DNA of 64,000 bases from Duganella dendranthematis (GTDB lineage Bacteria > Pseudomonadota > Gammaproteobacteria > Burkholderiales > Burkholderiaceae_D). The stretch is from contig NZ_CP051684.1 in NCBI RefSeq assembly GCF_012849375.1, forward strand, positions 2,728,001 to 2,792,000. The letters are read 5' to 3'. This document shows positions 1 to 64,000 of the stretch, in pieces. Position 1 is the first letter of the stretch; every line of letters starts with the position of its first letter. The notes below the pieces were generated by a model. It worked only from the letters and a program-made list of their open reading frames with translations, did not search any database and was not told where the DNA came from. The translations under genes and the position numbers were made by a program.

Positions 1-60
1 CTTGAGTTGGGCGATATAGGCGTCGATCCAGGCCAGCTTGCTGTCTGGAGCGTCGCTCAT
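1..60 (-). CDS. xerC: Tyrosine recombinase XerC, N-terminal fragment (cut by window edge)
   Basis: Only the first 20 codons are in the window, read leftwards from an ATG at 58-60; they encode MSDAPDSKLAWIDAYIAQLK. XerC acts with XerD at dif sites to resolve chromosome dimers. The W-I-D-A-Y-I-A-Q-L segment fits the start of the N-terminal SAM-like core-binding domain. The call rests mainly on position, because a DUF484 gene immediately upstream of xerC is the standard Burkholderiales arrangement and the gap here is 8 bp. No catalytic residue is visible, so the family call is an inference. Confidence 0.6.
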   Translation of the reverse strand, partial: MSDAPDSKLAWIDAYIAQLK

Positions 61-68
61 GGTGTTGC

Positions 69-737
69 TCAGGCCAGCAGCCAGGCCAGCGCGGTGCTGG
101 AGGTTTCGCCGATGTGGACCAGGAAGTCGGTGGCCATCAGCCCGGTGAAGCGGTTGGCGTCCTGCGACCCCATGATCAGCAGGCCGAACGCCTGTTTGTC
201 GCCCGGCTTGCGCAGCGGGATGATGACGGTCGACACCACGGCGGACGGATCGTCCAGCCAGCGCACCGCTTCAAAGTCCTTGTTGGCGCCGCAGTACGGA
301 GCCAGCAGGCTGTTGGCGAAGATGCGCGCGTCTTCCGACACGCCCTTGACGAACCACTCGTCGGCGTAATCCGGCGCCGCGCCCCAGATGCGCACGGTCA
401 CTTGCGGCACCTCGAAGCTGTTTTTCAGGCCGCTGGTGACCGAGTGTGGCATCGAGCCCACATCTTCCGCTTGCAGCAGCACCTGGGTCCAGCGGTGGAA
501 CTTGTTGGCGATGGCTTCGTTTTCCGACGCCAGGCGCATCAGGTTGCTCATGCGCAGTTCCAGCGTTTTGTATTTGTCGCGCAACACTTCCATCTGGCGT
601 TCCTGCAGCGAGACGGCGCGGCCCGTCAGCGGACTGGCCAGTTTGATTTCACCCAGCAAGTCGGCGTGTTCTTCGAAGAATTGCGGGTGGTCGGTCAGGT
701 ATTGCGCGACGAGTGTGGAATCCAGTGGGGCGGTCAT
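69..737 (-). CDS. DUF484 family (GAF-like) protein
   Basis: A 222-residue cytoplasmic protein without signal peptide. The N-terminus (V-A-Q-Y-L-T-D-H-P-Q-F-F-E-E-H, then L-L-G-E-I) is the DUF484 signature. A predicted coiled-coil stretch around residues 45-75 (L-Q-E-R-Q-M-E-V-L-R-D-K) leads into a GAF-like domain. Its biochemical role is not established. It regularly sits between dapF and xerC, and here it ends 8 bp before xerC, so the two are probably co-transcribed. The usual upstream neighbour dapF is displaced by about 3 kb holding a porin and a SEL1 gene. The ATG at 737 is the only start that keeps the conserved N-terminus. Confidence 0.85.
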   Translation of the reverse strand: MTAPLDSTLVAQYLTDHPQFFEEHADLLGEIKLASPLTGRAVSLQERQMEVLRDKYKTLELRMSNLMRLASENEAIANKFHRWTQVLLQAEDVGSMPHSVTSGLKNSFEVPQVTVRIWGAAPDYADEWFVKGVSEDARIFANSLLAPYCGANKDFEAVRWLDDPSAVVSTVIIPLRKPGDKQAFGLLIMGSQDANRFTGLMATDFLVHIGETSSTALAWLLA

Positions 738-776
738 GAGGTACTTTGTAGGCGAGGTTGGTGTGCAATTTTAAAC

Positions 777-810
777 GAAAAAAAACGGGCATGGTGGACC
801 CATGCCCGTG
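777..810 (-). terminator. Rho-independent terminator of the porin gene
   Basis: Arms CGGGCATGG (786-794) and CCATGCCCG (800-808) form a perfect 9-bp stem with a 5-nt loop. On the minus strand the stem is followed by eight T (plus-strand A run at 778-785). It lies about 40 bp beyond the porin stop codon and separates that gene from the DUF484-xerC unit. Confidence 0.9.
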
Positions 811-850
811 ATTCCCCAACTCGCACCGGCAGTTCTGTGACTGCGCCCGC

Positions 851-1915
851 TCAGAAGTTGTGGTGGATACCGACGCTGTAGAAATTGAAGGTGGTGGTGG
901 CGGTCGCTTTGCGGCGCGTGCCGTCCACATAGACATAGGTGCGCGGCGACAGGTTGTAGTCGTAGCCGAGCGAGAATTGCTTGGTCTTGGCGATGGTCGG
1001 CACGTTGAGCGCATTGTCCGGCGTCTTGCGGCCGATGCCGGCGCGTACCAGGCCGAGGCCGATGTTGTAGTTGGCGCCGATCATCCAGGCCTTGGTGATC
1101 GGGTTGATCGGCAGGCTGAAGTCCTGATCCTGGCGCTGGTAGGTGGCCATCAGCTTGAGGTCGTTGATCGGCTTGAACGAGGCGCCGACCGACCACAGCT
1201 TGGTGGCCACGGCGTTGCGCTCGTAGGCGGCGTAGGCGGCAAACGGTCCCTGGGTGGCGGTGGCGCTGACCGAGTACGGATACTTGGCCGCCATGCTGTT
1301 GGCCGGGAACTGCGGCGCGGTGGTGGTGCCGCGGCCGATGATGACTGGATTGTTGTTGGCTTCGCGGCTGGCCACGGTGACGTTCAGCTGGAAGATGTTG
1401 CCGATCACGGGCGTGTTGTAGAACACGGCGTTGGAGAAGCGGTTCAGCGAGTTGCCGGCCACGCTCATCGGATCGCTGGTGTAGCCGGCCACTTGCAGGT
1501 CGGTCTGGTAGCCGGCCACGGCCGGCATGCCGGACCATGGTTCGAAGGCGGTGCTGGTTTCCTGGAAGGCGGTCAGGCCACGGCCGAGGCGCAGCGTGCC
1601 GAAGTCGCCTTGCAGGCCGACCCGGCTCTGACCCTGGAACAGCGGCCGCACCGTGTTTTCGATGACGCCGGTGTCGGGCTCATAGCGGATTTCCAGTTGG
1701 AACAGGGCTTTCAGGCCGCTGCCCAGGTCTTCCACGCCACGGAAGCCGAGCTTGTTGTTATCGCGCTTGCCGACTGCGGTCACGTCAGTATCGGTGCGGC
1801 GCGATATGCCGGCGTCCAGTGTGCCATAGATGGTGACCGACGATTGCGCCACCGCGCCCGAGGTCACACCCATGAGCACACCCGTGAGTGCCAGAGCCAC
1901 CAGAGTTTTTTTCAT
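851..1915 (-). CDS. Gram-negative porin (betaproteobacterial trimeric type)
   Basis: A 354-residue outer membrane general porin for passive diffusion of small hydrophilic solutes. The signal peptide is MKKTLVALALTGVLMGVTSG with cleavage after A-V-A-Q. The mature protein begins S-S-V-T-I-Y-G-T-L-D-A-G, then K-L-G-F-R-G-V-E-D-L-G-S-G-L-K-A, the standard start of Burkholderia/Neisseria-type porins. It ends in ..V-G-I-H-H-N-F, with the C-terminal phenylalanine needed for BAM-dependent assembly. Length is typical. A purine-rich AGGAAAAAA precedes the ATG. It has its own terminator and a 390-bp upstream gap, so it is a single-gene unit. Confidence 0.93.
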   Translation of the reverse strand: MKKTLVALALTGVLMGVTSGAVAQSSVTIYGTLDAGISRRTDTDVTAVGKRDNNKLGFRGVEDLGSGLKALFQLEIRYEPDTGVIENTVRPLFQGQSRVGLQGDFGTLRLGRGLTAFQETSTAFEPWSGMPAVAGYQTDLQVAGYTSDPMSVAGNSLNRFSNAVFYNTPVIGNIFQLNVTVASREANNNPVIIGRGTTTAPQFPANSMAAKYPYSVSATATQGPFAAYAAYERNAVATKLWSVGASFKPINDLKLMATYQRQDQDFSLPINPITKAWMIGANYNIGLGLVRAGIGRKTPDNALNVPTIAKTKQFSLGYDYNLSPRTYVYVDGTRRKATATTTFNFYSVGIHHNF

Positions 1916-2305
1916 TTTTTTTCCTTTATAAGTGTACTTCTCATCCCCGCTGTTGCATGACCGGTTGCTTAAACCTTAATGGTTGCTTGGACCGGTGGCG
2001 CCGGAATGGTCGATTGGGACGGCTTGTTTTGGTCGAAAGCCGCGCAAGGCCAACTTCTTGTTGTATTTTTGAAACGCTTGTTTGCCGTGGTATTCGGCCC
2101 AGGTTGGACGGCATTTTCTTTCAGCCGGGCATGAAAACAGTTCTAGCGTACAGGCGAGGGAGGGGGGCGCCGCTTGTGGCAAATCAAGCCCACCCGCATA
2201 TTGTTTTAGCGTGTGGCGCGGATGGCACGCTACACTAGGATACAAATGGCGCCGCAGATAACACAGCGGCGCATCCCACTTCGATGACATGCATAACAAG
2301 AGACA
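1916..2305. other. 390-bp intergenic region between divergent porin and SEL1 genes
   Basis: It should hold the porin promoter (minus) and the SEL1-gene promoter (plus). Composition is lower in GC than the flanking genes. The one open frame of about 107 codons on the minus strand (1976-2299) has no recognisable domain and cysteine-scattered, low-complexity content, so I do not call it. I found no convincing sigma-70 hexamer pair, repeat or RNA structure. Confidence 0.5.
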
Positions 2306-3745
2306 ATGGCAAATCGAGAAGAGTTAGGGATCATCAGGGGCGCCCGCGCCGGAGACGCGGACTGCCAACTGGCGCTGGGCAAGCTGTATCTGTTCGGTGG
2401 CGCCAGCCTGCCACTTAACGTGCCGACCGCGCTGCACTGGCTGGCGCGCGCCGCGCGCCAGGAGCGCGATGACGCCTGGCGTCTGATCGGCAACCACATT
2501 CCGTTTGAAATCGCCCGCAACGCGCTGCCGGAGGTGCTGTGCTGGTATCAACGCGCTAGTGACGCCGGCAGCGCAGCGGCCGCGCTGGTGCTGGCGGAAT
2601 TGCAGCAGACGGCGCCGCCGGCCAGCATGCCGGTGCACCACCAGCCCTTGCCCGAGTGCGGGGCCCGCCCATCCATATTGCATCCGGCTGCGGCGCCGGC
2701 GCTGCCCACGCTAGCCGGTGACCTGGCGCTGACGACGGAACAGGCGGCGCAACTGGAACAACTGTGGCGCCATCACCACGCGGCATTTCTGCAACAGGCC
2801 CGGTCCTTGCTGCGCCCTTTGCTGGCGCGCGCGCCGGCCGACGCCGAAGCAGCGCGCATGGCCGAGTGGCAAGCGGGACCGCAGTTGCTGGGCTTGCTGG
2901 CGCGCTGCGCCGCACTGCTGCCAGCGGATGGCGTCGACGCCGAATTGCAGCATTGCCGCGAACTGGCCGCCCATGGCGGCGAGCGCAACGCCCAGCTGGC
3001 GCTGGGCCTGTGGTTCGCGCGCATGGACAGCGACGGCAAGCGCCAGGGCCAGGGCATTGCCGCCGTCAACTTCAAGCGCGCCATCCGCTGGCTGACGCTG
3101 GCCGGCGAACAAGGCCTGGCGGAGGCGTGGTTCGCGTTGTCGCGCATCTATCTGAAACCGGAGTTTTCGCAGCGCTGCGTGGCCGAAGCACAAGGCTATC
3201 TGGAACGCGCCGCCGACATGGGGCATTGCGCCGCCCAGCTGGAATGCGGCATGTACGCCTGGCGCAACCGCCGCACCGACCAGCACAGCGATGTGCGCGC
3301 GGCCTACTGGCTGCAAAAGGCGGCGTCCCAAGGTTGTCCGGAGGCGGAAGCGGCGCTGGCGCGGGTGGCGGCTGCGCCCAAGGAACTAGACTGGATGACC
3401 AGTGCCATCACCTGTTTAACGCGGGAATTGTCGGAGAGTCAGCCGCTGCTGGCGGCGCGGCTGGAGTTGGCCGCGCTGTTCGGCCTGAGCCGGGCGGAAG
3501 CGTTGCTGCTGGATGTGAAAGCGGCCGATCATGGCCATTGCCTGGTGGTGGATATCCGCGCCAGCTATGGCCGCAGCAAGCGCCGGCTGGTGCTGCTGCG
3601 CACGGCGCGCGAGCGGCAGGCGCTGGACCGCATCGTGCGCCTGTTCGAGTCGATCGACAGCGGGCCGGACGGGCTGGAAGGCAATTACCGCCAGCGCCTG
3701 TACCGGCTCAAGACCTGGCTGCCGGATGATTTGATGGCAGCCTAG
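2306..3745 (+). CDS. SEL1-like (TPR-type) repeat protein
   Basis: A 479-residue protein without signal peptide or membrane segment. SEL1 repeats are visible at residues about 10-50 (G-D-A-D-C-Q-L-A-L-G-K-L-Y-L-F-G-G, then A-L-H-W-L-A-R-A-A) and in a second block at about 230-355 (A-Q-L-A-L-G-L-W-F-A, A-I-R-W-L-T-L-A-G-E-Q-G, Y-L-E-R-A-A-D-M-G, Y-W-L-Q-K-A-A-S-Q-G). The middle and the last 120 residues are family-specific. SEL1 proteins are usually protein-interaction scaffolds; the partner is unknown. The stop lies 5 bp from the convergent dapF stop. No strong ribosome-binding site is visible. Together with the porin it interrupts the usual dapF-DUF484-xerC order. Confidence 0.75.
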   Translation: MANREELGIIRGARAGDADCQLALGKLYLFGGASLPLNVPTALHWLARAARQERDDAWRLIGNHIPFEIARNALPEVLCWYQRASDAGSAAAALVLAELQQTAPPASMPVHHQPLPECGARPSILHPAAAPALPTLAGDLALTTEQAAQLEQLWRHHHAAFLQQARSLLRPLLARAPADAEAARMAEWQAGPQLLGLLARCAALLPADGVDAELQHCRELAAHGGERNAQLALGLWFARMDSDGKRQGQGIAAVNFKRAIRWLTLAGEQGLAEAWFALSRIYLKPEFSQRCVAEAQGYLERAADMGHCAAQLECGMYAWRNRRTDQHSDVRAAYWLQKAASQGCPEAEAALARVAAAPKELDWMTSAITCLTRELSESQPLLAARLELAALFGLSRAEALLLDVKAADHGHCLVVDIRASYGRSKRRLVLLRTARERQALDRIVRLFESIDSGPDGLEGNYRQRLYRLKTWLPDDLMAA

Positions 3746-3750
3746 ATGCC

Positions 3751-4613
3751 TTAGATTTCGATTTCGCCTTCGAACACCGTCACGGCTGGACCGGTCAGGA
3801 ATACTGGCTGGCCTTCGCCGGCCCAGCTGATCGACAACTGGCCGCCGCGCGCATCGACGCGCACCGGGCTGTCCAGCAGGCCGCGCCGGATGCCGGCCAC
3901 GGCCGCCGCACAGGCGCCAGTGCCGCACGCCAGCGTCTCGCCGACGCCGCGTTCAAACACGCGCAGCTTCACATGCTGGCGGCTCAGCACCTGCATGAAG
4001 CCGGCGTTGACGCGGTTCGGGAAGCGGGCGTGATGCTCGATCAGCGGACCGGTCAGTTCCACCGGCGCCGTCTCCACATCGTCCACTACCTGTACCGCAT
4101 GCGGATTGCCCATCGATACCGCCGAAATCAGTACGCTCTCGCGCGTGCCCCCCAGTTCCAGCACCAGCGGCCACAGCGTATCGTCACCCTGTTTTTCGCC
4201 GTGCAGGCCTTCCGTGTCGAACGGCACGCGGCCCGGCTCTAGCACAGGCGCCCCATGTCGACCGTGATGCTGCCGTTGGCTTCCAGCCGCGGCACGATCA
4301 CGCCGGCCTTGGTCTGCACGGTGATCGATTGCTTGTCGGTCAGCCCCTTTTCCGACACGAACTTGACGAAGGCGCGCGAGCCGTTGCCGCATTGCTCCAC
4401 TTCGCCGCCGTCGGCGTTGAAGATGCGATAGCGGAAATCGCAACCGGCATCGGTCGGCTTTTCCACCAGCAGGATCTGGTCGGCGCCGACGCCGAAGCGG
4501 CGGTCGCCCAGCAAGCGCCACTGCGCCGGCGTGAAGTCGATCTGCTGGGTGACGCCGTCGATGACGACGAAGTCATTGCCGGCGCCGTGCATTTTGGTGA
4601 ATTTGAGTTTCAT
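3751..4613 (-). pseudogene. dapF: Diaminopimelate epimerase DapF, frameshifted as read (probable sequencing error)
   Basis: DapF converts LL- to meso-diaminopimelate for lysine and peptidoglycan. The 5' part reads [20 protein letters not shown] and carries the first catalytic cysteine in E-Q-C75-G-N-G-S-R. It then reaches a premature stop after V-D-M-G-R-L-C. The next frame continues exactly where the family goes on ([12 protein letters not shown]) and carries the second catalytic site (A-C-G-T-G-A-C). One extra G in the minus-strand G run (plus-strand CCCC at 4251-4254) would restore V-D-M-G-A-P-V-L-E-P and a full-length enzyme of about 287 residues. DapF is normally essential, so an error in the read is likelier than a true pseudogene. 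Confidence 0.88.
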
Positions 4614-4620
4614 GGGTAGC

Positions 4621-5499
4621 TTATTTTTTGCTGTACAGCGAAGGCTCGCCGTTCGGGCGGGTCTTGAAGCGTTTGTGGGTCCAGAAATATTCGGCCGGGG
4701 ATTCGCGCACGCGTTCCTCGATGAACTGATTCATGCGGCGGGTGGCGGCCACCATATCCTCGCCCGGATAATTGTCCCACACTGGATAGAATTTGACACG
4801 CCATCCCTGATAATTCGGCAGGAAGGTGGCGATCACCGGCATCACCTGGGCGCCGGTGGTGGCGGCAATGCGGGCGGTGGCGGTCAGCGTGGCGGCCTGG
4901 ATGCCGAAGAAGGGCACGAACTCGGCATCCTTCTCGCCGAAATCCATGTCCGGCAACATGAAGTAGGGCAGCTTGTCGCGCAGCGCGCGCAGGATGGGCT
5001 TGATGCCGTCCTGGCGGGTGAACAGCTTGACCGGCTTGAAGCGGGCACGGCCGGCGCGCAGCACCTGGTCGAAGGCGGCGTTCTTCTGCGTCACGTACAT
5101 CGATGAGGCGGACGCTTCCATGGCGATGGCGGCGCCGGCCACGTCCAGGCAGACGAAGTGCGGGCACAGCAGGATGGTTGGCTTGCTGGTCATCTCGGCC
5201 ACCGGGATTACGCCGTTGGGCTCGATCTGGATCAGGCGCTTGAGGCGCGCTTCCGGCGCCCACCACAAAATCGCCCGTTCCCACACGCTGCGCGAGTAGG
5301 CCTGAAAGTGGCGGCGGGCGATATCGACCCGCTCGGCCTCGCTCAGTTCCGGCATGGTCAGGCGCAGATTGGTCAGCGCGATATGACGGCGCGAACGCAG
5401 CGTCGCAAACAACAGGCTGCCGATGGCGGCGCCAAAGCGTCCCAGCAGCGGCAGCGGCAGCCAGTGCAGCAGCCACATCAATCCCAATGTCAGTTTCAT
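4621..5499 (-). CDS. LpxL/HtrB-family lipid A acyltransferase (downstream copy)
   Basis: A 292-residue inner-membrane acyltransferase of the lauroyl/myristoyl type that adds a secondary acyl chain to Kdo2-lipid A from acyl-ACP. An N-terminal hydrophobic helix (residues 3-20) anchors it. The catalytic H-x4-D motif is H-F-V-C-L-D in [13 protein letters not shown], and a second conserved block is P-D-M-D-F-G. Its ATG overlaps the TGA of the upstream paralogue by four bases (ATGA), so the two are translationally coupled. dapF follows after 7 bp. Which acyl position it modifies cannot be read from sequence. Confidence 0.9.
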
Positions 5500-6347
5500 G
5501 CGTGTTCTCCCGCCACCGGTGCGGCGACGCCGTGCGGCACCTTGTAGCGGTTATAGCTCCAGTAATATTGCGACGGATTGCGGGCGATCAGGCGCTCCAT
5601 GGCGTGATTGATCGCTTGCGCCTGGGCGGCGCTGTCGCCGTCCAGGGTGCCGTCAAAGGGCACGAAGCGTACCACATAGCCGCGCCCGGCCGGCAGGCGC
5701 TCGGCGTAGGTGATGATGACGGTGGCGTTGCCCAGCAGGGCCAGCTTGGCCGGCAGGGTCATGCTGTAGGCGTTGCGGCCGAAGAAAGTGGCCCACACGC
5801 CTTCGCCTTCCTGCGGCACCTGGTCGGGCAGCACGCCGACCGGCTGGCCTTTCTTGAGGAACTTGGCCAGCATGCGCACGCCGGACATGGTGGCCGGCGC
5901 CAGCAGCAGATTCTTGCGCGCGCGCGCGCCTTCGATCAAGGGCTTGAGCGCCGCTTTTTTGGGGGGACGGTACATCACCATCAGCTCGGTGCGCAGGGCG
6001 ATTTCCTGGGCCACAATCTCAAAGCAGCCCAGGTGCGGCGTCATGAAGACGATGCCGCGACCAGCGTCGAGCTCGGTTTGCACCAGCGCCCAGTTTTCCA
6101 ACGTGGCGTGGCGCGACACGCGGGCCGGATCGGCGCACCAGATGAAGGGCAGCTCGAACATGCTTTTGCCGGCTTCGGCGACGGCGGCGTGCAGGTGCTG
6201 GCTGAAGCCGGCCTGGGCCAGGTTGTCGCGCAGGCGGTGGCGGTAGGATGGCGACACCCAGTACACCAGCCAGCCCAGCGCGGCGCCGGCCGCATGCAGC
6301 GCGGAGAGAGGAAAGATCGACAAAAAACGGAAAAATGGAACCAGCAT
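5496..6347 (-). CDS. LpxL/HtrB-family lipid A acyltransferase (upstream copy)
   Basis: A second lysophospholipid acyltransferase-family protein, 283 residues from the preferred ATG at 6347 (M-L-V-P-F-F-R-F-L-S). An in-frame ATG at 6374 would add nine unconserved residues. The H-x4-E catalytic motif is T-P-H-L-G-C-F-E. The conserved V-L-P-D-Q-V-P-Q-E-G-E-G-V-W-A-T-F-F-G block, typical of this family, is present. It is first in a minus-strand operon with its paralogue and dapF, and divergent from metK. Two such genes in tandem suggest that the two secondary acyl chains of lipid A are added by these two enzymes. Confidence 0.9.
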   Translation of the reverse strand: MLVPFFRFLSIFPLSALHAAGAALGWLVYWVSPSYRHRLRDNLAQAGFSQHLHAAVAEAGKSMFELPFIWCADPARVSRHATLENWALVQTELDAGRGIVFMTPHLGCFEIVAQEIALRTELMVMYRPPKKAALKPLIEGARARKNLLLAPATMSGVRMLAKFLKKGQPVGVLPDQVPQEGEGVWATFFGRNAYSMTLPAKLALLGNATVIITYAERLPAGRGYVVRFVPFDGTLDGDSAAQAQAINHAMERLIARNPSQYYWSYNRYKVPHGVAAPVAGEHA

Positions 6348-6432
6348 CGGAAAATTGCCCTGTATCGAAAGCAAGCTTTTTTAAAAAAGCGTAAAATACC
6401 ACGTTAAGCAGTAACCGCTGAGTTAATGACAA

Positions 6433-6520
6433 CTTGCGACGCGGGATATAAATATCGCTAAAGCGTCGCAAGCCGTGTTGGTATGCGACCGTATTATTCA
6501 CACCATATCAGGAGCTTGCG
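6433..6520 (+). promoter_or_regulatory. metK leader with mutually exclusive stem-loops (candidate regulatory RNA)
   Basis: CTTGCGACGC (6433-6442) and GCGTCGCAAG (6463-6472) form a perfect 10-bp stem around a 20-nt A/T-rich loop. The 3' arm has two other exact partners: TGCGAC at 6484-6489 (pairs with 6465-6470) and GCTTGCG at 6514-6520 (pairs with 6467-6473). The last one covers the end of the AGGAG ribosome-binding site up to the metK ATG. The arrangement would allow translation to be switched. It does not match the SAM-II layout as I know it. Function is inferred; the complementarities are seen. Confidence 0.45.
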
Positions 6521-7687
6521 ATGTCTAATGATTATCTTTTCACTTCGGAATCCGTCTCGGAAGGTCACCCGGACAAGGTCGCCGACCAAATTTCCGACGC
6601 CATCCTCGACGCGATCCTGGCCCAGGACCCGAAAGCCCGTGTCGCAGCCGAAACGCTGTGCAACACCGGTCTGGTCGTGCTGGCCGGTGAAATCACCACC
6701 CACGCCAACGTCGACTACATCCAGGTTGCCCGCGAAACCATCAAACGCATCGGCTACGACAATACCGACTACGGTATCGACTACCGCGGTTGCGCCGTGC
6801 TGGTGGCCTACGACAAGCAGTCGCCGGACATCGCCCAGGGCGTTGACGAAGGCGCCGGCCTGGACCTGGACCAAGGTGCTGGCGACCAGGGCCTGATGTT
6901 CGGCTACGCCTGCGACGAAACCGCCGAGCTGATGCCAGCCGCGATCCACTACGCCCACCGCCTGGTCGAGCGCCAGTCGCAGCTGCGCAAGGATGGCCGT
7001 CTGCCATGGCTGCGTCCGGATGCCAAGTCGCAAGTCACGCTGCGTTATGTGAATGGCCGCCCGGTGGCGGTGGATACCGTGGTGCTGTCGACCCAGCACG
7101 CGCCGGAAATGCTGCACAAGCAGATTGAAGAAGCGGTGATCGAAGAGATCATCAAGCCGGTGCTGCCGAAAGAGTGGCTGCAAGACACCAAATACCTGGT
7201 CAACCCGACCGGCCGTTTCGTCATCGGCGGCCCGCAGGGTGACTGCGGCCTGACCGGTCGCAAGATTATCGTTGACACCTACGGCGGCGCTTCGCCACAC
7301 GGCGGTGGCGCGTTCTCGGGCAAGGATCCATCGAAGGTCGACCGTTCGGCAGCGTATGCCGCCCGTTACGTGGCCAAGAACGTGGTGGCGGCTGGTCTGG
7401 CGCGTCAGTGCCAGGTGCAGGTGTCGTACGCGATCGGCGTGGCGCGTCCGATCAACATCACCGTGTACACCGAAGGCACCGGCGTGATCCCGGACGAGAA
7501 AATCGCCCAGCTGGTGCAGGAGCACTTCGACCTGCGTCCGAAAGGCATCGTGCAGATGCTGGACCTGCTGCGTCCGATCTACGCCAAGACCGCCGCTTAC
7601 GGCCACTTCGGCCGCGAAGAGCCGGAATTCTCGTGGGAGCGCACCGACAAAGCCGCGATCCTGCGCGCTGCCGCCGGCCTGAAATAA
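6521..7687 (+). CDS. metK: S-adenosylmethionine synthase MetK
   Basis: A 388-residue cytosolic enzyme that makes S-adenosylmethionine from methionine and ATP. Family motifs are intact: the N-terminal [13 protein letters not shown], the flexible-loop region around D-Q-G-L-M-F-G-Y-A, and the C-terminal [19 protein letters not shown] phosphate-binding loop. The start follows AGGAG by 6 nt. It is monocistronic, with a leader able to fold in alternative ways and a strong terminator just after the stop. Together with ahcY and metF downstream it covers most of the activated-methyl cycle. Confidence 0.98.
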
Positions 7688-7714
7688 GCAGCCTCGGCAG
7701 TAGCCAGCAGTGAC

Positions 7715-7742
7715 AACGCCCCGGACTCCGGGGCGTTTTTAT
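7715..7742 (+). terminator. Rho-independent terminator of metK
   Basis: AACGCCCCGG (7715-7724) pairs with CCGGGGCGTT (7728-7737) over a 3-nt loop, followed by a T run. It lies 27 bp after the metK stop codon. Confidence 0.93.
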
Positions 7743-7822
7743 TTGGGCCGAGCCGGTGGTGGTGGTGGTGGTTTTGGCGGCAAATACCTGCGCCGGAAAT
7801 CATCGTTCATGATCGCTCCTTC

Positions 7823-8341
7823 TCAGCGTTGCGAAGTGTTGATTGCTATGTTGAGCTTTTCTTGTACGTTGGTGCGTATTTTTTCTGTCAGCAGTAGATC
7901 GTGTTGCAACTTACTGTATTCGCTGCCGTATTTGTCGCGCAATCCGAGTAATTTTTTCTCAAATTCGGTGATGGAAAATACGGCATTGACCTTCATCCGC
8001 ACGATCAAACTTTCGATATTGACAGCCAGTAACGTCAAACTCGTCGCGGCAGTCGCGTGACGGTTGATTTTTTCTGCGACGGAGAGTTGCCTTGAAACGA
8101 TTGCAAGCAGCGCACTGGCAGAAGTAAAAACCGGCCATAGAAAAGTATAGTCGCTGTTCTTCCAGAATACGAGACCAGCCAACGCGCCTCCGCCCGATGA
8201 GATTGCGACGGCAATTTTTGTGATGCTGTCCAACCAAGTCCAGCGTGCCAGCAACGCCTGCTCAATGCCTGCGGTATAGCGTGTGTTGTACAGTAAGTCG
8301 TGGGTCTCATCCCAAACGGCATCGCGTGGATCTATGTCCAT
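7823..8341 (-). CDS. SLATT-like two-transmembrane protein
   Basis: About 172 residues from the ATG at 8341 (M-D-I-D-P-R-D-A-V-W-D-E); an upstream TTG at 8359 is possible. Two hydrophobic helices at about residues 38-60 (T-K-I-A-V-A-I-S-S-G-G-G-A-L-A-G-L-V-F) and 65-85 (F-L-W-P-V-F-T-S-A-S-A-L-L-A-I-V) are followed by a long charged helical tail (S-V-A-E-K-I-N-R-H-A-T-A-A). This layout resembles SLATT domains, membrane effectors found with nucleotide-signalling (SMODS/SLOG) systems. No such sensor gene is adjacent. Base composition is clearly lower in GC than metK and ahcY on either side, which suggests acquisition. The family assignment is by architecture only. Confidence 0.6.
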   Translation of the reverse strand: MDIDPRDAVWDETHDLLYNTRYTAGIEQALLARWTWLDSITKIAVAISSGGGALAGLVFWKNSDYTFLWPVFTSASALLAIVSRQLSVAEKINRHATAATSLTLLAVNIESLIVRMKVNAVFSITEFEKKLLGLRDKYGSEYSKLQHDLLLTEKIRTNVQEKLNIAINTSQR

Positions 8342-8460
8342 AATGGAATTCGCGGGCAAAAGAGCACACTATAGGACGGTGGCGCTGTCGCCCCTCTGCG
8401 TTGGCGCAAACGGGCGGATTGTTGTCGCCATCGCCGGCTAACGATGCTAAAATGCACGTT

Positions 8461-8520
8461 CCGAGGAGCGCTGCGACGAACTAGCTTTCGCCAGGCTCGG
8501 AGATCCAAACCGCGCTCACG
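8461..8520 (+). promoter_or_regulatory. S-adenosylhomocysteine (SAH) riboswitch
   Basis: The known SAH riboswitch core is present: CCGAGGAGCGCTGCGAC, a GCCAGGCTCGG block and a GCGCTCACG tail. P1 is CCGAG (8461-8465) with CTCGG (8496-8500). The inner helix is GCGA (8473-8476) with TCGC (8488-8491). The pseudoknot pairs GAGCGC (8466-8471) with GCGCTC (8512-8517). A TAAAAT at 8448-8453 could be the -10 box, putting the RNA start at about P1. The element is an ON switch that raises ahcY expression when toxic SAH accumulates. The AAGGAGG site lies 20 nt further on. Confidence 0.95.
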
Positions 8521-8552
8521 TTACTTTTTTCAACACATGAAAGGAGGGCGTG

Positions 8553-9980
8553 ATGAACGCCGTACTCAAAACCGCTCAAGACTACCTGGTCGCCGATATC
8601 TCGCTGGCGCCATGGGGCAACAAAGAAATCAAGATTGCCGAAACTGAAATGCCTGGCCTGATGGCGATCCGCGAGGAATTCGCCGCCGCCCAGACGCTGA
8701 AAGGCGCCCGCATCACCGGTTCGCTGCACATGACCATCCAGACCGCCGTGCTGATCCAGACGCTGGAAGCGCTGGGCGCCGAAGTGCGCTGGGCTTCGTG
8801 CAATATCTACTCGACCCAGGACCACGCCGCCGCCGCCATCGCCGCCAACGGCACGCCGGTGTTCGCCATCAAGGGCGAAACCCTGGACGAATACTGGGAC
8901 TACACCCACCGCATCTTCGAATGGCCAAACGACGCCGCCGGCAACCCGGTCTACTCGAATATGATCCTCGACGACGGCGGCGACGCCACGCTGCTGCTGC
9001 ACCTCGGCGCGCGCGCGGAAAAAGACATCTCGGTGCTGGCCGCGCCAGGCTCGGAAGAAGAAATCTGCCTGTTCAACGCCATCAAGGCCCACCTGGCCAA
9101 GGACCCGGCCTGGTACTCCAAGCGTCTGCCGCACATCCTGGGCGTGACCGAAGAGACCACCACCGGCGTGCATCGCCTGTACCAGATGCACAAGGAAGGC
9201 AAGCTGGCCTTCCCGGCCATCAACGTCAACGACTCCGTCACCAAATCGAAATTCGACAACCTGTACGGCTGCCGCGAATCGCTGGTCGATGGCATCAAGC
9301 GCGCCACCGACGTGATGATCGCCGGTAAGGTCGCCGTCATCGCCGGTTACGGTGATGTCGGCAAGGGTTCGGCGCAAGCGATGCGCGCGTTGTCGGCGCA
9401 AGTCTGGGTGACCGAGATCGATCCGATCTGCGCACTGCAGGCCGCGATGGAAGGCTACCGCGTGGTGACCATGGATTACGCCGCCGAACACGGCGACATC
9501 TTCGTCACCTGCACCGGCAACTATCACATCCTGACCGAGCAGCACATGCTGGCCATGAAGGACCAGGCCATCGTCTGCAACATCGGTCACTTCGACAACG
9601 AGATCGACGTTGCTGCGCTGAAGAAATACACCTGGGAAAACATTAAGCCGCAAGTGGATCACGTGATCTTCCCATCGGGCAAGCGCATCATCCTGCTGGC
9701 TGAAGGCCGCCTGGTCAACCTGGGTTGCGGTACCGGTCACCCGTCGTACGTGATGTCGTCGTCGTTCGCCAACCAGACCATCGCCCAGATCGAGCTGTAC
9801 GCCAACACCGACAAGTATCCGGTCGGCGTGTACGTGCTGCCGAAGCACCTGGATGAAAAAGTGGCGCGCCTGCAGTTGAAAAAACTGAATGCGCAACTGA
9901 CCGTGCTGACCCAGGAGCAGGCCGACTACATCGGCGTGACGCAAGAAGGTCCGTACAAGCCAGAACACTACCGTTATTAA
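8553..9980 (+). CDS. ahcY: Adenosylhomocysteinase (SAH hydrolase)
   Basis: 475 residues. It hydrolyses S-adenosylhomocysteine to adenosine and homocysteine with a tightly bound NAD. The substrate domain begins with [12 protein letters not shown] and contains [10 protein letters not shown]; the NAD-binding loop is [11 protein letters not shown]; the protein ends K-P-E-H-Y-R-Y as expected. I chose the ATG at 8553 over the GTG at 8550 because GGAGG at 8543-8547 then has a 5-nt spacer. It is the first gene of an SAH-riboswitch operon with a small membrane protein and metF. Confidence 0.97.
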
Positions 9981-9986
9981 TATCGA

Positions 9987-10067
9987 CGTCATTCCGGCGT
10001 AAAGCCGGAATCCATGCTGAGCATCCTGCCCGGCGTTCTATGGATTCCGGCCTGCGCCGGAATGACG
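9987..10067. repeat. REP-like inverted doublet
   Basis: Two short palindromic units face each other: an ATTCCGGCGTAAAGCCGGAAT unit (9991-10011 region) and a second with ATTCCGGCCTGCGCCGGAAT (10044-10063). The whole is bounded by CGTCATTCCGGC (9987-9998) and its exact complement ending at 10067. ATTCCGG-type palindromes of this kind are repetitive extragenic elements in many beta- and gammaproteobacteria. It lies inside the ahcY-metF transcript, between ahcY and the membrane-protein gene. Confidence 0.75.
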
Positions 10068-10089
10068 GCTCTTGCAGCGAGAACTTCTT

Positions 10090-10440
10090 ATGCGTTTGGT
10101 CCTTACCTGGTTAATCAATGCAATTGCCTTGCTGGCAGTTCCCTACCTGATGCATTCCGTCGATGTCACAAGCATAGGCGCAGCCCTCGTCGCGGCTCTT
10201 GTACTGGGCCTGGTCAATACGCTGATACGACCGGTATTGCTCCTGCTGACGCTGCCTGTGACGCTGGTGTCGCTGGGCCTGTTCATCTTCATCATCAACG
10301 GCTTCATGTTCTGGCTGGTGGCGCAATGGGTGGATGGCTTCCATGTGGACAGCTTCCTGTCCGCCGTCGGTGGCGCTGTGTTGTACAGCATTATTTCCTG
10401 GGCTCTGTCTACCTTACTTTTGAAGAACTCAGATGGATAA
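10090..10440 (+). CDS. Phage holin family 4-like small membrane protein (YvlD/DUF360 type)
   Basis: 116 residues from the ATG at 10090 (M-R-L-V-L-T-W-L-I-N-A); an in-frame TTG at 10072 is less likely. Four hydrophobic helices span nearly the whole protein, including A-L-V-A-A-L-V-L-G-L-V-N-T-L-I-R-P-V-L-L-L-L-T-L-P with the N-x3-R-P signature of this family. Despite the family name nothing phage-related is nearby. It sits between ahcY and metF and overlaps metF by 8 bp, so it belongs to the SAH-controlled operon. Its role there is unknown. Confidence 0.85.
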   Translation: MRLVLTWLINAIALLAVPYLMHSVDVTSIGAALVAALVLGLVNTLIRPVLLLLTLPVTLVSLGLFIFIINGFMFWLVAQWVDGFHVDSFLSAVGGAVLYSIISWALSTLLLKNSDG

Positions 10441-11260
10441 TCCGAATTTCAGTATCGAATTTTTTCCGCCGAAAACGGCGGAAGGCGCGGACAAGCTGCG
10501 CGTCACGCGCGCCAAGCTGTCCGAGCTGAATCCTAAATATTTTTCCGTGACCTTCGGCGCCGGCGGCAGCACCCAGCGCGGCACGCTGGACACCGTGGTC
10601 GAGATCCTGGCCGCCGGCGAACAGGCCGCGCCGCACCTGTCGTGCGTAGGCGGCACGCGCGAGTCGATCCGCGCGATCCTGGCCGAATTCAAGTCGCACA
10701 ACATCAAGCGCATCGTGGCGCTGCGCGGCGACCTGCCGAGCGGCTACGGCGCGGCGGGCGAATTCCGTTACGCCAATGAGCTGGTGGAGTTCATCCGCCA
10801 GGAGACCGGCGACTGGTTCCACATCGAGGTGGCGGCCTATCCGGAAGTGCACCCGCAGGCCAAGTCGCCGCAGGATGACTTGCTGGCGTTCGAGCGCAAG
10901 ATCAAGGCCGGCGCCAATTCGGCGATCACGCAGTATTTCTACAATGCGGACGCGTATTTCCAGTTCGTCGAGCAGACCCGCAAGCTGGGCATCGACGTGC
11001 CAGTGGTGGCGGGCATCATGCCGATCACGAACTACACGCAGCTGATGCGTTTCTCGGATATGTGCGGTGCCGAGATCCCGCGCTGGGTGCGGCTCAAGCT
11101 GGCCAGCTTCGGCGACGACAGCGCGTCGATCAAGGCGTTTGGGCTGGACGTGGTGACGGGCCTGTGCGAACGCCTGCTGCAAGGCGGCGCGCCGGGCCTG
11201 CACTTCTACAGCATGAACCAGGCCGCGGCGACCACCGCGCTGTGGCAACGGCTGGTCTGA
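10433..11260 (+). CDS. metF: 5,10-Methylenetetrahydrofolate reductase
   Basis: 275 residues. This FAD enzyme reduces methylene-THF to methyl-THF, the methyl donor for homocysteine remethylation. It starts M-D-N-P-N-F-S-I-E-F-F-P-P-K with the conserved catalytic-glutamate segment E-F-F-P-P, followed by V-T-F-G-A-G-G-S-T and the A-L-R-G-D-L-P FAD-contact loop. Length is typical of bacterial MetF. Its start overlaps the preceding gene. Shared control with ahcY couples SAH removal to homocysteine recycling. Confidence 0.96.
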   Translation: MDNPNFSIEFFPPKTAEGADKLRVTRAKLSELNPKYFSVTFGAGGSTQRGTLDTVVEILAAGEQAAPHLSCVGGTRESIRAILAEFKSHNIKRIVALRGDLPSGYGAAGEFRYANELVEFIRQETGDWFHIEVAAYPEVHPQAKSPQDDLLAFERKIKAGANSAITQYFYNADAYFQFVEQTRKLGIDVPVVAGIMPITNYTQLMRFSDMCGAEIPRWVRLKLASFGDDSASIKAFGLDVVTGLCERLLQGGAPGLHFYSMNQAAATTALWQRLV

Positions 11261-11283
11261 GCCGCCCCGCACACCGCCGACGA

Positions 11284-11313
11284 GGGGTCTGACCCCGTAC
11301 GGGGTCAGACCCC
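11284..11313. repeat. 30-bp perfect palindrome
   Basis: A perfect dyad with half-site GGGGTCTGACCCCGT, centred between 11298 and 11299, extended on both sides by GAG/CTC with one offset base. It lies between the convergent metF and cyclo-ligase genes. There is no T run on either strand, so it is not a standard intrinsic terminator. It looks like a dispersed palindromic repeat and may act as a bidirectional transcription barrier. Confidence 0.8.
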
Positions 11314-11331
11314 CTCTGGCCGCCGTGCGGG

Positions 11332-11922
11332 TTACAGGCCGCCGGCCTCCGTGAGCATGCTGTCCAGGGCGACATCGTGTGCGTCTCCGGAAAATTGAAC
11401 TTCAAGGCAGCTGTATGTAATCCCTACCGTGCGGGGGCGGGGCTGCCGCGCCAGCGTGCGGTCGTAGAATCCGCCGCCATAGCCTAATCGATAACCTTGC
11501 GGGTTAAAGCCCAGGCAAGGCACCAGCAGCGCCGGCGGATAGGCCGCCTGCAAGCGCAGATCGGCCGGCACCGCAACCCCCATCTGGTCCTTCACCATCT
11601 CCTCGCCGATACGCCATTCGGCAAACTCCAGCGCCGCATCCTTTTGCACCACCACCGGCAGCAGCAGCCGCGCCCCCAGGCGCGCCAGTTCCGCATACGC
11701 CGGCTGCAGATCCGGCTCGTCGCGCAGCGGCCAGTACACGCCCAGCGCCGCCGGCCGCGCCGCCTTCCACCAGTCGATGACATGATCGCCAATCGCCCGG
11801 TCCCAGGCCGCCCGCGTGGCCGGGTCCAGGGCGCGCCGCGCGGTCAGCAGCTGCTTCCTCAAATCCGCCTTCCGGGCTGGTGATCCGGACGCGCTGCGTG
11901 GTATTCTAGGGTCGCTGGTCAT
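11332..11922 (-). CDS. 5-Formyltetrahydrofolate cyclo-ligase
   Basis: 196 residues from the ATG at 11922 (M-T-S-D-P-R-I-P-R-S); a longer frame exists upstream but overlaps the divergent transglycosylase gene. The enzyme converts 5-formyl-THF to 5,10-methenyl-THF using ATP. Motifs: K-A-D-L-R-K-Q-L-L-T-A-R-R near the N-terminus, Y-W-P-L-R-D-E-P-D (substrate loop), and the signature L-V-P-C-L-G-F-N-P-Q-G-Y-R-L-G-Y-G-G-G-F-Y-D-R-T-L. It faces metF, so folate one-carbon genes converge here. Confidence 0.93.
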   Translation of the reverse strand: MTSDPRIPRSASGSPARKADLRKQLLTARRALDPATRAAWDRAIGDHVIDWWKAARPAALGVYWPLRDEPDLQPAYAELARLGARLLLPVVVQKDAALEFAEWRIGEEMVKDQMGVAVPADLRLQAAYPPALLVPCLGFNPQGYRLGYGGGFYDRTLARQPRPRTVGITYSCLEVQFSGDAHDVALDSMLTEAGGL

Positions 11923-11953
11923 ATTTGGTTCAAGACTTATAGAGAGTTGCACA

Positions 11954-13927
11954 TTGATTTCTGTTTCGAAATGGATTGCCGGCGCGGTCGTCGTTGCCTT
12001 TACCTCGTTTGCCCATGCCGACGACACCAGCGCAGATAGCCGCAGGGAAGACGATTCCTTCCTGCTGCTGCGCGACGCTGTGCGCCAGGATGACGCCAGC
12101 AAAGCGGATTTCTACGCCGCCCGCCTGACCAGCTACTCCATTCCGTCTTACGTCGATTATTATCGGCTGAAATCCCATTTGAAGGATGCTCCATCGGCCG
12201 ACGTGCGCGATTTCTTCCAGCGCTATCAGGGCCAGGCCATCGTCGACCGCCTGCGCAACGACTGGCTGCTGGAACTGGGCCGCAAGCGCGACTGGGCCAC
12301 CTTCGACGAACAGTATCCGCTGTTTGTGCTCAACGACGACACCCAGGTCAAATGCTACGCGCTGATCTCGCGCGCGCTCAAGGGCCAGAAAGTGGCCGAC
12401 GAAGCACGCGCCTTGCTGACCGCGCCGTCTGCGTACGGCCAGCCGTGCGCGGACCTGATCGCGACGCTGTACCAGAACGGCCAGTTCAACACCGAAGACC
12501 TGTACGCGCAACTGCGCCTGTCCGGCGAATTTAACGCCACCGGCCAGGCGCGCCGTATCGTCGCGCTGCTAGACGGCCCGGAAAAGAGCGCGGTGCAGGC
12601 GGTCGACCTGCCGACGCTGGCCGTGGCCAAGGGCATGGGTCCGAGCAAAGTGGAACATCAGATTTACATTGTCGCCATCGGCCGCCTGGCCAAGACCAGC
12701 ATCAAGCTGGCCACGCTGGCGCTGAACAAGGCCACGCCGAAGATGACGGCGCAGGAGCAGCAGCAAGGCTGGGCCGCGATTGCGCTGCAATCGTCTTACA
12801 CGCTGGCGCCGGAAACCACCGACTACTGGCGGCGCAGCAACGGCGCGCCGCTGTCGATCGACCAGATCCAGTGGAAGACCCGCATCGCGCTGCGCAACGG
12901 CGACTGGCGCCAGGTGGAGAACAATATCCGCGTCATGCCGGCGTCCCTGCGCAACGAGCCGACCTGGGTCTACTGGTTGGGCCGCGCCATGATGGCGCGC
13001 GACGGCGTCACCAGCCAGCCGACCGGCGAAGCGCTGCAGCTGTTCCGCAGCATCTCGGACCAGTCGAATTATTATGGCCAGCTGGCGCTGGAGGAATCAG
13101 GCAAGTTGATTACGATTCCGCCGGCTGGCGCGCCGATCACCGCCGCCGAGATCGCGCCGATCGCCGCCAATCCCAATTTCCAGCGCGCGCTGAAGTTCTT
13201 CAACATGCGCCTGCGCTTTGAAGGCACGCGCGAATGGAACTGGGGCCTGCGCGGCATGAGCGAGCGCGAACACCTGGCCGCCGCCGAATTCGCGCGCCAG
13301 AACAATATCCTCGACCGCATGGTCAACACCTCGGAGCGCACACGCATCCAGGTCGACTACACGCAGCGTTTCCCGTCGCCGCACAATGACGTCATGCATC
13401 CAGCCACGCAGACGCTGGGCCTGGACAAGGCCTGGGTGTATGGCCTGATCCGCCAGGAGTCGCGCTTCATCATGGATGCGCAGTCGCACGTCGGCGCTTC
13501 GGGACTGATGCAGGTGATGCCGTCCACCGGCCGCTGGGTCGCCAAGAAGATCGGCCTGACCGACTTCGCGCAGGACATGCTGAGCGATGTGCGTTACAAC
13601 ATCATGCTGGGCACGAATTACCTCAATATGGTGCTGGGGAATATGGACGGCAACGAGGTGCTGGCCACCGCCGCCTACAACGCCGGGCCGGGACGCCTGC
13701 GCACCTGGCGTGCGGCGCTGACCAAGCCGATGGACAGCACCATCTTCATCGAGTCGATTCCGTATTCAGAGACGCGCACTTACGTCAAGAATGTGATGTC
13801 GAATTCGACCTACTATGCGGCGCTGTTTGAAGGGCGTCCGCAATCGCTGAAGGCGCGCCTCGGCAATGTGCAGCCGAAGGGCTACACGCTGCAGGAAGAA
13901 CAGGAAACCAGTTTCACGCCGCGCTGA
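11954..13927 (+). CDS. Soluble lytic murein transglycosylase (Slt family)
   Basis: 657 residues from a TTG at 11954, chosen because AGAGAG lies 7 nt upstream and it starts directly at a signal peptide (I-S-V-S-K-W-I-A-G-A-V-V-V-A-F, cleavage after A-H-A). A long alpha-superhelical region of TPR-like repeats is followed by a C-terminal Slt domain. Catalytic Glu is in L-I-R-Q-E-S-R-F, with G-A-S-G-L-M-Q-V-M-P-S-T and the A-A-Y-N-A-G-P-G-R motif. It cleaves glycan strands to 1,6-anhydro-muropeptides in the periplasm. The cyclo-ligase start lies 31 bp away on the other strand, so the two share a very short promoter region. Confidence 0.93.
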   Translation: MISVSKWIAGAVVVAFTSFAHADDTSADSRREDDSFLLLRDAVRQDDASKADFYAARLTSYSIPSYVDYYRLKSHLKDAPSADVRDFFQRYQGQAIVDRLRNDWLLELGRKRDWATFDEQYPLFVLNDDTQVKCYALISRALKGQKVADEARALLTAPSAYGQPCADLIATLYQNGQFNTEDLYAQLRLSGEFNATGQARRIVALLDGPEKSAVQAVDLPTLAVAKGMGPSKVEHQIYIVAIGRLAKTSIKLATLALNKATPKMTAQEQQQGWAAIALQSSYTLAPETTDYWRRSNGAPLSIDQIQWKTRIALRNGDWRQVENNIRVMPASLRNEPTWVYWLGRAMMARDGVTSQPTGEALQLFRSISDQSNYYGQLALEESGKLITIPPAGAPITAAEIAPIAANPNFQRALKFFNMRLRFEGTREWNWGLRGMSEREHLAAAEFARQNNILDRMVNTSERTRIQVDYTQRFPSPHNDVMHPATQTLGLDKAWVYGLIRQESRFIMDAQSHVGASGLMQVMPSTGRWVAKKIGLTDFAQDMLSDVRYNIMLGTNYLNMVLGNMDGNEVLATAAYNAGPGRLRTWRAALTKPMDSTIFIESIPYSETRTYVKNVMSNSTYYAALFEGRPQSLKARLGNVQPKGYTLQEEQETSFTPR

Positions 13928-13951
13928 CCGTTTACAACCAGGACGTATCCC

Positions 13952-14671
13952 ATGCAGACTACCCAACTCGATCCAGGCCTGTCGCAAGCTCTCGATGCCG
14001 CGCGCCAGCCCGGCCTGACGCTCGTCATCGGCAACAAGAACTATTCCTCGTGGTCGATGCGGCCATGGGTGGCGATGACCGCCTTCGGCATTCCATTCCA
14101 GGAAGTGCGCGTGCTGCTGGACCGCGACGACACCGCCAACCGGATTTGCAGCTATTCGGCGTCCGGTCGCGTGCCGGTGCTGCTGGCCGGCGACGAGATG
14201 ACCATCTGGGATAGCCTGGCGATCTGCGAATATCTGGCCGAGCAGTTCCAGGAACTGCATCTGTGGCCGCAGGACGTGGCGGCGCGCGCCATGGCGCGCT
14301 CGGTATGCGCCGAGATGCACGCCGGCTTCAGCGACCTGCGGAATTCGATGTCGATGAACATCCGTGCCAGCTTCCCCGGCAAGGGCCGCACGCCGGGCAC
14401 GCAGGCCGACATTGGCCGTATCAGCGAAATCTGGGAAGAGTGCCTGTCGCGCTTCGGCCATCACCAGTTCCTGTTCGGCGATTTCTCGCTGGCCGATGCT
14501 TACTACGCGCCGGTGGTGCTGCGCTTCCGCACCTACGGCGTGACGCTGGCGCCGGCGCTGGACGCCTACTGCCAGCGCGTGCTGGCCCATCCCGCAGTGG
14601 CGCGCTGGGTCAGCGAGGCGCTGGCCGAAACCGAAACGGCGCCCAAGCACGACGCCGACATGCCGGACTGA
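13952..14671 (+). CDS. Glutathione S-transferase family protein
   Basis: 239 residues with an N-terminal thioredoxin-fold GST domain (L-V-I-G-N-K-N-Y-S-S-W-S-M-R-P-W-V-A-M) and a C-terminal all-helical domain. The S-S-W-S-M-R segment provides the putative catalytic serine. The cis-Pro loop is G-R-V-P-V-L, followed by the I-W-D-S-L-A-I-C-E-Y-L glutathione-contact motif. Substrate is unknown. It lies between slt (24 bp) and cca (4 bp), so it is likely co-transcribed with both. Confidence 0.9.
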   Translation: MQTTQLDPGLSQALDAARQPGLTLVIGNKNYSSWSMRPWVAMTAFGIPFQEVRVLLDRDDTANRICSYSASGRVPVLLAGDEMTIWDSLAICEYLAEQFQELHLWPQDVAARAMARSVCAEMHAGFSDLRNSMSMNIRASFPGKGRTPGTQADIGRISEIWEECLSRFGHHQFLFGDFSLADAYYAPVVLRFRTYGVTLAPALDAYCQRVLAHPAVARWVSEALAETETAPKHDADMPD

Positions 14672-14675
14672 GAAT

Positions 14676-15929
14676 ATGCGTACTTATGTAGTCGGCGGCG
14701 CGGTGCGCGATGCGCTGCTTGGTTTGCCGGTCAAGGATCATGACCACGTGGTGGTCGGCGCCACACCGGACGAGATGATCGCCAAGGGCTTCCGCCCGGT
14801 CGGCAAGGACTTCCCGGTGTTCCTGCATCCACAGACGCAGGAAGAATATGCGCTGGCGCGCACCGAGCGCAAAACCGCGCCGGGTTACAAGGGTTTTGTG
14901 TTCCATACCTCGGCCGACGTCTCGCTGGAAGAAGACCTGGTGCGGCGCGACCTGACCATCAACGCGATTGCCAAAGCCGACGACGGCACACTCACCGATC
15001 CCTATGGCGGCCAGCGCGATATCGAAATGCGCGTGTTCCGTCATGTGTCGGACGCGTTTGCCGAAGACCCGGTGCGCATCCTGCGCCTGGCGCGCTTTGC
15101 CGCGCGCTTCAGCGATTTCACCGTGGCGCCGGAAACCAATGAGTTGATGAAGCAGATGGTGGCGCAGGGCGAAGTCGATGCGCTGGTGCCGGAACGCGTG
15201 TGGCAGGAACTGTCGCGCGGGCTGATGGAAGCCAAGCCGTCGCGCATGCTGGAAGTGCTGCGCGATTGCGGCGCGCTGGCGCGCATCCTGCCGGAGCTGG
15301 ACGTGTTGTGGGGCGTGCCGCAGCCGGAGAAATGGCATCCCGAGATCGACACCGGCATCCATGTGCTGCAAGTGCTGGACTGCGCCGCTTCGCTGGAGCG
15401 CGAACTGCCGGTGCGCTTCGCCAGCATGATGCACGACCTGGGCAAGGGCGTGACGCCGTCCGACAAATGGCCTTCGCATCACGGCCACGAGGAGCTGGGC
15501 GTCAAACTGGTGGAGCAGGTCTGCAAGCGCCTGCGCGTGCCCACCGAATGCCGCGACCTGGCGGTGATGACGGCGCGTGAACACGGCAACGTGGGCCGCG
15601 CGCTGCAACTGCGCGCCAACACCATCGTCAAGCTGCTGGAGCGTTGTGACGCGTTCCGCAAGCCGGCGCGCTTCGTGCAGCTGCTGCAAGCCACCGAGTG
15701 CGACTCGCGCGGCCGCATCGGCGCCAGCGGCAGCTATGCCGATGCGCCGTTCCCGCAGATGGCGCATCTGGAAGCCGCGATGGCGGCGGCGCGCGGCGTC
15801 AACGCTGGCGAGATTGCGCAAGCTTTCGTCGATCAGCCGCAGCGCATTCCGGAGCGCGTGCACAAGGCGCGCGTCAGCGCCGTCAAGCAGGCGCTCAAAC
15901 TGGCGGACGAAGACGAGTCGCCTGAATGA
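14676..15929 (+). CDS. cca: Multifunctional CCA tRNA nucleotidyltransferase
   Basis: 417 residues. It adds or repairs the 3'-CCA end of tRNA. The class II nucleotidyltransferase head has G-G-A-V-R-D followed by the metal-binding D-H-D (L-P-V-K-D-H-D-H-V-V-V-G), E-E-D-L-V-R-R-D-L-T-I-N-A-I and the E-D-P-V-R-I-L-R-L-A-R-F neck. The C-terminal half contains an HD domain (M-M-H-D-L-G-K-G, H-G-H-E) typical of the bifunctional or multifunctional bacterial form with phosphohydrolase activity. The GNAT gene overlaps its stop by 4 bp. Confidence 0.95.
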   Translation: MRTYVVGGAVRDALLGLPVKDHDHVVVGATPDEMIAKGFRPVGKDFPVFLHPQTQEEYALARTERKTAPGYKGFVFHTSADVSLEEDLVRRDLTINAIAKADDGTLTDPYGGQRDIEMRVFRHVSDAFAEDPVRILRLARFAARFSDFTVAPETNELMKQMVAQGEVDALVPERVWQELSRGLMEAKPSRMLEVLRDCGALARILPELDVLWGVPQPEKWHPEIDTGIHVLQVLDCAASLERELPVRFASMMHDLGKGVTPSDKWPSHHGHEELGVKLVEQVCKRLRVPTECRDLAVMTAREHGNVGRALQLRANTIVKLLERCDAFRKPARFVQLLQATECDSRGRIGASGSYADAPFPQMAHLEAAMAAARGVNAGEIAQAFVDQPQRIPERVHKARVSAVKQALKLADEDESPE

Positions 15930-16597
15930 ATTCCTCCGACCTGTTCCAGAATCCGCTGCGCCGCTGGGGCAAGCACCGGAACGGCAGACGTCCCACTGTG
16001 CTGGTGAAGGAACTGCGCGAGCGGGACCGCCGCCGCATGCTGCGGCATTTCCTGGAGCTGGAAGACAGCGACCGCCTGCTGCGCTTTGGTTCCGTGCTGC
16101 CGGACGAACAGTTGACCAACTACGTCAACGGCATCGACTTCTCGCGTGATATGGTATTCGGTGTGCATAACCGCGTGTTCCGCCTGGTGGCGGTCGGCCA
16201 TCTGGCGTTTGCGCCGCGCGATGAAACGAGTACCGTCACCGACAAGGAACGGGTGGCGGAATTTGGCGTCTCGGTCAGCCGCTCGGCGCGCGGGCTGGGG
16301 GTCGGCTCACGGCTGTTTGAGCGCGCCGCTATCCACTGCCGCAACAACGATGTCGACACGCTCTACATGCACTGCCTGTCGTCCAACAAGACCATGATGC
16401 ACATCGCCAAAAAAGCCGGCATGGAAATCCATCGGGACTATGGCGAGGCGGATGCGTATCTCAAGCTGCTGCCGGCCGATCCATCCAGCATGCTGCAGGA
16501 AGCCCTGCACGAACAGTTTGCCATGCTGGATTACACCTTCAAGGCCAACAAGCGCATCGCCACCAAGTGGTTGGGCCGCTTGATCGGCAAAAAATAA
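15926..16597 (+). CDS. GNAT family N-acetyltransferase
   Basis: 223 residues, cytoplasmic. The acetyl-CoA-binding motif A is visible in E-F-G-V-S-V-S-R-S-A-R-G-L-G-V-G-S-R-L-F-E-R-A, preceded by beta-strand V-A-V-G-H-L-A-F. A later L-S-S-N-K-T-M-M-H-I-A-K-K-A-G-M block corresponds to motif B. The acceptor is unknown. The ATGA overlap with cca implies translational coupling. The C-terminal extension (about 40 residues, rich in basic residues) is not part of the GNAT fold. Confidence 0.88.
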   Translation: MNSSDLFQNPLRRWGKHRNGRRPTVLVKELRERDRRRMLRHFLELEDSDRLLRFGSVLPDEQLTNYVNGIDFSRDMVFGVHNRVFRLVAVGHLAFAPRDETSTVTDKERVAEFGVSVSRSARGLGVGSRLFERAAIHCRNNDVDTLYMHCLSSNKTMMHIAKKAGMEIHRDYGEADAYLKLLPADPSSMLQEALHEQFAMLDYTFKANKRIATKWLGRLIGKK

Positions 16598-16625
16598 ATC
16601 CTCCTTTCTTAGAACCTTCGCCACG

Positions 16626-16654
16626 TTGACCGGAATACACGGTCAGACTAGATG
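16626..16654 (+). promoter_or_regulatory. Possible sigma-70 promoter of the mrtJ operon
   Basis: TTGACC (16626-16631) and TAGATG (16649-16654) are 17 bp apart, 23 bp before the mrtJ GTG. The -10 match is weak. A short inverted repeat TGACCG/CGGTCA overlaps the -35 box and might be an operator or the end signal of the upstream genes. Confidence 0.35.
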
Positions 16655-16677
16655 TGCAAGCAAAGGTTTGACATTCC

Positions 16678-16998
16678 GTGTGGACGATCTCCGAGTTCTA
16701 TGGACGGCAGCTCCTGCTGCTGCTCGTGCTATCCCCCGTGCTGGAGGAGGTGGTGGTGCGCGCGGGCTTGCAGGAGTGGTTGATGCGGCGCGCGCCGCAG
16801 GCAGTGGCGCCGCCGGTGCTGGTGTCGGCGGCGACCTTCGGCCTGCTGCACCTGCGTGCCGGCTGGCTGCATGCGCTGGCGGTGATCGTGCCCGGGCTGG
16901 TGCTGGCGCTGCTGTACCAGCGAACCCGCAGCTGGCGCTGGTGCGCCGTCGCCCACAGTGCCATGAACGCTTTTGCCATTTCAGTCTGCGGTCTATAA
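16678..16998 (+). CDS. mrtJ: JDVT-CTERM system glutamic-type intramembrane protease (MrtJ-like)
   Basis: 106 residues from a GTG at 16678; an in-frame TGA at 16669 leaves no room for an earlier start. It is a compact CPBP/Abi-type membrane protease with the three family motifs: E23-E24-V-V-V-R28, F54-G-L-L-H58, and H93-S-A-M-N97. Three to four hydrophobic helices make up nearly all of it. Such proteases process C-terminal sorting anchors. The next gene, 18 bp on, ends in a JDVT-CTERM tail, the expected single dedicated substrate. The protein is short for the CPBP family, so the first helix may be reduced. Confidence 0.82.
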   Translation: MWTISEFYGRQLLLLLVLSPVLEEVVVRAGLQEWLMRRAPQAVAPPVLVSAATFGLLHLRAGWLHALAVIVPGLVLALLYQRTRSWRWCAVAHSAMNAFAISVCGL

Positions 16999-17016
16999 CT
17001 TCAACTGGAGAGTGGT

Positions 17017-19140
17017 ATGAATCGATTGATAGCGCGGGTGGCGTCGGCCGTCCTGCTGTTTGGCCTTGTAGGGCAGGCGGCGCAGGCAGCGGACGCCTTG
17101 AACGGCAAGAGCCTGTACCTGAATGGGCCAGTAAGCGGCGGCGCCACCTGCGCTTCCTGCCATGGCCCCACGCCTGCCAATAACGTCAACGGCATTCTCG
17201 CTGCGGCCAACCAGCCGTCGGTGATCTCCAATGCGTTCGCCGCCAATCTGGGCGGCATGGGTAGTCTGTTCAACGGCAAATTCTCGGCGGCGGAACTTGC
17301 CGACCTGGCGGCGTTCATCGGTAACCCGAATGTGACGGCGGCGCCGGCTGCTTCGCTGGCGCCGACAACGCTGACCTTCAGCGGCGCCAATATCGGCCAG
17401 GCCAGCGCGCCGTTGTCGGCCACGCTGACCAATAGCGGCAACGCCGCGCTAAATATCGGCACCATTTCCATCGGCGGCGCGGCGGCAGGCGATTTCGCAC
17501 TGGGTGGCGGCAGCTGCGCCAATGGCGCGTCGATCGCGGCGGGCGCAAACTGCACCGTGCAGGCGACCTTCACGCCAACGGCGGCCGGCGCGCGCGCAGC
17601 CACGCTGATCATCACCCATAACGCCACCGGCGGCAGCAGCACCGTGTCGCTGAACGGCACCGGCAATGCGACACCACAGGCGACCATCGGACTGTCGGCT
17701 AGCAGCGTCGATTTCGGCAAGCTGCTGACCGGCATCCCGTCGGCAGTGTCGAGCATCACTGTTAACAACAGCGGCCAGGCGGCGTTGAACTTCAGCGCCA
17801 TCAGCGTCAGCGGCGCCAGTGCATCCATCATCACGCGTGCCGGTACTTGCGCAGTGGGCACGTCGGTAGCAGCGGGTAGCAGCTGCACGGTGACCGTGCA
17901 GGCCGCGCCGACCAGTGCAGGCGCGATTGCCGCCAGCCTGACGCTGGCGTCCAATGCCTCGAATGGCGGCGGCACGGTGACGGTCAGCTTGACCGGCACC
18001 GCCGCAGCACCTGCACCGGCGTTGAGCGCCACGCCATCCGCCGTGGCTTTCGGCTCGCAGACCATCGGCGCGGCGGCTGCTACGCAAACGATCACGCTGG
18101 CCAACACCGGCAATGTGGCACTGAGCATCGGTAGCGTCGGCGTGACCGGTTCCACCGCTGTGAAGCTGAGCGGCAGCACTTGCGGCACGACGCTGGCAGT
18201 CGGCGCGAGTTGCGCCGCCACCGTAAGCTTTACGCCGACCACGGAAGGCGCAGTGACCGCCGCGCTGGCAGTAGCATCGAACGCACCGGCGCTGCAAGTC
18301 GGCATCACCGGCACCGGCACCACACAAGCGACCGCAAAGCCTGCGCTGTCGGAAACCGGTCCGATTGCCTTCGCAGACACGCAAGTCGGCAGCAGCGCAG
18401 CTGACCACACCACCACGCTGGGCAATAGCGGCAACGCCGCGCTGAAGATCGCCACGCTGACGCTGGGCGGCACTAATCCGGGCGACTTCGTGGTCGGCGG
18501 CACTTGCGCCGCCAATGTATCGGTCAGCTCCGGCGCCACTTGCACCATCACCACCGCCTTCAAGCCGACTGCGGCCGGCGCCCGCAGCGCTGACCTGCTG
18601 CTGGTGACTGACAGCGGTGCACAATTACACCTGACGCTGAACGGCAATGGTGTCGCAGTAGTGGTGACCACGCCGTCGCTGGGCATCAGTCCACAAAGCT
18701 TTGACTTTGGTTCGGTCGTCATCGGCGGCACCGCCCCAACGCGCCGATTCACGCTGACCAATAGCGGTGCTGCCGCCGTCACGCTGTCCGGCGCAACCTT
18801 CAGCGGTCCGTTCGCTGCGGTGGCGGACAGCACCGGCTGCACCGCCTTCCCGGTCACCTTGCAGCCTGGCGCCTCGTGCGACCTGGTGGTGAGCTACACG
18901 CCGACCAACGCCGGTGCCAGCAACGGCAGCGTGGCCATCCAGTCTGGCAGCACCACCTGGAATATCGCGTTGAGCGGCCAAGGCGCTGCGTCGACGCCGA
19001 ATGCGGCGCCGTCCAATCACGGTGGTGGCGGTTGCTCCGCTTCGCAGGACGTGACCGATCCAACGCTGGTCGCGCTGCTGGTGCTGTCGCTGGTCGTGAT
19101 CGGCTGGCGTCGTCGCAGCCGCAATGGAGGTGCCAAATGA
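17017..19140 (+). CDS. JDVT-CTERM sorted surface protein: cytochrome c-like head plus five choice-of-anchor-D repeats
   Basis: 707 residues. Signal peptide to about A-A-Q-A-A (residue 25). A haem c-binding motif C45-A-S-C48-H49 lies in a short cytochrome c-like domain (to about residue 105). Five Ig-like choice-of-anchor-D (ASPM/SPD-2/Hydin type) repeats follow at about 112-216, 217-330, 331-433, 434-543 and 544-654, each with exactly two cysteines. A G/P/N-rich linker leads to G-G-G-G-C673-S-A-S-Q-D-V-T-D-P-T-L, a hydrophobic helix and R-R-R-S-R: the JDVT-CTERM sorting tail. MrtJ is encoded just upstream. I infer an extracytoplasmic, membrane-tethered electron-transfer or scaffold protein. 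GGAGAG precedes the ATG. Confidence 0.85.
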   Translation: MNRLIARVASAVLLFGLVGQAAQAADALNGKSLYLNGPVSGGATCASCHGPTPANNVNGILAAANQPSVISNAFAANLGGMGSLFNGKFSAAELADLAAFIGNPNVTAAPAASLAPTTLTFSGANIGQASAPLSATLTNSGNAALNIGTISIGGAAAGDFALGGGSCANGASIAAGANCTVQATFTPTAAGARAATLIITHNATGGSSTVSLNGTGNATPQATIGLSASSVDFGKLLTGIPSAVSSITVNNSGQAALNFSAISVSGASASIITRAGTCAVGTSVAAGSSCTVTVQAAPTSAGAIAASLTLASNASNGGGTVTVSLTGTAAAPAPALSATPSAVAFGSQTIGAAAATQTITLANTGNVALSIGSVGVTGSTAVKLSGSTCGTTLAVGASCAATVSFTPTTEGAVTAALAVASNAPALQVGITGTGTTQATAKPALSETGPIAFADTQVGSSAADHTTTLGNSGNAALKIATLTLGGTNPGDFVVGGTCAANVSVSSGATCTITTAFKPTAAGARSADLLLVTDSGAQLHLTLNGNGVAVVVTTPSLGISPQSFDFGSVVIGGTAPTRRFTLTNSGAAAVTLSGATFSGPFAAVADSTGCTAFPVTLQPGASCDLVVSYTPTNAGASNGSVAIQSGSTTWNIALSGQGAASTPNAAPSNHGGGGCSASQDVTDPTLVALLVLSLVVIGWRRRSRNGGAK

Positions 19141-19625
19141 AACTGAAGATCATGATGCTGGCCGCCTTGCTGGCCGCGTCCTCGGCCCAGGCGCTGGACA
19201 AGGGCGCCCCGGCGCCGCAGTTCGACCTGCCTGGCCTGGATGGCGCGGTCAAGCTGGCCAAGCTACAGGGCAAAGTGGTGTACGTGGACTTCTGGGCCTC
19301 GTGGTGCGGCCCATGCCGCCAGTCGTTCCCATGGATGAACGACATGCAGGCCAAGTACGGCGCCAAGGGCTTGCAGATCGTCGGCGTCAACGTCGACGCC
19401 AAGAGCGACGACGCGCGCCAGTTCCTGACCGCCATGCCGGCGCGCTTTGCCATCGCTTTCGATCCGCAGGGCGCGACGCCGCGCAGCTACGGCATCAAAG
19501 GCATGCCGAGCAGCGTGCTGATAGGCCCGGACGGCAAGGTGCTGCTGGAGCATTCCGGCTTCCGCGAGGCCGACCGCGCCGAACTGGAAAGCAAAATCCA
19601 ATCCGCGCTGGGAGGCGTCAAATGA
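19137..19625 (+). CDS. TlpA-family thioredoxin-like disulfide reductase
   Basis: 162 residues from the ATG at 19137, which overlaps the stop of the JDVT gene (ATGA) and follows GGAGG. Signal peptide MKLKIMMLAALLAASSAQA, then a redoxin domain: A-P-Q-F-D-L-P-G-L, F-W-A-S-W-C57-G-P-C60-R-Q-S-F-P-W-M-N and the cis-Pro G-M-P-S-S-V. It is a periplasmic thiol-disulfide oxidoreductase of the TlpA/ResA type, which commonly reduces cytochrome c apoprotein or other client cysteines. Its likely electron source is DsbD, encoded last in the operon; its likely client is the cysteine-rich JDVT protein. Confidence 0.93.
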   Translation: MKLKIMMLAALLAASSAQALDKGAPAPQFDLPGLDGAVKLAKLQGKVVYVDFWASWCGPCRQSFPWMNDMQAKYGAKGLQIVGVNVDAKSDDARQFLTAMPARFAIAFDPQGATPRSYGIKGMPSSVLIGPDGKVLLEHSGFREADRAELESKIQSALGGVK

Positions 19626-19837
19626 AAATCGCACTGGCTTTGGCAGCATTGGCTGTGTTGGGCGGCTGCGCCTCGATCGGCAATGTGCAGCCGTGGGAGA
19701 AGGGCACGCTGGCCCGCAGCGAGATGACCTTCAAGGACGGCAGCCTGTTCAACCGCTACGACACCCATATCTACACCAGCCGCGAAGCCTCGTCCGGCGG
19801 CGCGGGTGTGGGTGGCGGTGGTTGCGGCTGTAATTAA
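19622..19837 (+). CDS. DUF4266 lipoprotein
   Basis: 71 residues, overlapping the tlpA-like stop by 4 bp. A lipobox (V-L-G-G-C-A) at residues 13-18 marks it as a lipoprotein of about 55 mature residues. The V-Q-P-W-E-K-G-T-L-A-R block, the H-I-Y-T-S-R-E-A-S segment and the terminal G-G-G-G-C-G-C-N are what I associate with DUF4266, a family found beside DUF3570 and ApbE. Two cysteines at the extreme C-terminus could bind a metal or carry a disulfide. Function unknown. Confidence 0.88.
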   Translation: MKIALALAALAVLGGCASIGNVQPWEKGTLARSEMTFKDGSLFNRYDTHIYTSREASSGGAGVGGGGCGCN

Positions 19838-19846
19838 GGACGACCC

Positions 19847-20977
19847 ATGACGATCAACAAAGAGAGCGGCATGGCCGTATCCATCCTGTCGGCGGCATTG
19901 ATGCTGCCGGGCGTGCAGGCGCACGCCGAGGCGCCGCCGACCAATGGCGTCATCAGCGTCGGCTACCTGGATTATCAGGACAGCCAGTCGGGCCTGGACC
20001 GCATCCGCGTGCATGCGCCATCGGTGTCGATCATGACGCCGGTGGCGGGCGTGTGGAGCGTCAGCGGCACGCTGGTGAAGGATGACGTGTCGGGCGCTTC
20101 GCCGCGCTATCACACGGCGGTTTCCGGCGCCTCGCGCATGAGCGATGACCGCAAGGCCGGCGATATGGCGCTGACCCGCTATCTGGAGCGCGGCAGCGTG
20201 ACGGTGGGCGCGGCGTATTCGACCGAGCATGATTATGTGTCGCGCGCGTTGTCGCTGCAGGGCAGTTACGAGAGCGAAGACCGCAACACCACCTGGAGCG
20301 CCGGCATCGGTCATTCCGATGACAAGATCGATCCGGTCAACCACATCGTCACCAATGAGCGCAAGCGCACCACCAACTTCCTGCTGGGCGTGACACAGGT
20401 GCTGACGGCGAACGATGTGGCGCAGCTGACGCTCGGCTACGACGATGGCAGCGGCTACTTCTCCGATCCGTACAAGGCGTTCGACAACCGCCCGCGCAGC
20501 CGCTCGGAGACCACGCTGCTGGCGCGCTGGAACCACCACATCGCCGCCACCGACGGCACCACCCGGCTGAGCTACCGCTACTACCGCGACAGCTTCGGCA
20601 TACGTGGCCATACGCTCGGCGCCGAGTACGTGCAGCCGCTGTCGGATGGCTGGACGCTGACGCCAGAGGTGCGCCTGTACACGCAGAGCGCCGCCAGCTT
20701 CTATTACGACCCGGTGTACGACAGTAAGCTAGGGGCGCCGTTCCCGCCGGGGTACAACGGCACCGGCTATATGTCGGCGGACCAGCGCCTGTCCGGCTTC
20801 GGCGCGGTCACGCTGGGGCTCAAGGCCAGCAAGCAGATTGACAAGCTCTGGTCGGTCGACGCCAAGGTCTCGGCCTACCAGCAGCGCGGCAGCTGGCGCT
20901 TGTTCCACCAGGGTAGTCCGGGACTGGATGCGTTCCGCGCGCAGACCGTGCAGATCGCGATTAACCGGCAGTGGTAG
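19847..20977 (+). CDS. DUF3570 domain protein (predicted outer membrane beta-barrel)
   Basis: 376 residues with a signal peptide (cleavage near A-H-A-E, residue 27). The body alternates short amphipathic strands rich in Y/S/R, e.g. Y-L-E-R-G-S-V-T-V-G-A-A-Y and T-L-G-A-E-Y-V-Q-P-L, and ends V-Q-I-A-I-N-R-Q-W with an aromatic C-terminus, consistent with an outer membrane barrel. Near the N-terminus are two V-S-G-A-S strings: D79-D-V-S-G-A-S85-P and T90-A-V-S-G-A-S96. These resemble the D-x-x-S-G-A-T/S acceptor site of ApbE flavinylation, and apbE is the next gene. The family's function is unknown; flavin attachment here is inferred. Confidence 0.85.
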   Translation: MTINKESGMAVSILSAALMLPGVQAHAEAPPTNGVISVGYLDYQDSQSGLDRIRVHAPSVSIMTPVAGVWSVSGTLVKDDVSGASPRYHTAVSGASRMSDDRKAGDMALTRYLERGSVTVGAAYSTEHDYVSRALSLQGSYESEDRNTTWSAGIGHSDDKIDPVNHIVTNERKRTTNFLLGVTQVLTANDVAQLTLGYDDGSGYFSDPYKAFDNRPRSRSETTLLARWNHHIAATDGTTRLSYRYYRDSFGIRGHTLGAEYVQPLSDGWTLTPEVRLYTQSAASFYYDPVYDSKLGAPFPPGYNGTGYMSADQRLSGFGAVTLGLKASKQIDKLWSVDAKVSAYQQRGSWRLFHQGSPGLDAFRAQTVQIAINRQW

Positions 20978-20979
20978 AC

Positions 20980-21879
20980 ATGGTCGACGCGATCCACCGC
21001 ATTCTGTTCGACGCCATGGGCAGCCGCTGCGAGATCCGTCTGGCGGCGGAAGATGGCGACAGCGCCGAGCGGCTGATGCATCAGGCGGTCGATGAAGTGC
21101 GGCGCATCGAGCATAAATATTCGCGCTACCGGCCGGACAGCATTGTCTCGCGCATCAATGCGGAAGCCGGCCGTAAGGCGGTGGCGGTGGATCACGAGAC
21201 GGCCGAGTTGTTCAGCTACGCCGCTGCGCTGTTCAGCGCTAGTGGCGGGCTATTCGACATCACTTCCGGCGTGCTGCGCAAGGCATGGGATTTTCGCCAG
21301 CCGCGCGTGCCGTCGGCGGCGGTGCTGGAACCTTTGCTGGCGCTGGTCGGGTGGCATCAGGTGGAGTGCGGCGTGCTCGAAGTCTACCTGCGGCTGGCCG
21401 GCATGGAGATCGATTTCGGCGGATTCGGCAAGGAGTATGCGGCCGACCGCGCGGCGACCTTGCTGATGCAAGCCGGCGTGCGGCATGGCTACGTGAACCT
21501 GGGTGGCGATATGCGTTTTATCGGGCCGCGCATGGATGGCAGGCCTTGGTCCATCGGCATCCAGGACCCGCGCGAGGCGGAGGGCGTGCTGGCCACAATC
21601 AACGTCAGCGAAGGTGCGCTGGCGACCAGCGGCGATTACGAGCGGTTTTTTGAACTGGATGGGCAGCGCTATTGCCACATTCTCGATCCGCGCGATGGCA
21701 TGCCGGTGCGGTACTGGCGCTCGGTCAGCGTATTGGCGCCGGTGGCGGTGGCGGCGGGCAGCTGTTCCACCATCGCCATGCTGAAGCAGCGCGATGGTCT
21801 GGATTTTCTCAATGCGTCCGACATGGCCTATCTGGCAGTCGATGACGAAGGGCAGATGTTGTATAGGGATCTGATATGA
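20980..21879 (+). CDS. apbE: FAD:protein FMN transferase ApbE
   Basis: 299 residues from the ATG at 20980; a GTG at 20971 overlapping the DUF3570 stop would add M-V-D. ApbE moves FMN from FAD onto Thr/Ser of extracytoplasmic proteins. Motifs: M-G-S-R-C-E-I near the start, Y-S-R-Y-R-P-D-S, G-G-L-F-D-I-T-S-G-V-L, the I-D-F-G-G-F-G-K-E-Y-A-A-D flavin-pocket block, and L-A-T-S-G-D-Y-E-R-F-F with H-I-L-D-P-R-D-G-M-P. No cleavable signal or lipobox is obvious, unlike many ApbE proteins, so either export is atypical or it acts before its client is exported. It is coupled to dsbD by an ATGA overlap. Confidence 0.95.
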   Translation: MVDAIHRILFDAMGSRCEIRLAAEDGDSAERLMHQAVDEVRRIEHKYSRYRPDSIVSRINAEAGRKAVAVDHETAELFSYAAALFSASGGLFDITSGVLRKAWDFRQPRVPSAAVLEPLLALVGWHQVECGVLEVYLRLAGMEIDFGGFGKEYAADRAATLLMQAGVRHGYVNLGGDMRFIGPRMDGRPWSIGIQDPREAEGVLATINVSEGALATSGDYERFFELDGQRYCHILDPRDGMPVRYWRSVSVLAPVAVAAGSCSTIAMLKQRDGLDFLNASDMAYLAVDDEGQMLYRDLI

Positions 21880-23708
21880 ATAAGTGGATGAAGGCCTTCA
21901 TGGCATTGGTGTTGGTGCTGTTCAGCGCCTGGTCGCGCGCTGGGGATTTTCTGGAGCCTGAACAGGCGTTCCAGTTGCAGGGGGAGTTGGTCGATGCGCA
22001 TACGGTGCGGCTGACGTGGGTGATCGCGCCCGAGTATCACCTGTATCGCGACCGCTTGAGCTTTGACGGCGGCGTGGGCGTGCCAGTGCTGCCGGCTGGC
22101 TTGCGCAAGTTCGATACCAATTTCAATAAGGAGATGGAGACTTACCAGAACAAGCTGGTGGTCGATCTGCCGGTGACGGGTAGTGCGCCATTTACGCTGC
22201 AAGTCGGCTATCAGGGCTGCGCGGATGCGGGCTTGTGCTACTCGCCGGCGTCGCAGAGCTTTCATGTAGATCCGGCTGCGCCGGGCAAGCTGAAGACGGT
22301 TGCTGACGCGGCAGTGTCGCCGCCGGCCGCCGCGCAGACCATCGCGCAGACCACCGCAACCACGGCCGCCGCCGCCAACGTCACGCCGCCAGCCGCGCCG
22401 CACGAGGACGACAGCTCGCTGGCCCAGCGTACGCTGCAAAGCGGCAGCGTATGGCGCATCGGCCTGGCCTTCCTGGCCTTCGGCCTGCTGCTGTCGTTCA
22501 CGCCGTGCGTGCTGCCGATGGTGCCGATCCTGTCGTCGATCATCGTCGGCGAAGGCGCGGTCTCGCGCGGCCGGGGATTTACACTGGCGCTGGCGTATTC
22601 GCTCGGCATGGCGCTCATCTACACCTCGCTCGGCGTGGCGGCCGGCCTGGCTGGCGAAGGCCTGGCCGGCGCGCTGCAAAAGCCATGGGTGCTACTGACT
22701 TTTGGCGCGCTGCTGGTGCTGCTCGCGCTGTCGATGTTCGACGTCTACCAGTTACAACTGCCGAGCAGCCTGCAAAGCCGCCTGAATGAAAAGAGCAACG
22801 GCATGAGCGGCGGCCGTTTCGCTGGCGTATTCGTGATGGGCGCCTTGTCGGCACTGATCGTCGGCCCATGCGTGGCCGGTCCCCTGGCCGGTGCGCTGCT
22901 CTACATCAGTCAGACGCGCAACGTCTGGACCGGTGGCTGGGCGCTGTTCTCGATGGCGGCCGGCATGAGCGTGCCGCTGCTGCTGACCGGCGTTTCGGCC
23001 GGCAGTCTGCTGCCGCGCGCCGGCGCATGGATGAACGGCGTGAAGAAAGTCTTCGGCCTGCTGCTGATCGCGGTCGCCATCTGGATGGTGTCGCCGGTGT
23101 TCAGCGTGACCGTCAACATGGCCATGTGGGGCTTGTACTCCTTGCTGTGCGCCGTATTCTTGCACGTATTCGAACCATTGCAAAAAGGCGCCGAACTGCG
23201 CGCCTACGTCGGCAAGACATTGGGCCTGGCCTTTCTGCTGGTTGGCCTGTTTGAGCTGACCGGCGCCGCCAGCGCCGGCCGTGATGTGCTGCAACCACTC
23301 GGTCACCTGAGCATCGCCCGCGCCGACAAACCGGCGGCGGGCGAGGGTGGCGAGGTGCACTTCAGCCGCATCAAGACCAGCGCCGAACTGGATCAGGTGC
23401 TGGCCGGCAGCAGCACGCCGGTGATGCTGGACTTCTACGCCGACTGGTGCGTGTCCTGCAAGGAGATGGAGCGCTTCACCTTCTCCAGGCCGGAGGTGAT
23501 GGGCAAGCTGAAACAGGTGAAGCTGATCCAGGTCGACGTCACCGCCAACAACGCCGACGACAAGGCGCTGATGAAGCGCTTCGGTCTGTTCGGCCCACCG
23601 GGCATCATCCTGTTCAAGGGTGGCAAGGAAGTGCCGGACAGCCGCGTGATCGGCTTCCTGGCCGCCGAGCAGTTCGTCCAGCACCTGGCGCGGCATATCG
23701 ATTCCTGA
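21876..23708 (+). CDS. dsbD: Thiol:disulfide interchange protein DsbD
   Basis: 610 residues. It carries electrons from cytoplasmic thioredoxin across the inner membrane to periplasmic thiol proteins. All three redox modules are intact: the N-terminal domain with C115 and C121 (G-Y-Q-G-C-A-D-A-G-L-C-Y), the eight-helix membrane domain with C211 (F-T-P-C-V-L-P) and C332 (V-G-P-C-V-A-G-P), and the C-terminal thioredoxin domain with C525-V-S-C528. An Ala/Thr/Pro linker separates the first two modules. Its place at the end of this operon points to TlpA and the JDVT protein as downstream partners. Confidence 0.96.
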   Translation: MNKWMKAFMALVLVLFSAWSRAGDFLEPEQAFQLQGELVDAHTVRLTWVIAPEYHLYRDRLSFDGGVGVPVLPAGLRKFDTNFNKEMETYQNKLVVDLPVTGSAPFTLQVGYQGCADAGLCYSPASQSFHVDPAAPGKLKTVADAAVSPPAAAQTIAQTTATTAAAANVTPPAAPHEDDSSLAQRTLQSGSVWRIGLAFLAFGLLLSFTPCVLPMVPILSSIIVGEGAVSRGRGFTLALAYSLGMALIYTSLGVAAGLAGEGLAGALQKPWVLLTFGALLVLLALSMFDVYQLQLPSSLQSRLNEKSNGMSGGRFAGVFVMGALSALIVGPCVAGPLAGALLYISQTRNVWTGGWALFSMAAGMSVPLLLTGVSAGSLLPRAGAWMNGVKKVFGLLLIAVAIWMVSPVFSVTVNMAMWGLYSLLCAVFLHVFEPLQKGAELRAYVGKTLGLAFLLVGLFELTGAASAGRDVLQPLGHLSIARADKPAAGEGGEVHFSRIKTSAELDQVLAGSSTPVMLDFYADWCVSCKEMERFTFSRPEVMGKLKQVKLIQVDVTANNADDKALMKRFGLFGPPGIILFKGGKEVPDSRVIGFLAAEQFVQHLARHIDS

Positions 23709-23729
23709 ATCGCAGGTAGAATACGCGGC

Positions 23730-24482
23730 ATGAAACCGCTCGTATTCCTCACCTTGTGCGCCGTGATGGCGCCACTCTATGCGCAGGACGATGCTGTCCT
23801 GCCGTACCGCCCATCGGTGTCCACGCCGGCGCAGTTGCCGACGCCCGGCCAGCTGGAATTTGAAACCGGCTTCCTGAGCGCCAAGTCCAGCGACAGCCGG
23901 CGTGACAGCCTGCCGTACACTTTCAAGCTGGCGTTCAACGAACAATGGGGCGTGCTGATTGAGGGAGAGTCCTTCGTCTCGTCGCGGGAAGACAGCAGCC
24001 CGCGCCAGCGCGGCTTCGGCGACACCACGTTTGTACTAAAGCGCGCCTTCATCATCGATGATGCCACCGCATTCGGCCTGGAGCTGGGGGCCAAGGCGCC
24101 GACAGCGAAGGACACCATCGGCAGCGGCAAGAGCGACTACAGTATCAACGGCATCTTCAGCCGTGACATGGGCCCTGTCCACATGGACGTCAACCTGAAC
24201 GCCACGCGCCTCGGCGCCTATGACGCCGGCACCGGCCGCACGCAGGTCGGCTGGGCCAGCGCCTTCTCCACGCCGATCTCCGACAAATGGCAGGCCATCG
24301 GCGAGCTGTCCGGCACCCATCGCGAAAACACGCTGAACACCGCGCAGCTGCTGGTGGCCGCATCGTACAGCCCAAGCAAGCGGCTGGTGTTCGACTTTGG
24401 CGTGGCGCGCGGACTGACGTCCGCCTCGCAGGACTGGTCGCTGTTCGGCGGCGTGACGCTGCCGCTGGCTAAACTCTGGTGA
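23730..24482 (+). CDS. Outer-membrane transporter-like protein (MetA-pathway phenol degradation type)
   Basis: 250 residues with signal peptide MKPLVFLTLCAVMAPLYA. The mature part has alternating strand patterns (F-E-T-G-F-L-S-A-K, L-P-Y-T-F-K-L-A-F, G-F-G-D-T-T-F-V-L-K-R), resembling the barrel family annotated as transporter or phenol MetA degradation protein. The family is broad and no substrate can be assigned. A TAGAAT 7 nt before the ATG and the lack of a Shine-Dalgarno sequence suggest its own, possibly leaderless, transcript despite the 21-bp gap from dsbD. Its stop abuts the convergent Lrp-family gene. Confidence 0.65.
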   Translation: MKPLVFLTLCAVMAPLYAQDDAVLPYRPSVSTPAQLPTPGQLEFETGFLSAKSSDSRRDSLPYTFKLAFNEQWGVLIEGESFVSSREDSSPRQRGFGDTTFVLKRAFIIDDATAFGLELGAKAPTAKDTIGSGKSDYSINGIFSRDMGPVHMDVNLNATRLGAYDAGTGRTQVGWASAFSTPISDKWQAIGELSGTHRENTLNTAQLLVAASYSPSKRLVFDFGVARGLTSASQDWSLFGGVTLPLAKLW

Positions 24483-25004
24483 TTAAACCAGCGGCAGCGC
24501 GGTAGTGTCCTTGATGCGCTGAAGCGCGAAGGACGACTTCACATCCAGCACCGCCGGGTGGCGCAGCAGCGTCGCCATCATGAAGCGCGAGAAGTGGTCC
24601 ATGTCTTCCACGTGCACGCGCAGCAGGTAGTCCATTTCGCCCGTCATCGCATAGCAGGCCACCACTTCCGGCCACTGCGCCACGGATTCGGCAAAGTCGG
24701 CGCGCGGCGATGGCGGCGCGTTGGCGGCACCCAGCGCGCGCGCGTTGCTGTGGGCCGCCGCTTCGCTGTGCTTCTCCAGCCGCACGTTCACATAGGCCAG
24801 CAGGCCCAGGCCGATCTTGTCCGGGTCCAGCAGCGCCACGTACTGGCGAATCACGCCGGCTTCCTCCAGGCGCTTGATGCGGCGCAGGCAGGGCGAGGGC
24901 GACAGCGCCACCAGCTCGGCCACGTCCTGGTTCGACAGCCGGCCGTCCGATTGCAATATAGAAAGAATCTTGCGATCGGTTTTGTCTAGCGCGATTTTGG
25001 TCAT
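24483..25004 (-). CDS. Lrp/AsnC family transcriptional regulator
   Basis: 173 residues. An N-terminal winged helix-turn-helix (D-K-T-D-R-K-I-L-S-I-L-Q-S-D-G-R-L-S-N-Q) precedes a RAM ligand-binding domain (V-V-A-C-Y-A-M-T-G-E-M-D-Y-L-L-R-V-H-V). An A/S/P-rich insertion of about 20 residues (H-S-N-A-R-A-L-G-A-A-N-A-P-P-S-P) interrupts the usual RAM domain start. It is divergent from hppD and the indolepyruvate oxidoreductase, so aromatic amino acid or keto-acid sensing is the likely job. A GCAAT-ATT-ATTGC palindrome lies in the shared region. Confidence 0.92.
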   Translation of the reverse strand: MTKIALDKTDRKILSILQSDGRLSNQDVAELVALSPSPCLRRIKRLEEAGVIRQYVALLDPDKIGLGLLAYVNVRLEKHSEAAAHSNARALGAANAPPSPRADFAESVAQWPEVVACYAMTGEMDYLLRVHVEDMDHFSRFMMATLLRHPAVLDVKSSFALQRIKDTTALPLV

Positions 25005-25030
25005 AAATACCTCATAAATTACAAATTAAG

Positions 25031-25103
25031 GCAATATTATTGCTCAAACCGGGCCGGCGTGGGAACTGTTTGCAATTTACTGCTTCCGAAGCGGATCTAT
25101 ACT
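25031..25103 (+). promoter_or_regulatory. hppD promoter with candidate Lrp-type operator
   Basis: TTTACT (25076-25081) and TATACT (25098-25103) with a 16-bp spacer form a plausible sigma-70 promoter 28 bp upstream of the hppD ATG. Upstream, GCAATATTATTGC (25031-25043) is a perfect dyad in an A/T-rich tract, and GCAAT recurs at 25072-25076. Such sites suit the divergent Lrp/AsnC regulator. Confidence 0.55.
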
Positions 25104-25130
25104 GTGCGCTATTCGAATAAGGAGACACGC

Positions 25131-26251
25131 ATGCAATTCCAGCCATGGGACAACCCAATGGGCACCGACGGTTTTGAATTCGTCGAATACGCCGCCCCGA
25201 TCCCAAAGCCCTCGGCGCGCTGTTCGAGAGCATGGGCTTTACCGCCATCGCCCGCCACCGCCACAAGGACGTCACCCTGTACCGGCAGGGAGAGATCAAC
25301 TTCATCATCAACGCCGAGAAGGACTCGTTTGCGCAGCGCTTCGCGCGCCATCATGGTCCATCAGTGTGCGCCATCGGCATCCGCGTGCAGGATGCGGCGT
25401 TTGCCTACAAGTCCATGCTGGAAAAGGGCGCTTGGGGCTTCGATAACAAGACCGGCCCGATGGAACTGAACATCCCGGCCATCAAGGGCGTGGGCGATTC
25501 GCTGATCTATCTGGTGGACCGCTGGCGCGGCAAGAACGCCGATGCTCAGCAAGGCGCGATCGGTGACATCAGCATCTACGATGTGGACTTCGTCGCCATT
25601 CCTGGCGCGCAAGCCAATCCGGTCGGCCATGGCCTGACCTATATCGACCACCTGACCAACAACGTCCACCGCGGCCGCATGAAGGAATGGGCGGACTTCT
25701 ACGAGAAGATGTTCAACTTCCGTGAAGTGCGCTACTTCGACATCGAGGGCAAGCTGACCGGCCTGAAGTCGAAAGCCATGACTTCCCCATGCGGCAAGGT
25801 GCGGATTCCGATCAATGAATCGTCGGACGACAAATCGCAGATCGCCGAGTACCTGGACGAGTACCATGGCGAAGGCATCCAGCACATCGCGCTGGGCACC
25901 GACGATATCTACTCGTCGATCGAAGGCATGAAGAAGACCGGCATCGCCTTCCAGGACACCATCGAGACGTATTATGAGCTGGTGAACCGCCGGCTGCCGA
26001 ACCACGGCGAGCGCCTGGAAGACCTGCGCCGCCTGCGCATCCTGATCGATGGCCAGAGCAACGAGACCGAGCGCGAACTGCTGCTGCAAATCTTCACGCA
26101 GAACGTGATCGGCCCGATCTTCTACGAGATCATCCAGCGCAAGGGCGATCAGGGCTTCGGCGAGGGAAACTTCCGCGCGCTGTTCGAGTCGATCGAGCTG
26201 GATCAGATCAAGCGCGGCGTACTGCAGGACCCAAGCAAGGCCACTGCATAA
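25131..26251 (+). pseudogene. hppD: 4-Hydroxyphenylpyruvate dioxygenase, frameshifted as read (probable sequencing error)
   Basis: It oxidises 4-hydroxyphenylpyruvate to homogentisate in tyrosine catabolism. The ATG at 25131 follows AAGGAGA. The first 24 codons read M-Q-F-Q-P-W-D-N-P-M-G-T-D-G-F-E-F-V-E-Y-A-A-P and then shift. The correct protein resumes in another frame as P-K-A-L-G-A-L-F-E-S-M-G-F-T-A-I-A-R-H-R. One missing G next to CCCCG at about 25195-25200 explains it (CCG-GAT-CCC gives P-D-P). The rest is intact: iron ligands in I-D-H-L-T-N-N-V, I-Q-H-I-A-L-G-T-D-D-I and F-Y-E-I-I-Q-R-K. Restored length is about 373 residues, typical for bacterial HPPD. Confidence 0.88.
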
Positions 26252-26379
26252 AGAGTAGAGTAGTAAGGATAGCGTAGTAAAACAGCCGGTAGCAAAGCAC
26301 ATAGACAGAGCACCGGCGCGAACGCGGCAGAGCCTACCCGGCACTGCCGCGCAGATTCGAGAATATTGGAGACAAGACA

Positions 26380-29300
26380 ATGAATGCACCTCACAAGGGT
26401 TTGCAGTTGGATCCGGCCGACATTACGCTGGACGATAAATGGACCCTGGAACGCGGCCGCGCCTTCATGACCGGCACGCAAGCGCTGATACGCCTGCCGA
26501 TGATGCAGCGTGAGCGCGACCTCAAGGCAGGCCTTAATACTGCAGGCTACATCACCGGCTATCGCGGATCGCCGGTCACCAGCGTCGACATGACGGCGGT
26601 GAAAGCCAAAAAATACCTCGACGCGCACCACGTCAAATTCCATCCCGGGATGAACGAAGACCTGGCGGCGACCGCCGTCTGGGGCACGCAGCAAACCAAT
26701 CTTTTCAAGGACGCCAAATACGACGGCGTCTTCTCCATGTGGTACGGCAAAGGCCCCGGCGTGGACCGCTGCGGCGATGTCTTCAAGCACGCCAACAACG
26801 CCGGCTCGGCCAAGCATGGCGGCGTGCTGGTACTGGCCGGCGATGACCACGCGGCCAAGTCGTCTTCCACCGCGCACCAGTCGGACCACATCCTCAACGC
26901 CTGCGGCATTCCGGTGCTGTACCCTGCCTCGGTGCAGGAGTACATCGACTACGGCCTGCACGCATGGGCAATGAGCCGCTACACCGGCCTGTGGGTGTCG
27001 ATGAAGTGCGTGACCGACATCATCGAATCCGGCGCTGTGGTGGACTTCGATCCGGACCGCGTGCAGATCCAGCTGCCGACCGACTTCGACCTGCCGGAAG
27101 GCGGTTTGAATATCCGCTGGCCGGACACCGTGCTGGATATGGAAGTGCGCATGAACAGCTACAAGTGGTACGCCGCGCTGGCGTACTGCCGCGCCAATAA
27201 GCTGAACAAGATCATCTGGGATTCGCCGAAGCCGAAGATTGGCATCATCACCGCCGGCAAATCCTACCTGGACACGCGCCAGGCGCTGGCCGACCTGGGC
27301 ATCGATGAACAAGCAGCCGCCGACATCGGCATCCGCCTGTACAAGATCGGCATGACCTGGCCGCTGGAAGCGGACGGCGTGCACGAATTCGCCAAGGGCC
27401 TGGACGAGATCCTGGTAGTGGAAGAGAAGCGTCAGATCCTCGAATACGCGCTGAAGGAAGAGCTGTACAACCTGCCGGACGGCGAACGTCCGCGCGTGGT
27501 CGGCAAGTTCGACGACACCGGCGAATGGAGCAACAAGGGCAAGACCGGCCACGGCGACTGGCTGCTGCCGGCGACCTATGAACTGAATCCGGCGCAGATC
27601 GCGCGTGCCATCGCGTCGCGCATCGCCCACTACTGCGCCGGCCATCCTGTGGCCAAGCGCGTGCAGGAACGCGTGGCCTACCTGGAAGCGAAAGAGCTGG
27701 CGCTGAAAACGCTGCCGACCAAGTCCAATCCGCAGACTGACCGCACGCCGTACTTCTGCTCCGGTTGCCCGCACAACTCCTCGACCAAGGTGCCGGAAGG
27801 TTCGCGCGCGCTGGCCGGCATCGGCTGTCACTACATGGTGTTGTGGATGGACCGCGAGACCTCGACCTTTACCCACATGGGTGCGGAGGGTGTAACGTGG
27901 GTCGGGCAGGCGCCGTTCACCAACGAGAAGCACGTATTCACCAACCTGGGTGATGGCACTTACTTCCACTCGGGGATATTGGCGATCCGCGCGGCAGTGG
28001 CGGCCAAGGTCAATATCACCTACAAGATTTTGTTCAACGATGCAGTGGCGATGACCGGCGGCCAGCAGTTCGACGGTCCGCTCGATCCGGGCATGATCTC
28101 GCGCCAGATCGCGGCGGAAGGCGTGACGCCGATTATCGTCGTCACCGACGAACCAGAAAAATACCCGGCCGATTACAAATGGGCGGAAGGCGTCACCGTG
28201 CGCCATCGCAGCGAATTGATGGACGTGCAGCGCGAACTGCGCGACAAGCCGGGCGTGTCGGCCATGATTTACGACCAGACCTGCGCGTCCGAGAAGCGCC
28301 GCCGCCGGAAGCGTAACGAATATCCGGATCCAGCCAAGCGCGCCGTCATCAACGAGGCGGTGTGCGAAGGCTGCGGCGACTGCTCAGTGCAGTCCAACTG
28401 CCTGTCGGTGGAGCCGCTGGAGACGGACCTGGGCCGCAAGCGCCAGATCAATCAATCGTCGTGCAACAAGGACTTCTCCTGCACCACCGGTTTCTGCCCG
28501 AGCTTTGTGACGGTGGAAGGCGGTGCGCTGAAGAAGCCGAAGAAGGCCGCAGTGGGCGAAGGCCCGGCCGTGGTGCTGCCTATGCCGGTGTTGCCGTCGA
28601 CCGAGACGCCGTTCGGCATCCTGATCACCGGTATCGGCGGTACCGGTGTGGTGACCGTCGGCCAGATCCTGGCCATGGCGGCGCACGTCGAAAACAAAGG
28701 TGCGATTGTGCTGGATATGAGCGGCCTGGCGCAAAAGGGCGGTCCGGTGATGTCGCACGTACGCCTGGCGGATCATCAGAGCGACCTGCATTCGACCCGC
28801 GTTGGCACGGGCAGCGCCGATCTGGTGATCGGCTGCGACCTGATCGTCACCGCGTCGCGCGACGCCTTGTCGCGCATGGGCGAAGGCCGCACGCATGCGA
28901 TGATCAACTCGACCGGTTCCTCAACCGCCGCTTTCGTCAAGAATCCGGACTGGCAGTTCCCTGATGCCGGCTCGCGTGGCGAAATCATCCGCGCCTGCGG
29001 CAACGACAACGTCGATTTCGTCGATGCCGGCCAGATCGCCACCGCGCTGATGGGCGACTCCATCGCCACCAATATGTTCATGCTCGGCTACGCCTTCCAG
29101 AAAGGCTTTGTGCCGCTGAGCGAAGCGTCGCTGATCAAGGCGATTGAACTGAACGGCGTATCGGTCGCTTTCAACAAAGCCGCCTTTAACTGGGGCCGCA
29201 CCGCCGCGCATGACCTGGCGTCGGTGACCAAGCTGACCGCACCGGCCAAGGTGATCGAGTTCAAACGCATCCAGACGCTGGACGACATCATCGCCAAGCG

Positions 29301-29955
29301 TGTGGAACTGCTGACCGCGTATCAGGATGCGAATTATGCTAAACAGTATAAATCGTTTGTCGATCAGGTTCGCGCGGAAGAGGCAAAGCTGGGCAAGAGC
29401 ACCCGCCTGGCCGAAGCCGTCGCCCGCTACTACTATAAGCTGATGGCCTACAAGGACGAATACGAAGTCGCCCGCCTGTACACCGACGGCGCCTTCCAGC
29501 AGAAAATCGCCGGCATGTTCGAGGGCGACATCAAGCTGAAATTCCACCTGGCGCCGCCGCTGATGGCCAAGCATGACGCGCAGGGCCACTTGATCAAGAA
29601 AGAATTCGGCCCATGGATGATGAAGGCGTTCGGCGTGCTGGCCAAGTTTAAAGGCCTGCGCGGCACGGCGTTGGATATTTTCGGCTATACGGCAGAACGC
29701 AAAATGGAGCGCGCGCTGATCGGCGAGTACCGCGACACGGTGGCCGGCCTGCTGCCCAAGTTGACGGCCGAGAACCTGACGCAAGCCGTCGCCATCGCCA
29801 GCATCCCGGAAGACATCCGCGGTTACGGCCACGTGAAGGAGCGCCACCTGGCGGCGGCCAAGCAGAAGGAGGCCGCGCTACTGGCCAGCTTCGGCAAGCC
29901 GGTAACGGTGGAGCTGCATCGCGTGGGCGGTATGACGGAAACACACGCTGCCTGA
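26380..29955 (+). CDS. Fused indolepyruvate ferredoxin oxidoreductase (IorA-IorB type)
   Basis: 1191 residues. It decarboxylates aryl pyruvates to aryl-acetyl-CoA with thiamine diphosphate and Fe-S clusters. Order of domains: pyrimidine-binding region (G-Y-R-G-S-P-V-T-S), TPP-binding region (F-C-S-G-C-P-H-N-S-S, G-D-G-T-Y-F-H-S-G), a cysteine cluster (C-E-G-C-G-D-C, C-N-K-D-F-S-C-T-T-G-F-C-P) and a C-terminal gamma-like domain (G-I-G-G-T-G-V-V-T-V-G-Q-I-L). Such single-chain forms are common in proteobacteria that degrade aromatic amino acids. It lies 128 bp behind hppD and ends at a clear terminator, so it probably shares the hppD transcript. Confidence 0.93.
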   Translation: MNAPHKGLQLDPADITLDDKWTLERGRAFMTGTQALIRLPMMQRERDLKAGLNTAGYITGYRGSPVTSVDMTAVKAKKYLDAHHVKFHPGMNEDLAATAVWGTQQTNLFKDAKYDGVFSMWYGKGPGVDRCGDVFKHANNAGSAKHGGVLVLAGDDHAAKSSSTAHQSDHILNACGIPVLYPASVQEYIDYGLHAWAMSRYTGLWVSMKCVTDIIESGAVVDFDPDRVQIQLPTDFDLPEGGLNIRWPDTVLDMEVRMNSYKWYAALAYCRANKLNKIIWDSPKPKIGIITAGKSYLDTRQALADLGIDEQAAADIGIRLYKIGMTWPLEADGVHEFAKGLDEILVVEEKRQILEYALKEELYNLPDGERPRVVGKFDDTGEWSNKGKTGHGDWLLPATYELNPAQIARAIASRIAHYCAGHPVAKRVQERVAYLEAKELALKTLPTKSNPQTDRTPYFCSGCPHNSSTKVPEGSRALAGIGCHYMVLWMDRETSTFTHMGAEGVTWVGQAPFTNEKHVFTNLGDGTYFHSGILAIRAAVAAKVNITYKILFNDAVAMTGGQQFDGPLDPGMISRQIAAEGVTPIIVVTDEPEKYPADYKWAEGVTVRHRSELMDVQRELRDKPGVSAMIYDQTCASEKRRRRKRNEYPDPAKRAVINEAVCEGCGDCSVQSNCLSVEPLETDLGRKRQINQSSCNKDFSCTTGFCPSFVTVEGGALKKPKKAAVGEGPAVVLPMPVLPSTETPFGILITGIGGTGVVTVGQILAMAAHVENKGAIVLDMSGLAQKGGPVMSHVRLADHQSDLHSTRVGTGSADLVIGCDLIVTASRDALSRMGEGRTHAMINSTGSSTAAFVKNPDWQFPDAGSRGEIIRACGNDNVDFVDAGQIATALMGDSIATNMFMLGYAFQKGFVPLSEASLIKAIELNGVSVAFNKAAFNWGRTAAHDLASVTKLTAPAKVIEFKRIQTLDDIIAKRVELLTAYQDANYAKQYKSFVDQVRAEEAKLGKSTRLAEAVARYYYKLMAYKDEYEVARLYTDGAFQQKIAGMFEGDIKLKFHLAPPLMAKHDAQGHLIKKEFGPWMMKAFGVLAKFKGLRGTALDIFGYTAERKMERALIGEYRDTVAGLLPKLTAENLTQAVAIASIPEDIRGYGHVKERHLAAAKQKEAALLASFGKPVTVELHRVGGMTETHAA

Positions 29956-29973
29956 TTCTCCGGACAGCAATTG

Positions 29974-29998
29974 GCGGCCCTGCGGGCCGCTTTTTTTT
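29974..29998 (+). terminator. Rho-independent terminator after the indolepyruvate oxidoreductase gene
   Basis: GCGGCCC (29974-29980) pairs with GGGCCGC (29984-29990) over TGC, followed by eight T (29991-29998). Confidence 0.95.
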
Positions 29999-30000
29999 AT

Positions 30001-30018
30001 CTGTTCATTTCTGAACAG
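30001..30018 (+). promoter_or_regulatory. Candidate enhancer-binding-protein site (UAS palindrome)
   Basis: CTGTTCATTTCTGAACAG is a perfect 7-bp inverted repeat around TTTC, starting three bases after the terminator T run and 63 bp upstream of a sigma-54 promoter. A further half site GTGTTCG follows at about 30023-30030. Distance and symmetry fit an upstream activating sequence for a bacterial enhancer-binding protein; none is encoded in this window. Confidence 0.5.
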
Positions 30019-30080
30019 TGCTAGTGTTCGAATACGGCCGTTGTGTCGTCCAAGCGCGGCCAGGCCGCAGTTTCGGGTCA

Positions 30081-30096
30081 TGGCATGGCTTTTGCA
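30081..30096 (+). promoter_or_regulatory. Sigma-54 (RpoN) promoter of the permease gene
   Basis: TGGCATGGCTTTTGCA matches the TGGCAY-R-N4-TTGCA consensus, with GG at 30082-30083 and GC at 30094-30095 separated by exactly 10 bp. Transcription would start near 30107, 27 bp before the permease ATG. Confidence 0.72.
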
Positions 30097-30133
30097 GTAA
30101 AGCCGGCATGCACTCAAAAATAATCGAAACACC

Positions 30134-32524
30134 ATGATTTTGCGCGATTTCAGGATTGGCTGGCGCCTGCTGCTGCAACACCCTGCATATTCGCTTGTCG
30201 TCACCGGCGGGCTGGCGATCGGCTTTGCCGCCTGTTTTTTATTGTTCGGCTATGTGGCGTTCTGCCTCAACTACAACAGCACCATCCCGGATAACGATCG
30301 TCTGGTGCTGGTCAAGCAGCGCATCAATATCTTCCCGCGCCCCGAGTGGGAGGCGATTGCCTTCCTGCCACTGCGCGATGTGGCGCTGGCCAGCGGGATG
30401 GTCGCGCAGGCTAGCATCGCCAAGCAGATCGATGTGCCGCTGCGTGTTGGCAGCGAACTGCGGGCGGTCAACCTGCAAATAGTCGATGCTGCGTTCCAGT
30501 CCATGTTCGCGGTAGCCGCGCTGGAAGGCGACCTGTCGGCCGCGCTGACGCAGGTCGACGGCCTCGCCTTGACCGTCAGCGGTGCGCGCAAGCTGTTCGG
30601 CGGCGACACTGTGCTGGGTCGAACGGTCGATGTGGGTGGCGCCGTGTTGCAGGTGCGGGCGCTGTTGCCCGATCCGCCGGCCAACAGCACCCAGCTGTAT
30701 GAAGCGCTGGCGGGGACCAACAGCAGCGCATGGCGTGAGCGCGAGACGGCCATGACCAACTGGACCCGGGCCGGCCTGTATCTGAAGCTCAAGCCCGGCG
30801 CGTCGAGTGTGGCGCTCACCGCGCTGCTCCAGCAGGCCAGCGACCGCTCGCCATTGACGCAGCAGATGCGCTCCGTCGCCGCCGGCATGCTCAATGGCGG
30901 CAAGGTATCCGACATCGGACTGCTGCCGCTGCGTGATGCGTATTTTGACGCAGATCTGGCTGCAGGCCACACCGCAGAACATTATGGTCAACGCAGCAGC
31001 GTGTATAGCCTGGCGGCCGGCGGCTTGCTGATTCTGCTGCTGGCGACGATCAACTATGTCAACCTGGCGACGGTGCGCACGCTGCGGCGCCAGCGCGAAA
31101 TCGGCATCAGCAAGCTGCTGGGGGCCGGCGCGTGGCGGCTGGCGCGGCAATTCCTCAGCGAGGCGGTACTGACCACGGTGCTGGCGGCCGGCGCCGGGTT
31201 GATACTGGCATGGCTGCTGCTGCCGGTGTTTTCGGACCTGGTCAACCGCCCGCTGGACGGCATCTTCACCTGGCGTGCCTGCGCGGTCGCGCTGGCGTTC
31301 GCCGTCTGCACCGATGTGTGCGCCGGCGCCTATCCAGCATGGCTGGCGCATCACGCGCTGCCCGGTCCCGCGCTGGCGGGACGCGGCAATACCGAAATCA
31401 TCGCCGGCCTGTGGATCCGGCGCGTGCTGACGATTGCGCAATTTTCCAGTGCGATGGCCTTGAGCGCGATGGCGCTGGCGGTGAGCTGGCAAACGTATTT
31501 CGCCAGCCACGCTTCGCCGGGCTTCGATCCGGCGTATCTGCTGGTGCTGCCGTTGCCGTCCTATGCGCGGGATACGCCGCTCAATGCCGGCTTTGTGGAA
31601 CAGCTGCGGCGTCTGCCGGGGATTGAAGGCGTGGCCGCTATTTCGGAAGCGGTGGGGCGCGAGGGCGCCAGGAGCACCAACCGCCTGCGCGGCAAGGACG
31701 GCCACGACGTCTCGATGGAGGCCAAATACGTCAGCCCCGAATGGTTCGAGGTGCACCGGCTGCACGCAGTGTATGGCGAGACTTTCGATGCCCGGCGCGA
31801 CGCTGTCGACAATCTGCAGTCCGGCCGGGTGATGGTCAACGCCGCCGGCGCGCTGGCGCTGGGCTATGCGACGCCGCAGGAGGCGGTCGGCAAACTGGTG
31901 ACGACGGATTACCGCATCATCGGCATCGCGCCGGAGATCCGCTTCCAGGGCGTGCGCGCGCCGTCGCGCGCCGTGGTGTACCTGGTGCGGCCGGAACCGG
32001 TGCTGAGCATTCGCACCGGCGACAGCCTGCAAGCTTCCTATGACAATATCGCGCCGCTGTGGCGCCGCCACTTCCCGAACGACATCATGGAGATCAAGAC
32101 GCAGCAAGCGGTGCTGGCCGAACGCTACGCCGATGATGCGCGCCTGATGCGCATCCTTGCCGCCGCCAGCGCGATCGCGATCGCCCTGGCGGGCTTCGGC
32201 ATCTACGTGCTGTCGGCCTACAGTGTGCAGCGGCGCCGGCGCGAGATCGTGCTGCGCAAGCTGCATGGCGCGGGGCGTATCGACATCGCGTTGCTGATGG
32301 TGCGCGAATTTTCCATGCCTGTCGCCGCCGGCGCCTTAATCGGACTGCCGCTGGCCTGGCTGGCGATCCAGCGCTACCTGGCCGGCTACGCGGAGCGGGC
32401 GCCGATGGGCGTGTGGCCGCTGGCCGCCGCTGTGGCACTGGCGCTGTTGCTGGCATTGCTGGCCACTGCCCGCCACACGCTGGCCGCGCTGCGCATGTCG
32501 CCGTCGCTGGCGTTACACGATTGA
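30134..32524 (+). CDS. FtsX/MacB-type ABC transporter permease (orphan)
   Basis: 796 residues. Layout: an N-terminal membrane helix (V-V-T-G-G-L-A-I-G-F-A-A-C-F-L-L-F-G-Y), a periplasmic MacB-like core domain, a first FtsX block (Y-S-L-A-A-G-G-L-L-I-L-L-L-A-T-I-N-Y-V-N-L-A-T-V-R-T, then R-Q-R-E-I-G-I-S-K-L-L-G-A), a second periplasmic domain, and a second FtsX block near the C-terminus (R-R-R-E-I-V-L-R-K-L-H-G-A). No ATPase, membrane-fusion or outer membrane partner lies beside it in this window. The sigma-54 promoter and palindrome upstream suggest activation by an enhancer-binding protein. Substrate unknown. Confidence 0.88.
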   Translation: MILRDFRIGWRLLLQHPAYSLVVTGGLAIGFAACFLLFGYVAFCLNYNSTIPDNDRLVLVKQRINIFPRPEWEAIAFLPLRDVALASGMVAQASIAKQIDVPLRVGSELRAVNLQIVDAAFQSMFAVAALEGDLSAALTQVDGLALTVSGARKLFGGDTVLGRTVDVGGAVLQVRALLPDPPANSTQLYEALAGTNSSAWRERETAMTNWTRAGLYLKLKPGASSVALTALLQQASDRSPLTQQMRSVAAGMLNGGKVSDIGLLPLRDAYFDADLAAGHTAEHYGQRSSVYSLAAGGLLILLLATINYVNLATVRTLRRQREIGISKLLGAGAWRLARQFLSEAVLTTVLAAGAGLILAWLLLPVFSDLVNRPLDGIFTWRACAVALAFAVCTDVCAGAYPAWLAHHALPGPALAGRGNTEIIAGLWIRRVLTIAQFSSAMALSAMALAVSWQTYFASHASPGFDPAYLLVLPLPSYARDTPLNAGFVEQLRRLPGIEGVAAISEAVGREGARSTNRLRGKDGHDVSMEAKYVSPEWFEVHRLHAVYGETFDARRDAVDNLQSGRVMVNAAGALALGYATPQEAVGKLVTTDYRIIGIAPEIRFQGVRAPSRAVVYLVRPEPVLSIRTGDSLQASYDNIAPLWRRHFPNDIMEIKTQQAVLAERYADDARLMRILAAASAIAIALAGFGIYVLSAYSVQRRRREIVLRKLHGAGRIDIALLMVREFSMPVAAGALIGLPLAWLAIQRYLAGYAERAPMGVWPLAAAVALALLLALLATARHTLAALRMSPSLALHD

Positions 32525-32559
32525 TTTTTTTTCTGACTGTCCAATCCGGAGTACATCAC

Positions 32560-34644
32560 ATGCATCTGTATCAAAAAATCGCCAGCGCCGCGCTGATCGG
32601 CCTGGCGTTGCTGGGACACGCGCGCGCGCAGGAGACCGACCCTTATTTGTGGCTGGAAGAAGTTCACGGCGCCAAGCCAATGGAGTGGGTGGCCGCGCAC
32701 AACGCAGCCTCGTTGAGCGAGTTGCAGGCGCGGCCCGAATACAAGGAAATCCAGCAAAGCGTGCAAACCATGTTGAACTCCAGCGCGCGCCTGCCCGACG
32801 TCACCATGCACGGTGGCTTCCTCTACAACTTCTGGGTGGACGCCAGCCATCAGCGCGGCGTGTGGCGGCGGGCGACAATGGCGCAGTACCGTCGCGCCGC
32901 GCCGGCATGGGAAACCGTACTCGATCTCGATCAGTTGGCCGCCACCGAAAATGAAAAATGGGTGTGGCACGACGTCGTCTGCCTGGCGCCGAAGGCGGAA
33001 CGCTGCCTGGTGTTGCTGTCGCGCGGCGGCGGTGATGCCCACGTGGTGCGCGAATTCGACATGGCCACGCGCCGCTTCGTCGACGATGGTTTCACGCTGC
33101 CCGAGGCCAAGACCGACGTGGCGTGGATAGACCGCGATACGCTGCTGGTCGCTACCGACTTCGGCCCCGGCTCGACCACCACATCCGGGTACGCGCGCGT
33201 CGTCAAGGAATGGAAGCGCGGCACGCCGCTGAGCGCCGCGCGCACGCTGTATGAAGGAAAAACGGACGACATGCGCGTGTCGGCCGAGAAGAAATTCACG
33301 CCAGGTCACGCGTATCAATTCGTCACGCGCACGGTCAACTTCTACAGCAGCGAGTTATTCCTGCGCGAGGGCGGCAAGCTGACCAAGGTAGCCGTGCCGG
33401 CCGACGCCCAGACCTATACGCTGGACGGTCAACTGATTATCCAGCTTAATTCCGATTGGGATGTGAATGGCGTCCATTATCCGGAAGGCGTGCTGCTGGC
33501 CACGGACCTGCGCCGCTTCATGCGTGGCGAACGACATTTCGCAGTGCTGTTCACGCCCACGCCGGCCAGTTCGCTGGACGGCGTCACCGTCACGCGCGGC
33601 GCGCTGCTGTTGAACGTGCTGGATAACGTCCGCAACCGGCTGGTGGAGGCGCGTCTGCTCAACGGCCAATGGCGTCAGCGCAAAGTTGACGCGCCGGCGT
33701 TCGGCCAGTTGAGCGCGACCGCGCTCGATGCGCTGGCGTCCGACGATTACATCCTGAAGGTGACCGACTTCCTGCATCCAACTACCACTTACCTGGCGCG
33801 CGTCGGTAGCGATCAACGCACCATGCTCAAGTCGATGCCGGCGTTTTTCGACGGCGAGCCTTATACCGTTCAGCAGTTCCACGCCGTGTCGAAAGATGGC
33901 ACGCGGGTGCCGTACTTCGTGGTGATGGACAAGCGCGCGCCGATGGACGGCAGCAATCCCACGCTGCTGAACGCCTACGGCGGCTTCCAGCTGCCGATGA
34001 AGCCTTACTATCTAGGCCCGATGGGCGATACGTGGCTCAAGCATGGCGGCGTGTATGTGCTGGCGAATATCCGTGGCGGCGGCGAATTCGGTCCGGCGTG
34101 GCATCAGGCGGCGGTCAAGCAAAACCGCCAGCGCGCGTTCGACGATTTCCTGGCCGTGGCGGAGGATCTGATCGCCCGCAAGATCACCAGTCCGCGCCAT
34201 CTGGGCATCTCCGGCCGCAGCAACGGTGGCCTGCTGGTGGGCGCCGCGCTGACCCAGCGTCCGGACCTGTTCAACGCCGTGGTCTGCGGCGCGCCGCTGC
34301 TGGACATGAGACGCTTCAGCAAGCTGCTGGCCGGCGCCTCGTGGATCGCCGAGTACGGCGACCCGGACGATCCGGAACAGTGGGCCTACATTGGCAAATA
34401 CTCGCCGTACCAGAATGTGCGGGAGGACCAGCACTACCCGCGCGTTCTGTTCATCACCTCGACCAGCGACGATCGCGTCCACCCGGGGCACGCGCGCAAG
34501 ATGGCCGCCAGGATGCAGCAGCAGGGGCACGACGTGCTGTACTGGGAGAACACCGAGGGCGGCCACGCCGCTGCTGCGTCCATCGCGCAGGAGGTGCAAC
34601 TGTGGGCGGTGACCTACAGCTTCCTGCTGGAGCAGCTTAAATAA
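32560..34644 (+). CDS. Prolyl oligopeptidase family serine peptidase (S9), exported
   Basis: 694 residues from the ATG at 32560; the frame is open further upstream, but this start gives a signal peptide (M-H-L-Y-Q-K-I-A-S-A-A-L-I-G-L-A-L-L-G-H-A-R-A) and has CCGGAG before it. An N-terminal beta-propeller (D-P-Y-L-W-L-E-E-V-H-G) precedes an alpha/beta-hydrolase domain. Catalytic triad: Ser in G-R-S-N-G-G-L-L, Asp in S-T-S-D-D-R-V-H-P, His in E-G-G-H-A-A-A. It cleaves after proline in short peptides, here in the periplasm. It lies 35 bp after the permease and may share its transcript; a TonB receptor follows. Confidence 0.93.
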   Translation: MHLYQKIASAALIGLALLGHARAQETDPYLWLEEVHGAKPMEWVAAHNAASLSELQARPEYKEIQQSVQTMLNSSARLPDVTMHGGFLYNFWVDASHQRGVWRRATMAQYRRAAPAWETVLDLDQLAATENEKWVWHDVVCLAPKAERCLVLLSRGGGDAHVVREFDMATRRFVDDGFTLPEAKTDVAWIDRDTLLVATDFGPGSTTTSGYARVVKEWKRGTPLSAARTLYEGKTDDMRVSAEKKFTPGHAYQFVTRTVNFYSSELFLREGGKLTKVAVPADAQTYTLDGQLIIQLNSDWDVNGVHYPEGVLLATDLRRFMRGERHFAVLFTPTPASSLDGVTVTRGALLLNVLDNVRNRLVEARLLNGQWRQRKVDAPAFGQLSATALDALASDDYILKVTDFLHPTTTYLARVGSDQRTMLKSMPAFFDGEPYTVQQFHAVSKDGTRVPYFVVMDKRAPMDGSNPTLLNAYGGFQLPMKPYYLGPMGDTWLKHGGVYVLANIRGGGEFGPAWHQAAVKQNRQRAFDDFLAVAEDLIARKITSPRHLGISGRSNGGLLVGAALTQRPDLFNAVVCGAPLLDMRRFSKLLAGASWIAEYGDPDDPEQWAYIGKYSPYQNVREDQHYPRVLFITSTSDDRVHPGHARKMAARMQQQGHDVLYWENTEGGHAAAASIAQEVQLWAVTYSFLLEQLK

Positions 34645-34761
34645 TCAACAACATGAAACAACTTTATTCAGATTATCGTATAAGCATGTAAGAAAACATT
34701 CGTTCAGTAATAGTTTTGGTTTTGCTAAGGTGTCGACCTTTTCAGTCCTGAAATATTTACA

Positions 34762-37464
34762 ATGCAAACAAAATGTAACTTGAAGCCGCTGGCGGCTGGC
34801 GTTATCGCGCTGGTTGCCGGCGTTGCGGGCCATACCGTGGCGCAGGCGCAGACGCAGGAACCGGCGGCGACCACGCCACCAGCAGTGGTCATCACCGGTT
34901 CGCGCATTCCGCGTGCCGGTACCGAGGGGCCGTCGGCCGTCACCGTGATCACCGCCGCCGACATCGAGAAGCAAGGCTACCGCAATGTCTTCGACGCGCT
35001 GAGCAACCAGACGCAGAACAGCGGCTTTACCCAAGGCGCCGATTACGGCAATACGTTCACGCCTTCGGCCAACGCCATCAGCCTGCGCGGCCTCGGTCCG
35101 AACCACACGCTGGTGCTGCTGAACGGCCGCCGCATGGCCGACTTCCCAACCGCCTATGACGGCACGGTGAACTTTACCAACCTGGCGAACATTCCGTCGG
35201 GCGTGGTGGACCGCATCGAAATCCTGAGCGGCGGCGCTTCCGCTGTCTATGGCTCAGATGCGATTGCCGGCGTGGTCAACATCATCCTGAAAAAACAGTT
35301 TGAAGGCCTGGACGTGAATGTGAAAGCCGGCGGCACATCGCGCGGTGGCGCCGGCGACAAGCGCCTGCAACTCACCGGCGGCAAGAGCTTCGATAAACTG
35401 AATACGGTGTTCAGCGTGGAGCTGACGGAACGCGATCCGCTGTGGAGCGCCGACCGCGATTTCATGGCCGCCAAGACCGGCGTGGCGCCGACTTCTGTCC
35501 TGTCGCGCAAGAATATAAGCACCGGCAAGTATGTCGATCTGGGCGATACCTGCTCGTCGCTCGGCGATCTGTTTGGCGGCAGCACCGCCAGTTACGCCAG
35601 CAAGACCGGCAGCTATTGCGCCAGCCCGAAAGTCGGCCCGACCTACTGGACCACGCAGACCAAGAACAGCAGCCAGAATGTCTTCGGCAGCGCCAATTAC
35701 GCGCTGTCGCCGACCACCACGCTGTATGCGGAAGCGCTGTTCGGCCAGAACCGCAGCACGCAGAATACGCGCGGCCCGTCGTGGACTTCGCGTTCGCTGA
35801 CCGACAGCTATTTCTGGAATCAGAACACCAACGCCTACGAGGCTTGGAGCCGCTACATTTCGCCGGAAGAGATGGGCGGCGTGCAACGCTACAACCGTAC
35901 CTGGGATGACCAGGCCAGTTCCCTGTCGTTCGGCATCAAGGGCGATATTCCGGGCACCACGTGGAATTATGAAGCGGGTTATACGGCATCGCTGTACAAG
36001 AGCCAGGACCATCGTCCGCGCGCGCTGGCGAATATCGACAGCTTCTTCCTCGGCCCGCAGTTGGGCGTGAATGCGGACGGCGTGGCGATCTACGCGCCCG
36101 ATCCGGCGCGCCTGACCAAGCGTCTGACGCCGGCGGAATTCGACAGCATCAACGGCACCTCGAACAGCGATGACAAGTCGTGGACCAATACCGTGAGCCT
36201 GACCGCCAACGGTGAGCTATTCAACCTGCCGGCCGGTCCGGTCAAGGTGGCGACGGTGGCGGAATTCGGCAAGCAGGGTTTTTCCAATGTGCCGGATGCC
36301 CGCATCAATCAAGGCTATTTCAACGTCGCCACCGGTTCCGACGTTACCGCCGGCACCCGCAAGCGCTATGCGTTGGGCGGCGAAGCCAGCATCCCGGTGA
36401 TCAAGACGGTGGACGCCACGCTGGCCGGCCGCTATGACCGTTACAGCTTCGCAGGCCGAAATGACGGCAAGTTCACCTACGCCGGCGGTATCGAATGGCG
36501 TCCGGTCCAGCAGCTGCTGGTACGCGGTAACTACGCCACCAGTTTCCGCGCGCCGGATATGAATTACATCTACAAGGCGCGTGGCACGGGCTATTACTCG
36601 TCCACCACCGACTACTACCGTTGCGCCAAGAGCGGCCAGGCGATCGCCGACTGCGAGTTCGCCAACGTCTCGCCGGGCGCCGACTATGTGCAGAGCGGCA
36701 GCAAGGATCTGCGTTCGGAGAAGGGCCGTTCGACTGGCCTGGGGATTGTGTGGTCGCCGAGCGCGGACTTCGATGTCTCGGTCGACTACTGGAATATCAA
36801 GATCAGCGATCTGGTTACCAATCTGAGCGACGATACGCTGCTGCGTGACGAAGCGGCTTGCCGCATCGCTGGCGACCTGACCTCGCCGACGTGCGCCGAT
36901 GCGATTTCGCGCGTGATCCGCTTCCCGGACAATGCGCTGAACCGTCCGGGTGAGATCAAGCAGATCCTGGTCAATCCGATCAATGCCGCGTCGACCAGCG
37001 TGGATGGCATCGACGTCGCCGGCAAGTACGTGTTCCGTACCAAGGACCACGGCAGCTTCCTCACCAAGGTGAACTACTCGAAGACGCTCAACAAGCATTC
37101 GCGCCAGTTCGCCGGCGATCCGCTGAAGGACGATCTAGCAGACCTGACCAACTACGACTGGCGCGACAAGCTCAATGCCAGCGTCACCTGGAATGCCGGC
37201 AAATGGTCGAACACCCTGTTCTTCCAGCGCTACGGCAAAGTGCCCAACGCCGCCGGCGACGCCTTCCTGACGCCGACCATGCTGGTCAACGCCAGCGTGG
37301 TGTACCGCCTGAATGAACGCGCCACCTTGTCGGTGGCGGTGAATAACTTGTTCAACCAGGTCAAGGCCGATAACAGCGCGGGCTGGCCTTACTACCCGGT
37401 CGGTAATTACAGCCCGGTCGGCCGTCAAGGCTGGGTCGAGCTGAATTACCACTTCGGCGGCTAA
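34762..37464 (+). CDS. TonB-dependent receptor
   Basis: 900 residues. Signal peptide through A-V-A-Q-A, TonB-box-like P-P-A-V-V-I-T-G-S-R-I-P-R, a plug domain (V-T-V-I-T-A-A-D-I-E-K-Q-G-Y, L-R-G-L-G-P-N-H-T-L-V-L-L-N-G-R-R, G-S-D-A-I-A-G-V-V-N-I-I-L) and a 22-strand barrel ending W-V-E-L-N-Y-H-F-G-G. This I-T-G-S-R-I subclass is typical of receptors for peptides or oligosaccharides rather than classical siderophore receptors. The preceding exported prolyl oligopeptidase supports a peptide ligand, as inference. The 117-bp upstream gap is A/T-rich. Its stop overlaps the convergent MFS stop. Confidence 0.93.
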   Translation: MQTKCNLKPLAAGVIALVAGVAGHTVAQAQTQEPAATTPPAVVITGSRIPRAGTEGPSAVTVITAADIEKQGYRNVFDALSNQTQNSGFTQGADYGNTFTPSANAISLRGLGPNHTLVLLNGRRMADFPTAYDGTVNFTNLANIPSGVVDRIEILSGGASAVYGSDAIAGVVNIILKKQFEGLDVNVKAGGTSRGGAGDKRLQLTGGKSFDKLNTVFSVELTERDPLWSADRDFMAAKTGVAPTSVLSRKNISTGKYVDLGDTCSSLGDLFGGSTASYASKTGSYCASPKVGPTYWTTQTKNSSQNVFGSANYALSPTTTLYAEALFGQNRSTQNTRGPSWTSRSLTDSYFWNQNTNAYEAWSRYISPEEMGGVQRYNRTWDDQASSLSFGIKGDIPGTTWNYEAGYTASLYKSQDHRPRALANIDSFFLGPQLGVNADGVAIYAPDPARLTKRLTPAEFDSINGTSNSDDKSWTNTVSLTANGELFNLPAGPVKVATVAEFGKQGFSNVPDARINQGYFNVATGSDVTAGTRKRYALGGEASIPVIKTVDATLAGRYDRYSFAGRNDGKFTYAGGIEWRPVQQLLVRGNYATSFRAPDMNYIYKARGTGYYSSTTDYYRCAKSGQAIADCEFANVSPGADYVQSGSKDLRSEKGRSTGLGIVWSPSADFDVSVDYWNIKISDLVTNLSDDTLLRDEAACRIAGDLTSPTCADAISRVIRFPDNALNRPGEIKQILVNPINAASTSVDGIDVAGKYVFRTKDHGSFLTKVNYSKTLNKHSRQFAGDPLKDDLADLTNYDWRDKLNASVTWNAGKWSNTLFFQRYGKVPNAAGDAFLTPTMLVNASVVYRLNERATLSVAVNNLFNQVKADNSAGWPYYPVGNYSPVGRQGWVELNYHFGG

Positions 37465-38660
37465 GCGGCCTTTTGCTGGCTGGTGTGGCCGATATACTCG
37501 GTCACCCAGTACAGCAGCGCCGCGCCGTTGAAGGCTGCACCGGTCAGCAGCGCGGCAGTCCAGCCGTGGGTGGCGAACATCCAGCCACCCAGCGCCGAAC
37601 CGGCGGCGCCACCGGCGAAGAACAGCGCGAAGTAGACGCCATTCAAACGGCTGCGCACTTCCGCACCCAGCGAGAAGATGGCGCGTTGGCCCAGCACCAG
37701 GTTGGCCGCCACGCCCATATCCAGCACGATCGATGCGATCACCAGCACTGCCAGTGCGACGTTGCGCGAACCTGGCACCACCAGCGGCAGCACAAATCCA
37801 ATCACACCCAGTGCCAGCGCGGCGGCGGTAGCCATCAGCGTGTGGCCTTGGTCGGCCAGCTTGCCGGCGATCGGCGAGGCGACTGCGCCAGCCATGCCCA
37901 CCAGTGCAAAGATGGCGATACCGGTCTGCGACAGGTGGAACTGTGGGCCCGACAGCATCAGCGGGGTCACGGTCCAGAACAGGCTGAACGAACCAAACAG
38001 GCCGGCGTGGTACGCAGCGCGGCGACGCAGTACCGGCGTTTGCAGGAACAGGTGCCACAGCGACGACATCAGCTTTGGATAGGTGATGTGGTGTTGTGGC
38101 GTGCGCACCGGCAGTTTGGCGCGCAGCACGAAGGCGACGATCAGCACCATGACGGCAGCGCCGCCGAACACCACGTGCCAGCTGGTGGCGTCGGCGATCA
38201 GGCTGGCCGCAGGACGCGACAGCATGATCCCCAGCAGCAGGCCGCTGACCACTTTGCCGACGGTGACGCCGCGTGTGGATTCCTTCGACAGGTGGGCGGC
38301 AAACGGTACGATGATCTGCGCCGCCACCGAACCGAGGCCGATGCCCAGCGCCGCCGTCAGGAACATCCACGCGCTGCTGCTGATCGCGGCCAGCACCAGC
38401 ATGGCCGAGGTGAACAGCAGGCCGGTGAAGATCAGGCGGCGATTTTCCAGCAGATCGCCCAGCGGCACGATGAACAGCAGGCCGATACAGTAGCCGATCT
38501 GCGTCAGCGTGACGATCAGGCCGGCCGCTTCCGGCGACAGGCCGGTCGAGGCGCTGATCGGGCCGACCAGGGTTTGGGCGTAATACAGGCTGGCCACGAT
38601 CAGGCCAGTGGCGGTCGCCAGCAGGGTGACCATGCCGGGACTGATATCTTTGTTATCCAT
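37461..38660 (-). CDS. MFS transporter (drug-efflux type)
   Basis: 399 residues from the ATG at 38660, preceded by GGAGCAAC; an upstream in-frame ATG at 38735 would run through the regulatory region. Twelve hydrophobic helices. Motif A-like loop V-P-L-G-D-L-L-E-N-R-R between helices 2 and 3, and a G-x-x-x-G-P-x-x-G-type start (Y-Y-A-Q-T-L-V-G-P-I-S). Substrate unknown; the group contains exporters of drugs and sugars. It is divergent from a LysR gene, the usual layout for a regulator controlling its neighbour. Confidence 0.92.
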   Translation of the reverse strand: MDNKDISPGMVTLLATATGLIVASLYYAQTLVGPISASTGLSPEAAGLIVTLTQIGYCIGLLFIVPLGDLLENRRLIFTGLLFTSAMLVLAAISSSAWMFLTAALGIGLGSVAAQIIVPFAAHLSKESTRGVTVGKVVSGLLLGIMLSRPAASLIADATSWHVVFGGAAVMVLIVAFVLRAKLPVRTPQHHITYPKLMSSLWHLFLQTPVLRRRAAYHAGLFGSFSLFWTVTPLMLSGPQFHLSQTGIAIFALVGMAGAVASPIAGKLADQGHTLMATAAALALGVIGFVLPLVVPGSRNVALAVLVIASIVLDMGVAANLVLGQRAIFSLGAEVRSRLNGVYFALFFAGGAAGSALGGWMFATHGWTAALLTGAAFNGAALLYWVTEYIGHTSQQKAA

Positions 38661-38743
38661 AATGTTGCTCCAGTGAGAGTGCGATGAACCCATTCTAGGC
38701 AAAAGCTGAGCAAAGATAATTAGGGCATAATGCACCTATACTT

Positions 38744-38758
38744 TTCACATAATGTGAA
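38744..38758. promoter_or_regulatory. LysR-type operator between MFS and lysR genes
   Basis: TTCACATAATGTGAA is a perfect dyad with 6-bp arms and also a T-N11-A LysR box (TTCAC-N5-GTGAA). A half copy, AGGTGAACA, follows at about 38764-38772. It lies 14 bp before the lysR ATG and 83 bp from the MFS ATG, so binding could repress lysR and activate the transporter. Confidence 0.65.
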
Positions 38759-38772
38759 CAATAAGGTGAACA

Positions 38773-39684
38773 ATGGACCGGTTAAAAGCGATGCAAACCT
38801 TTGTCCGCATCGTCGAGGCCAATAGCTACACCAAGGCCGCCGAGACGCTGGACCTGCCGCGCGCCGCGCTGACGGCCACCATCAAGAAGCTGGAAGCCTT
38901 TCTCGGCACCCAGCTGCTGCAGCGGACCACGCGCCGCCTGTCGCTGACGCCGGACGGCGCCGACTACTTCCGCAAGTGTCTGGAAATTCTACAGGCGGTA
39001 GAGGACGCTGAGAGTACCTATCGTGGCCAGGGCGCCGGTCCCCCACGTGGCAAGCTGCGGGTCGAATTGCCCGGTACTTTCGGCCGCAATGTGGTGATGC
39101 CGCATATCGCCGCCTTCTGCCGCCGCTATCCGGAGATCGACCTGGTGGTCAGCCTGAGCGACCGCGTGCGCGACCTGACCGAGGAGGGCGCCGACTGCGC
39201 GCTGCGCATCGGCGCCTTGCAGGATTCGGCGATGATCGGCCGGCCGCTGGGCAGCATGCGTTTTGTCACCTGCGCCGCGCCGTCGTATTTGCAGCAGCAC
39301 GGCGTGCCGCAGGCATGGACCGATCTGGGCGAGCATCGCTGCGTGTCGCACTTTTCCGGCCGCACCGGGCGGCCGTTCGATTGGGACTTCATGGTTGACG
39401 GCCGCGTGGTCACCACCGAGGTGCGCAGCGCCATCGCCGTCAACGATGCCGAGGCCAGTATCAGCTGTGTACTGCAGGGCATGGGACTGGCGCAGGTGGC
39501 GCGGTATCAGGTGCGCGCGCATCTGACCAGCGGCACGCTGATCGAAGTGCTGGCCGCCACGCCGCCGACGCCGATGCCGGTGTCGCTGCTGTATCCGCAG
39601 GGGCGCATGGCGTCGCCGCGTTTGCGGGTTTTTGCCGAATGGCTGGCGGAGCAGGTGCGCCAGGACGCCGATTTGCAGTCATAA
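38773..39684 (+). CDS. LysR family transcriptional regulator
   Basis: 303 residues. N-terminal winged helix-turn-helix (M-D-R-L-K-A-M-Q-T-F-V-R-I-V-E-A-N-S-Y-T, A-A-E-T-L-D-L-P-R-A-A-L-T) with T-R-R-L-S-L-T-P-D-G, then a LysR substrate-binding domain (G-K-L-R-V-E-L-P-G-T-F-G-R). This is the CrgA/DmlR-like subgroup common in Burkholderiales. The effector is unknown. Its divergence from the MFS exporter and the dyad between them make that exporter the likely target. Confidence 0.93.
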   Translation: MDRLKAMQTFVRIVEANSYTKAAETLDLPRAALTATIKKLEAFLGTQLLQRTTRRLSLTPDGADYFRKCLEILQAVEDAESTYRGQGAGPPRGKLRVELPGTFGRNVVMPHIAAFCRRYPEIDLVVSLSDRVRDLTEEGADCALRIGALQDSAMIGRPLGSMRFVTCAAPSYLQQHGVPQAWTDLGEHRCVSHFSGRTGRPFDWDFMVDGRVVTTEVRSAIAVNDAEASISCVLQGMGLAQVARYQVRAHLTSGTLIEVLAATPPTPMPVSLLYPQGRMASPRLRVFAEWLAEQVRQDADLQS

Positions 39685-39691
39685 TGCGCGG

Positions 39692-41221
39692 ATGAGATTT
39701 CTAACTGTTTTGTCTTGCGCCGTCATGGCGGCAGTGTTGAGCGCCTGCGGCGGCGGGGCGTCGCCGCCGCCCCCCGTTACCGTCACGCCACCGGCCGAGC
39801 CACCGCCGCCTGTGACGCCGCCAGTGGTGGTGGAGCCGCCACCAGTCACGCCACCTGTCTCTCCACCGGTGATCACGCTGCCTGACTGGTACACGCTGTA
39901 CAACCATTGCGAGCATCCAGCGACAGGCCAGACCCAAGGTACGCTGAACGATGAGCTGCACTGGGTGTACTCGTATGTCGACGAAGTCTATCTGTGGTAC
40001 ACCGAGCTGCCGAAGCTGAACATGGCGGATTACAAGACGCCGCTTGATTATTTCTCTGTCTTGAAGACGACTGCCGTCACACCTTCCGGCCGGGCCAAGG
40101 ACCGCTTCCATTTCACCTATCCCACCGACGTGTGGGAAGCGATGAGCGGCGCCGGCGTGGAGCTGGGCTATGGCGTCACCTGGTCGCACACCGCCAGCGG
40201 TGTGCTGCCGCGGGTGTGGGCGGTGGCGATGGTGGAACCGGGGTCGCCGGCCGAGTCGGCGGGCCTGCGCCGCGGCGACGCGCTACTGTCGGTGAATGGG
40301 GTCGATATGCAGGACACCTCCACCGAGGGTGTGGCCGCCATTAACGCCGCCCTTGCGCCTGCCAAGGCTGGTGACAGTTACCCATTTGTGTTATCGCGTG
40401 GCGGCGTCTCGCAGCCGGTTACGCTGACCGCCGCCAAGGTGACGGCGGCGCCGGTGCAGAACTTCAAGTTGCTGGCGTCTGCCAGCGGCACCGTCGGCTA
40501 TGTGCAATTCCATGATCACAATGCGGTGGCGGAGAGTCAGTTGGTGGACGCCTTCACCCGCTTCAAGAGCGCCGGCGTGTCCGATCTGGTGCTTGACATG
40601 CGCTACAACGGCGGCGGCTATCTGGTACTGGCCGCCGAATTGGCATATATGATCGCCGGTCCGGACACCACCAGGGGCAAAGTCTTCGAGCAGCTGCATC
40701 GCAACGACAAACAGCGGGTGCTGTCGCCGCAGCTTTTCGACGCGACAGCGGCTGGCCTGTCGCCCAAATTGATGGCGCGCGGTTCGGCGCTGCCCTACCT
40801 GGGGCTGAAGCGGGTCACGGTGCTGACAACGCCGGCCACTTGTTCGGCCAGCGAGTCGCTGGTCAACGGCTTGCGAGGTGCTGATATCGAGGTCACGCTG
40901 ATCGGCGGCGAGACCTGTGGCAAACCATACGCGTTTACGCCGACACCCAACTGCGGCACCACTTATTTTTCGATTGAGATGCAGGGCGCGAACAACAAGG
41001 GCTTTGGCGACTACGCCGATGGCTTTGCGCCGACCTGCAAAGTGGACGACGATCTGGCGCACGAAATGGGCGACACTTCGGAAGGCATGCTGGCGGCGGC
41101 GCTGAACTACCGCGCCACTGGCGTGTGTCCGGCCACGCCGTTGCGCAACCGTAGTCTGAAGAGCAGTCCGTTGCAGGTGGAACGACCGCAAGGAAAGCAG
41201 ATTGCGATACGCCTGCGCTAA
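39692..41221 (+). CDS. S41 family peptidase lipoprotein with PDZ domain
   Basis: 509 residues from the ATG at 39692. Lipobox V-L-S-A-C-G-G-G, then a proline-rich tether of about 45 residues (repeats of P-P-P-V-T-P-P) that probably spans the periplasm. A PDZ domain (V-E-P-G-S-P-A-E-S-A-G-L-R-R-G-D-A-L-L-S-V-N-G) precedes the tail-specific protease domain (V-G-Y-V-Q-F-H-D, D-L-V-L-D-M-R-Y-N-G-G-G-Y). The nucleophile is the Ser in A-T-C-S-A-S-E-S-L-V. Substrate unknown. A CATAAT 6 nt before the ATG with no Shine-Dalgarno sequence hints at a leaderless transcript. Confidence 0.9.
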   Translation: MRFLTVLSCAVMAAVLSACGGGASPPPPVTVTPPAEPPPPVTPPVVVEPPPVTPPVSPPVITLPDWYTLYNHCEHPATGQTQGTLNDELHWVYSYVDEVYLWYTELPKLNMADYKTPLDYFSVLKTTAVTPSGRAKDRFHFTYPTDVWEAMSGAGVELGYGVTWSHTASGVLPRVWAVAMVEPGSPAESAGLRRGDALLSVNGVDMQDTSTEGVAAINAALAPAKAGDSYPFVLSRGGVSQPVTLTAAKVTAAPVQNFKLLASASGTVGYVQFHDHNAVAESQLVDAFTRFKSAGVSDLVLDMRYNGGGYLVLAAELAYMIAGPDTTRGKVFEQLHRNDKQRVLSPQLFDATAAGLSPKLMARGSALPYLGLKRVTVLTTPATCSASESLVNGLRGADIEVTLIGGETCGKPYAFTPTPNCGTTYFSIEMQGANNKGFGDYADGFAPTCKVDDDLAHEMGDTSEGMLAAALNYRATGVCPATPLRNRSLKSSPLQVERPQGKQIAIRLR

Positions 41222-41290
41222 GCACTATAATTTTCTCGCATCCGATGCCGGCACAGGCATCGGTCGATCAACCTCGCTGGAAGCCTCTCC

Positions 41291-43066
41291 ATGATTCGTT
41301 CCGCCATACTGCTTGCCTTTGCCGCCACCTCCACGCTGGCCTTCGCCGCGCCTGCTCCCGTCACCGCACCGCTGACCACCATCTCCGAACGCTCCGGCTT
41401 CCAAAGCACCGGCCGTTATGATGAAGTGATCGCGCTGTGCGCGCAGTTCCAGAAAGCCTACCCGAAACAGGTGCGCTGCTTTGAATTCGGCCGCACGCCG
41501 GAAGGCCGGCCGATGCTGGCGCTGGCCGTCACCCGCACCGGCGCGCTGACCGCCGAGCAGGCGAAGAAGAAAGGCGTGCCGGTCATGCTGATCCAGGGCG
41601 GCATCCACGCCGGAGAAATCGACGGCAAGGACGCCGGCTTCCTGGCGCTGCGCGAAGCGCTCGAAGGCAAAGTGGCGCCGGGTGCGCTGGACAAGCAGGT
41701 GCTGTTGTTCGTCCCGGTGTTCAACGTCGATGGCCATGAGCGCTTTGGCAAGAACAACCGCCCGAACCAGCGCGGCCCGGTGGAAATGGGCTGGCGCGTC
41801 ACGGCGCAGAACTACAACCTGAATCGCGACTACGTCAAAGCCGATGCGCCGGAAATGCAGGCCATGCTGGCGCTGGTCAACGCCTGGGATCCGCTGGCCT
41901 ACGTCGACCTGCACGTGACCGACGGCGCCAAGTTCCAGCCGGACGTGTCGATCCAGGTGGAGCCGGTGCACGGCGGCGACGAGGCGCTGAAAGTGGCCGG
42001 CGCCGCCTTGCAGAACAATGTAATGGCGGACCTGAAGGCGCAAGGCTCGGACCCGAAACCGTATTACATCTCCTTCGCCAAGGAAGACGATCCGGCCTCC
42101 GGCTTTGTCGACAGCATGTCGACACCGCGCTTCTCGACCGGCTATTTCCCGATGCGTAACCGCTTCGCCATGCTGGTGGAAACCCATTCGTGGAAAGACT
42201 ATCCGACCCGCGTGCGCATCACCCACAACACCATCGTCTCGCTGCTGTCGCAGGTGGCGCAGCATGGCCAGGAGTGGCAGAAGCTGACCCGTGACGCCGA
42301 CGCGCGTGCGGTGGCGATGGGCGGCGGCGAGTTCCCGCTCAGCTATCGCACCACCTTCAACACCAAGACCATCCAGTTCGCCGGCTATGAATACACGCGC
42401 GAACATTCGGTGGTGTCCGGTGGTCTGTGGACCCGCTACGATGAGAGCAAGCCGCAGATGTGGACCGTGCCGCTGCGCGACGAAGTGGTGCCGGACCTGT
42501 GGATCAAGGCGCCGCAGGGCGGCTACATCGTGCCGCTGGCGCAGGCCGCGTGGGTCGGCGCCAAGCTGAAACAGCACGGCATCGAGTTCAAGGTGATCAA
42601 GGACGACCAGATGGCGGCCGAGGTGGAGACCTTCCGCGCCACCAAGACCAAGTTCGGCGCGCAGTCGTTCGAGGGGCACCAAACGCTGGCGGTGGAAGGT
42701 GACTGGGGCCGCGAACGCCGCGCGCTGACCAAGGGTTCGCTGTTCGTGCCGATCGCGCAGCCGAAGGCGCGGCTGGTGATGACCATGCTGGAGCCGCGCG
42801 GCGCCGATGGCCTGCTGGCCTGGGGCGAATTCAATAACGCCTTCGAGCGCAAGGAGTACATGGAGGAATACGTGGCCGAGGAAGTGGCGCGCGACCAGCT
42901 GGACGCCGATCCGGCGCTGCGCGCGGAATTCCAGAAGAAGCTGGACACCGAGCCTGACTTCGAAAAGAGTCCGCAGAAGCGATTGGAGTTCTTTGCCAAA
43001 CGCCACGCCTCGTGGGATGAGCGCTACAACCTGTATCCAGTGCTGCGCACCGCACAGAAATACTGA
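41291..43066 (+). CDS. M14 family zinc metallocarboxypeptidase, exported
   Basis: 591 residues. Signal peptide M-I-R-S-A-I-L-L-A-F-A-A-T-S-T-L-A-F-A-A. Zinc-binding H-x2-E is I-H-A-G-E-I-D-G, and the third ligand is in Y-V-D-L-H-V-T-D-G. Between them is N-V-D-G-H-E-R-F-G with the substrate-binding N-R-D region (N-L-N-R-D-Y-V-K-A-D-A-P-E). The second half (about residues 330-591) is a family-specific extension. It removes C-terminal residues from peptides in the periplasm or outside. It fits with the nearby S9 and S41 enzymes. Confidence 0.92.
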   Translation: MIRSAILLAFAATSTLAFAAPAPVTAPLTTISERSGFQSTGRYDEVIALCAQFQKAYPKQVRCFEFGRTPEGRPMLALAVTRTGALTAEQAKKKGVPVMLIQGGIHAGEIDGKDAGFLALREALEGKVAPGALDKQVLLFVPVFNVDGHERFGKNNRPNQRGPVEMGWRVTAQNYNLNRDYVKADAPEMQAMLALVNAWDPLAYVDLHVTDGAKFQPDVSIQVEPVHGGDEALKVAGAALQNNVMADLKAQGSDPKPYYISFAKEDDPASGFVDSMSTPRFSTGYFPMRNRFAMLVETHSWKDYPTRVRITHNTIVSLLSQVAQHGQEWQKLTRDADARAVAMGGGEFPLSYRTTFNTKTIQFAGYEYTREHSVVSGGLWTRYDESKPQMWTVPLRDEVVPDLWIKAPQGGYIVPLAQAAWVGAKLKQHGIEFKVIKDDQMAAEVETFRATKTKFGAQSFEGHQTLAVEGDWGRERRALTKGSLFVPIAQPKARLVMTMLEPRGADGLLAWGEFNNAFERKEYMEEYVAEEVARDQLDADPALRAEFQKKLDTEPDFEKSPQKRLEFFAKRHASWDERYNLYPVLRTAQKY

Positions 43067-43119
43067 TCGCCGGCGGGGCTGCTAAGGCATAATGCCGCCT
43101 CTTTGATTTGAGGTGGCGT

Positions 43120-43722
43120 GTGCTTTATATTATTTATCTGGTGGCCATATCGGCCGAAGCGGCGTCCGGCGCCTTGATGGCGATGCGCCGCAAGATGGAC
43201 TTGTTCGGGCTGGCGCTGGTCGGCACCGTGACGGCGCTGGGCGGCGGTTCGATCCGCGACGTGCTGCTCGGGCACTATCCGCTGGGCTGGGTGGCGCATC
43301 CGCAGTACCTGGCCATCACGGTCGGCGCGGCGATGGTGGCGGCGCTGATGGCGCGCTGGCTGGCGCGCTTCGAATCGGCCTTCCTGCTGCTGGACGCAAT
43401 GGGACTGGTGGCGTTTTCCATCATCGGCTGCGACGTCGCCGCCACCACCGGCGCGCATGTGTCGGTGGTGATCCTGATGGGCATGATTACCGGTATCGCC
43501 GGCGGCCTGCTGCGCGACATCCTGTGCAACCAGGTGCCGCTGGTGCTCAAGCGCGACCTGTACGCCACCGTGGCGCTGCTGACCGGCGCGCTTTACATGG
43601 GTCAGCTGCACCTCGGCGTCGACCAGCATGTGGCGACGCTGGTGGCGCTGACGGTCGGCTTCTGCGTGCGGCTGCTGGCGATCCGGCTGGCGCTGACGCT
43701 GCCGGTGCTCAAGGAGCGCTAG
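43120..43722 (+). CDS. Trimeric intracellular cation channel (TRIC/UPF0126) family protein
   Basis: 200 residues from a GTG at 43120, chosen because AGGTGG lies just upstream and family members begin M-L-x-x-x-Y-L; a TTG at 43108 would add four residues. Seven hydrophobic helices form two repeats, each with the family motif: A-L-G-G-G-S-I-R-D-V-L-L-G in the first and G-I-A-G-G-L-L-R-D-I-L-C in the second. Bacterial TRIC homologues form K+-permeable trimers in the inner membrane. It converges with ttcA 13 bp away. Confidence 0.92.
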   Translation: MLYIIYLVAISAEAASGALMAMRRKMDLFGLALVGTVTALGGGSIRDVLLGHYPLGWVAHPQYLAITVGAAMVAALMARWLARFESAFLLLDAMGLVAFSIIGCDVAATTGAHVSVVILMGMITGIAGGLLRDILCNQVPLVLKRDLYATVALLTGALYMGQLHLGVDQHVATLVALTVGFCVRLLAIRLALTLPVLKER

Positions 43723-43735
43723 TCGCCGTCGAAGG

Positions 43736-44662
43736 TCAGTCTTCGCGTTGCAGCGAAATGATGCCAGGCATGGTGCTTGGCGTCGAGCACGGCTCTTCGT
43801 CGAAGGCGATGTCGCCCAGCGGATTGGCCAGGCCGTCGGCTTTGATGTCCTTGAAGCCGAACAGGTCGCGGTCCAGCAGGTGCGACGGCACGACCGTCGC
43901 CATCGACGAGAAGATGTTTTCCACGCGGCCCGGATGCTTTTTCTCCCATTCGCGCAGCATGTTCTTGATCTGCTTGCGCTGCAGGTTTTCCTGCGAGCCG
44001 CACAGGTCGCACGGGATGATCGGGAAGCCTTTGACCGCGGCGTAGCGCTCGGTGTCTTCTTCCTTCACGTACGCCAGCGGACGGATCACCATGTGCTTGC
44101 CGTCGTCCGACACCAGCTTGGCCGGCATGCCTTTGATTTTCCCGCCGAAGAACATATTCAGGAAGAAGGTTTCCAGGATGTCGTCGCGGTGGTGGCCCAG
44201 CGCGATCTTGTTGCAGCCCAGTTCATCGGCCACGCGGTACAGGATGCCGCGGCGCAGGCGCGAGCACAGCGAGCAGGTGGTCTTGCCTTCCGGGATCAGG
44301 CGCTTGACGATGCTGTAGGTGTCCTGGTTTTCGATGTGGTACGCCACGCCCAGCTTGTCCAGGTAGGCCGGCAGGATATCGGCCGGGAAGTTCGGCTGTT
44401 TCTGGTCGAGGTTGACGGCGACGAGCTCGAAGTTGATCGGCGCGCGCTCGCGCAGCGTCATCAGGATGTCGAGCAGGGCGTACGAGTCCTTGCCGCCGGA
44501 CAGGCAGACCATGACCTTGTCGCCGTCTTCAATCATGTTGAAGTCGCCGATGGCCTGACCGACCAGGCGGCACAAACGCTTGTGCAGCTTGTTGTTTTCG
44601 TGGGCGATTTTTTCAGCGCTCTTCACACTGAGCGTGTCCTTGTCGTCGATAACGGCGTTCAT
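43736..44662 (-). CDS. ttcA: tRNA 2-thiocytidine(32) synthetase TtcA
   Basis: 308 residues. It thiolates C32 in certain tRNAs using ATP and a 4Fe-4S cluster. The PP-loop is [13 protein letters not shown]. The cluster cysteines are in [10 protein letters not shown] and the later [10 protein letters not shown]. The H-H-R-D-D-I-L-E-T block is conserved. Length is typical. Its ATG overlaps the folB stop by 4 bp, so it is the third gene of a minus-strand operon with the pteridine reductase and folB. Confidence 0.96.
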
Positions 44663-45057
44663 GCTGCTTCCTTGATCTTGAATACTTCAACGCCAACGCC
44701 TTCGCAATCCGGATAGACGTCGGGCTTCATGGTGGAGACGCGCGCCGCGCGCACGCTCGGGTGTTCCAGCATCGCGCGGACGATGTCGTCGCACAGGGTT
44801 TCCTGCAGCTGCACGTGGCCGCGCGCCATGCGCTTGGCGATGGTGTCGCGGATGAAGTCGTAGTCGACCACTTCGTCCAGCTGGTCGTGGGTGGGCGACG
44901 ACAGCGCCAGCGGGATGTACAGGTCGACGTTGATCAGCAGACGCTGCTCGCCTTTTTTCTCGAACTCGTAGACGCCGATGTTGATCATGACTTCGTAGTT
45001 GCGCAGGAACAGGCGGCGGCAGTCGTTCAGTTGCGGGTGAATCAGGGCGGACAGCAT
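44659..45057 (-). CDS. folB: Dihydroneopterin aldolase
   Basis: 132 residues. It cleaves dihydroneopterin to 6-hydroxymethyl-dihydropterin in folate synthesis. The family pattern is visible: [19 protein letters not shown] with the pterin-binding Glu, then D-Y-D-F-I-R-D-T-I and the C-terminal strand with K-P-D-V-Y-P-D-C. It lies 23 bp behind the pteridine-reductase gene and is coupled to ttcA. Confidence 0.93.
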
Positions 45058-45080
45058 GGGGAACCTTTTTTCGATTAAAT

Positions 45081-45866
45081 TTATTTGGCCAAAAACATGA
45101 CGTCGCGCGGCAGCGGCTGCAAGTGCTGGCCGCCGTCGACCAGCAACGTGGCGCCGGTCAGCGCGCGCGCCGAGGCGGCGTAGACCACGCTGTCGGCGAT
45201 GTCGTCCGGCGTGCTGGAACGGCCCAGCGGCGTTTGCTGGTGCGCGTTGGCGAAACCGGCTTCGGTCTGGTCGCCGGACACCATGGTGATGCCCGGCGCG
45301 ATGCCGACCACCCGCAGTTTCGGCGCCAGTTGCTGCGCCAGCATGGTGGTGGCGGTGTGCAGCGCAGCCTTGGACAGGGTGTACGACAAAAAATCAGGAT
45401 TGAGATTGTACAGCTTCTGGTCCAGCAGATTGATGACGGCGGCCTGGGCGCCTTCCGGCGTGGCCGCGTGCAGCGCCTGCGCCAGCAGGATCGGCGCGGC
45501 GACGTTGGCGTGCATGTGGGCGTCGAGCCGGGCGTAGCTGAAGTCGTCGGCGCTGTCGTAGTCGAACAGCGAGGCGTTGTTGACCACGCACTGCACGCCG
45601 CCCAGCGCCGCCGCCGCGCGCGGCAGCAGTTGGCGCACCGCCGCCTCGTCGGCCAGGTCGCATTGCAGCGCCACGGCGCGGCGGCCCAGCGCGATGATCT
45701 CGGCGGCGACGGCGGCCGCTTCGCTGGCCGAGGCGCGGTAATGCACCGCCACGTCCCAGCCGGCGCGCGCCAGCCCGAGCGCGATGGCGCGGCCGATGCG
45801 GCGTCCGGCGCCGGTGACCAGGGCCACGCGTGGCGCGGCAGTTGAATTGTCCTGTGCTGTCATCAT
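45081..45866 (-). CDS. SDR family oxidoreductase, pteridine reductase-like (FolM/PTR1 type)
   Basis: 261 residues. The NADPH-binding loop T-G-A-G-R-R-I-G-R has the arginine typical of pteridine reductases instead of the plain SDR T-G-x3-G-x-G. N-N-A-S-L-F and the Y-x3-K catalytic pair (S-Y-T-L-S-K-A-A-L) are intact. The C-terminal V-A-P-G-I-T fits. The adjacent folB supports a role in dihydro- or tetrahydro-pterin reduction. Two consecutive ATGs open the frame; either could be used. Confidence 0.87.
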   Translation of the reverse strand: MMTAQDNSTAAPRVALVTGAGRRIGRAIALGLARAGWDVAVHYRASASEAAAVAAEIIALGRRAVALQCDLADEAAVRQLLPRAAAALGGVQCVVNNASLFDYDSADDFSYARLDAHMHANVAAPILLAQALHAATPEGAQAAVINLLDQKLYNLNPDFLSYTLSKAALHTATTMLAQQLAPKLRVVGIAPGITMVSGDQTEAGFANAHQQTPLGRSSTPDDIADSVVYAASARALTGATLLVDGGQHLQPLPRDVMFLAK

Positions 45867-45878
45867 GTTTGAACTGGA

Positions 45879-45884
45879 TATAAT
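45879..45884 (+). promoter_or_regulatory. -10 box (TATAAT) six bases before the methyltransferase ATG
   Basis: A perfect TATAAT ends at 45884, with GCCGGG and then ATG at 45891. There is no Shine-Dalgarno sequence and only a weak -35 (GCTGTC region). Transcription starting 6-7 bases downstream would begin at the ATG itself, giving a leaderless mRNA. Confidence 0.5.
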
Positions 45885-45890
45885 GCCGGG

Positions 45891-47042
45891 ATGTCCTTAC
45901 CCGTACCTTCTAGCGACGCGCTGGCCGCGTCCCACGCCCTGCAGCAGCTGATCGCCGCCGACATTGAGCACAATGGCGGCGCCATTTCCTTCGCCCGCTA
46001 TATGGAACTGGCGCTGTATGCGCCCGGCCTGGGCTATTACAGCGGCGGTTCCGCCAAGCTGGGAAAAGATGGCGATTTTACAACCGCTCCCGAGCTGTCG
46101 CCCTTGTTCGGCGCAGCGCTGGCGCGGGTTGCAGCCGCTATTATCGCCCAAAGCGCGCCGAACATCCTCGAATTCGGCGCCGGCACCGGCAAGCTGGCGT
46201 TCGACATCCTGAGCGAGCTGCGCGCCGCCGGCGTCAAAGTGGACGCGTATTATATTGTCGAGCTGTCCGGCGAACTGCGCGGGCGCCAGCAGGACAAGCT
46301 GCGCGATTTCCCGCAGGTGGTGTGGCTGGACGCCTTGCCGGCCGCGTTCGACGGCGTTGTATTCGGCAACGAAGTGCTGGATGCGATGCCGGTCGAGCTG
46401 GTGATCAAGCATCCGGATGGTTGGCAGGCCTTGCAGGTGACGGTGGCCGACGGCCGCTTCCAGTATCTGGAAACGCCGGCCAGTCCGGCGCTGCTGGCGC
46501 AGGTGGCGCGCCAGATCCCGGAACACGAATTGCTGCCAGCCGGCTATGTGACCGAGCTGCACGGCGTGGCGTGCGGCTTCATGGCGACGCTGGCGCGCAT
46601 GCTGGACCAGGGCAAGGCCAACGCCGCCTTCCTGTTCGACTACGGCTTCCCGGCGCACGAGTATTACTTCGACCAGCGTGTGACCGGCACCCTGATGTGC
46701 CATTACCGCCACCATGCGCATCCGGACCCGTTCTACTATCCGGGCCTTCAGGACATCACCGCCCACGTTGATTTCACGGCGATGGCGCTGGCGGCGCAGG
46801 AGGCCGGCATCGACGTGCTGGGCTACCTCAACCAGTCCGGCTTCCTGCTCGGCGCCGGCATCGGCGAATTGCTGCTGCGCACCGATCCGGCCGATGCGAT
46901 GGCGTATCTGCCGCAGGCGCGGGCCATGCAAAAGCTGGTGTCGCCGGCGGAAATGGGCGAGCTGTTCAAGGTGCTGGTGGTCGGCAAAGGCGTAGAATTA
47001 CCGGAAGCGATTGTCCTGCAGGACCGCACTCACCGGCTGTAG
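45891..47042 (+). CDS. MidA/NDUFAF7-family class I SAM-dependent methyltransferase
   Basis: 383 residues. It starts with the family pattern (G-G-A-I-S-F-A-R-Y-M-E-L-A-L-Y-A-P-G-L-G-Y-Y), then D-F-T-T-A-P-E-L-S-P-L-F-G, SAM motif I (I-L-E-F-G-A-G-T-G-K-L-A), G-N-E-V-L-D-A-M-P-V and F-D-Y-G-F-P-A-H-E-Y-Y. The eukaryotic homologue dimethylates an arginine of respiratory complex I. The bacterial substrate is not established. It is divergent from the pteridine-reductase operon with 24 bp between start codons. Confidence 0.92.
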   Translation: MSLPVPSSDALAASHALQQLIAADIEHNGGAISFARYMELALYAPGLGYYSGGSAKLGKDGDFTTAPELSPLFGAALARVAAAIIAQSAPNILEFGAGTGKLAFDILSELRAAGVKVDAYYIVELSGELRGRQQDKLRDFPQVVWLDALPAAFDGVVFGNEVLDAMPVELVIKHPDGWQALQVTVADGRFQYLETPASPALLAQVARQIPEHELLPAGYVTELHGVACGFMATLARMLDQGKANAAFLFDYGFPAHEYYFDQRVTGTLMCHYRHHAHPDPFYYPGLQDITAHVDFTAMALAAQEAGIDVLGYLNQSGFLLGAGIGELLLRTDPADAMAYLPQARAMQKLVSPAEMGELFKVLVVGKGVELPEAIVLQDRTHRL

Positions 47043-47148
47043 ACAAAAAAGCACATTGGATGGAAAAGCAAGCCAATTCATTGTCTGCTCTGCGGGTTGC
47101 ATGCGCTAAGATGGGCTATGATGATTGATTCTGCGTCGATTTCCAGCT

Positions 47149-48180
47149 ATGGCCAAGATTCACACCCACTATGACAACCTGAAAGTGTCGCGTATGGCGC
47201 CGCAGGAGGTCATACGTGCCGCCTACAAAGCGCTCAGCCAAAAATACCATCCGGATAAGAACCCGGGGGATGAGAAGGCTGCCCGCATCATGGCCATCCT
47301 CAACAGCGCCTACGAGACCCTGTCCGACGCCCAGCGCCGCAAGGAGCATGACGAGTGGATCACCTCGGAGGAATGGGAAATCGAGTGGCTGGAAAGCACC
47401 CGCCACGAAGACGGCCACGGTCCCCGAGGCGACAAGCATAAGCACGACGCCAACTGGCATCCGGAACACGTCAACGACACCGTGGTCAAGCGCGGCCGCC
47501 GGCCCGGCTGGCGCACCTGGGCCGGACTGGCGGCCTGCCTGGCGCTGGGCTGGATCGGCGGCGCCACCATGGTGGCCGAGCCGCAGCTGATGGGCAGCCT
47601 CAGCAGTGCATGGGGCGGCAAGGGCGGCATCAACGCCAATGCCGCCACGCCCGAGACGGCGGCGCGCCGCGGCGCGCGCGAGGCGCGTGCCGACAGCCGC
47701 AGCGAAGAGTCCGATGCCTGGGCCACCGTGCGGCTGGCCGATGCGCATGCGGGCAAGACGGCGCCGATCAAGGTGGTGACCGCCTCGCAGGTGGTGTTAC
47801 CGGGCGCCGGCGCCGAGTGCGACAGCGAAACCCCGACCCAAACCCTGCTCGCGCCCAACGGCGAACCGTGGCCGTCCCGTTCCGGCTATATGGAAGGTTT
47901 CCCGGTTGGCAACCGCGGCGACGATATGCAGCTGATGCTGGACAACGCCAGCAACGGCTCGGCGGTGTTCATCAAGGTCTACGACCTCGACCGTCGCTCG
48001 AATGTGCGCTACGCCTATGTGCAGGCGCACGACAAGCTGCTGGTCGACAAGCTGGCCAACGGCAAGTACGAAATCCGCTACCAGAACCTGGATGCCGCCG
48101 CCAATCCGGGCGCGTGCGGCGCGGCCAGCCGCACGGCGGCCGCCAGCGTGGAAGCAGGGGCGTCACCCGTCAGCAACTAG
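47149..48180 (+). CDS. Membrane-anchored J-domain protein
   Basis: 343 residues from the ATG at 47149; an earlier in-frame TTG lacks support. The J domain (residues about 6-65) has an intact H-P-D in Y-H-P-D-K-N-P-G-D and would stimulate DnaK. After a charged region (W-E-I-E-W-L-E-S-T-R) comes one membrane helix (about residues 125-145, W-A-G-L-A-A-C-L-A-L-G-W-I-G-G-A-T-M-V). The C-terminal 190 residues should be periplasmic and contain a domain I do not recognise (V-F-I-K-V-Y-D-L-D-R-R-S-N-V-R-Y-A-Y-V). It is neither DnaJ nor CbpA. Function unknown. Confidence 0.8.
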   Translation: MAKIHTHYDNLKVSRMAPQEVIRAAYKALSQKYHPDKNPGDEKAARIMAILNSAYETLSDAQRRKEHDEWITSEEWEIEWLESTRHEDGHGPRGDKHKHDANWHPEHVNDTVVKRGRRPGWRTWAGLAACLALGWIGGATMVAEPQLMGSLSSAWGGKGGINANAATPETAARRGAREARADSRSEESDAWATVRLADAHAGKTAPIKVVTASQVVLPGAGAECDSETPTQTLLAPNGEPWPSRSGYMEGFPVGNRGDDMQLMLDNASNGSAVFIKVYDLDRRSNVRYAYVQAHDKLLVDKLANGKYEIRYQNLDAAANPGACGAASRTAAASVEAGASPVSN

Positions 48181-48205
48181 TGCGGCAATGCAGCTTCGAT
48201 AAGAG

Positions 48206-48234
48206 TTGTCACAGGGTGGGAATCTGATTATCCT
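48206..48234 (+). promoter_or_regulatory. Sigma-70 promoter of the HD-GYP response regulator
   Basis: TTGTCA (48206-48211) and TATCCT (48229-48234) with a 17-bp spacer, 24 bp upstream of the ATG, followed by an AGGAG ribosome-binding site. Confidence 0.6.
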
Positions 48235-48258
48235 GAAGGTAACAACAGGAGATTGCGT

Positions 48259-49842
48259 ATGACCGATTCCAACGCCGCAGACGACAACTGGCTGATCGAC
48301 GAAGACGAAGACGAGCTTCCAGCCAGCGGTCTCGGCGCCCCGGACCAGCGTTTGTGGCGCGTGCTGATCGTTGATGACGATGTCGACGTCCATGCCGTCA
48401 CCCGGCTGGCGCTGCGCAATGTCAGCTTCAAGGGCCGCGAGCTGGAACTGTTTTCCGCCTACAGCGGGCGCGAAGCGTTCGAAATCCTGCGCGACACGCC
48501 GGACATCGCGCTGGTGCTGCTGGACGTGGTGATGGAAACCGACGACGCCGGCCTGATCCTGGCGCGGCGCATCCGCGAAGAGCTGCACAACGCCATCGTG
48601 CGGGTGGTGCTGCGCACCGGCCAGCCGGGCCAGGCGCCCGAGCAGCGCGTGATCATCGAATACGACATCAACGACTACAAGGCCAAGACCGAGCTGACCA
48701 CGCAGAAGCTGTTCACCACGGTGATTTCGGCGCTGCGCGCGTACGAAAGCCTGAACATGCTGGAGCGCAGCCGCATCGGGCTGGGCAAGATCCTGGCCGG
48801 CGCCACCAATCTGTACCAGATCCATTCGCTGCGCGAGTTCGCCTCGGGCGTGCTGAACCAGGTGAGCGCGATTCTGGACGTCGGCTCCGACGGCGTGCTG
48901 TGCCTGATGCAGGGCGACACCGGCGTCACCACCGTGGTGGCCGCCACCGGCCACTATTCCGCGCTCAACGAGGCCGAGCTGATGCCGACCGGCCATCCGC
49001 TGTGGCCGACCATCGCCAAGGCGTTTGCCGAGAAAAAATCGCAGTTCGAGCATCCCGCCAACGTGCTGTTCATCCATACGCAGGAAAACCGCGAGGTGGC
49101 GATTTCGGTCACGCCGCCGTGGCCGCTGGCGCAGATCCAGCGCGATCTGCTGGAAGTGTTCTGCCAGCGGATTGCCGCCGCGTTCGACAACCTGTATATG
49201 TTCGGCCAGCTGCGCAAGGCGCAGGAAGCCACCGTGGTGGCGCTGGCCGACCTGGCCGAGTTCCGCGACAAGGGCACCGGCGGCCATGTGCGGCGGGTGC
49301 AACTGCTGTCGTCGTCGCTGGCGCAGCGGCTGCAGGCGCGCGGCGCCTATCCGGACGAGGTGACGCCGCAGCTGCTGGAAATGATTGGCCTGGCGTCGAT
49401 CCTGCACGACGTCGGCAAGGTGGCGACGCCGGATCACATCCTGCTCAAGCCCGGCATCCACACGCCGGAAGAGCGCAGCGAGATGCAGCAGCACGCGGCG
49501 GTGGGGCAGACCATCCTGGAGCGGGCGTCCAAAATGGTCGACGGCGTCAGCTACCTGACATATGGCGCGCAGATCGCCGGCGGCCACCACGAGCATTGGG
49601 ATGGCAACGGCTATCCGAATCAGCTGAAGGAGCGGGCGATCCCGATCGCGGCGCGGATCGTGGCGGTGGTGGATGTGTTCGACTCGCTGCTGCACGAGCG
49701 CCCGTACAAGGAGCCGTGGCCGCATACCGAAGCGGTCAACTACATCAAGGAGCGCGCCGGCAAGCAGTTCGATCCGGAAGTGGTGGCCGCGCTGCTGGAC
49801 ATGATCGAGCGCGACCCCAGCGTCGGCCGCACCCCAGAATAA
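48259..49842 (+). CDS. Response regulator with DUF3369 and HD-GYP c-di-GMP phosphodiesterase domains
   Basis: 527 residues from the ATG at 48259 (AGGAG 7 nt upstream). An acidic N-terminal tail (D-E-D-E-D-E-L) precedes a receiver domain (V-L-I-V-D-D-D, phospho-acceptor D89 in L-L-D-V-V). A GAF-like DUF3369 domain (about 170-330) and an HD-GYP domain follow: H383-D-V-G-K, H-H-E-H-W-D-G-N-G-Y-P intact. It should hydrolyse c-di-GMP when phosphorylated. No histidine kinase is adjacent. It converges with a GGDEF-EAL gene across a shared terminator. Confidence 0.93.
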   Translation: MTDSNAADDNWLIDEDEDELPASGLGAPDQRLWRVLIVDDDVDVHAVTRLALRNVSFKGRELELFSAYSGREAFEILRDTPDIALVLLDVVMETDDAGLILARRIREELHNAIVRVVLRTGQPGQAPEQRVIIEYDINDYKAKTELTTQKLFTTVISALRAYESLNMLERSRIGLGKILAGATNLYQIHSLREFASGVLNQVSAILDVGSDGVLCLMQGDTGVTTVVAATGHYSALNEAELMPTGHPLWPTIAKAFAEKKSQFEHPANVLFIHTQENREVAISVTPPWPLAQIQRDLLEVFCQRIAAAFDNLYMFGQLRKAQEATVVALADLAEFRDKGTGGHVRRVQLLSSSLAQRLQARGAYPDEVTPQLLEMIGLASILHDVGKVATPDHILLKPGIHTPEERSEMQQHAAVGQTILERASKMVDGVSYLTYGAQIAGGHHEHWDGNGYPNQLKERAIPIAARIVAVVDVFDSLLHERPYKEPWPHTEAVNYIKERAGKQFDPEVVAALLDMIERDPSVGRTPE

Positions 49843-49867
49843 AATCCCCGGATTTAGGCGGGGATTT
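49839..49867 (-). terminator. Terminator between the two convergent c-di-GMP genes
   Basis: A 9-bp stem (49842-49850 with 49859-49867; arms AAATCCCCG/CGGGGATTT) is followed on the minus strand by TATT. The GGDEF-EAL stop codon (49854-49856) lies in the loop and the HD-GYP stop at the stem edge, so the signal may act in both directions. Confidence 0.6.
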
Positions 49868-52800
49868 CGGCGGTGCGGACCATGGCTTCGAATTGCGCGA
49901 CCGGCATCGGGCGGGCGAACAGGTAGCCCTGGGCTTCGTCGCATTGCTTGGCGCGCAGGAAGTCGCGCTGGGCTTCGGTTTCTACGCCTTCGGCAATCAC
50001 TTCCAGTCCTAGCGAGTGCGCCAGCGCAATGGTGGCGGCGACGATGACGGCGTCGTTCGGGTCGCTCTCGATATCCTTCACGAAACCGCGGTCGATCTTG
50101 ATGCGGTCGATCTCAAACAGCTTCAGGTAGCTCAGCGATGAGTAACCGGTACCGAAGTCGTCAATCGCGACCTTGATGCCGCGCGAACGCAGTTCGATCA
50201 GCAGCGCGCGGCTGCGTTCCGGGTCCTGCATCGCCGCCGATTCGGTGATTTCCAATTCCAGCAAGGCCGGGTCGATGCCGTGGCTGTGCAGCATGCGGTC
50301 CAGGTGCGGCAGCAGGCCCGGCCCATGGCACTGGCGCGCCGACAGATTGACCGCCAGCCGCAGATGCGACAGCCCCGGCGCCCGCCACGCGTGCAGTAGC
50401 GTGCAGGCGCGTTGCAGCACCCAGTCGCCCAGCGGAATGATCAGGCCGGATTCCTCGGCGATCGGGATGAAGCGGTCCGGTCCCACCATGCCCAGCTCCG
50501 GATGGTGCCAGCGCAGCAGCGCTTCGGCGCCGATGATGCGCTGCGTCGCCAGTTCGATCTGCGGTTGCAGGTATAGTTCGAATTCGTTCTGCTCCAGCGC
50601 CTGCCACAGGCGGTTTTCCAGCATCAGGCGCTCGTGGGTGGCGCTGTTCATTTCTTCCGAGAAGAACTGGAAGTTGCCGCGTCCCTCGCTCTTGGCGGCG
50701 TACATGGCGGTGTCGGCGTGGCGCATCAGGGTGCCGGCGTCTTCGCCGTCGGTCGGGAACATGGCGACGCCGACGCTGGCGCCGCTGTGCACGGTCTTGC
50801 CGTTCAGGTGGTACGGCGCGGTCAGGGCGTCGACGATGCGCACGGCGATGTTGGAGGCCTCGTCCGGCGTGATCGCGCCGTCGGTGACGACAATGAATTC
50901 GTCGCCGCCCAGGCGGGCGATGGTGTCGACTTCGCGCAGCAGTTCCTGCAGCCGCTGCGAGACGGCGATCAGCAGCATGTCCCCGGTTTCGTGGCCGTGG
51001 GTGTCGTTGATTTTCTTGAAGTGGTCGAGGTCGATGAACAGTACCGCCGCCATGCCGCCGCTGCGGCGCGTCTGCGCCAGCAACTGCTCCAGCCGCAGAT
51101 TCAGCGACAGGCGGTTGGCCAGCCCGGTCAGCGTATCGTGGTGGGCCAGGCGGTGGATGCGTTCCTGCGCCAGGTGCTGTTCGGTCAGGTCGTGCAGAAT
51201 GGCAACGAACAGGTGCTCGTCCGGCAGTTCCACTTCCGACACCGACATCGCCAGCGGGAATTCGCTGCCATCGCTGCGCCAGCCGGGCAGTTCGTATTCG
51301 TGGGTGACGCCGCAGGCGATCATGCGCAGCAGGCCGGTCGCGTCGAGGCCCGCCGCTTCGCCAACGCCGACCGGAATCAGCTTGTCCAGCGGCAACGTGG
51401 CCATCTTCTCGGGGGCGTAGCCGAACAGGCGGCCGGCGGCGGCGTTGGCCGACATCAGCGCGCCGTTGCTGTCGATGGTGAGGATGGCGTCGGCCGCCTT
51501 GTTCAGAATCGCTTGCAGGCGCGCTTCGCGCTGGCGCAGGCGCGAGGTGGAGTCTTTCACTTCGGCCTGGATGCGGGCGCGTTCGCCGCTGATCAGCATC
51601 ATCAAGGTGCCCAGCAGGCCGGTCAGCAGCAGGCCGCAGGTCAGCACGGTCCAGCTTTGCCAGCCGCGCTGCTGTTGCAGGTAGGCCGGGGTCGGCGCCA
51701 GCGTCAGTTCGTAGATGCGGCCGCCGAAATGCAGCTGGCGCTGGAAGTCGCCCGGCTGCAGTTGGCGTTGCAGCGTGTCCTGCACCAGGCGGTGCGGGCC
51801 GTCGTCGTCGGTGTCTTCAAAGCGCAGCAGGAAGTAGGGGAACTCGGAGCGTTTCAGCGCCTGATTCAGGTAGGCGTCGAACTGCATCGAGATCAGCAGC
51901 GAGCCGACTGCTTGCCGGTGGCTGCTGGGCGGGTAGACGGTTTGCAGCAGCAGCAGGCCGGTGCTGCGCGCGCCGGGGATCAGTTGCAGCGGCGCGGTGG
52001 CGGTCGGCTGGCCGGACTGGATGGCGCGTTCCAGCGCGGCGCGGCGTTGCGGGTCGTGCAGGAAGTCGAGGCCGAGATAGACGCGGCTGAATTCTGGTTC
52101 GATGAAGGTGGAGACGAAGTAGCGCTCGCGCTGGTTGGACACCAGGAAATCGCCGGCCGGGTTGCGTTCGCGGATGGCGTAGTCGGGGGCGACGTGCTGG
52201 CGCGCCCACGCTTCGAAGGCGTTGCGTTCACTGCCGGCCACCGGCGTCAGCCAGGCCATCGACATCAGTTCGGGGCGCTGGTCGAGGTAGCCGTGCGCCA
52301 GGTTGCCGAAGTCTTCGGCGTTGATGCTGCGGCGCGGGTCGTTGAGGGCCTTGGCCATGGCGTAGATGAAGCGCTCGTGCTCGCTGAATTGCGCTTGCAG
52401 CAGGTCGCCGGTCTGCTGCGCCTTCAGGCGGAAGGTCTGCATCTGCTGGTTGTTTTCCCAGCGGTCGGCCTGCAGGTAGATGGCGATGAAGGCGGCGGCC
52501 GACAGCACCAGCGGCAGCCCCACCAGCAGGCGGCGCCGCGCCCACAGCGCGCGCGGGCGGCCGATGACGATCCAGGTCAGCGGCGCCGCCAACAGGATGC
52601 CGATGGTGTCGCCCATCCACCACGCCAGCCAGTCGGTGGTGACGGTGTCGCGTTGCAGGATGCCCATCGCCATCAGGCCGGACACCGAGATGGTGCTCGA
52701 CACCAGCGTGACGCACGCCGCCAGCAGGATGAAGCGCACCACGTCGCGGCCGGAGCCGATGGTCTGGTCGATGTAGCGGCCGAACAGGGTGCTGCCGGCC

Positions 52801-53108
52801 CACGCCTGCAGGGCGGCGCCGACCGCCGGCGCGCAGGCGCCCAGCACGTCGGCGCTGGTGATGCCGGTGGCGCTGAGCGAGGGGTAGACCAGGTTGACCG
52901 CCAGCGAGCCGAGCGCCACGCCCGGCAGCAGGCGGGCGCCGCCGACCACGCAGGCGGCCAGGGCGATTCCGGCGGGCAGGAAGATGGGGGAGGCGTAGCC
53001 GGGCGGCAGCGCCAGCAGCAGGCCCAGGCGGCCAGTGAGGAAATATACGACCCACAGGGCCAGATTGGCGAACAGCAGGGTAGGCCAGCGGCCGCTTCGA
53101 TTGTTCAA
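49854..53108 (-). CDS. MASE1-CHASE-PAS-GGDEF-EAL membrane c-di-GMP enzyme
   Basis: 1084 residues. An N-terminal MASE1-like bundle of about eight helices (residues 10-215) is followed by a periplasmic CHASE domain (about 225-480), one more helix, a PAS domain (A-I-L-N-K-A-A-D-A-I-L-T-I-D-S), GGDEF and EAL. The cyclase site is R-L-G-G-D-E-F (734-738), intact. The phosphodiesterase site is E862-A-L-L-R-W with L-E-I-T-E, I-D-D-F-G-T-G-Y-S-S, K-I-D-R and A-E-G-V-E-T-E, all intact. Either activity is possible; the CHASE ligand is unknown. Confidence 0.93.
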   Translation of the reverse strand: MNNRSGRWPTLLFANLALWVVYFLTGRLGLLLALPPGYASPIFLPAGIALAACVVGGARLLPGVALGSLAVNLVYPSLSATGITSADVLGACAPAVGAALQAWAGSTLFGRYIDQTIGSGRDVVRFILLAACVTLVSSTISVSGLMAMGILQRDTVTTDWLAWWMGDTIGILLAAPLTWIVIGRPRALWARRRLLVGLPLVLSAAAFIAIYLQADRWENNQQMQTFRLKAQQTGDLLQAQFSEHERFIYAMAKALNDPRRSINAEDFGNLAHGYLDQRPELMSMAWLTPVAGSERNAFEAWARQHVAPDYAIRERNPAGDFLVSNQRERYFVSTFIEPEFSRVYLGLDFLHDPQRRAALERAIQSGQPTATAPLQLIPGARSTGLLLLQTVYPPSSHRQAVGSLLISMQFDAYLNQALKRSEFPYFLLRFEDTDDDGPHRLVQDTLQRQLQPGDFQRQLHFGGRIYELTLAPTPAYLQQQRGWQSWTVLTCGLLLTGLLGTLMMLISGERARIQAEVKDSTSRLRQREARLQAILNKAADAILTIDSNGALMSANAAAGRLFGYAPEKMATLPLDKLIPVGVGEAAGLDATGLLRMIACGVTHEYELPGWRSDGSEFPLAMSVSEVELPDEHLFVAILHDLTEQHLAQERIHRLAHHDTLTGLANRLSLNLRLEQLLAQTRRSGGMAAVLFIDLDHFKKINDTHGHETGDMLLIAVSQRLQELLREVDTIARLGGDEFIVVTDGAITPDEASNIAVRIVDALTAPYHLNGKTVHSGASVGVAMFPTDGEDAGTLMRHADTAMYAAKSEGRGNFQFFSEEMNSATHERLMLENRLWQALEQNEFELYLQPQIELATQRIIGAEALLRWHHPELGMVGPDRFIPIAEESGLIIPLGDWVLQRACTLLHAWRAPGLSHLRLAVNLSARQCHGPGLLPHLDRMLHSHGIDPALLELEITESAAMQDPERSRALLIELRSRGIKVAIDDFGTGYSSLSYLKLFEIDRIKIDRGFVKDIESDPNDAVIVAATIALAHSLGLEVIAEGVETEAQRDFLRAKQCDEAQGYLFARPMPVAQFEAMVRTAEIPA

Positions 53109-53261
53109 ACGCAGGGCTCCAGGAGTCTCATTGGTTCAATCGATTGTATAGGAAAACATGCAACATAAAAACAACACTTGCACTTTTGCAGTTGGGGAGT
53201 TTAAAATCTCGCCCCGAAGCAGACGAACTGTGAACACTGCACCGATGAGGTGAAAAAAGCG

Positions 53262-53290
53262 TTGACGGTTTGCGAAAATTGCTTCATACT
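53262..53290 (+). promoter_or_regulatory. Sigma-70 promoter of the tRNA-tuf operon
   Basis: TTGACG (53262-53267) and CATACT (53285-53290) with a 17-bp spacer, then a GC-rich discriminator (CTGCGG) typical of stringently controlled stable-RNA promoters. The first tRNA begins 14 bp after the -10 box. Confidence 0.75.
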
Positions 53291-53304
53291 CTGCGGTTCC
53301 TCGC

Positions 53305-53389
53305 GGAGGGGTGGCCGAGTGGTTAAAGGCGACGGACTGTAAATCCGTTCTCTCAGAGTACACTGGTTCGAATCCAGTCCCCTCCACCA
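53305..53389 (+). tRNA. tRNA-Tyr (anticodon GTA)
   Basis: 85 nt, with a long variable arm. The acceptor stem GGAGGGG/CCCCTCC closes and CCA is encoded. The anticodon loop CTGTAAA has GTA at 53339-53341. The T arm contains GGTTCGAATCC. First gene of the tRNA-tuf cluster. Confidence 0.97.
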
Positions 53390-53447
53390 AGTTTTTGCAA
53401 GAAGACTGAGTGGCGCAGTAAAGTGAAATGAATTGAACCAATACCTC

Positions 53448-53521
53448 GCGGGTGTAGCTCAATGGTAGAGCTGAAGCCTTCCAAGCTTATGACGAGGGTT
53501 CGATTCCCTTCACCCGCTCCA
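53448..53521 (+). tRNA. tRNA-Gly (anticodon TCC)
   Basis: 74 nt. Acceptor stem GCGGGTG/CACCCGC with encoded CCA. The loop CTTCCAA holds TCC at 53480-53482, reading GGA/GGG codons. Confidence 0.96.
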
Positions 53522-53568
53522 GTGTTGTTGCAGTCTGGTGTGCAAACACCAAAAAGTAGTTCAAACAA

Positions 53569-53643
<75 letters not shown>

Positions 53644-53728
53644 GAATTCGCAGTACGCAGTACGGCAGCACTATCAAGACAGTCGGGCAGGGTTCCCTGC
53701 CAATCACACAAATCGTTAGGAGTCTAAA

Positions 53729-54919
<1,191 letters not shown>

Positions 54920-54931
54920 TAGGATATGAGA

Positions 54932-54960
54932 TTGCCACCCGGGTGTCCGGGTGGTATAAT
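54932..54960 (+). promoter_or_regulatory. Sigma-70 promoter of tRNA-Trp-secE-nusG
   Basis: TTGCCA (54932-54937) and a perfect TATAAT (54955-54960) are separated by 17 bp. The spacer consists of a GC-rich inverted repeat (CCACCCGG/CCGGGTGG, 54936-54954), probably the end signal of tuf. Transcription would start near 54967, 17 bp before tRNA-Trp. Confidence 0.82.
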
Positions 54961-54983
54961 CGCGATCCTTTGTAGTTTTATGT

Positions 54984-55059
54984 AGGGGCGTAGCTCAATT
55001 GGCAGAGCGTCGGTCTCCAAAACCGAAGGTTGGGGGTTCGAGGCCCTCCGCCCCTGCCA
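54984..55059 (+). tRNA. tRNA-Trp (anticodon CCA)
   Basis: 76 nt. Acceptor stem AGGGGCG/CGCCCCT, discriminator G and encoded CCA. The loop CTCCAAA has CCA at 55017-55019. It lies 35 bp upstream of secE. Confidence 0.97.
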
Positions 55060-55094
55060 CCGAATCTGGTGCAGGGCACCGAAAGTAAATATAA

Positions 55095-55478
55095 ATGTCT
55101 AATCAATCCGTGCAGACCGTCAGCACGTCGAATGACAAGATTAAGGTTGTACTGGCGATCGCCATTGCAATCGTGGGCGTGATAGGGTTCTATTACCTGT
55201 CGGACAAACCAGCTCTGGTACGCGCAGGCGCACTTGTGGCTGGTTTGGCTTTTGCCGTTTTGATCTTGTGGACTTCGTCGACTGGCCGTGATTTCCTGAA
55301 TTTTGCCAAAGAAGCCGTCCGCGAGACGAAGAAGGTCGTGTGGCCGACCCGTCGCGAGGCGACCCAGATCACGGGCATCGTGTTTGCCTTTGTGCTGGTG
55401 ATGGCAGTGTTCCTGTGGGGCACGGATAAGACCTTGGAATTCCTGTTGTACGACGTCATTCTGGGCATACGAAAATAA
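55095..55478 (+). CDS. secE: Preprotein translocase subunit SecE
   Basis: 127 residues. The three-helix SecE form of proteobacteria: helices at about 17-37 ([16 protein letters not shown]), 43-60 and 95-118. The conserved amphipathic segment is [19 protein letters not shown]. It stabilises SecY in the inner membrane. Its TAA overlaps the nusG ATG by one base. Confidence 0.97.
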
Positions 55479-56095
55479 TGAGCGAAAACGTGCAAGATGA
55501 TGCGACCGGTGAAATCCCGGTCGAAGCCGCTCAAGAAGCGGCGCCCGTCAGCGTACCAGTAAGCAACAAGCGCTGGTACGTTGTGCATGCGTACTCCGGC
55601 ATGGAAAAAAGCGTGCAGCGCGCGCTGACCGAGCGCGTTGAACGCGCCGGCATGCAAGAACAGTTTGGCCAGATCCTGGTGCCGACCGAAGAAGTGGTCG
55701 AAGTGCGCAATGGCCAGAAATCGGTCACCGAGCGTCGTTTCTTCCCTGGCTACGTGCTGGTCGAGATGGAAATGACCGACGAAACCTGGCACCTGGTGAA
55801 AAACACCAGCAAAGTGACCGGCTTCATCGGCGGCAAATCGAACAAGCCGACGCCGATCCCGGCGCGCGAGATCGACAAGATCATGCAGCAGATGCAAGAA
55901 GGCGTCGAGAAGCCACGGCCGAAGGTGCTGTACGAAGTGGGCGAGCAAGTCCGCATCAAGGATGGTCCGTTCACCGACTTCAACGGCAATGTCGAGGAAG
56001 TCAACTACGAGAAATCGAAAGTGCGCGTCTCGGTCACCATTTTTGGCCGCGCCACACCAGTCGAACTCGAATTCGGCCAGGTCGAAAAAGTCTAA
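55478..56095 (+). CDS. nusG: Transcription termination/antitermination protein NusG
   Basis: 205 residues with an acidic N-terminal extension of about 25 residues. NGN domain: [26 protein letters not shown]. The C-terminal KOW domain includes [16 protein letters not shown]. It binds RNA polymerase and links it to Rho or to ribosomes through S10. Co-transcribed with secE. Confidence 0.97.
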
Positions 56096-56216
56096 ATACC
56101 GTTCGCCAGAGCGGGCGACGGTGTCAAAACCCTAGTGCATCTGGCAAAAGAGGAGCCCCGCCCTGCAGCATACGCAGTGTGGGGCGCTACTACTCATATC
56201 CAAGATAGGAGCCATC
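56096..56216 (+). promoter_or_regulatory. rplKA leader (probable L1 operator region)
   Basis: A 121-bp gap with two imperfect hairpins: CCGTTCGCC/GGGCGACGG at about 56099-56126 and GCCCCGCC.../GTGGGGC at about 56155-56186, ending in TAGGAG before rplK. In bacteria, ribosomal protein L1 binds this leader to repress L11-L1 translation. The precise L1-binding fold is not resolved by eye. Confidence 0.35.
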
Positions 56217-56648
56217 ATGGCAAAGAAAATCATTGGTTTTATCAAGCTGCAAGTGCCAGCTGGTAAAGCAAACCCATCCCCACCGATCGGCCCAGCGCTG
56301 GGTCAGCGCGGTCTGAACATCATGGAATTCTGCAAAGCGTTCAACGCGCAGACCCAAGGTATGGAACCAGGCATGCCGATCCCAGTCGTGATCACCGCTT
56401 TCGCCGACAAATCGTTCACCTTCGTCATGAAGACGCCACCAGCGACCTTCCTGATCAAGAAACATTCGGGCATCACCAAAGGTTCGCCGAAGCCACATAC
56501 CGACAAAGTCGGTAAGCTGACCCGCGCCCAGGCCGAAGAAATCGCGAAACTGAAAACCCCTGATCTGACCGCTGCCGACCTGGATGCTGCTGTACGCACC
56601 ATCGCTGGTTCCGCACGTTCGATGGGCATTACCGTGGAAGGTGTGTAA
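56217..56648 (+). CDS. rplK: 50S ribosomal protein L11
   Basis: 143 residues. It starts [25 protein letters not shown] with the conserved [11 protein letters not shown] thiostrepton-contact region. The C-terminal 23S-binding domain ends [12 protein letters not shown]. Two base pairs separate it from rplA. Confidence 0.98.
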
Positions 56649-56650
56649 TC

Positions 56651-57349
56651 ATGGCAAAACTGTCCAAACGCGCAAAAGCTATCAAAGCTAAAGTGGATAC
56701 CACCAAGAACTACTCGTTCGACAACGCTGTTGCTCTGATCAAAGAACTGGCTACCGCCAAGTTCAATGAATCGATCGACGTGTCGGTCCAACTGGGCGTG
56801 GATCCGAAGAAATCGGACCAGGTTGTGCGTGGTTCCGTCGTGCTGCCAGCTGGCACCGGCAAAACCGTTCGCGTAGCTGTGTTCGCTTCGGGCGACAAAG
56901 CCGAAGCTGCTAAAGCCGCTGGCGCCGACGTCGTCGGTATGGAAGACCTGGCCGAGCGCGTCAAAGCCGGCGACATGCCTTTCGATATCGTCATCGCTTC
57001 GCCAGACACCATGCGTATCGTTGGTACCCTGGGTCAGATCCTGGGCCCACGCGGCCTGATGCCTAACCCGAAAGTCGGCACCGTTACCCCTGACGTCGCT
57101 ACCGCCGTGAAAAACGCGAAAGCCGGCCAGGTTCAGTACCGTACCGACAAAGCCGGTATCATCCACGCGACCATCGGCCGCAAATCGTTCGCTGACGCTG
57201 ATCTGAAGAGCAACCTGGTTGCCCTGATCGACGCGCTGAACAAAGCCAAGCCAGCCTCGTCGAAAGGCGTGTACCTGCGCAAGGTTTCGCTGTCGTCGAC
57301 CATGGGCGCTGGCGTCCGTGTTGACCAGGCTACCCTGGCTGCTGCCTAA
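56651..57349 (+). CDS. rplA: 50S ribosomal protein L1
   Basis: 232 residues. It starts [12 protein letters not shown] and contains the L1 signature G-R-K-S-F-A and the hinge region [14 protein letters not shown]. It binds the L1 stalk of 23S rRNA and represses its own operon. Confidence 0.98.
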
Positions 57350-57601
57350 GTTTTAAGTATTAAGTCCTTGTGCCCTCGGGCATGAGGCAGTTCTTTGGGA
57401 TGGCTGCTGTTTCGGCAGCAGCCGCAATCAAAGACCGTTGGGCCAGGTGCATCAGGTAGGCATCCGGTTAATTGAATGTTTCACCCAACGCAGATGGTGT
57501 TCCCGATCAAGTTTTGCAGTCCATTGGACTCCTAACCTCGGACGCCGTTGTTCGAACCGATGGCCGGCAATTTCGCCGGCGATCATTTAAGGAGATTGAC
57601 C
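57350..57601 (+). promoter_or_regulatory. rplJL leader (L10 operator region)
   Basis: A 252-bp untranslated stretch between rplA and rplJ. It includes a strong hairpin GGCTGCTG/CAGCAGCC (about 57401-57422) and a short GCCGGC...GCCGGC stem (about 57562-57582) ending just before AAGGAG. The position and size match the region where L10-(L12)4 binds to repress rplJL translation. No terminator-like T run is present. Confidence 0.5.
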
Positions 57602-58135
57602 GTGGGTCTCAATCTGAATGACAAAAAGGCCGTTGTCGCCGAAGTTTCCGCAAAAGTAGCAACTGCGCAAACTATCGTCGTGGCCGAGTATCGTGGCATC
57701 CAGGTTGCTCACTTGACGCAACTCCGTGCCAAAGCGCGCGCTCAAGGCGTGTACCTGCGAGTGTTGAAAAACACCCTCGCTCGTCGCGCCGTCGAAGGCA
57801 CGCAATTTGCCGCCCTGGCAGACAGCATGACCGGTCCGCTGATCTATTCGATCTCGGACGATGCCGTTGCAGCAGCTAAAGTCATCAACGACTTCGCTAA
57901 AACCAACGACAAACTGGTCATCACTGCCGGTAACTACGCAGGCAAACAGCTGGACAAGTCCGCTGTTACCGCGTTGGCGAGCATTCCTAGCCGTGAAGTC
58001 CTCATCTCGCAGCTGTTGGGCGTTATGCTGGCTCCGGTGTCGGGCTTTGCACGTGGTCTGGCTGCTCTGGCAGCGAAAAAATCCGAAGGCGCTCCTGTTG
58101 CAGAAGTTGCAGCAGAAGAAGCCCCAGCAGCCTAA
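57602..58135 (+). CDS. rplJ: 50S ribosomal protein L10
   Basis: 177 residues from a GTG at 57602, 8 nt after AAGGAG. This start gives the conserved [14 protein letters not shown]. The frame is open further upstream into the leader but is not conserved there. Contains V-V-A-E-Y-R-G and [10 protein letters not shown]. It anchors L7/L12 dimers on the ribosome stalk. Confidence 0.97.
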
Positions 58136-58229
58136 TAGGCCGTTGCGTGCCGGCCCTGGCGCCGGCGCGGGTTTTTTATCAAGTAGCATTCTGATGTATT
58201 AACGAATCAAAAAATTATTGGAGTTTCAA

Positions 58230-58604
58230 ATGGCAATTAGCAAAGACGACATCCTGAACGCAGTGAGCGAAATGTCCGTAATGGACCTGAACGACCTGGT
58301 CAAAGCTTTCGAAGAAAAATTCGGCGTATCGGCTGCTGCAATGGCTGCTCCTGCTGCTGGCGGCGGCGCTGCTGCTTCGGCTGCTGAAGAGCAAACCGAA
58401 TTCAACGTTGTTCTGACCGAAGTCGGCGCGAACAAAGTTGGCGTAATTAAAGCAGTTCGCGAAATCACCGGTCTGGGCCTGAAAGAAGCCAAAGACGTGG
58501 TCGATGGCGCACCAAAAACCGTAAAAGAAGCCCTGTCGAAAGCTGACGCTGAAGCCGCTAAGAAAAAGCTGGAAGAAGCTGGCGCCAAGGCCGAACTGAA
58601 GTAA
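58230..58604 (+). CDS. rplL: 50S ribosomal protein L7/L12
   Basis: 124 residues from the ATG at 58230, after GGAG. N-terminal dimerisation domain ([17 protein letters not shown]), an Ala/Gly-rich hinge ([14 protein letters not shown]) and the C-terminal factor-binding domain ([20 protein letters not shown]). Length and layout are typical. Confidence 0.98.
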
Positions 58605-58643
58605 TCAGCTGTACCGGTTGCTAACAGTTTGTGTTAGCGCCAC

Positions 58644-58696
58644 GAGCCAAAGCTGCGGACTTCCCTTGTTAAAGAGGGAATATCCGGCTTTGGCTC
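58644..58696 (+). promoter_or_regulatory. Long hairpin in the rplL-rpoB intergenic region
   Basis: GAGCCAAAGC (58644-58653) pairs with GCTTTGGCTC (58687-58696). Inside is a second stem TTCCCTT/AGAGGGAA. A separate small hairpin GCTAACA/TGTTAGC precedes it (58620-58638). In E. coli the same interval holds an attenuator and an RNase III processing stem; this one is a good candidate for either role. Confidence 0.6.
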
Positions 58697-58772
58697 CTTT
58701 GTCGTCTGTGTCGTATTTGTAGCGTTTTCCCGGCGTTGCAGTCCCAATTGAATCAGCTGGAAATGGTAGAAG

Positions 58773-58833
58773 TTTCAGGTTTCGTCTGTGTGACAGACTG
58801 CCTAAGCCACACAGGCTAAACCTGAAATTTTTT
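58773..58833 (+). terminator. Terminator-like attenuator directly upstream of rpoB
   Basis: TTTCAGGTTT (58773-58782) and AAACCTGAAA (58818-58827) form a perfect 10-bp stem followed by six T (58828-58833). The enclosed segment folds into GTCTG/CAGAC and GCC/GGC sub-stems. It ends 26 bp before the rpoB ATG. It should stop part of the transcription coming from rplL, setting the rplL:rpoB ratio. Confidence 0.7.
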
Positions 58834-58859
58834 CCCTTTCTGTCACTCACGGAGTGTCC

Positions 58860-62969
<4,110 letters not shown>

Positions 62970-63040
62970 GTCACAAGCGCGCAGCCCCGTCGGCCTTCGC
63001 CGGCGGGGCAGTTTAAAGAATTCATCACTACCTGGAGTGA

Positions 63041-64000
<960 letters not shown>

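What the first reader, a model, noticed from the sequence alone, without database searches (positions are those of the whole stretch)
16678..23708. One-substrate JDVT-CTERM sorting system fused to a redox and flavinylation operon
Seven genes are packed with overlaps or gaps of at most 18 bp: MrtJ-type glutamic intramembrane protease, a JDVT-CTERM substrate with a CxxCH haem motif, a TlpA-like thioredoxin, a DUF4266 lipoprotein, a DUF3570 protein, ApbE and DsbD. Seen directly: the gene order, E-E-x3-R / H / H-x3-N motifs in MrtJ, and the C-S-A-S-Q-D-V-T-D-P-T tail. Known: MrtJ-like proteases serve JDVT tails, ApbE attaches FMN outside the cytoplasm, DsbD and TlpA deliver electrons to periplasmic cysteines. 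Inferred: these form one extracytoplasmic electron-transfer complex in which a surface cytochrome-like protein, a flavoprotein and thiol carriers cooperate.
Basis: partly seen in the sequence, partly recalled or inferred. Interest (0 to 1): 0.85.

Follow-up and report, generated by a model that had tools for sequence, protein, structure and literature searches.

The report
Sorted cytochrome wired to flavin barrel
A soil bacterium carries a seven-gene operon that appears to make a haem protein for the cell surface, its own sorting enzyme, and a chain of sulfur- and flavin-based electron carriers from the inner to the outer membrane, which would be an unusual route for moving electrons out of the cell.

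Summary
In detail: seven co-directional genes, gaps of at most 18 bp, the named motifs. Both halves are known separately: the MrtJ/JDVT-CTERM pair, and the Trx/DUF4266/DUF3570/ApbE/DsbD flavinylation cluster (eLife 2021). Their union is real but lineage-bound: 45 of 50 loci retrieved with the window's MrtJ (43 of them Oxalobacteraceae).

New here: (1) linked JDVT proteins carry an N-terminal c-type haem motif (45 of 45) against 2 of 73 sampled unlinked ones, though 4 unlinked kin loci carry another CxxCH domain; (2) haem proteins, some with the same domain, sit beside 10 of 14 JDVT-free canonical cores, so the JDVT tail looks like one way of anchoring the module's cytochrome; (3) JDVT and TlpA are fused in 11 loci, two origins, leaving the sorting tail internal; (4) DUF3570 models as a 16-strand outer-membrane barrel with both flavinylation motifs at one loop; (5) the operon's ApbE shows no signal peptide (58 of 58 scored), against extracytoplasmic FMN attachment.

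Best reading: a trans-envelope thiol-flavin-haem relay. Electron flow and surface location are inferred.

The parts
16678..16998 (+). mrtJ: 106-aa glutamic intramembrane (CPBP) protease, little more than the catalytic core
   Evidence: NF033192 101.5 bits, cut-off 75, residues 12-102 on profile 1-97 of 98; the frame is open for only 108 codons
17017..19140 (+). JDVT-CTERM substrate, 707 aa: signal peptide, c-type haem domain, five Ig-like (choice_anch_D) domains, JDVT tail
17149..17163 (+). CASCH haem-attachment motif (residues 45-49) of the N-terminal cytochrome-like domain
   Evidence: C, C and H invariant in 46 of 46 aligned domains (L096, with CX4CH, left out); Met of GGMG in 45 of 46 in that column, shifted by one residue in the other
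17350..18987 (+). five Ig-like domains (residues 112-657), each with a pair of cysteines invariant in 24 aligned proteins
19021..19140 (+). JDVT-CTERM tail: GGGGC motif, transmembrane helix (682-701), Arg cluster
   Evidence: NF033191 53.4 bits; helix in the model
19137..19625 (+). TlpA/ResA-like thioredoxin with signal-like N-terminus and WCGPC
   Evidence: WCGPC in 45 of 45 operons
19622..19837 (+). DUF4266 small lipoprotein, C-terminal CxC
   Evidence: PF14086; CxC in 45 of 45 operons; a strict lipobox pattern in 37 of 45
19847..20977 (+). DUF3570: flavinylation substrate family, predicted 16-strand outer-membrane beta-barrel
20090..20134 (+). two SGAS flavinylation motifs (residues 82-85 and 93-96) at and in the loop between strands 3 and 4
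   Evidence: sequence, alignment; at least two [ST]GA[ST] motifs in 45 of 45 related operons; loop
20971..21879 (+). apbE: FAD:protein FMN transferase without visible signal peptide
   Evidence: PF02424; 15 residues before MGS, against 9-35 in the 58 cluster ApbEs scored
21876..23708 (+). dsbD: inner-membrane thiol electron importer
   Evidence: NF001419 554.6 bits; PF11412, PF02683, Trx domain

Best explanation
The operon encodes a complete electron path across a Gram-negative envelope plus the machinery to place its last carrier. DsbD takes electrons from cytoplasmic thioredoxin and passes them to the TlpA-like thioredoxin, then to the CxC of the DUF4266 lipoprotein. Next comes DUF3570, a barrel in the outer membrane carrying up to two covalent FMNs, put on by a cytoplasmic ApbE before export or folding. 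The last carrier is the c-type haem of the JDVT protein, held out on an Ig-domain stalk. MrtJ cuts the JDVT tail, probably behind a lipidated cysteine, so that the cytochrome is released from the inner membrane and can be moved out (type II secretion is the likely route). In an Oxalobacteraceae subclade and in G264 the JDVT protein and TlpA are one polypeptide that MrtJ would split. Shown by sequence or model: gene set, linkage, haem motif, FMN motifs, barrel, fusion, missing ApbE signal. Inferred: order and direction of electron flow, lipidation, surface location, final acceptor.
For: 45 of 50 loci keep the operon. A haem motif is in all 45 linked JDVT proteins (44 CxxCH, one CX4CH) against 2 of 73 sampled unlinked ones. 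The same haem domain or another c-haem protein is beside 10 of 14 JDVT-free canonical cores. JDVT-TlpA fusions in 11 loci, two origins. At least two flavinylation motifs in 45 of 45 DUF3570; eLife 2021 (PMC8238504; section 12 and passages) showed flavinylation of another DUF3570 and proposed DsbD as donor. Barrel fold. Where the operon lacks ApbE, a close ApbE of the same kind is elsewhere in the genome in 5 of 6. GspD in 27 of 27 genomes examined.
Against: The haem domain is below Pfam's cut-off in the window's protein and poorly modelled (block pLDDT 29-54). The 45 loci are mostly one clade, so the linkage rests on few events (JDVT presence changes 4 times on the tree). JDVT/MrtJ and the core each do without the other elsewhere. 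Four MrtJ-JDVT loci with a different CxxCH domain lack the core nearby (L086, L087, L097, L098); two of these genomes have DUF3570 elsewhere, two have none. 4 of 14 JDVT-free canonical cores show no c-haem protein near. A monohaem domain is not an obvious terminal reductase.
Confidence: 0.5

Rival explanations
1. Maturation, not relay: TlpA and DsbD act as a dedicated CcmG-like or isomerase pair that keeps the cytochrome's CxxCH reduced for haem attachment and sorts out the Ig-domain cysteine pairs; the flavoprotein DUF3570 does something separate.
For: TlpA is of the ResA/DsbE/TlpA kind; all five Ig domains hold an invariant cysteine pair; JDVT-TlpA fusion puts the reductant on its client; DsbD is in 45 of 45 JDVT operons but in the fetched stretch of only 1 of 14 JDVT-free canonical cores.
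Against: The TlpA gene is tied to DUF4266 and DUF3570 also where no JDVT protein exists (L136-L155), and 4 of 14 such canonical cores show no c-haem protein near.
Confidence: 0.25
2. Passenger linkage: a sorting pair and a redox module that happen to be neighbours in one bacterial lineage and are inherited together without working together.
For: Both halves occur apart in most of the order and class samples; few independent origins.
Against: Two separate JDVT-TlpA fusions, the haem domain found only in linked JDVT proteins among those searched, and joint presence or absence in the window's genus: both in 4 of 8 genomes, neither in 4.
Confidence: 0.1
3. Metal reduction or uptake: the same carriers reduce iron or copper at the cell surface for assimilation.
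For: eLife 2021 reports 25 DUF3570 clusters with a VIT1 ferrous iron transporter.
Against: No metal transporter lies in the operon; the five neighbours tested are found in only 5 to 16 of the 50 loci.
Confidence: 0.15

Closest known systems
DsbD-type flavinylation cluster (DsbD, thioredoxin-like, DUF4266, DUF3570, ApbE; eLife 2021, PMC8238504)
   Same: The five redox genes of the window are this cluster
   Different: Section 12 names no sorting protease, JDVT protein or cytochrome; the main text never has 'CTERM', 'exosortase' or 'barrel' and uses 'outer membrane' once, for TonB receptors (supplements not read). Here ApbE shows no signal peptide.
MrtJ/JDVT-CTERM sorting pair (told in mBio 2025, PMC11980579, from an earlier in silico study)
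   Same: Two-gene neighbourhood of protease plus single target (passages)
   Different: Target is a c-haem protein inside a redox operon; the tail can be internal. Elsewhere up to 7 JDVT sites per genome.
MrtX myxosortase / MYXO-CTERM (mBio 2025, passages)
   Same: Same protease family, Cys-containing tripartite tail, proposed type II secretion to the surface
   Different: MrtX is 239 aa with seven TM helices and dozens of targets; the window's MrtJ is 106 aa with one target
MtrCAB/PioAB-type outer-membrane electron conduits (recalled, no call)
   Same: Works like: electron carrier in or through an outer-membrane barrel feeding a surface cytochrome
   Different: Covalent flavin on the barrel itself instead of a multihaem cytochrome inside it; thiol feed
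Cytoplasmic ApbE of Klebsiella pneumoniae (JBC 2025 review, PMC12052999, passages)
   Same: ApbE without signal peptide
   Different: There the target is a soluble fumarate reductase in the cell; here the target is exported

Membership tests
MrtJ (NF033192) | score over curated cut-off and CPBP catalytic motifs | tested here: met
   101.5 against 75 bits; EE-x3-R, H, H-x3-N
MrtJ (NF033192) | cleaves a JDVT-CTERM protein | not testable with these tools
   adjacency only
JDVT-CTERM (NF033191) | signature with invariant Cys, TM helix, Arg cluster over cut-off | tested here: met
   53.4 against 27 bits; GGGGC and WRRR
DsbD-type flavinylation cluster | ApbE, DUF3570, DUF4266, thioredoxin-like and DsbD in one cluster | tested here: met
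   (the thioredoxin-like gene hits Redoxin/AhpC-TSA best; PF13899, the family named in the paper, only at E 0.0063 and under its cut-off)
DsbD-type flavinylation cluster | [S/T]GA[S/T] motifs in DUF3570 | tested here: met
   two in the window's protein and at least two in 45 of 45 related operons
extracytosolic ApbE | signal peptide or lipobox | tested here: not met
   15 residues before MGS and no hydrophobic stretch; 58 of 58 cluster ApbEs over 250 bits have 9-35 residues there. Judged by eye and hydropathy, no predictor run
class I c-type cytochrome | CxxCH, distal Met, helical fold | tested here: inconclusive
   CxxCH and Met conserved; Pfam below cut-off in the window but above it in relatives L139, L145, L153; weak model
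outer-membrane beta-barrel (DUF3570) | signal peptide, even number of strands closing a barrel, aromatic C-terminus | tested here: met
   signal-like N-terminus, 16 strands, matches to OmpG, CymA, BamA and other barrels, W or F at the aligned end of 44 of 45
MtrCAB-like electron conduit | electron flow through the outer membrane | not testable with these tools
   needs purified complex or whole-cell assay

The most novel reading that the evidence does not exclude
A new class of outer-membrane electron conduit in which a covalently flavinylated beta-barrel, FMN-loaded by a cytoplasmic ApbE before export, carries electrons from periplasmic thiols to a sortase-displayed surface cytochrome; and a polyprotein form in which a 'C-terminal' sorting signal works from the middle of a chain, so that one MrtJ cut parts the cytochrome from its thiol partner.
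Probability: 0.25. Interest if true: 0.88.

Novelty: new variant of a known kind. Interest (0 to 1): 0.62.

Why it matters
It gives two poorly understood systems a shared, testable job: a function for a JDVT-sorted protein and a likely electron acceptor for DUF3570 flavoproteins. If true it adds a flavin-based way across the outer membrane to the known multihaem ones, raises the question of how a flavinylated chain is exported, and offers a small one-enzyme one-substrate operon in culturable Duganella for studying Cys-type C-terminal sorting.

Tried and rejected
Universal single-module idea: rejected by the order, family and class samples. 'JDVT proteins are cytochromes in general': suggested by the first 50 loci, rejected by 0 of 33 and 2 of 40 unlinked proteins. 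Downstream gene 23730-24482 as an eighth member: rejected, found in 5 of 50 loci. DUF3570 against PDB by sequence: best E 0.62, nothing real. In the held library only eLife 2021 holds DUF4266 or DUF3570 and only the mBio 2025 paper holds JDVT-CTERM; other searches gave listings in which I saw no description of the union. An earlier in silico JDVT/MrtJ paper, sought under a recalled DOI, is not held. Foldseek searches of 'pdb' and 'viral' never ran, machine busy; only the VIA-align second look ran.

Limits of counts: L065 (contig ends inside the JDVT gene) is one of the 5 of 50 without a core. One order-level JDVT site under cut-off (G026:C48) was not fetched. The class haem check used 40 of the roughly 80 sites listed, mostly the best-scoring, and 4 of the 40 are cut at their N-terminal end. 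The JDVT-free set is 20 fetched DUF4266 loci: 14 with a canonical DUF3570, 5 with a divergent one, and the rearranged L151. L133-L135 were not added to the 45. GspD was sought in 25 of the locus genomes plus G000 and G264.
Full report
Observation. Family searches confirm the assignments. The MrtJ frame is open for only 108 codons, so the protease is 106 aa, little more than the 98-position core of NF033192. The genome carries one JDVT-CTERM site.

How far the linkage goes. A scan of genome contigs with an alignment of MrtJ relatives gave 50 loci. In 45 the MrtJ-JDVT pair is accompanied by TlpA, DUF4266, DUF3570 and DsbD; 39 also have ApbE in place. 43 of the 45 records name Oxalobacteraceae; L071 is a Burkholderiales MAG and L096 Ideonella. 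The five without the core are L065 (contig end), L086, L087, L097 and L098. This set is biased to the window's kin. In a sample of 145 genomes of the family, JDVT-CTERM occurs in 11 (one site each), DUF4266 in 27 and both in 8; all eight pairs lie under 650 nt apart. In the window's genus 4 of 8 genomes have both and 4 neither. In the order sample MrtJ is over cut-off in 16 of 399 genomes and DUF4266 in 44 of 399. Four genomes have both; beside the window's, only G264 has JDVT next to the core. In the class sample JDVT occurs in 46 of 369 genomes. Of the 45 besides the window's, 24 have DUF4266, never close to JDVT (nearest pair on one contig about 228 kb, in G819, my reading of the coordinates; many of these genomes are in many contigs). 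So sorting pair and redox core are separate modules that were joined in this lineage, mostly in one clade.

The haem domain. Linked JDVT proteins start, after the signal peptide, with a domain holding CxxCH and a GGMG methionine. C, C and H are invariant in 46 of 46 aligned domains (L096 left out). Among the 45 core-linked proteins 44 have CxxCH and L096 has CX4CH. G264's linked protein has CYQCH. Unlinked JDVT proteins look diverse: 0 of 33 from order and family and 2 of 40 from the class (4 of the 40 are cut at the start) have any CX2-4CH. The four kin loci L086, L087, L097 and L098 do have CxxCH, but a profile of the linked domain does not match them, nor any of the 73. Of their genomes two have DUF3570 elsewhere and two none; three family genomes with unlinked MrtJ-JDVT (G412, G418, G501) have none. 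The profile does match proteins beside JDVT-free cores: L139, L145, L153, L154, L155 and weakly L136 (E 0.0033); three of these pass Pfam's cytochrome cut-off. Four more JDVT-free canonical cores (L137, L143, L147, L149) have another CxxCH protein just upstream, giving 10 of 14; L138, L140, L144 and L148 have none that I accept (the bare motif also hits short wrong frames, which I set aside by eye). L145's gene is divergent and L139's is downstream. The five divergent cores each have a 1019-1219 aa multi-CxxCH protein on the same strand; L151 has none. L155 is telling: the same haem domain plus Ig domains, but a DUF5648 end in place of the JDVT tail. In 20 gammaproteobacterial DUF4266 loci, 13 have a same-strand c-haem-like protein within the stretch searched, 10 of them one of 882-1035 aa with two or more motifs; 8 of those 10 DUF3570 lack the flavinylation motif. 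A c-type cytochrome is thus a common partner of the core, and JDVT/MrtJ is one lineage's anchoring of it.

Fusions. In nine of the 45 loci, in L134 and in G264 (L101/L233), JDVT protein and TlpA form one reading frame: tail, Arg cluster, a second hydrophobic stretch, then TlpA. The tree of TlpA, DUF4266 and DUF3570 needs two changes for the fusion (a quick tree with long branches, so the G264 placement is unsure). The Arg cluster would serve both as the tail's cytoplasmic end and as the start of TlpA's export signal. This is the strongest sign of joint action and makes an internal sorting signal likely.

Mechanism. Thiol to flavin to haem is downhill in usual potentials (recalled). DsbD is present in 45 of 45 JDVT operons but in the stretch of only 1 of 14 JDVT-free canonical cores, so the Oxalobacteraceae form encodes every step from inner membrane to cytochrome. 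GspD, the type II secretin, is over cut-off in 27 of 27 genomes examined, so the proposed exit exists, though it may be common in such bacteria anyway (no JDVT-free control was run). Direction, acceptor, lipidation and location are untested.

Literature. eLife 2021 (PMC8238504: section 12 read, the rest by passages) described the redox cluster and DUF3570 flavinylation; its main text holds no 'barrel' and uses 'outer membrane' once, for TonB receptors. mBio 2025 (PMC11980579, passages) gives the MrtJ/JDVT pair from an earlier study that I could not read. The JBC 2025 ApbE review was seen in passages; mSystems 2024 on flavinylation only in a listing. The union was not found in searches; supplements were not readable, so such loci may stand unremarked in the eLife tables.

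Noticed in passing
L238-L244, L246, L248, L250: Gammaproteobacterial DUF4266/DUF3570 loci carry a 882-1035 aa protein with two or more c-haem-like motifs on the same strand; 8 of these 10 DUF3570 lack the flavinylation motif: possibly a second, flavin-free form of the module.
   Followed up: partly
L136 (G327): Lies inside the JDVT clade on the tree, shows no MrtJ or JDVT tail but keeps a haem protein ahead of TlpA.
   Followed up: partly
L151 (G016): Two DUF4266-DUF3570 pairs in opposite directions with an ApbE and an ApbE piece.
   Followed up: no
L099-L129: Other Burkholderiales have up to 5 JDVT-CTERM sites per genome, often far from MrtJ, so one-substrate pairing is not general.
   Followed up: partly
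L194, L222 (G819): Two unlinked JDVT proteins of one gammaproteobacterial genome with five and three CxxCH motifs.
   Followed up: no
window 23730-24482: Gene after dsbD resembles an outer-membrane channel family (PF13557, under its cut-off) and is not part of the conserved operon.
   Followed up: partly
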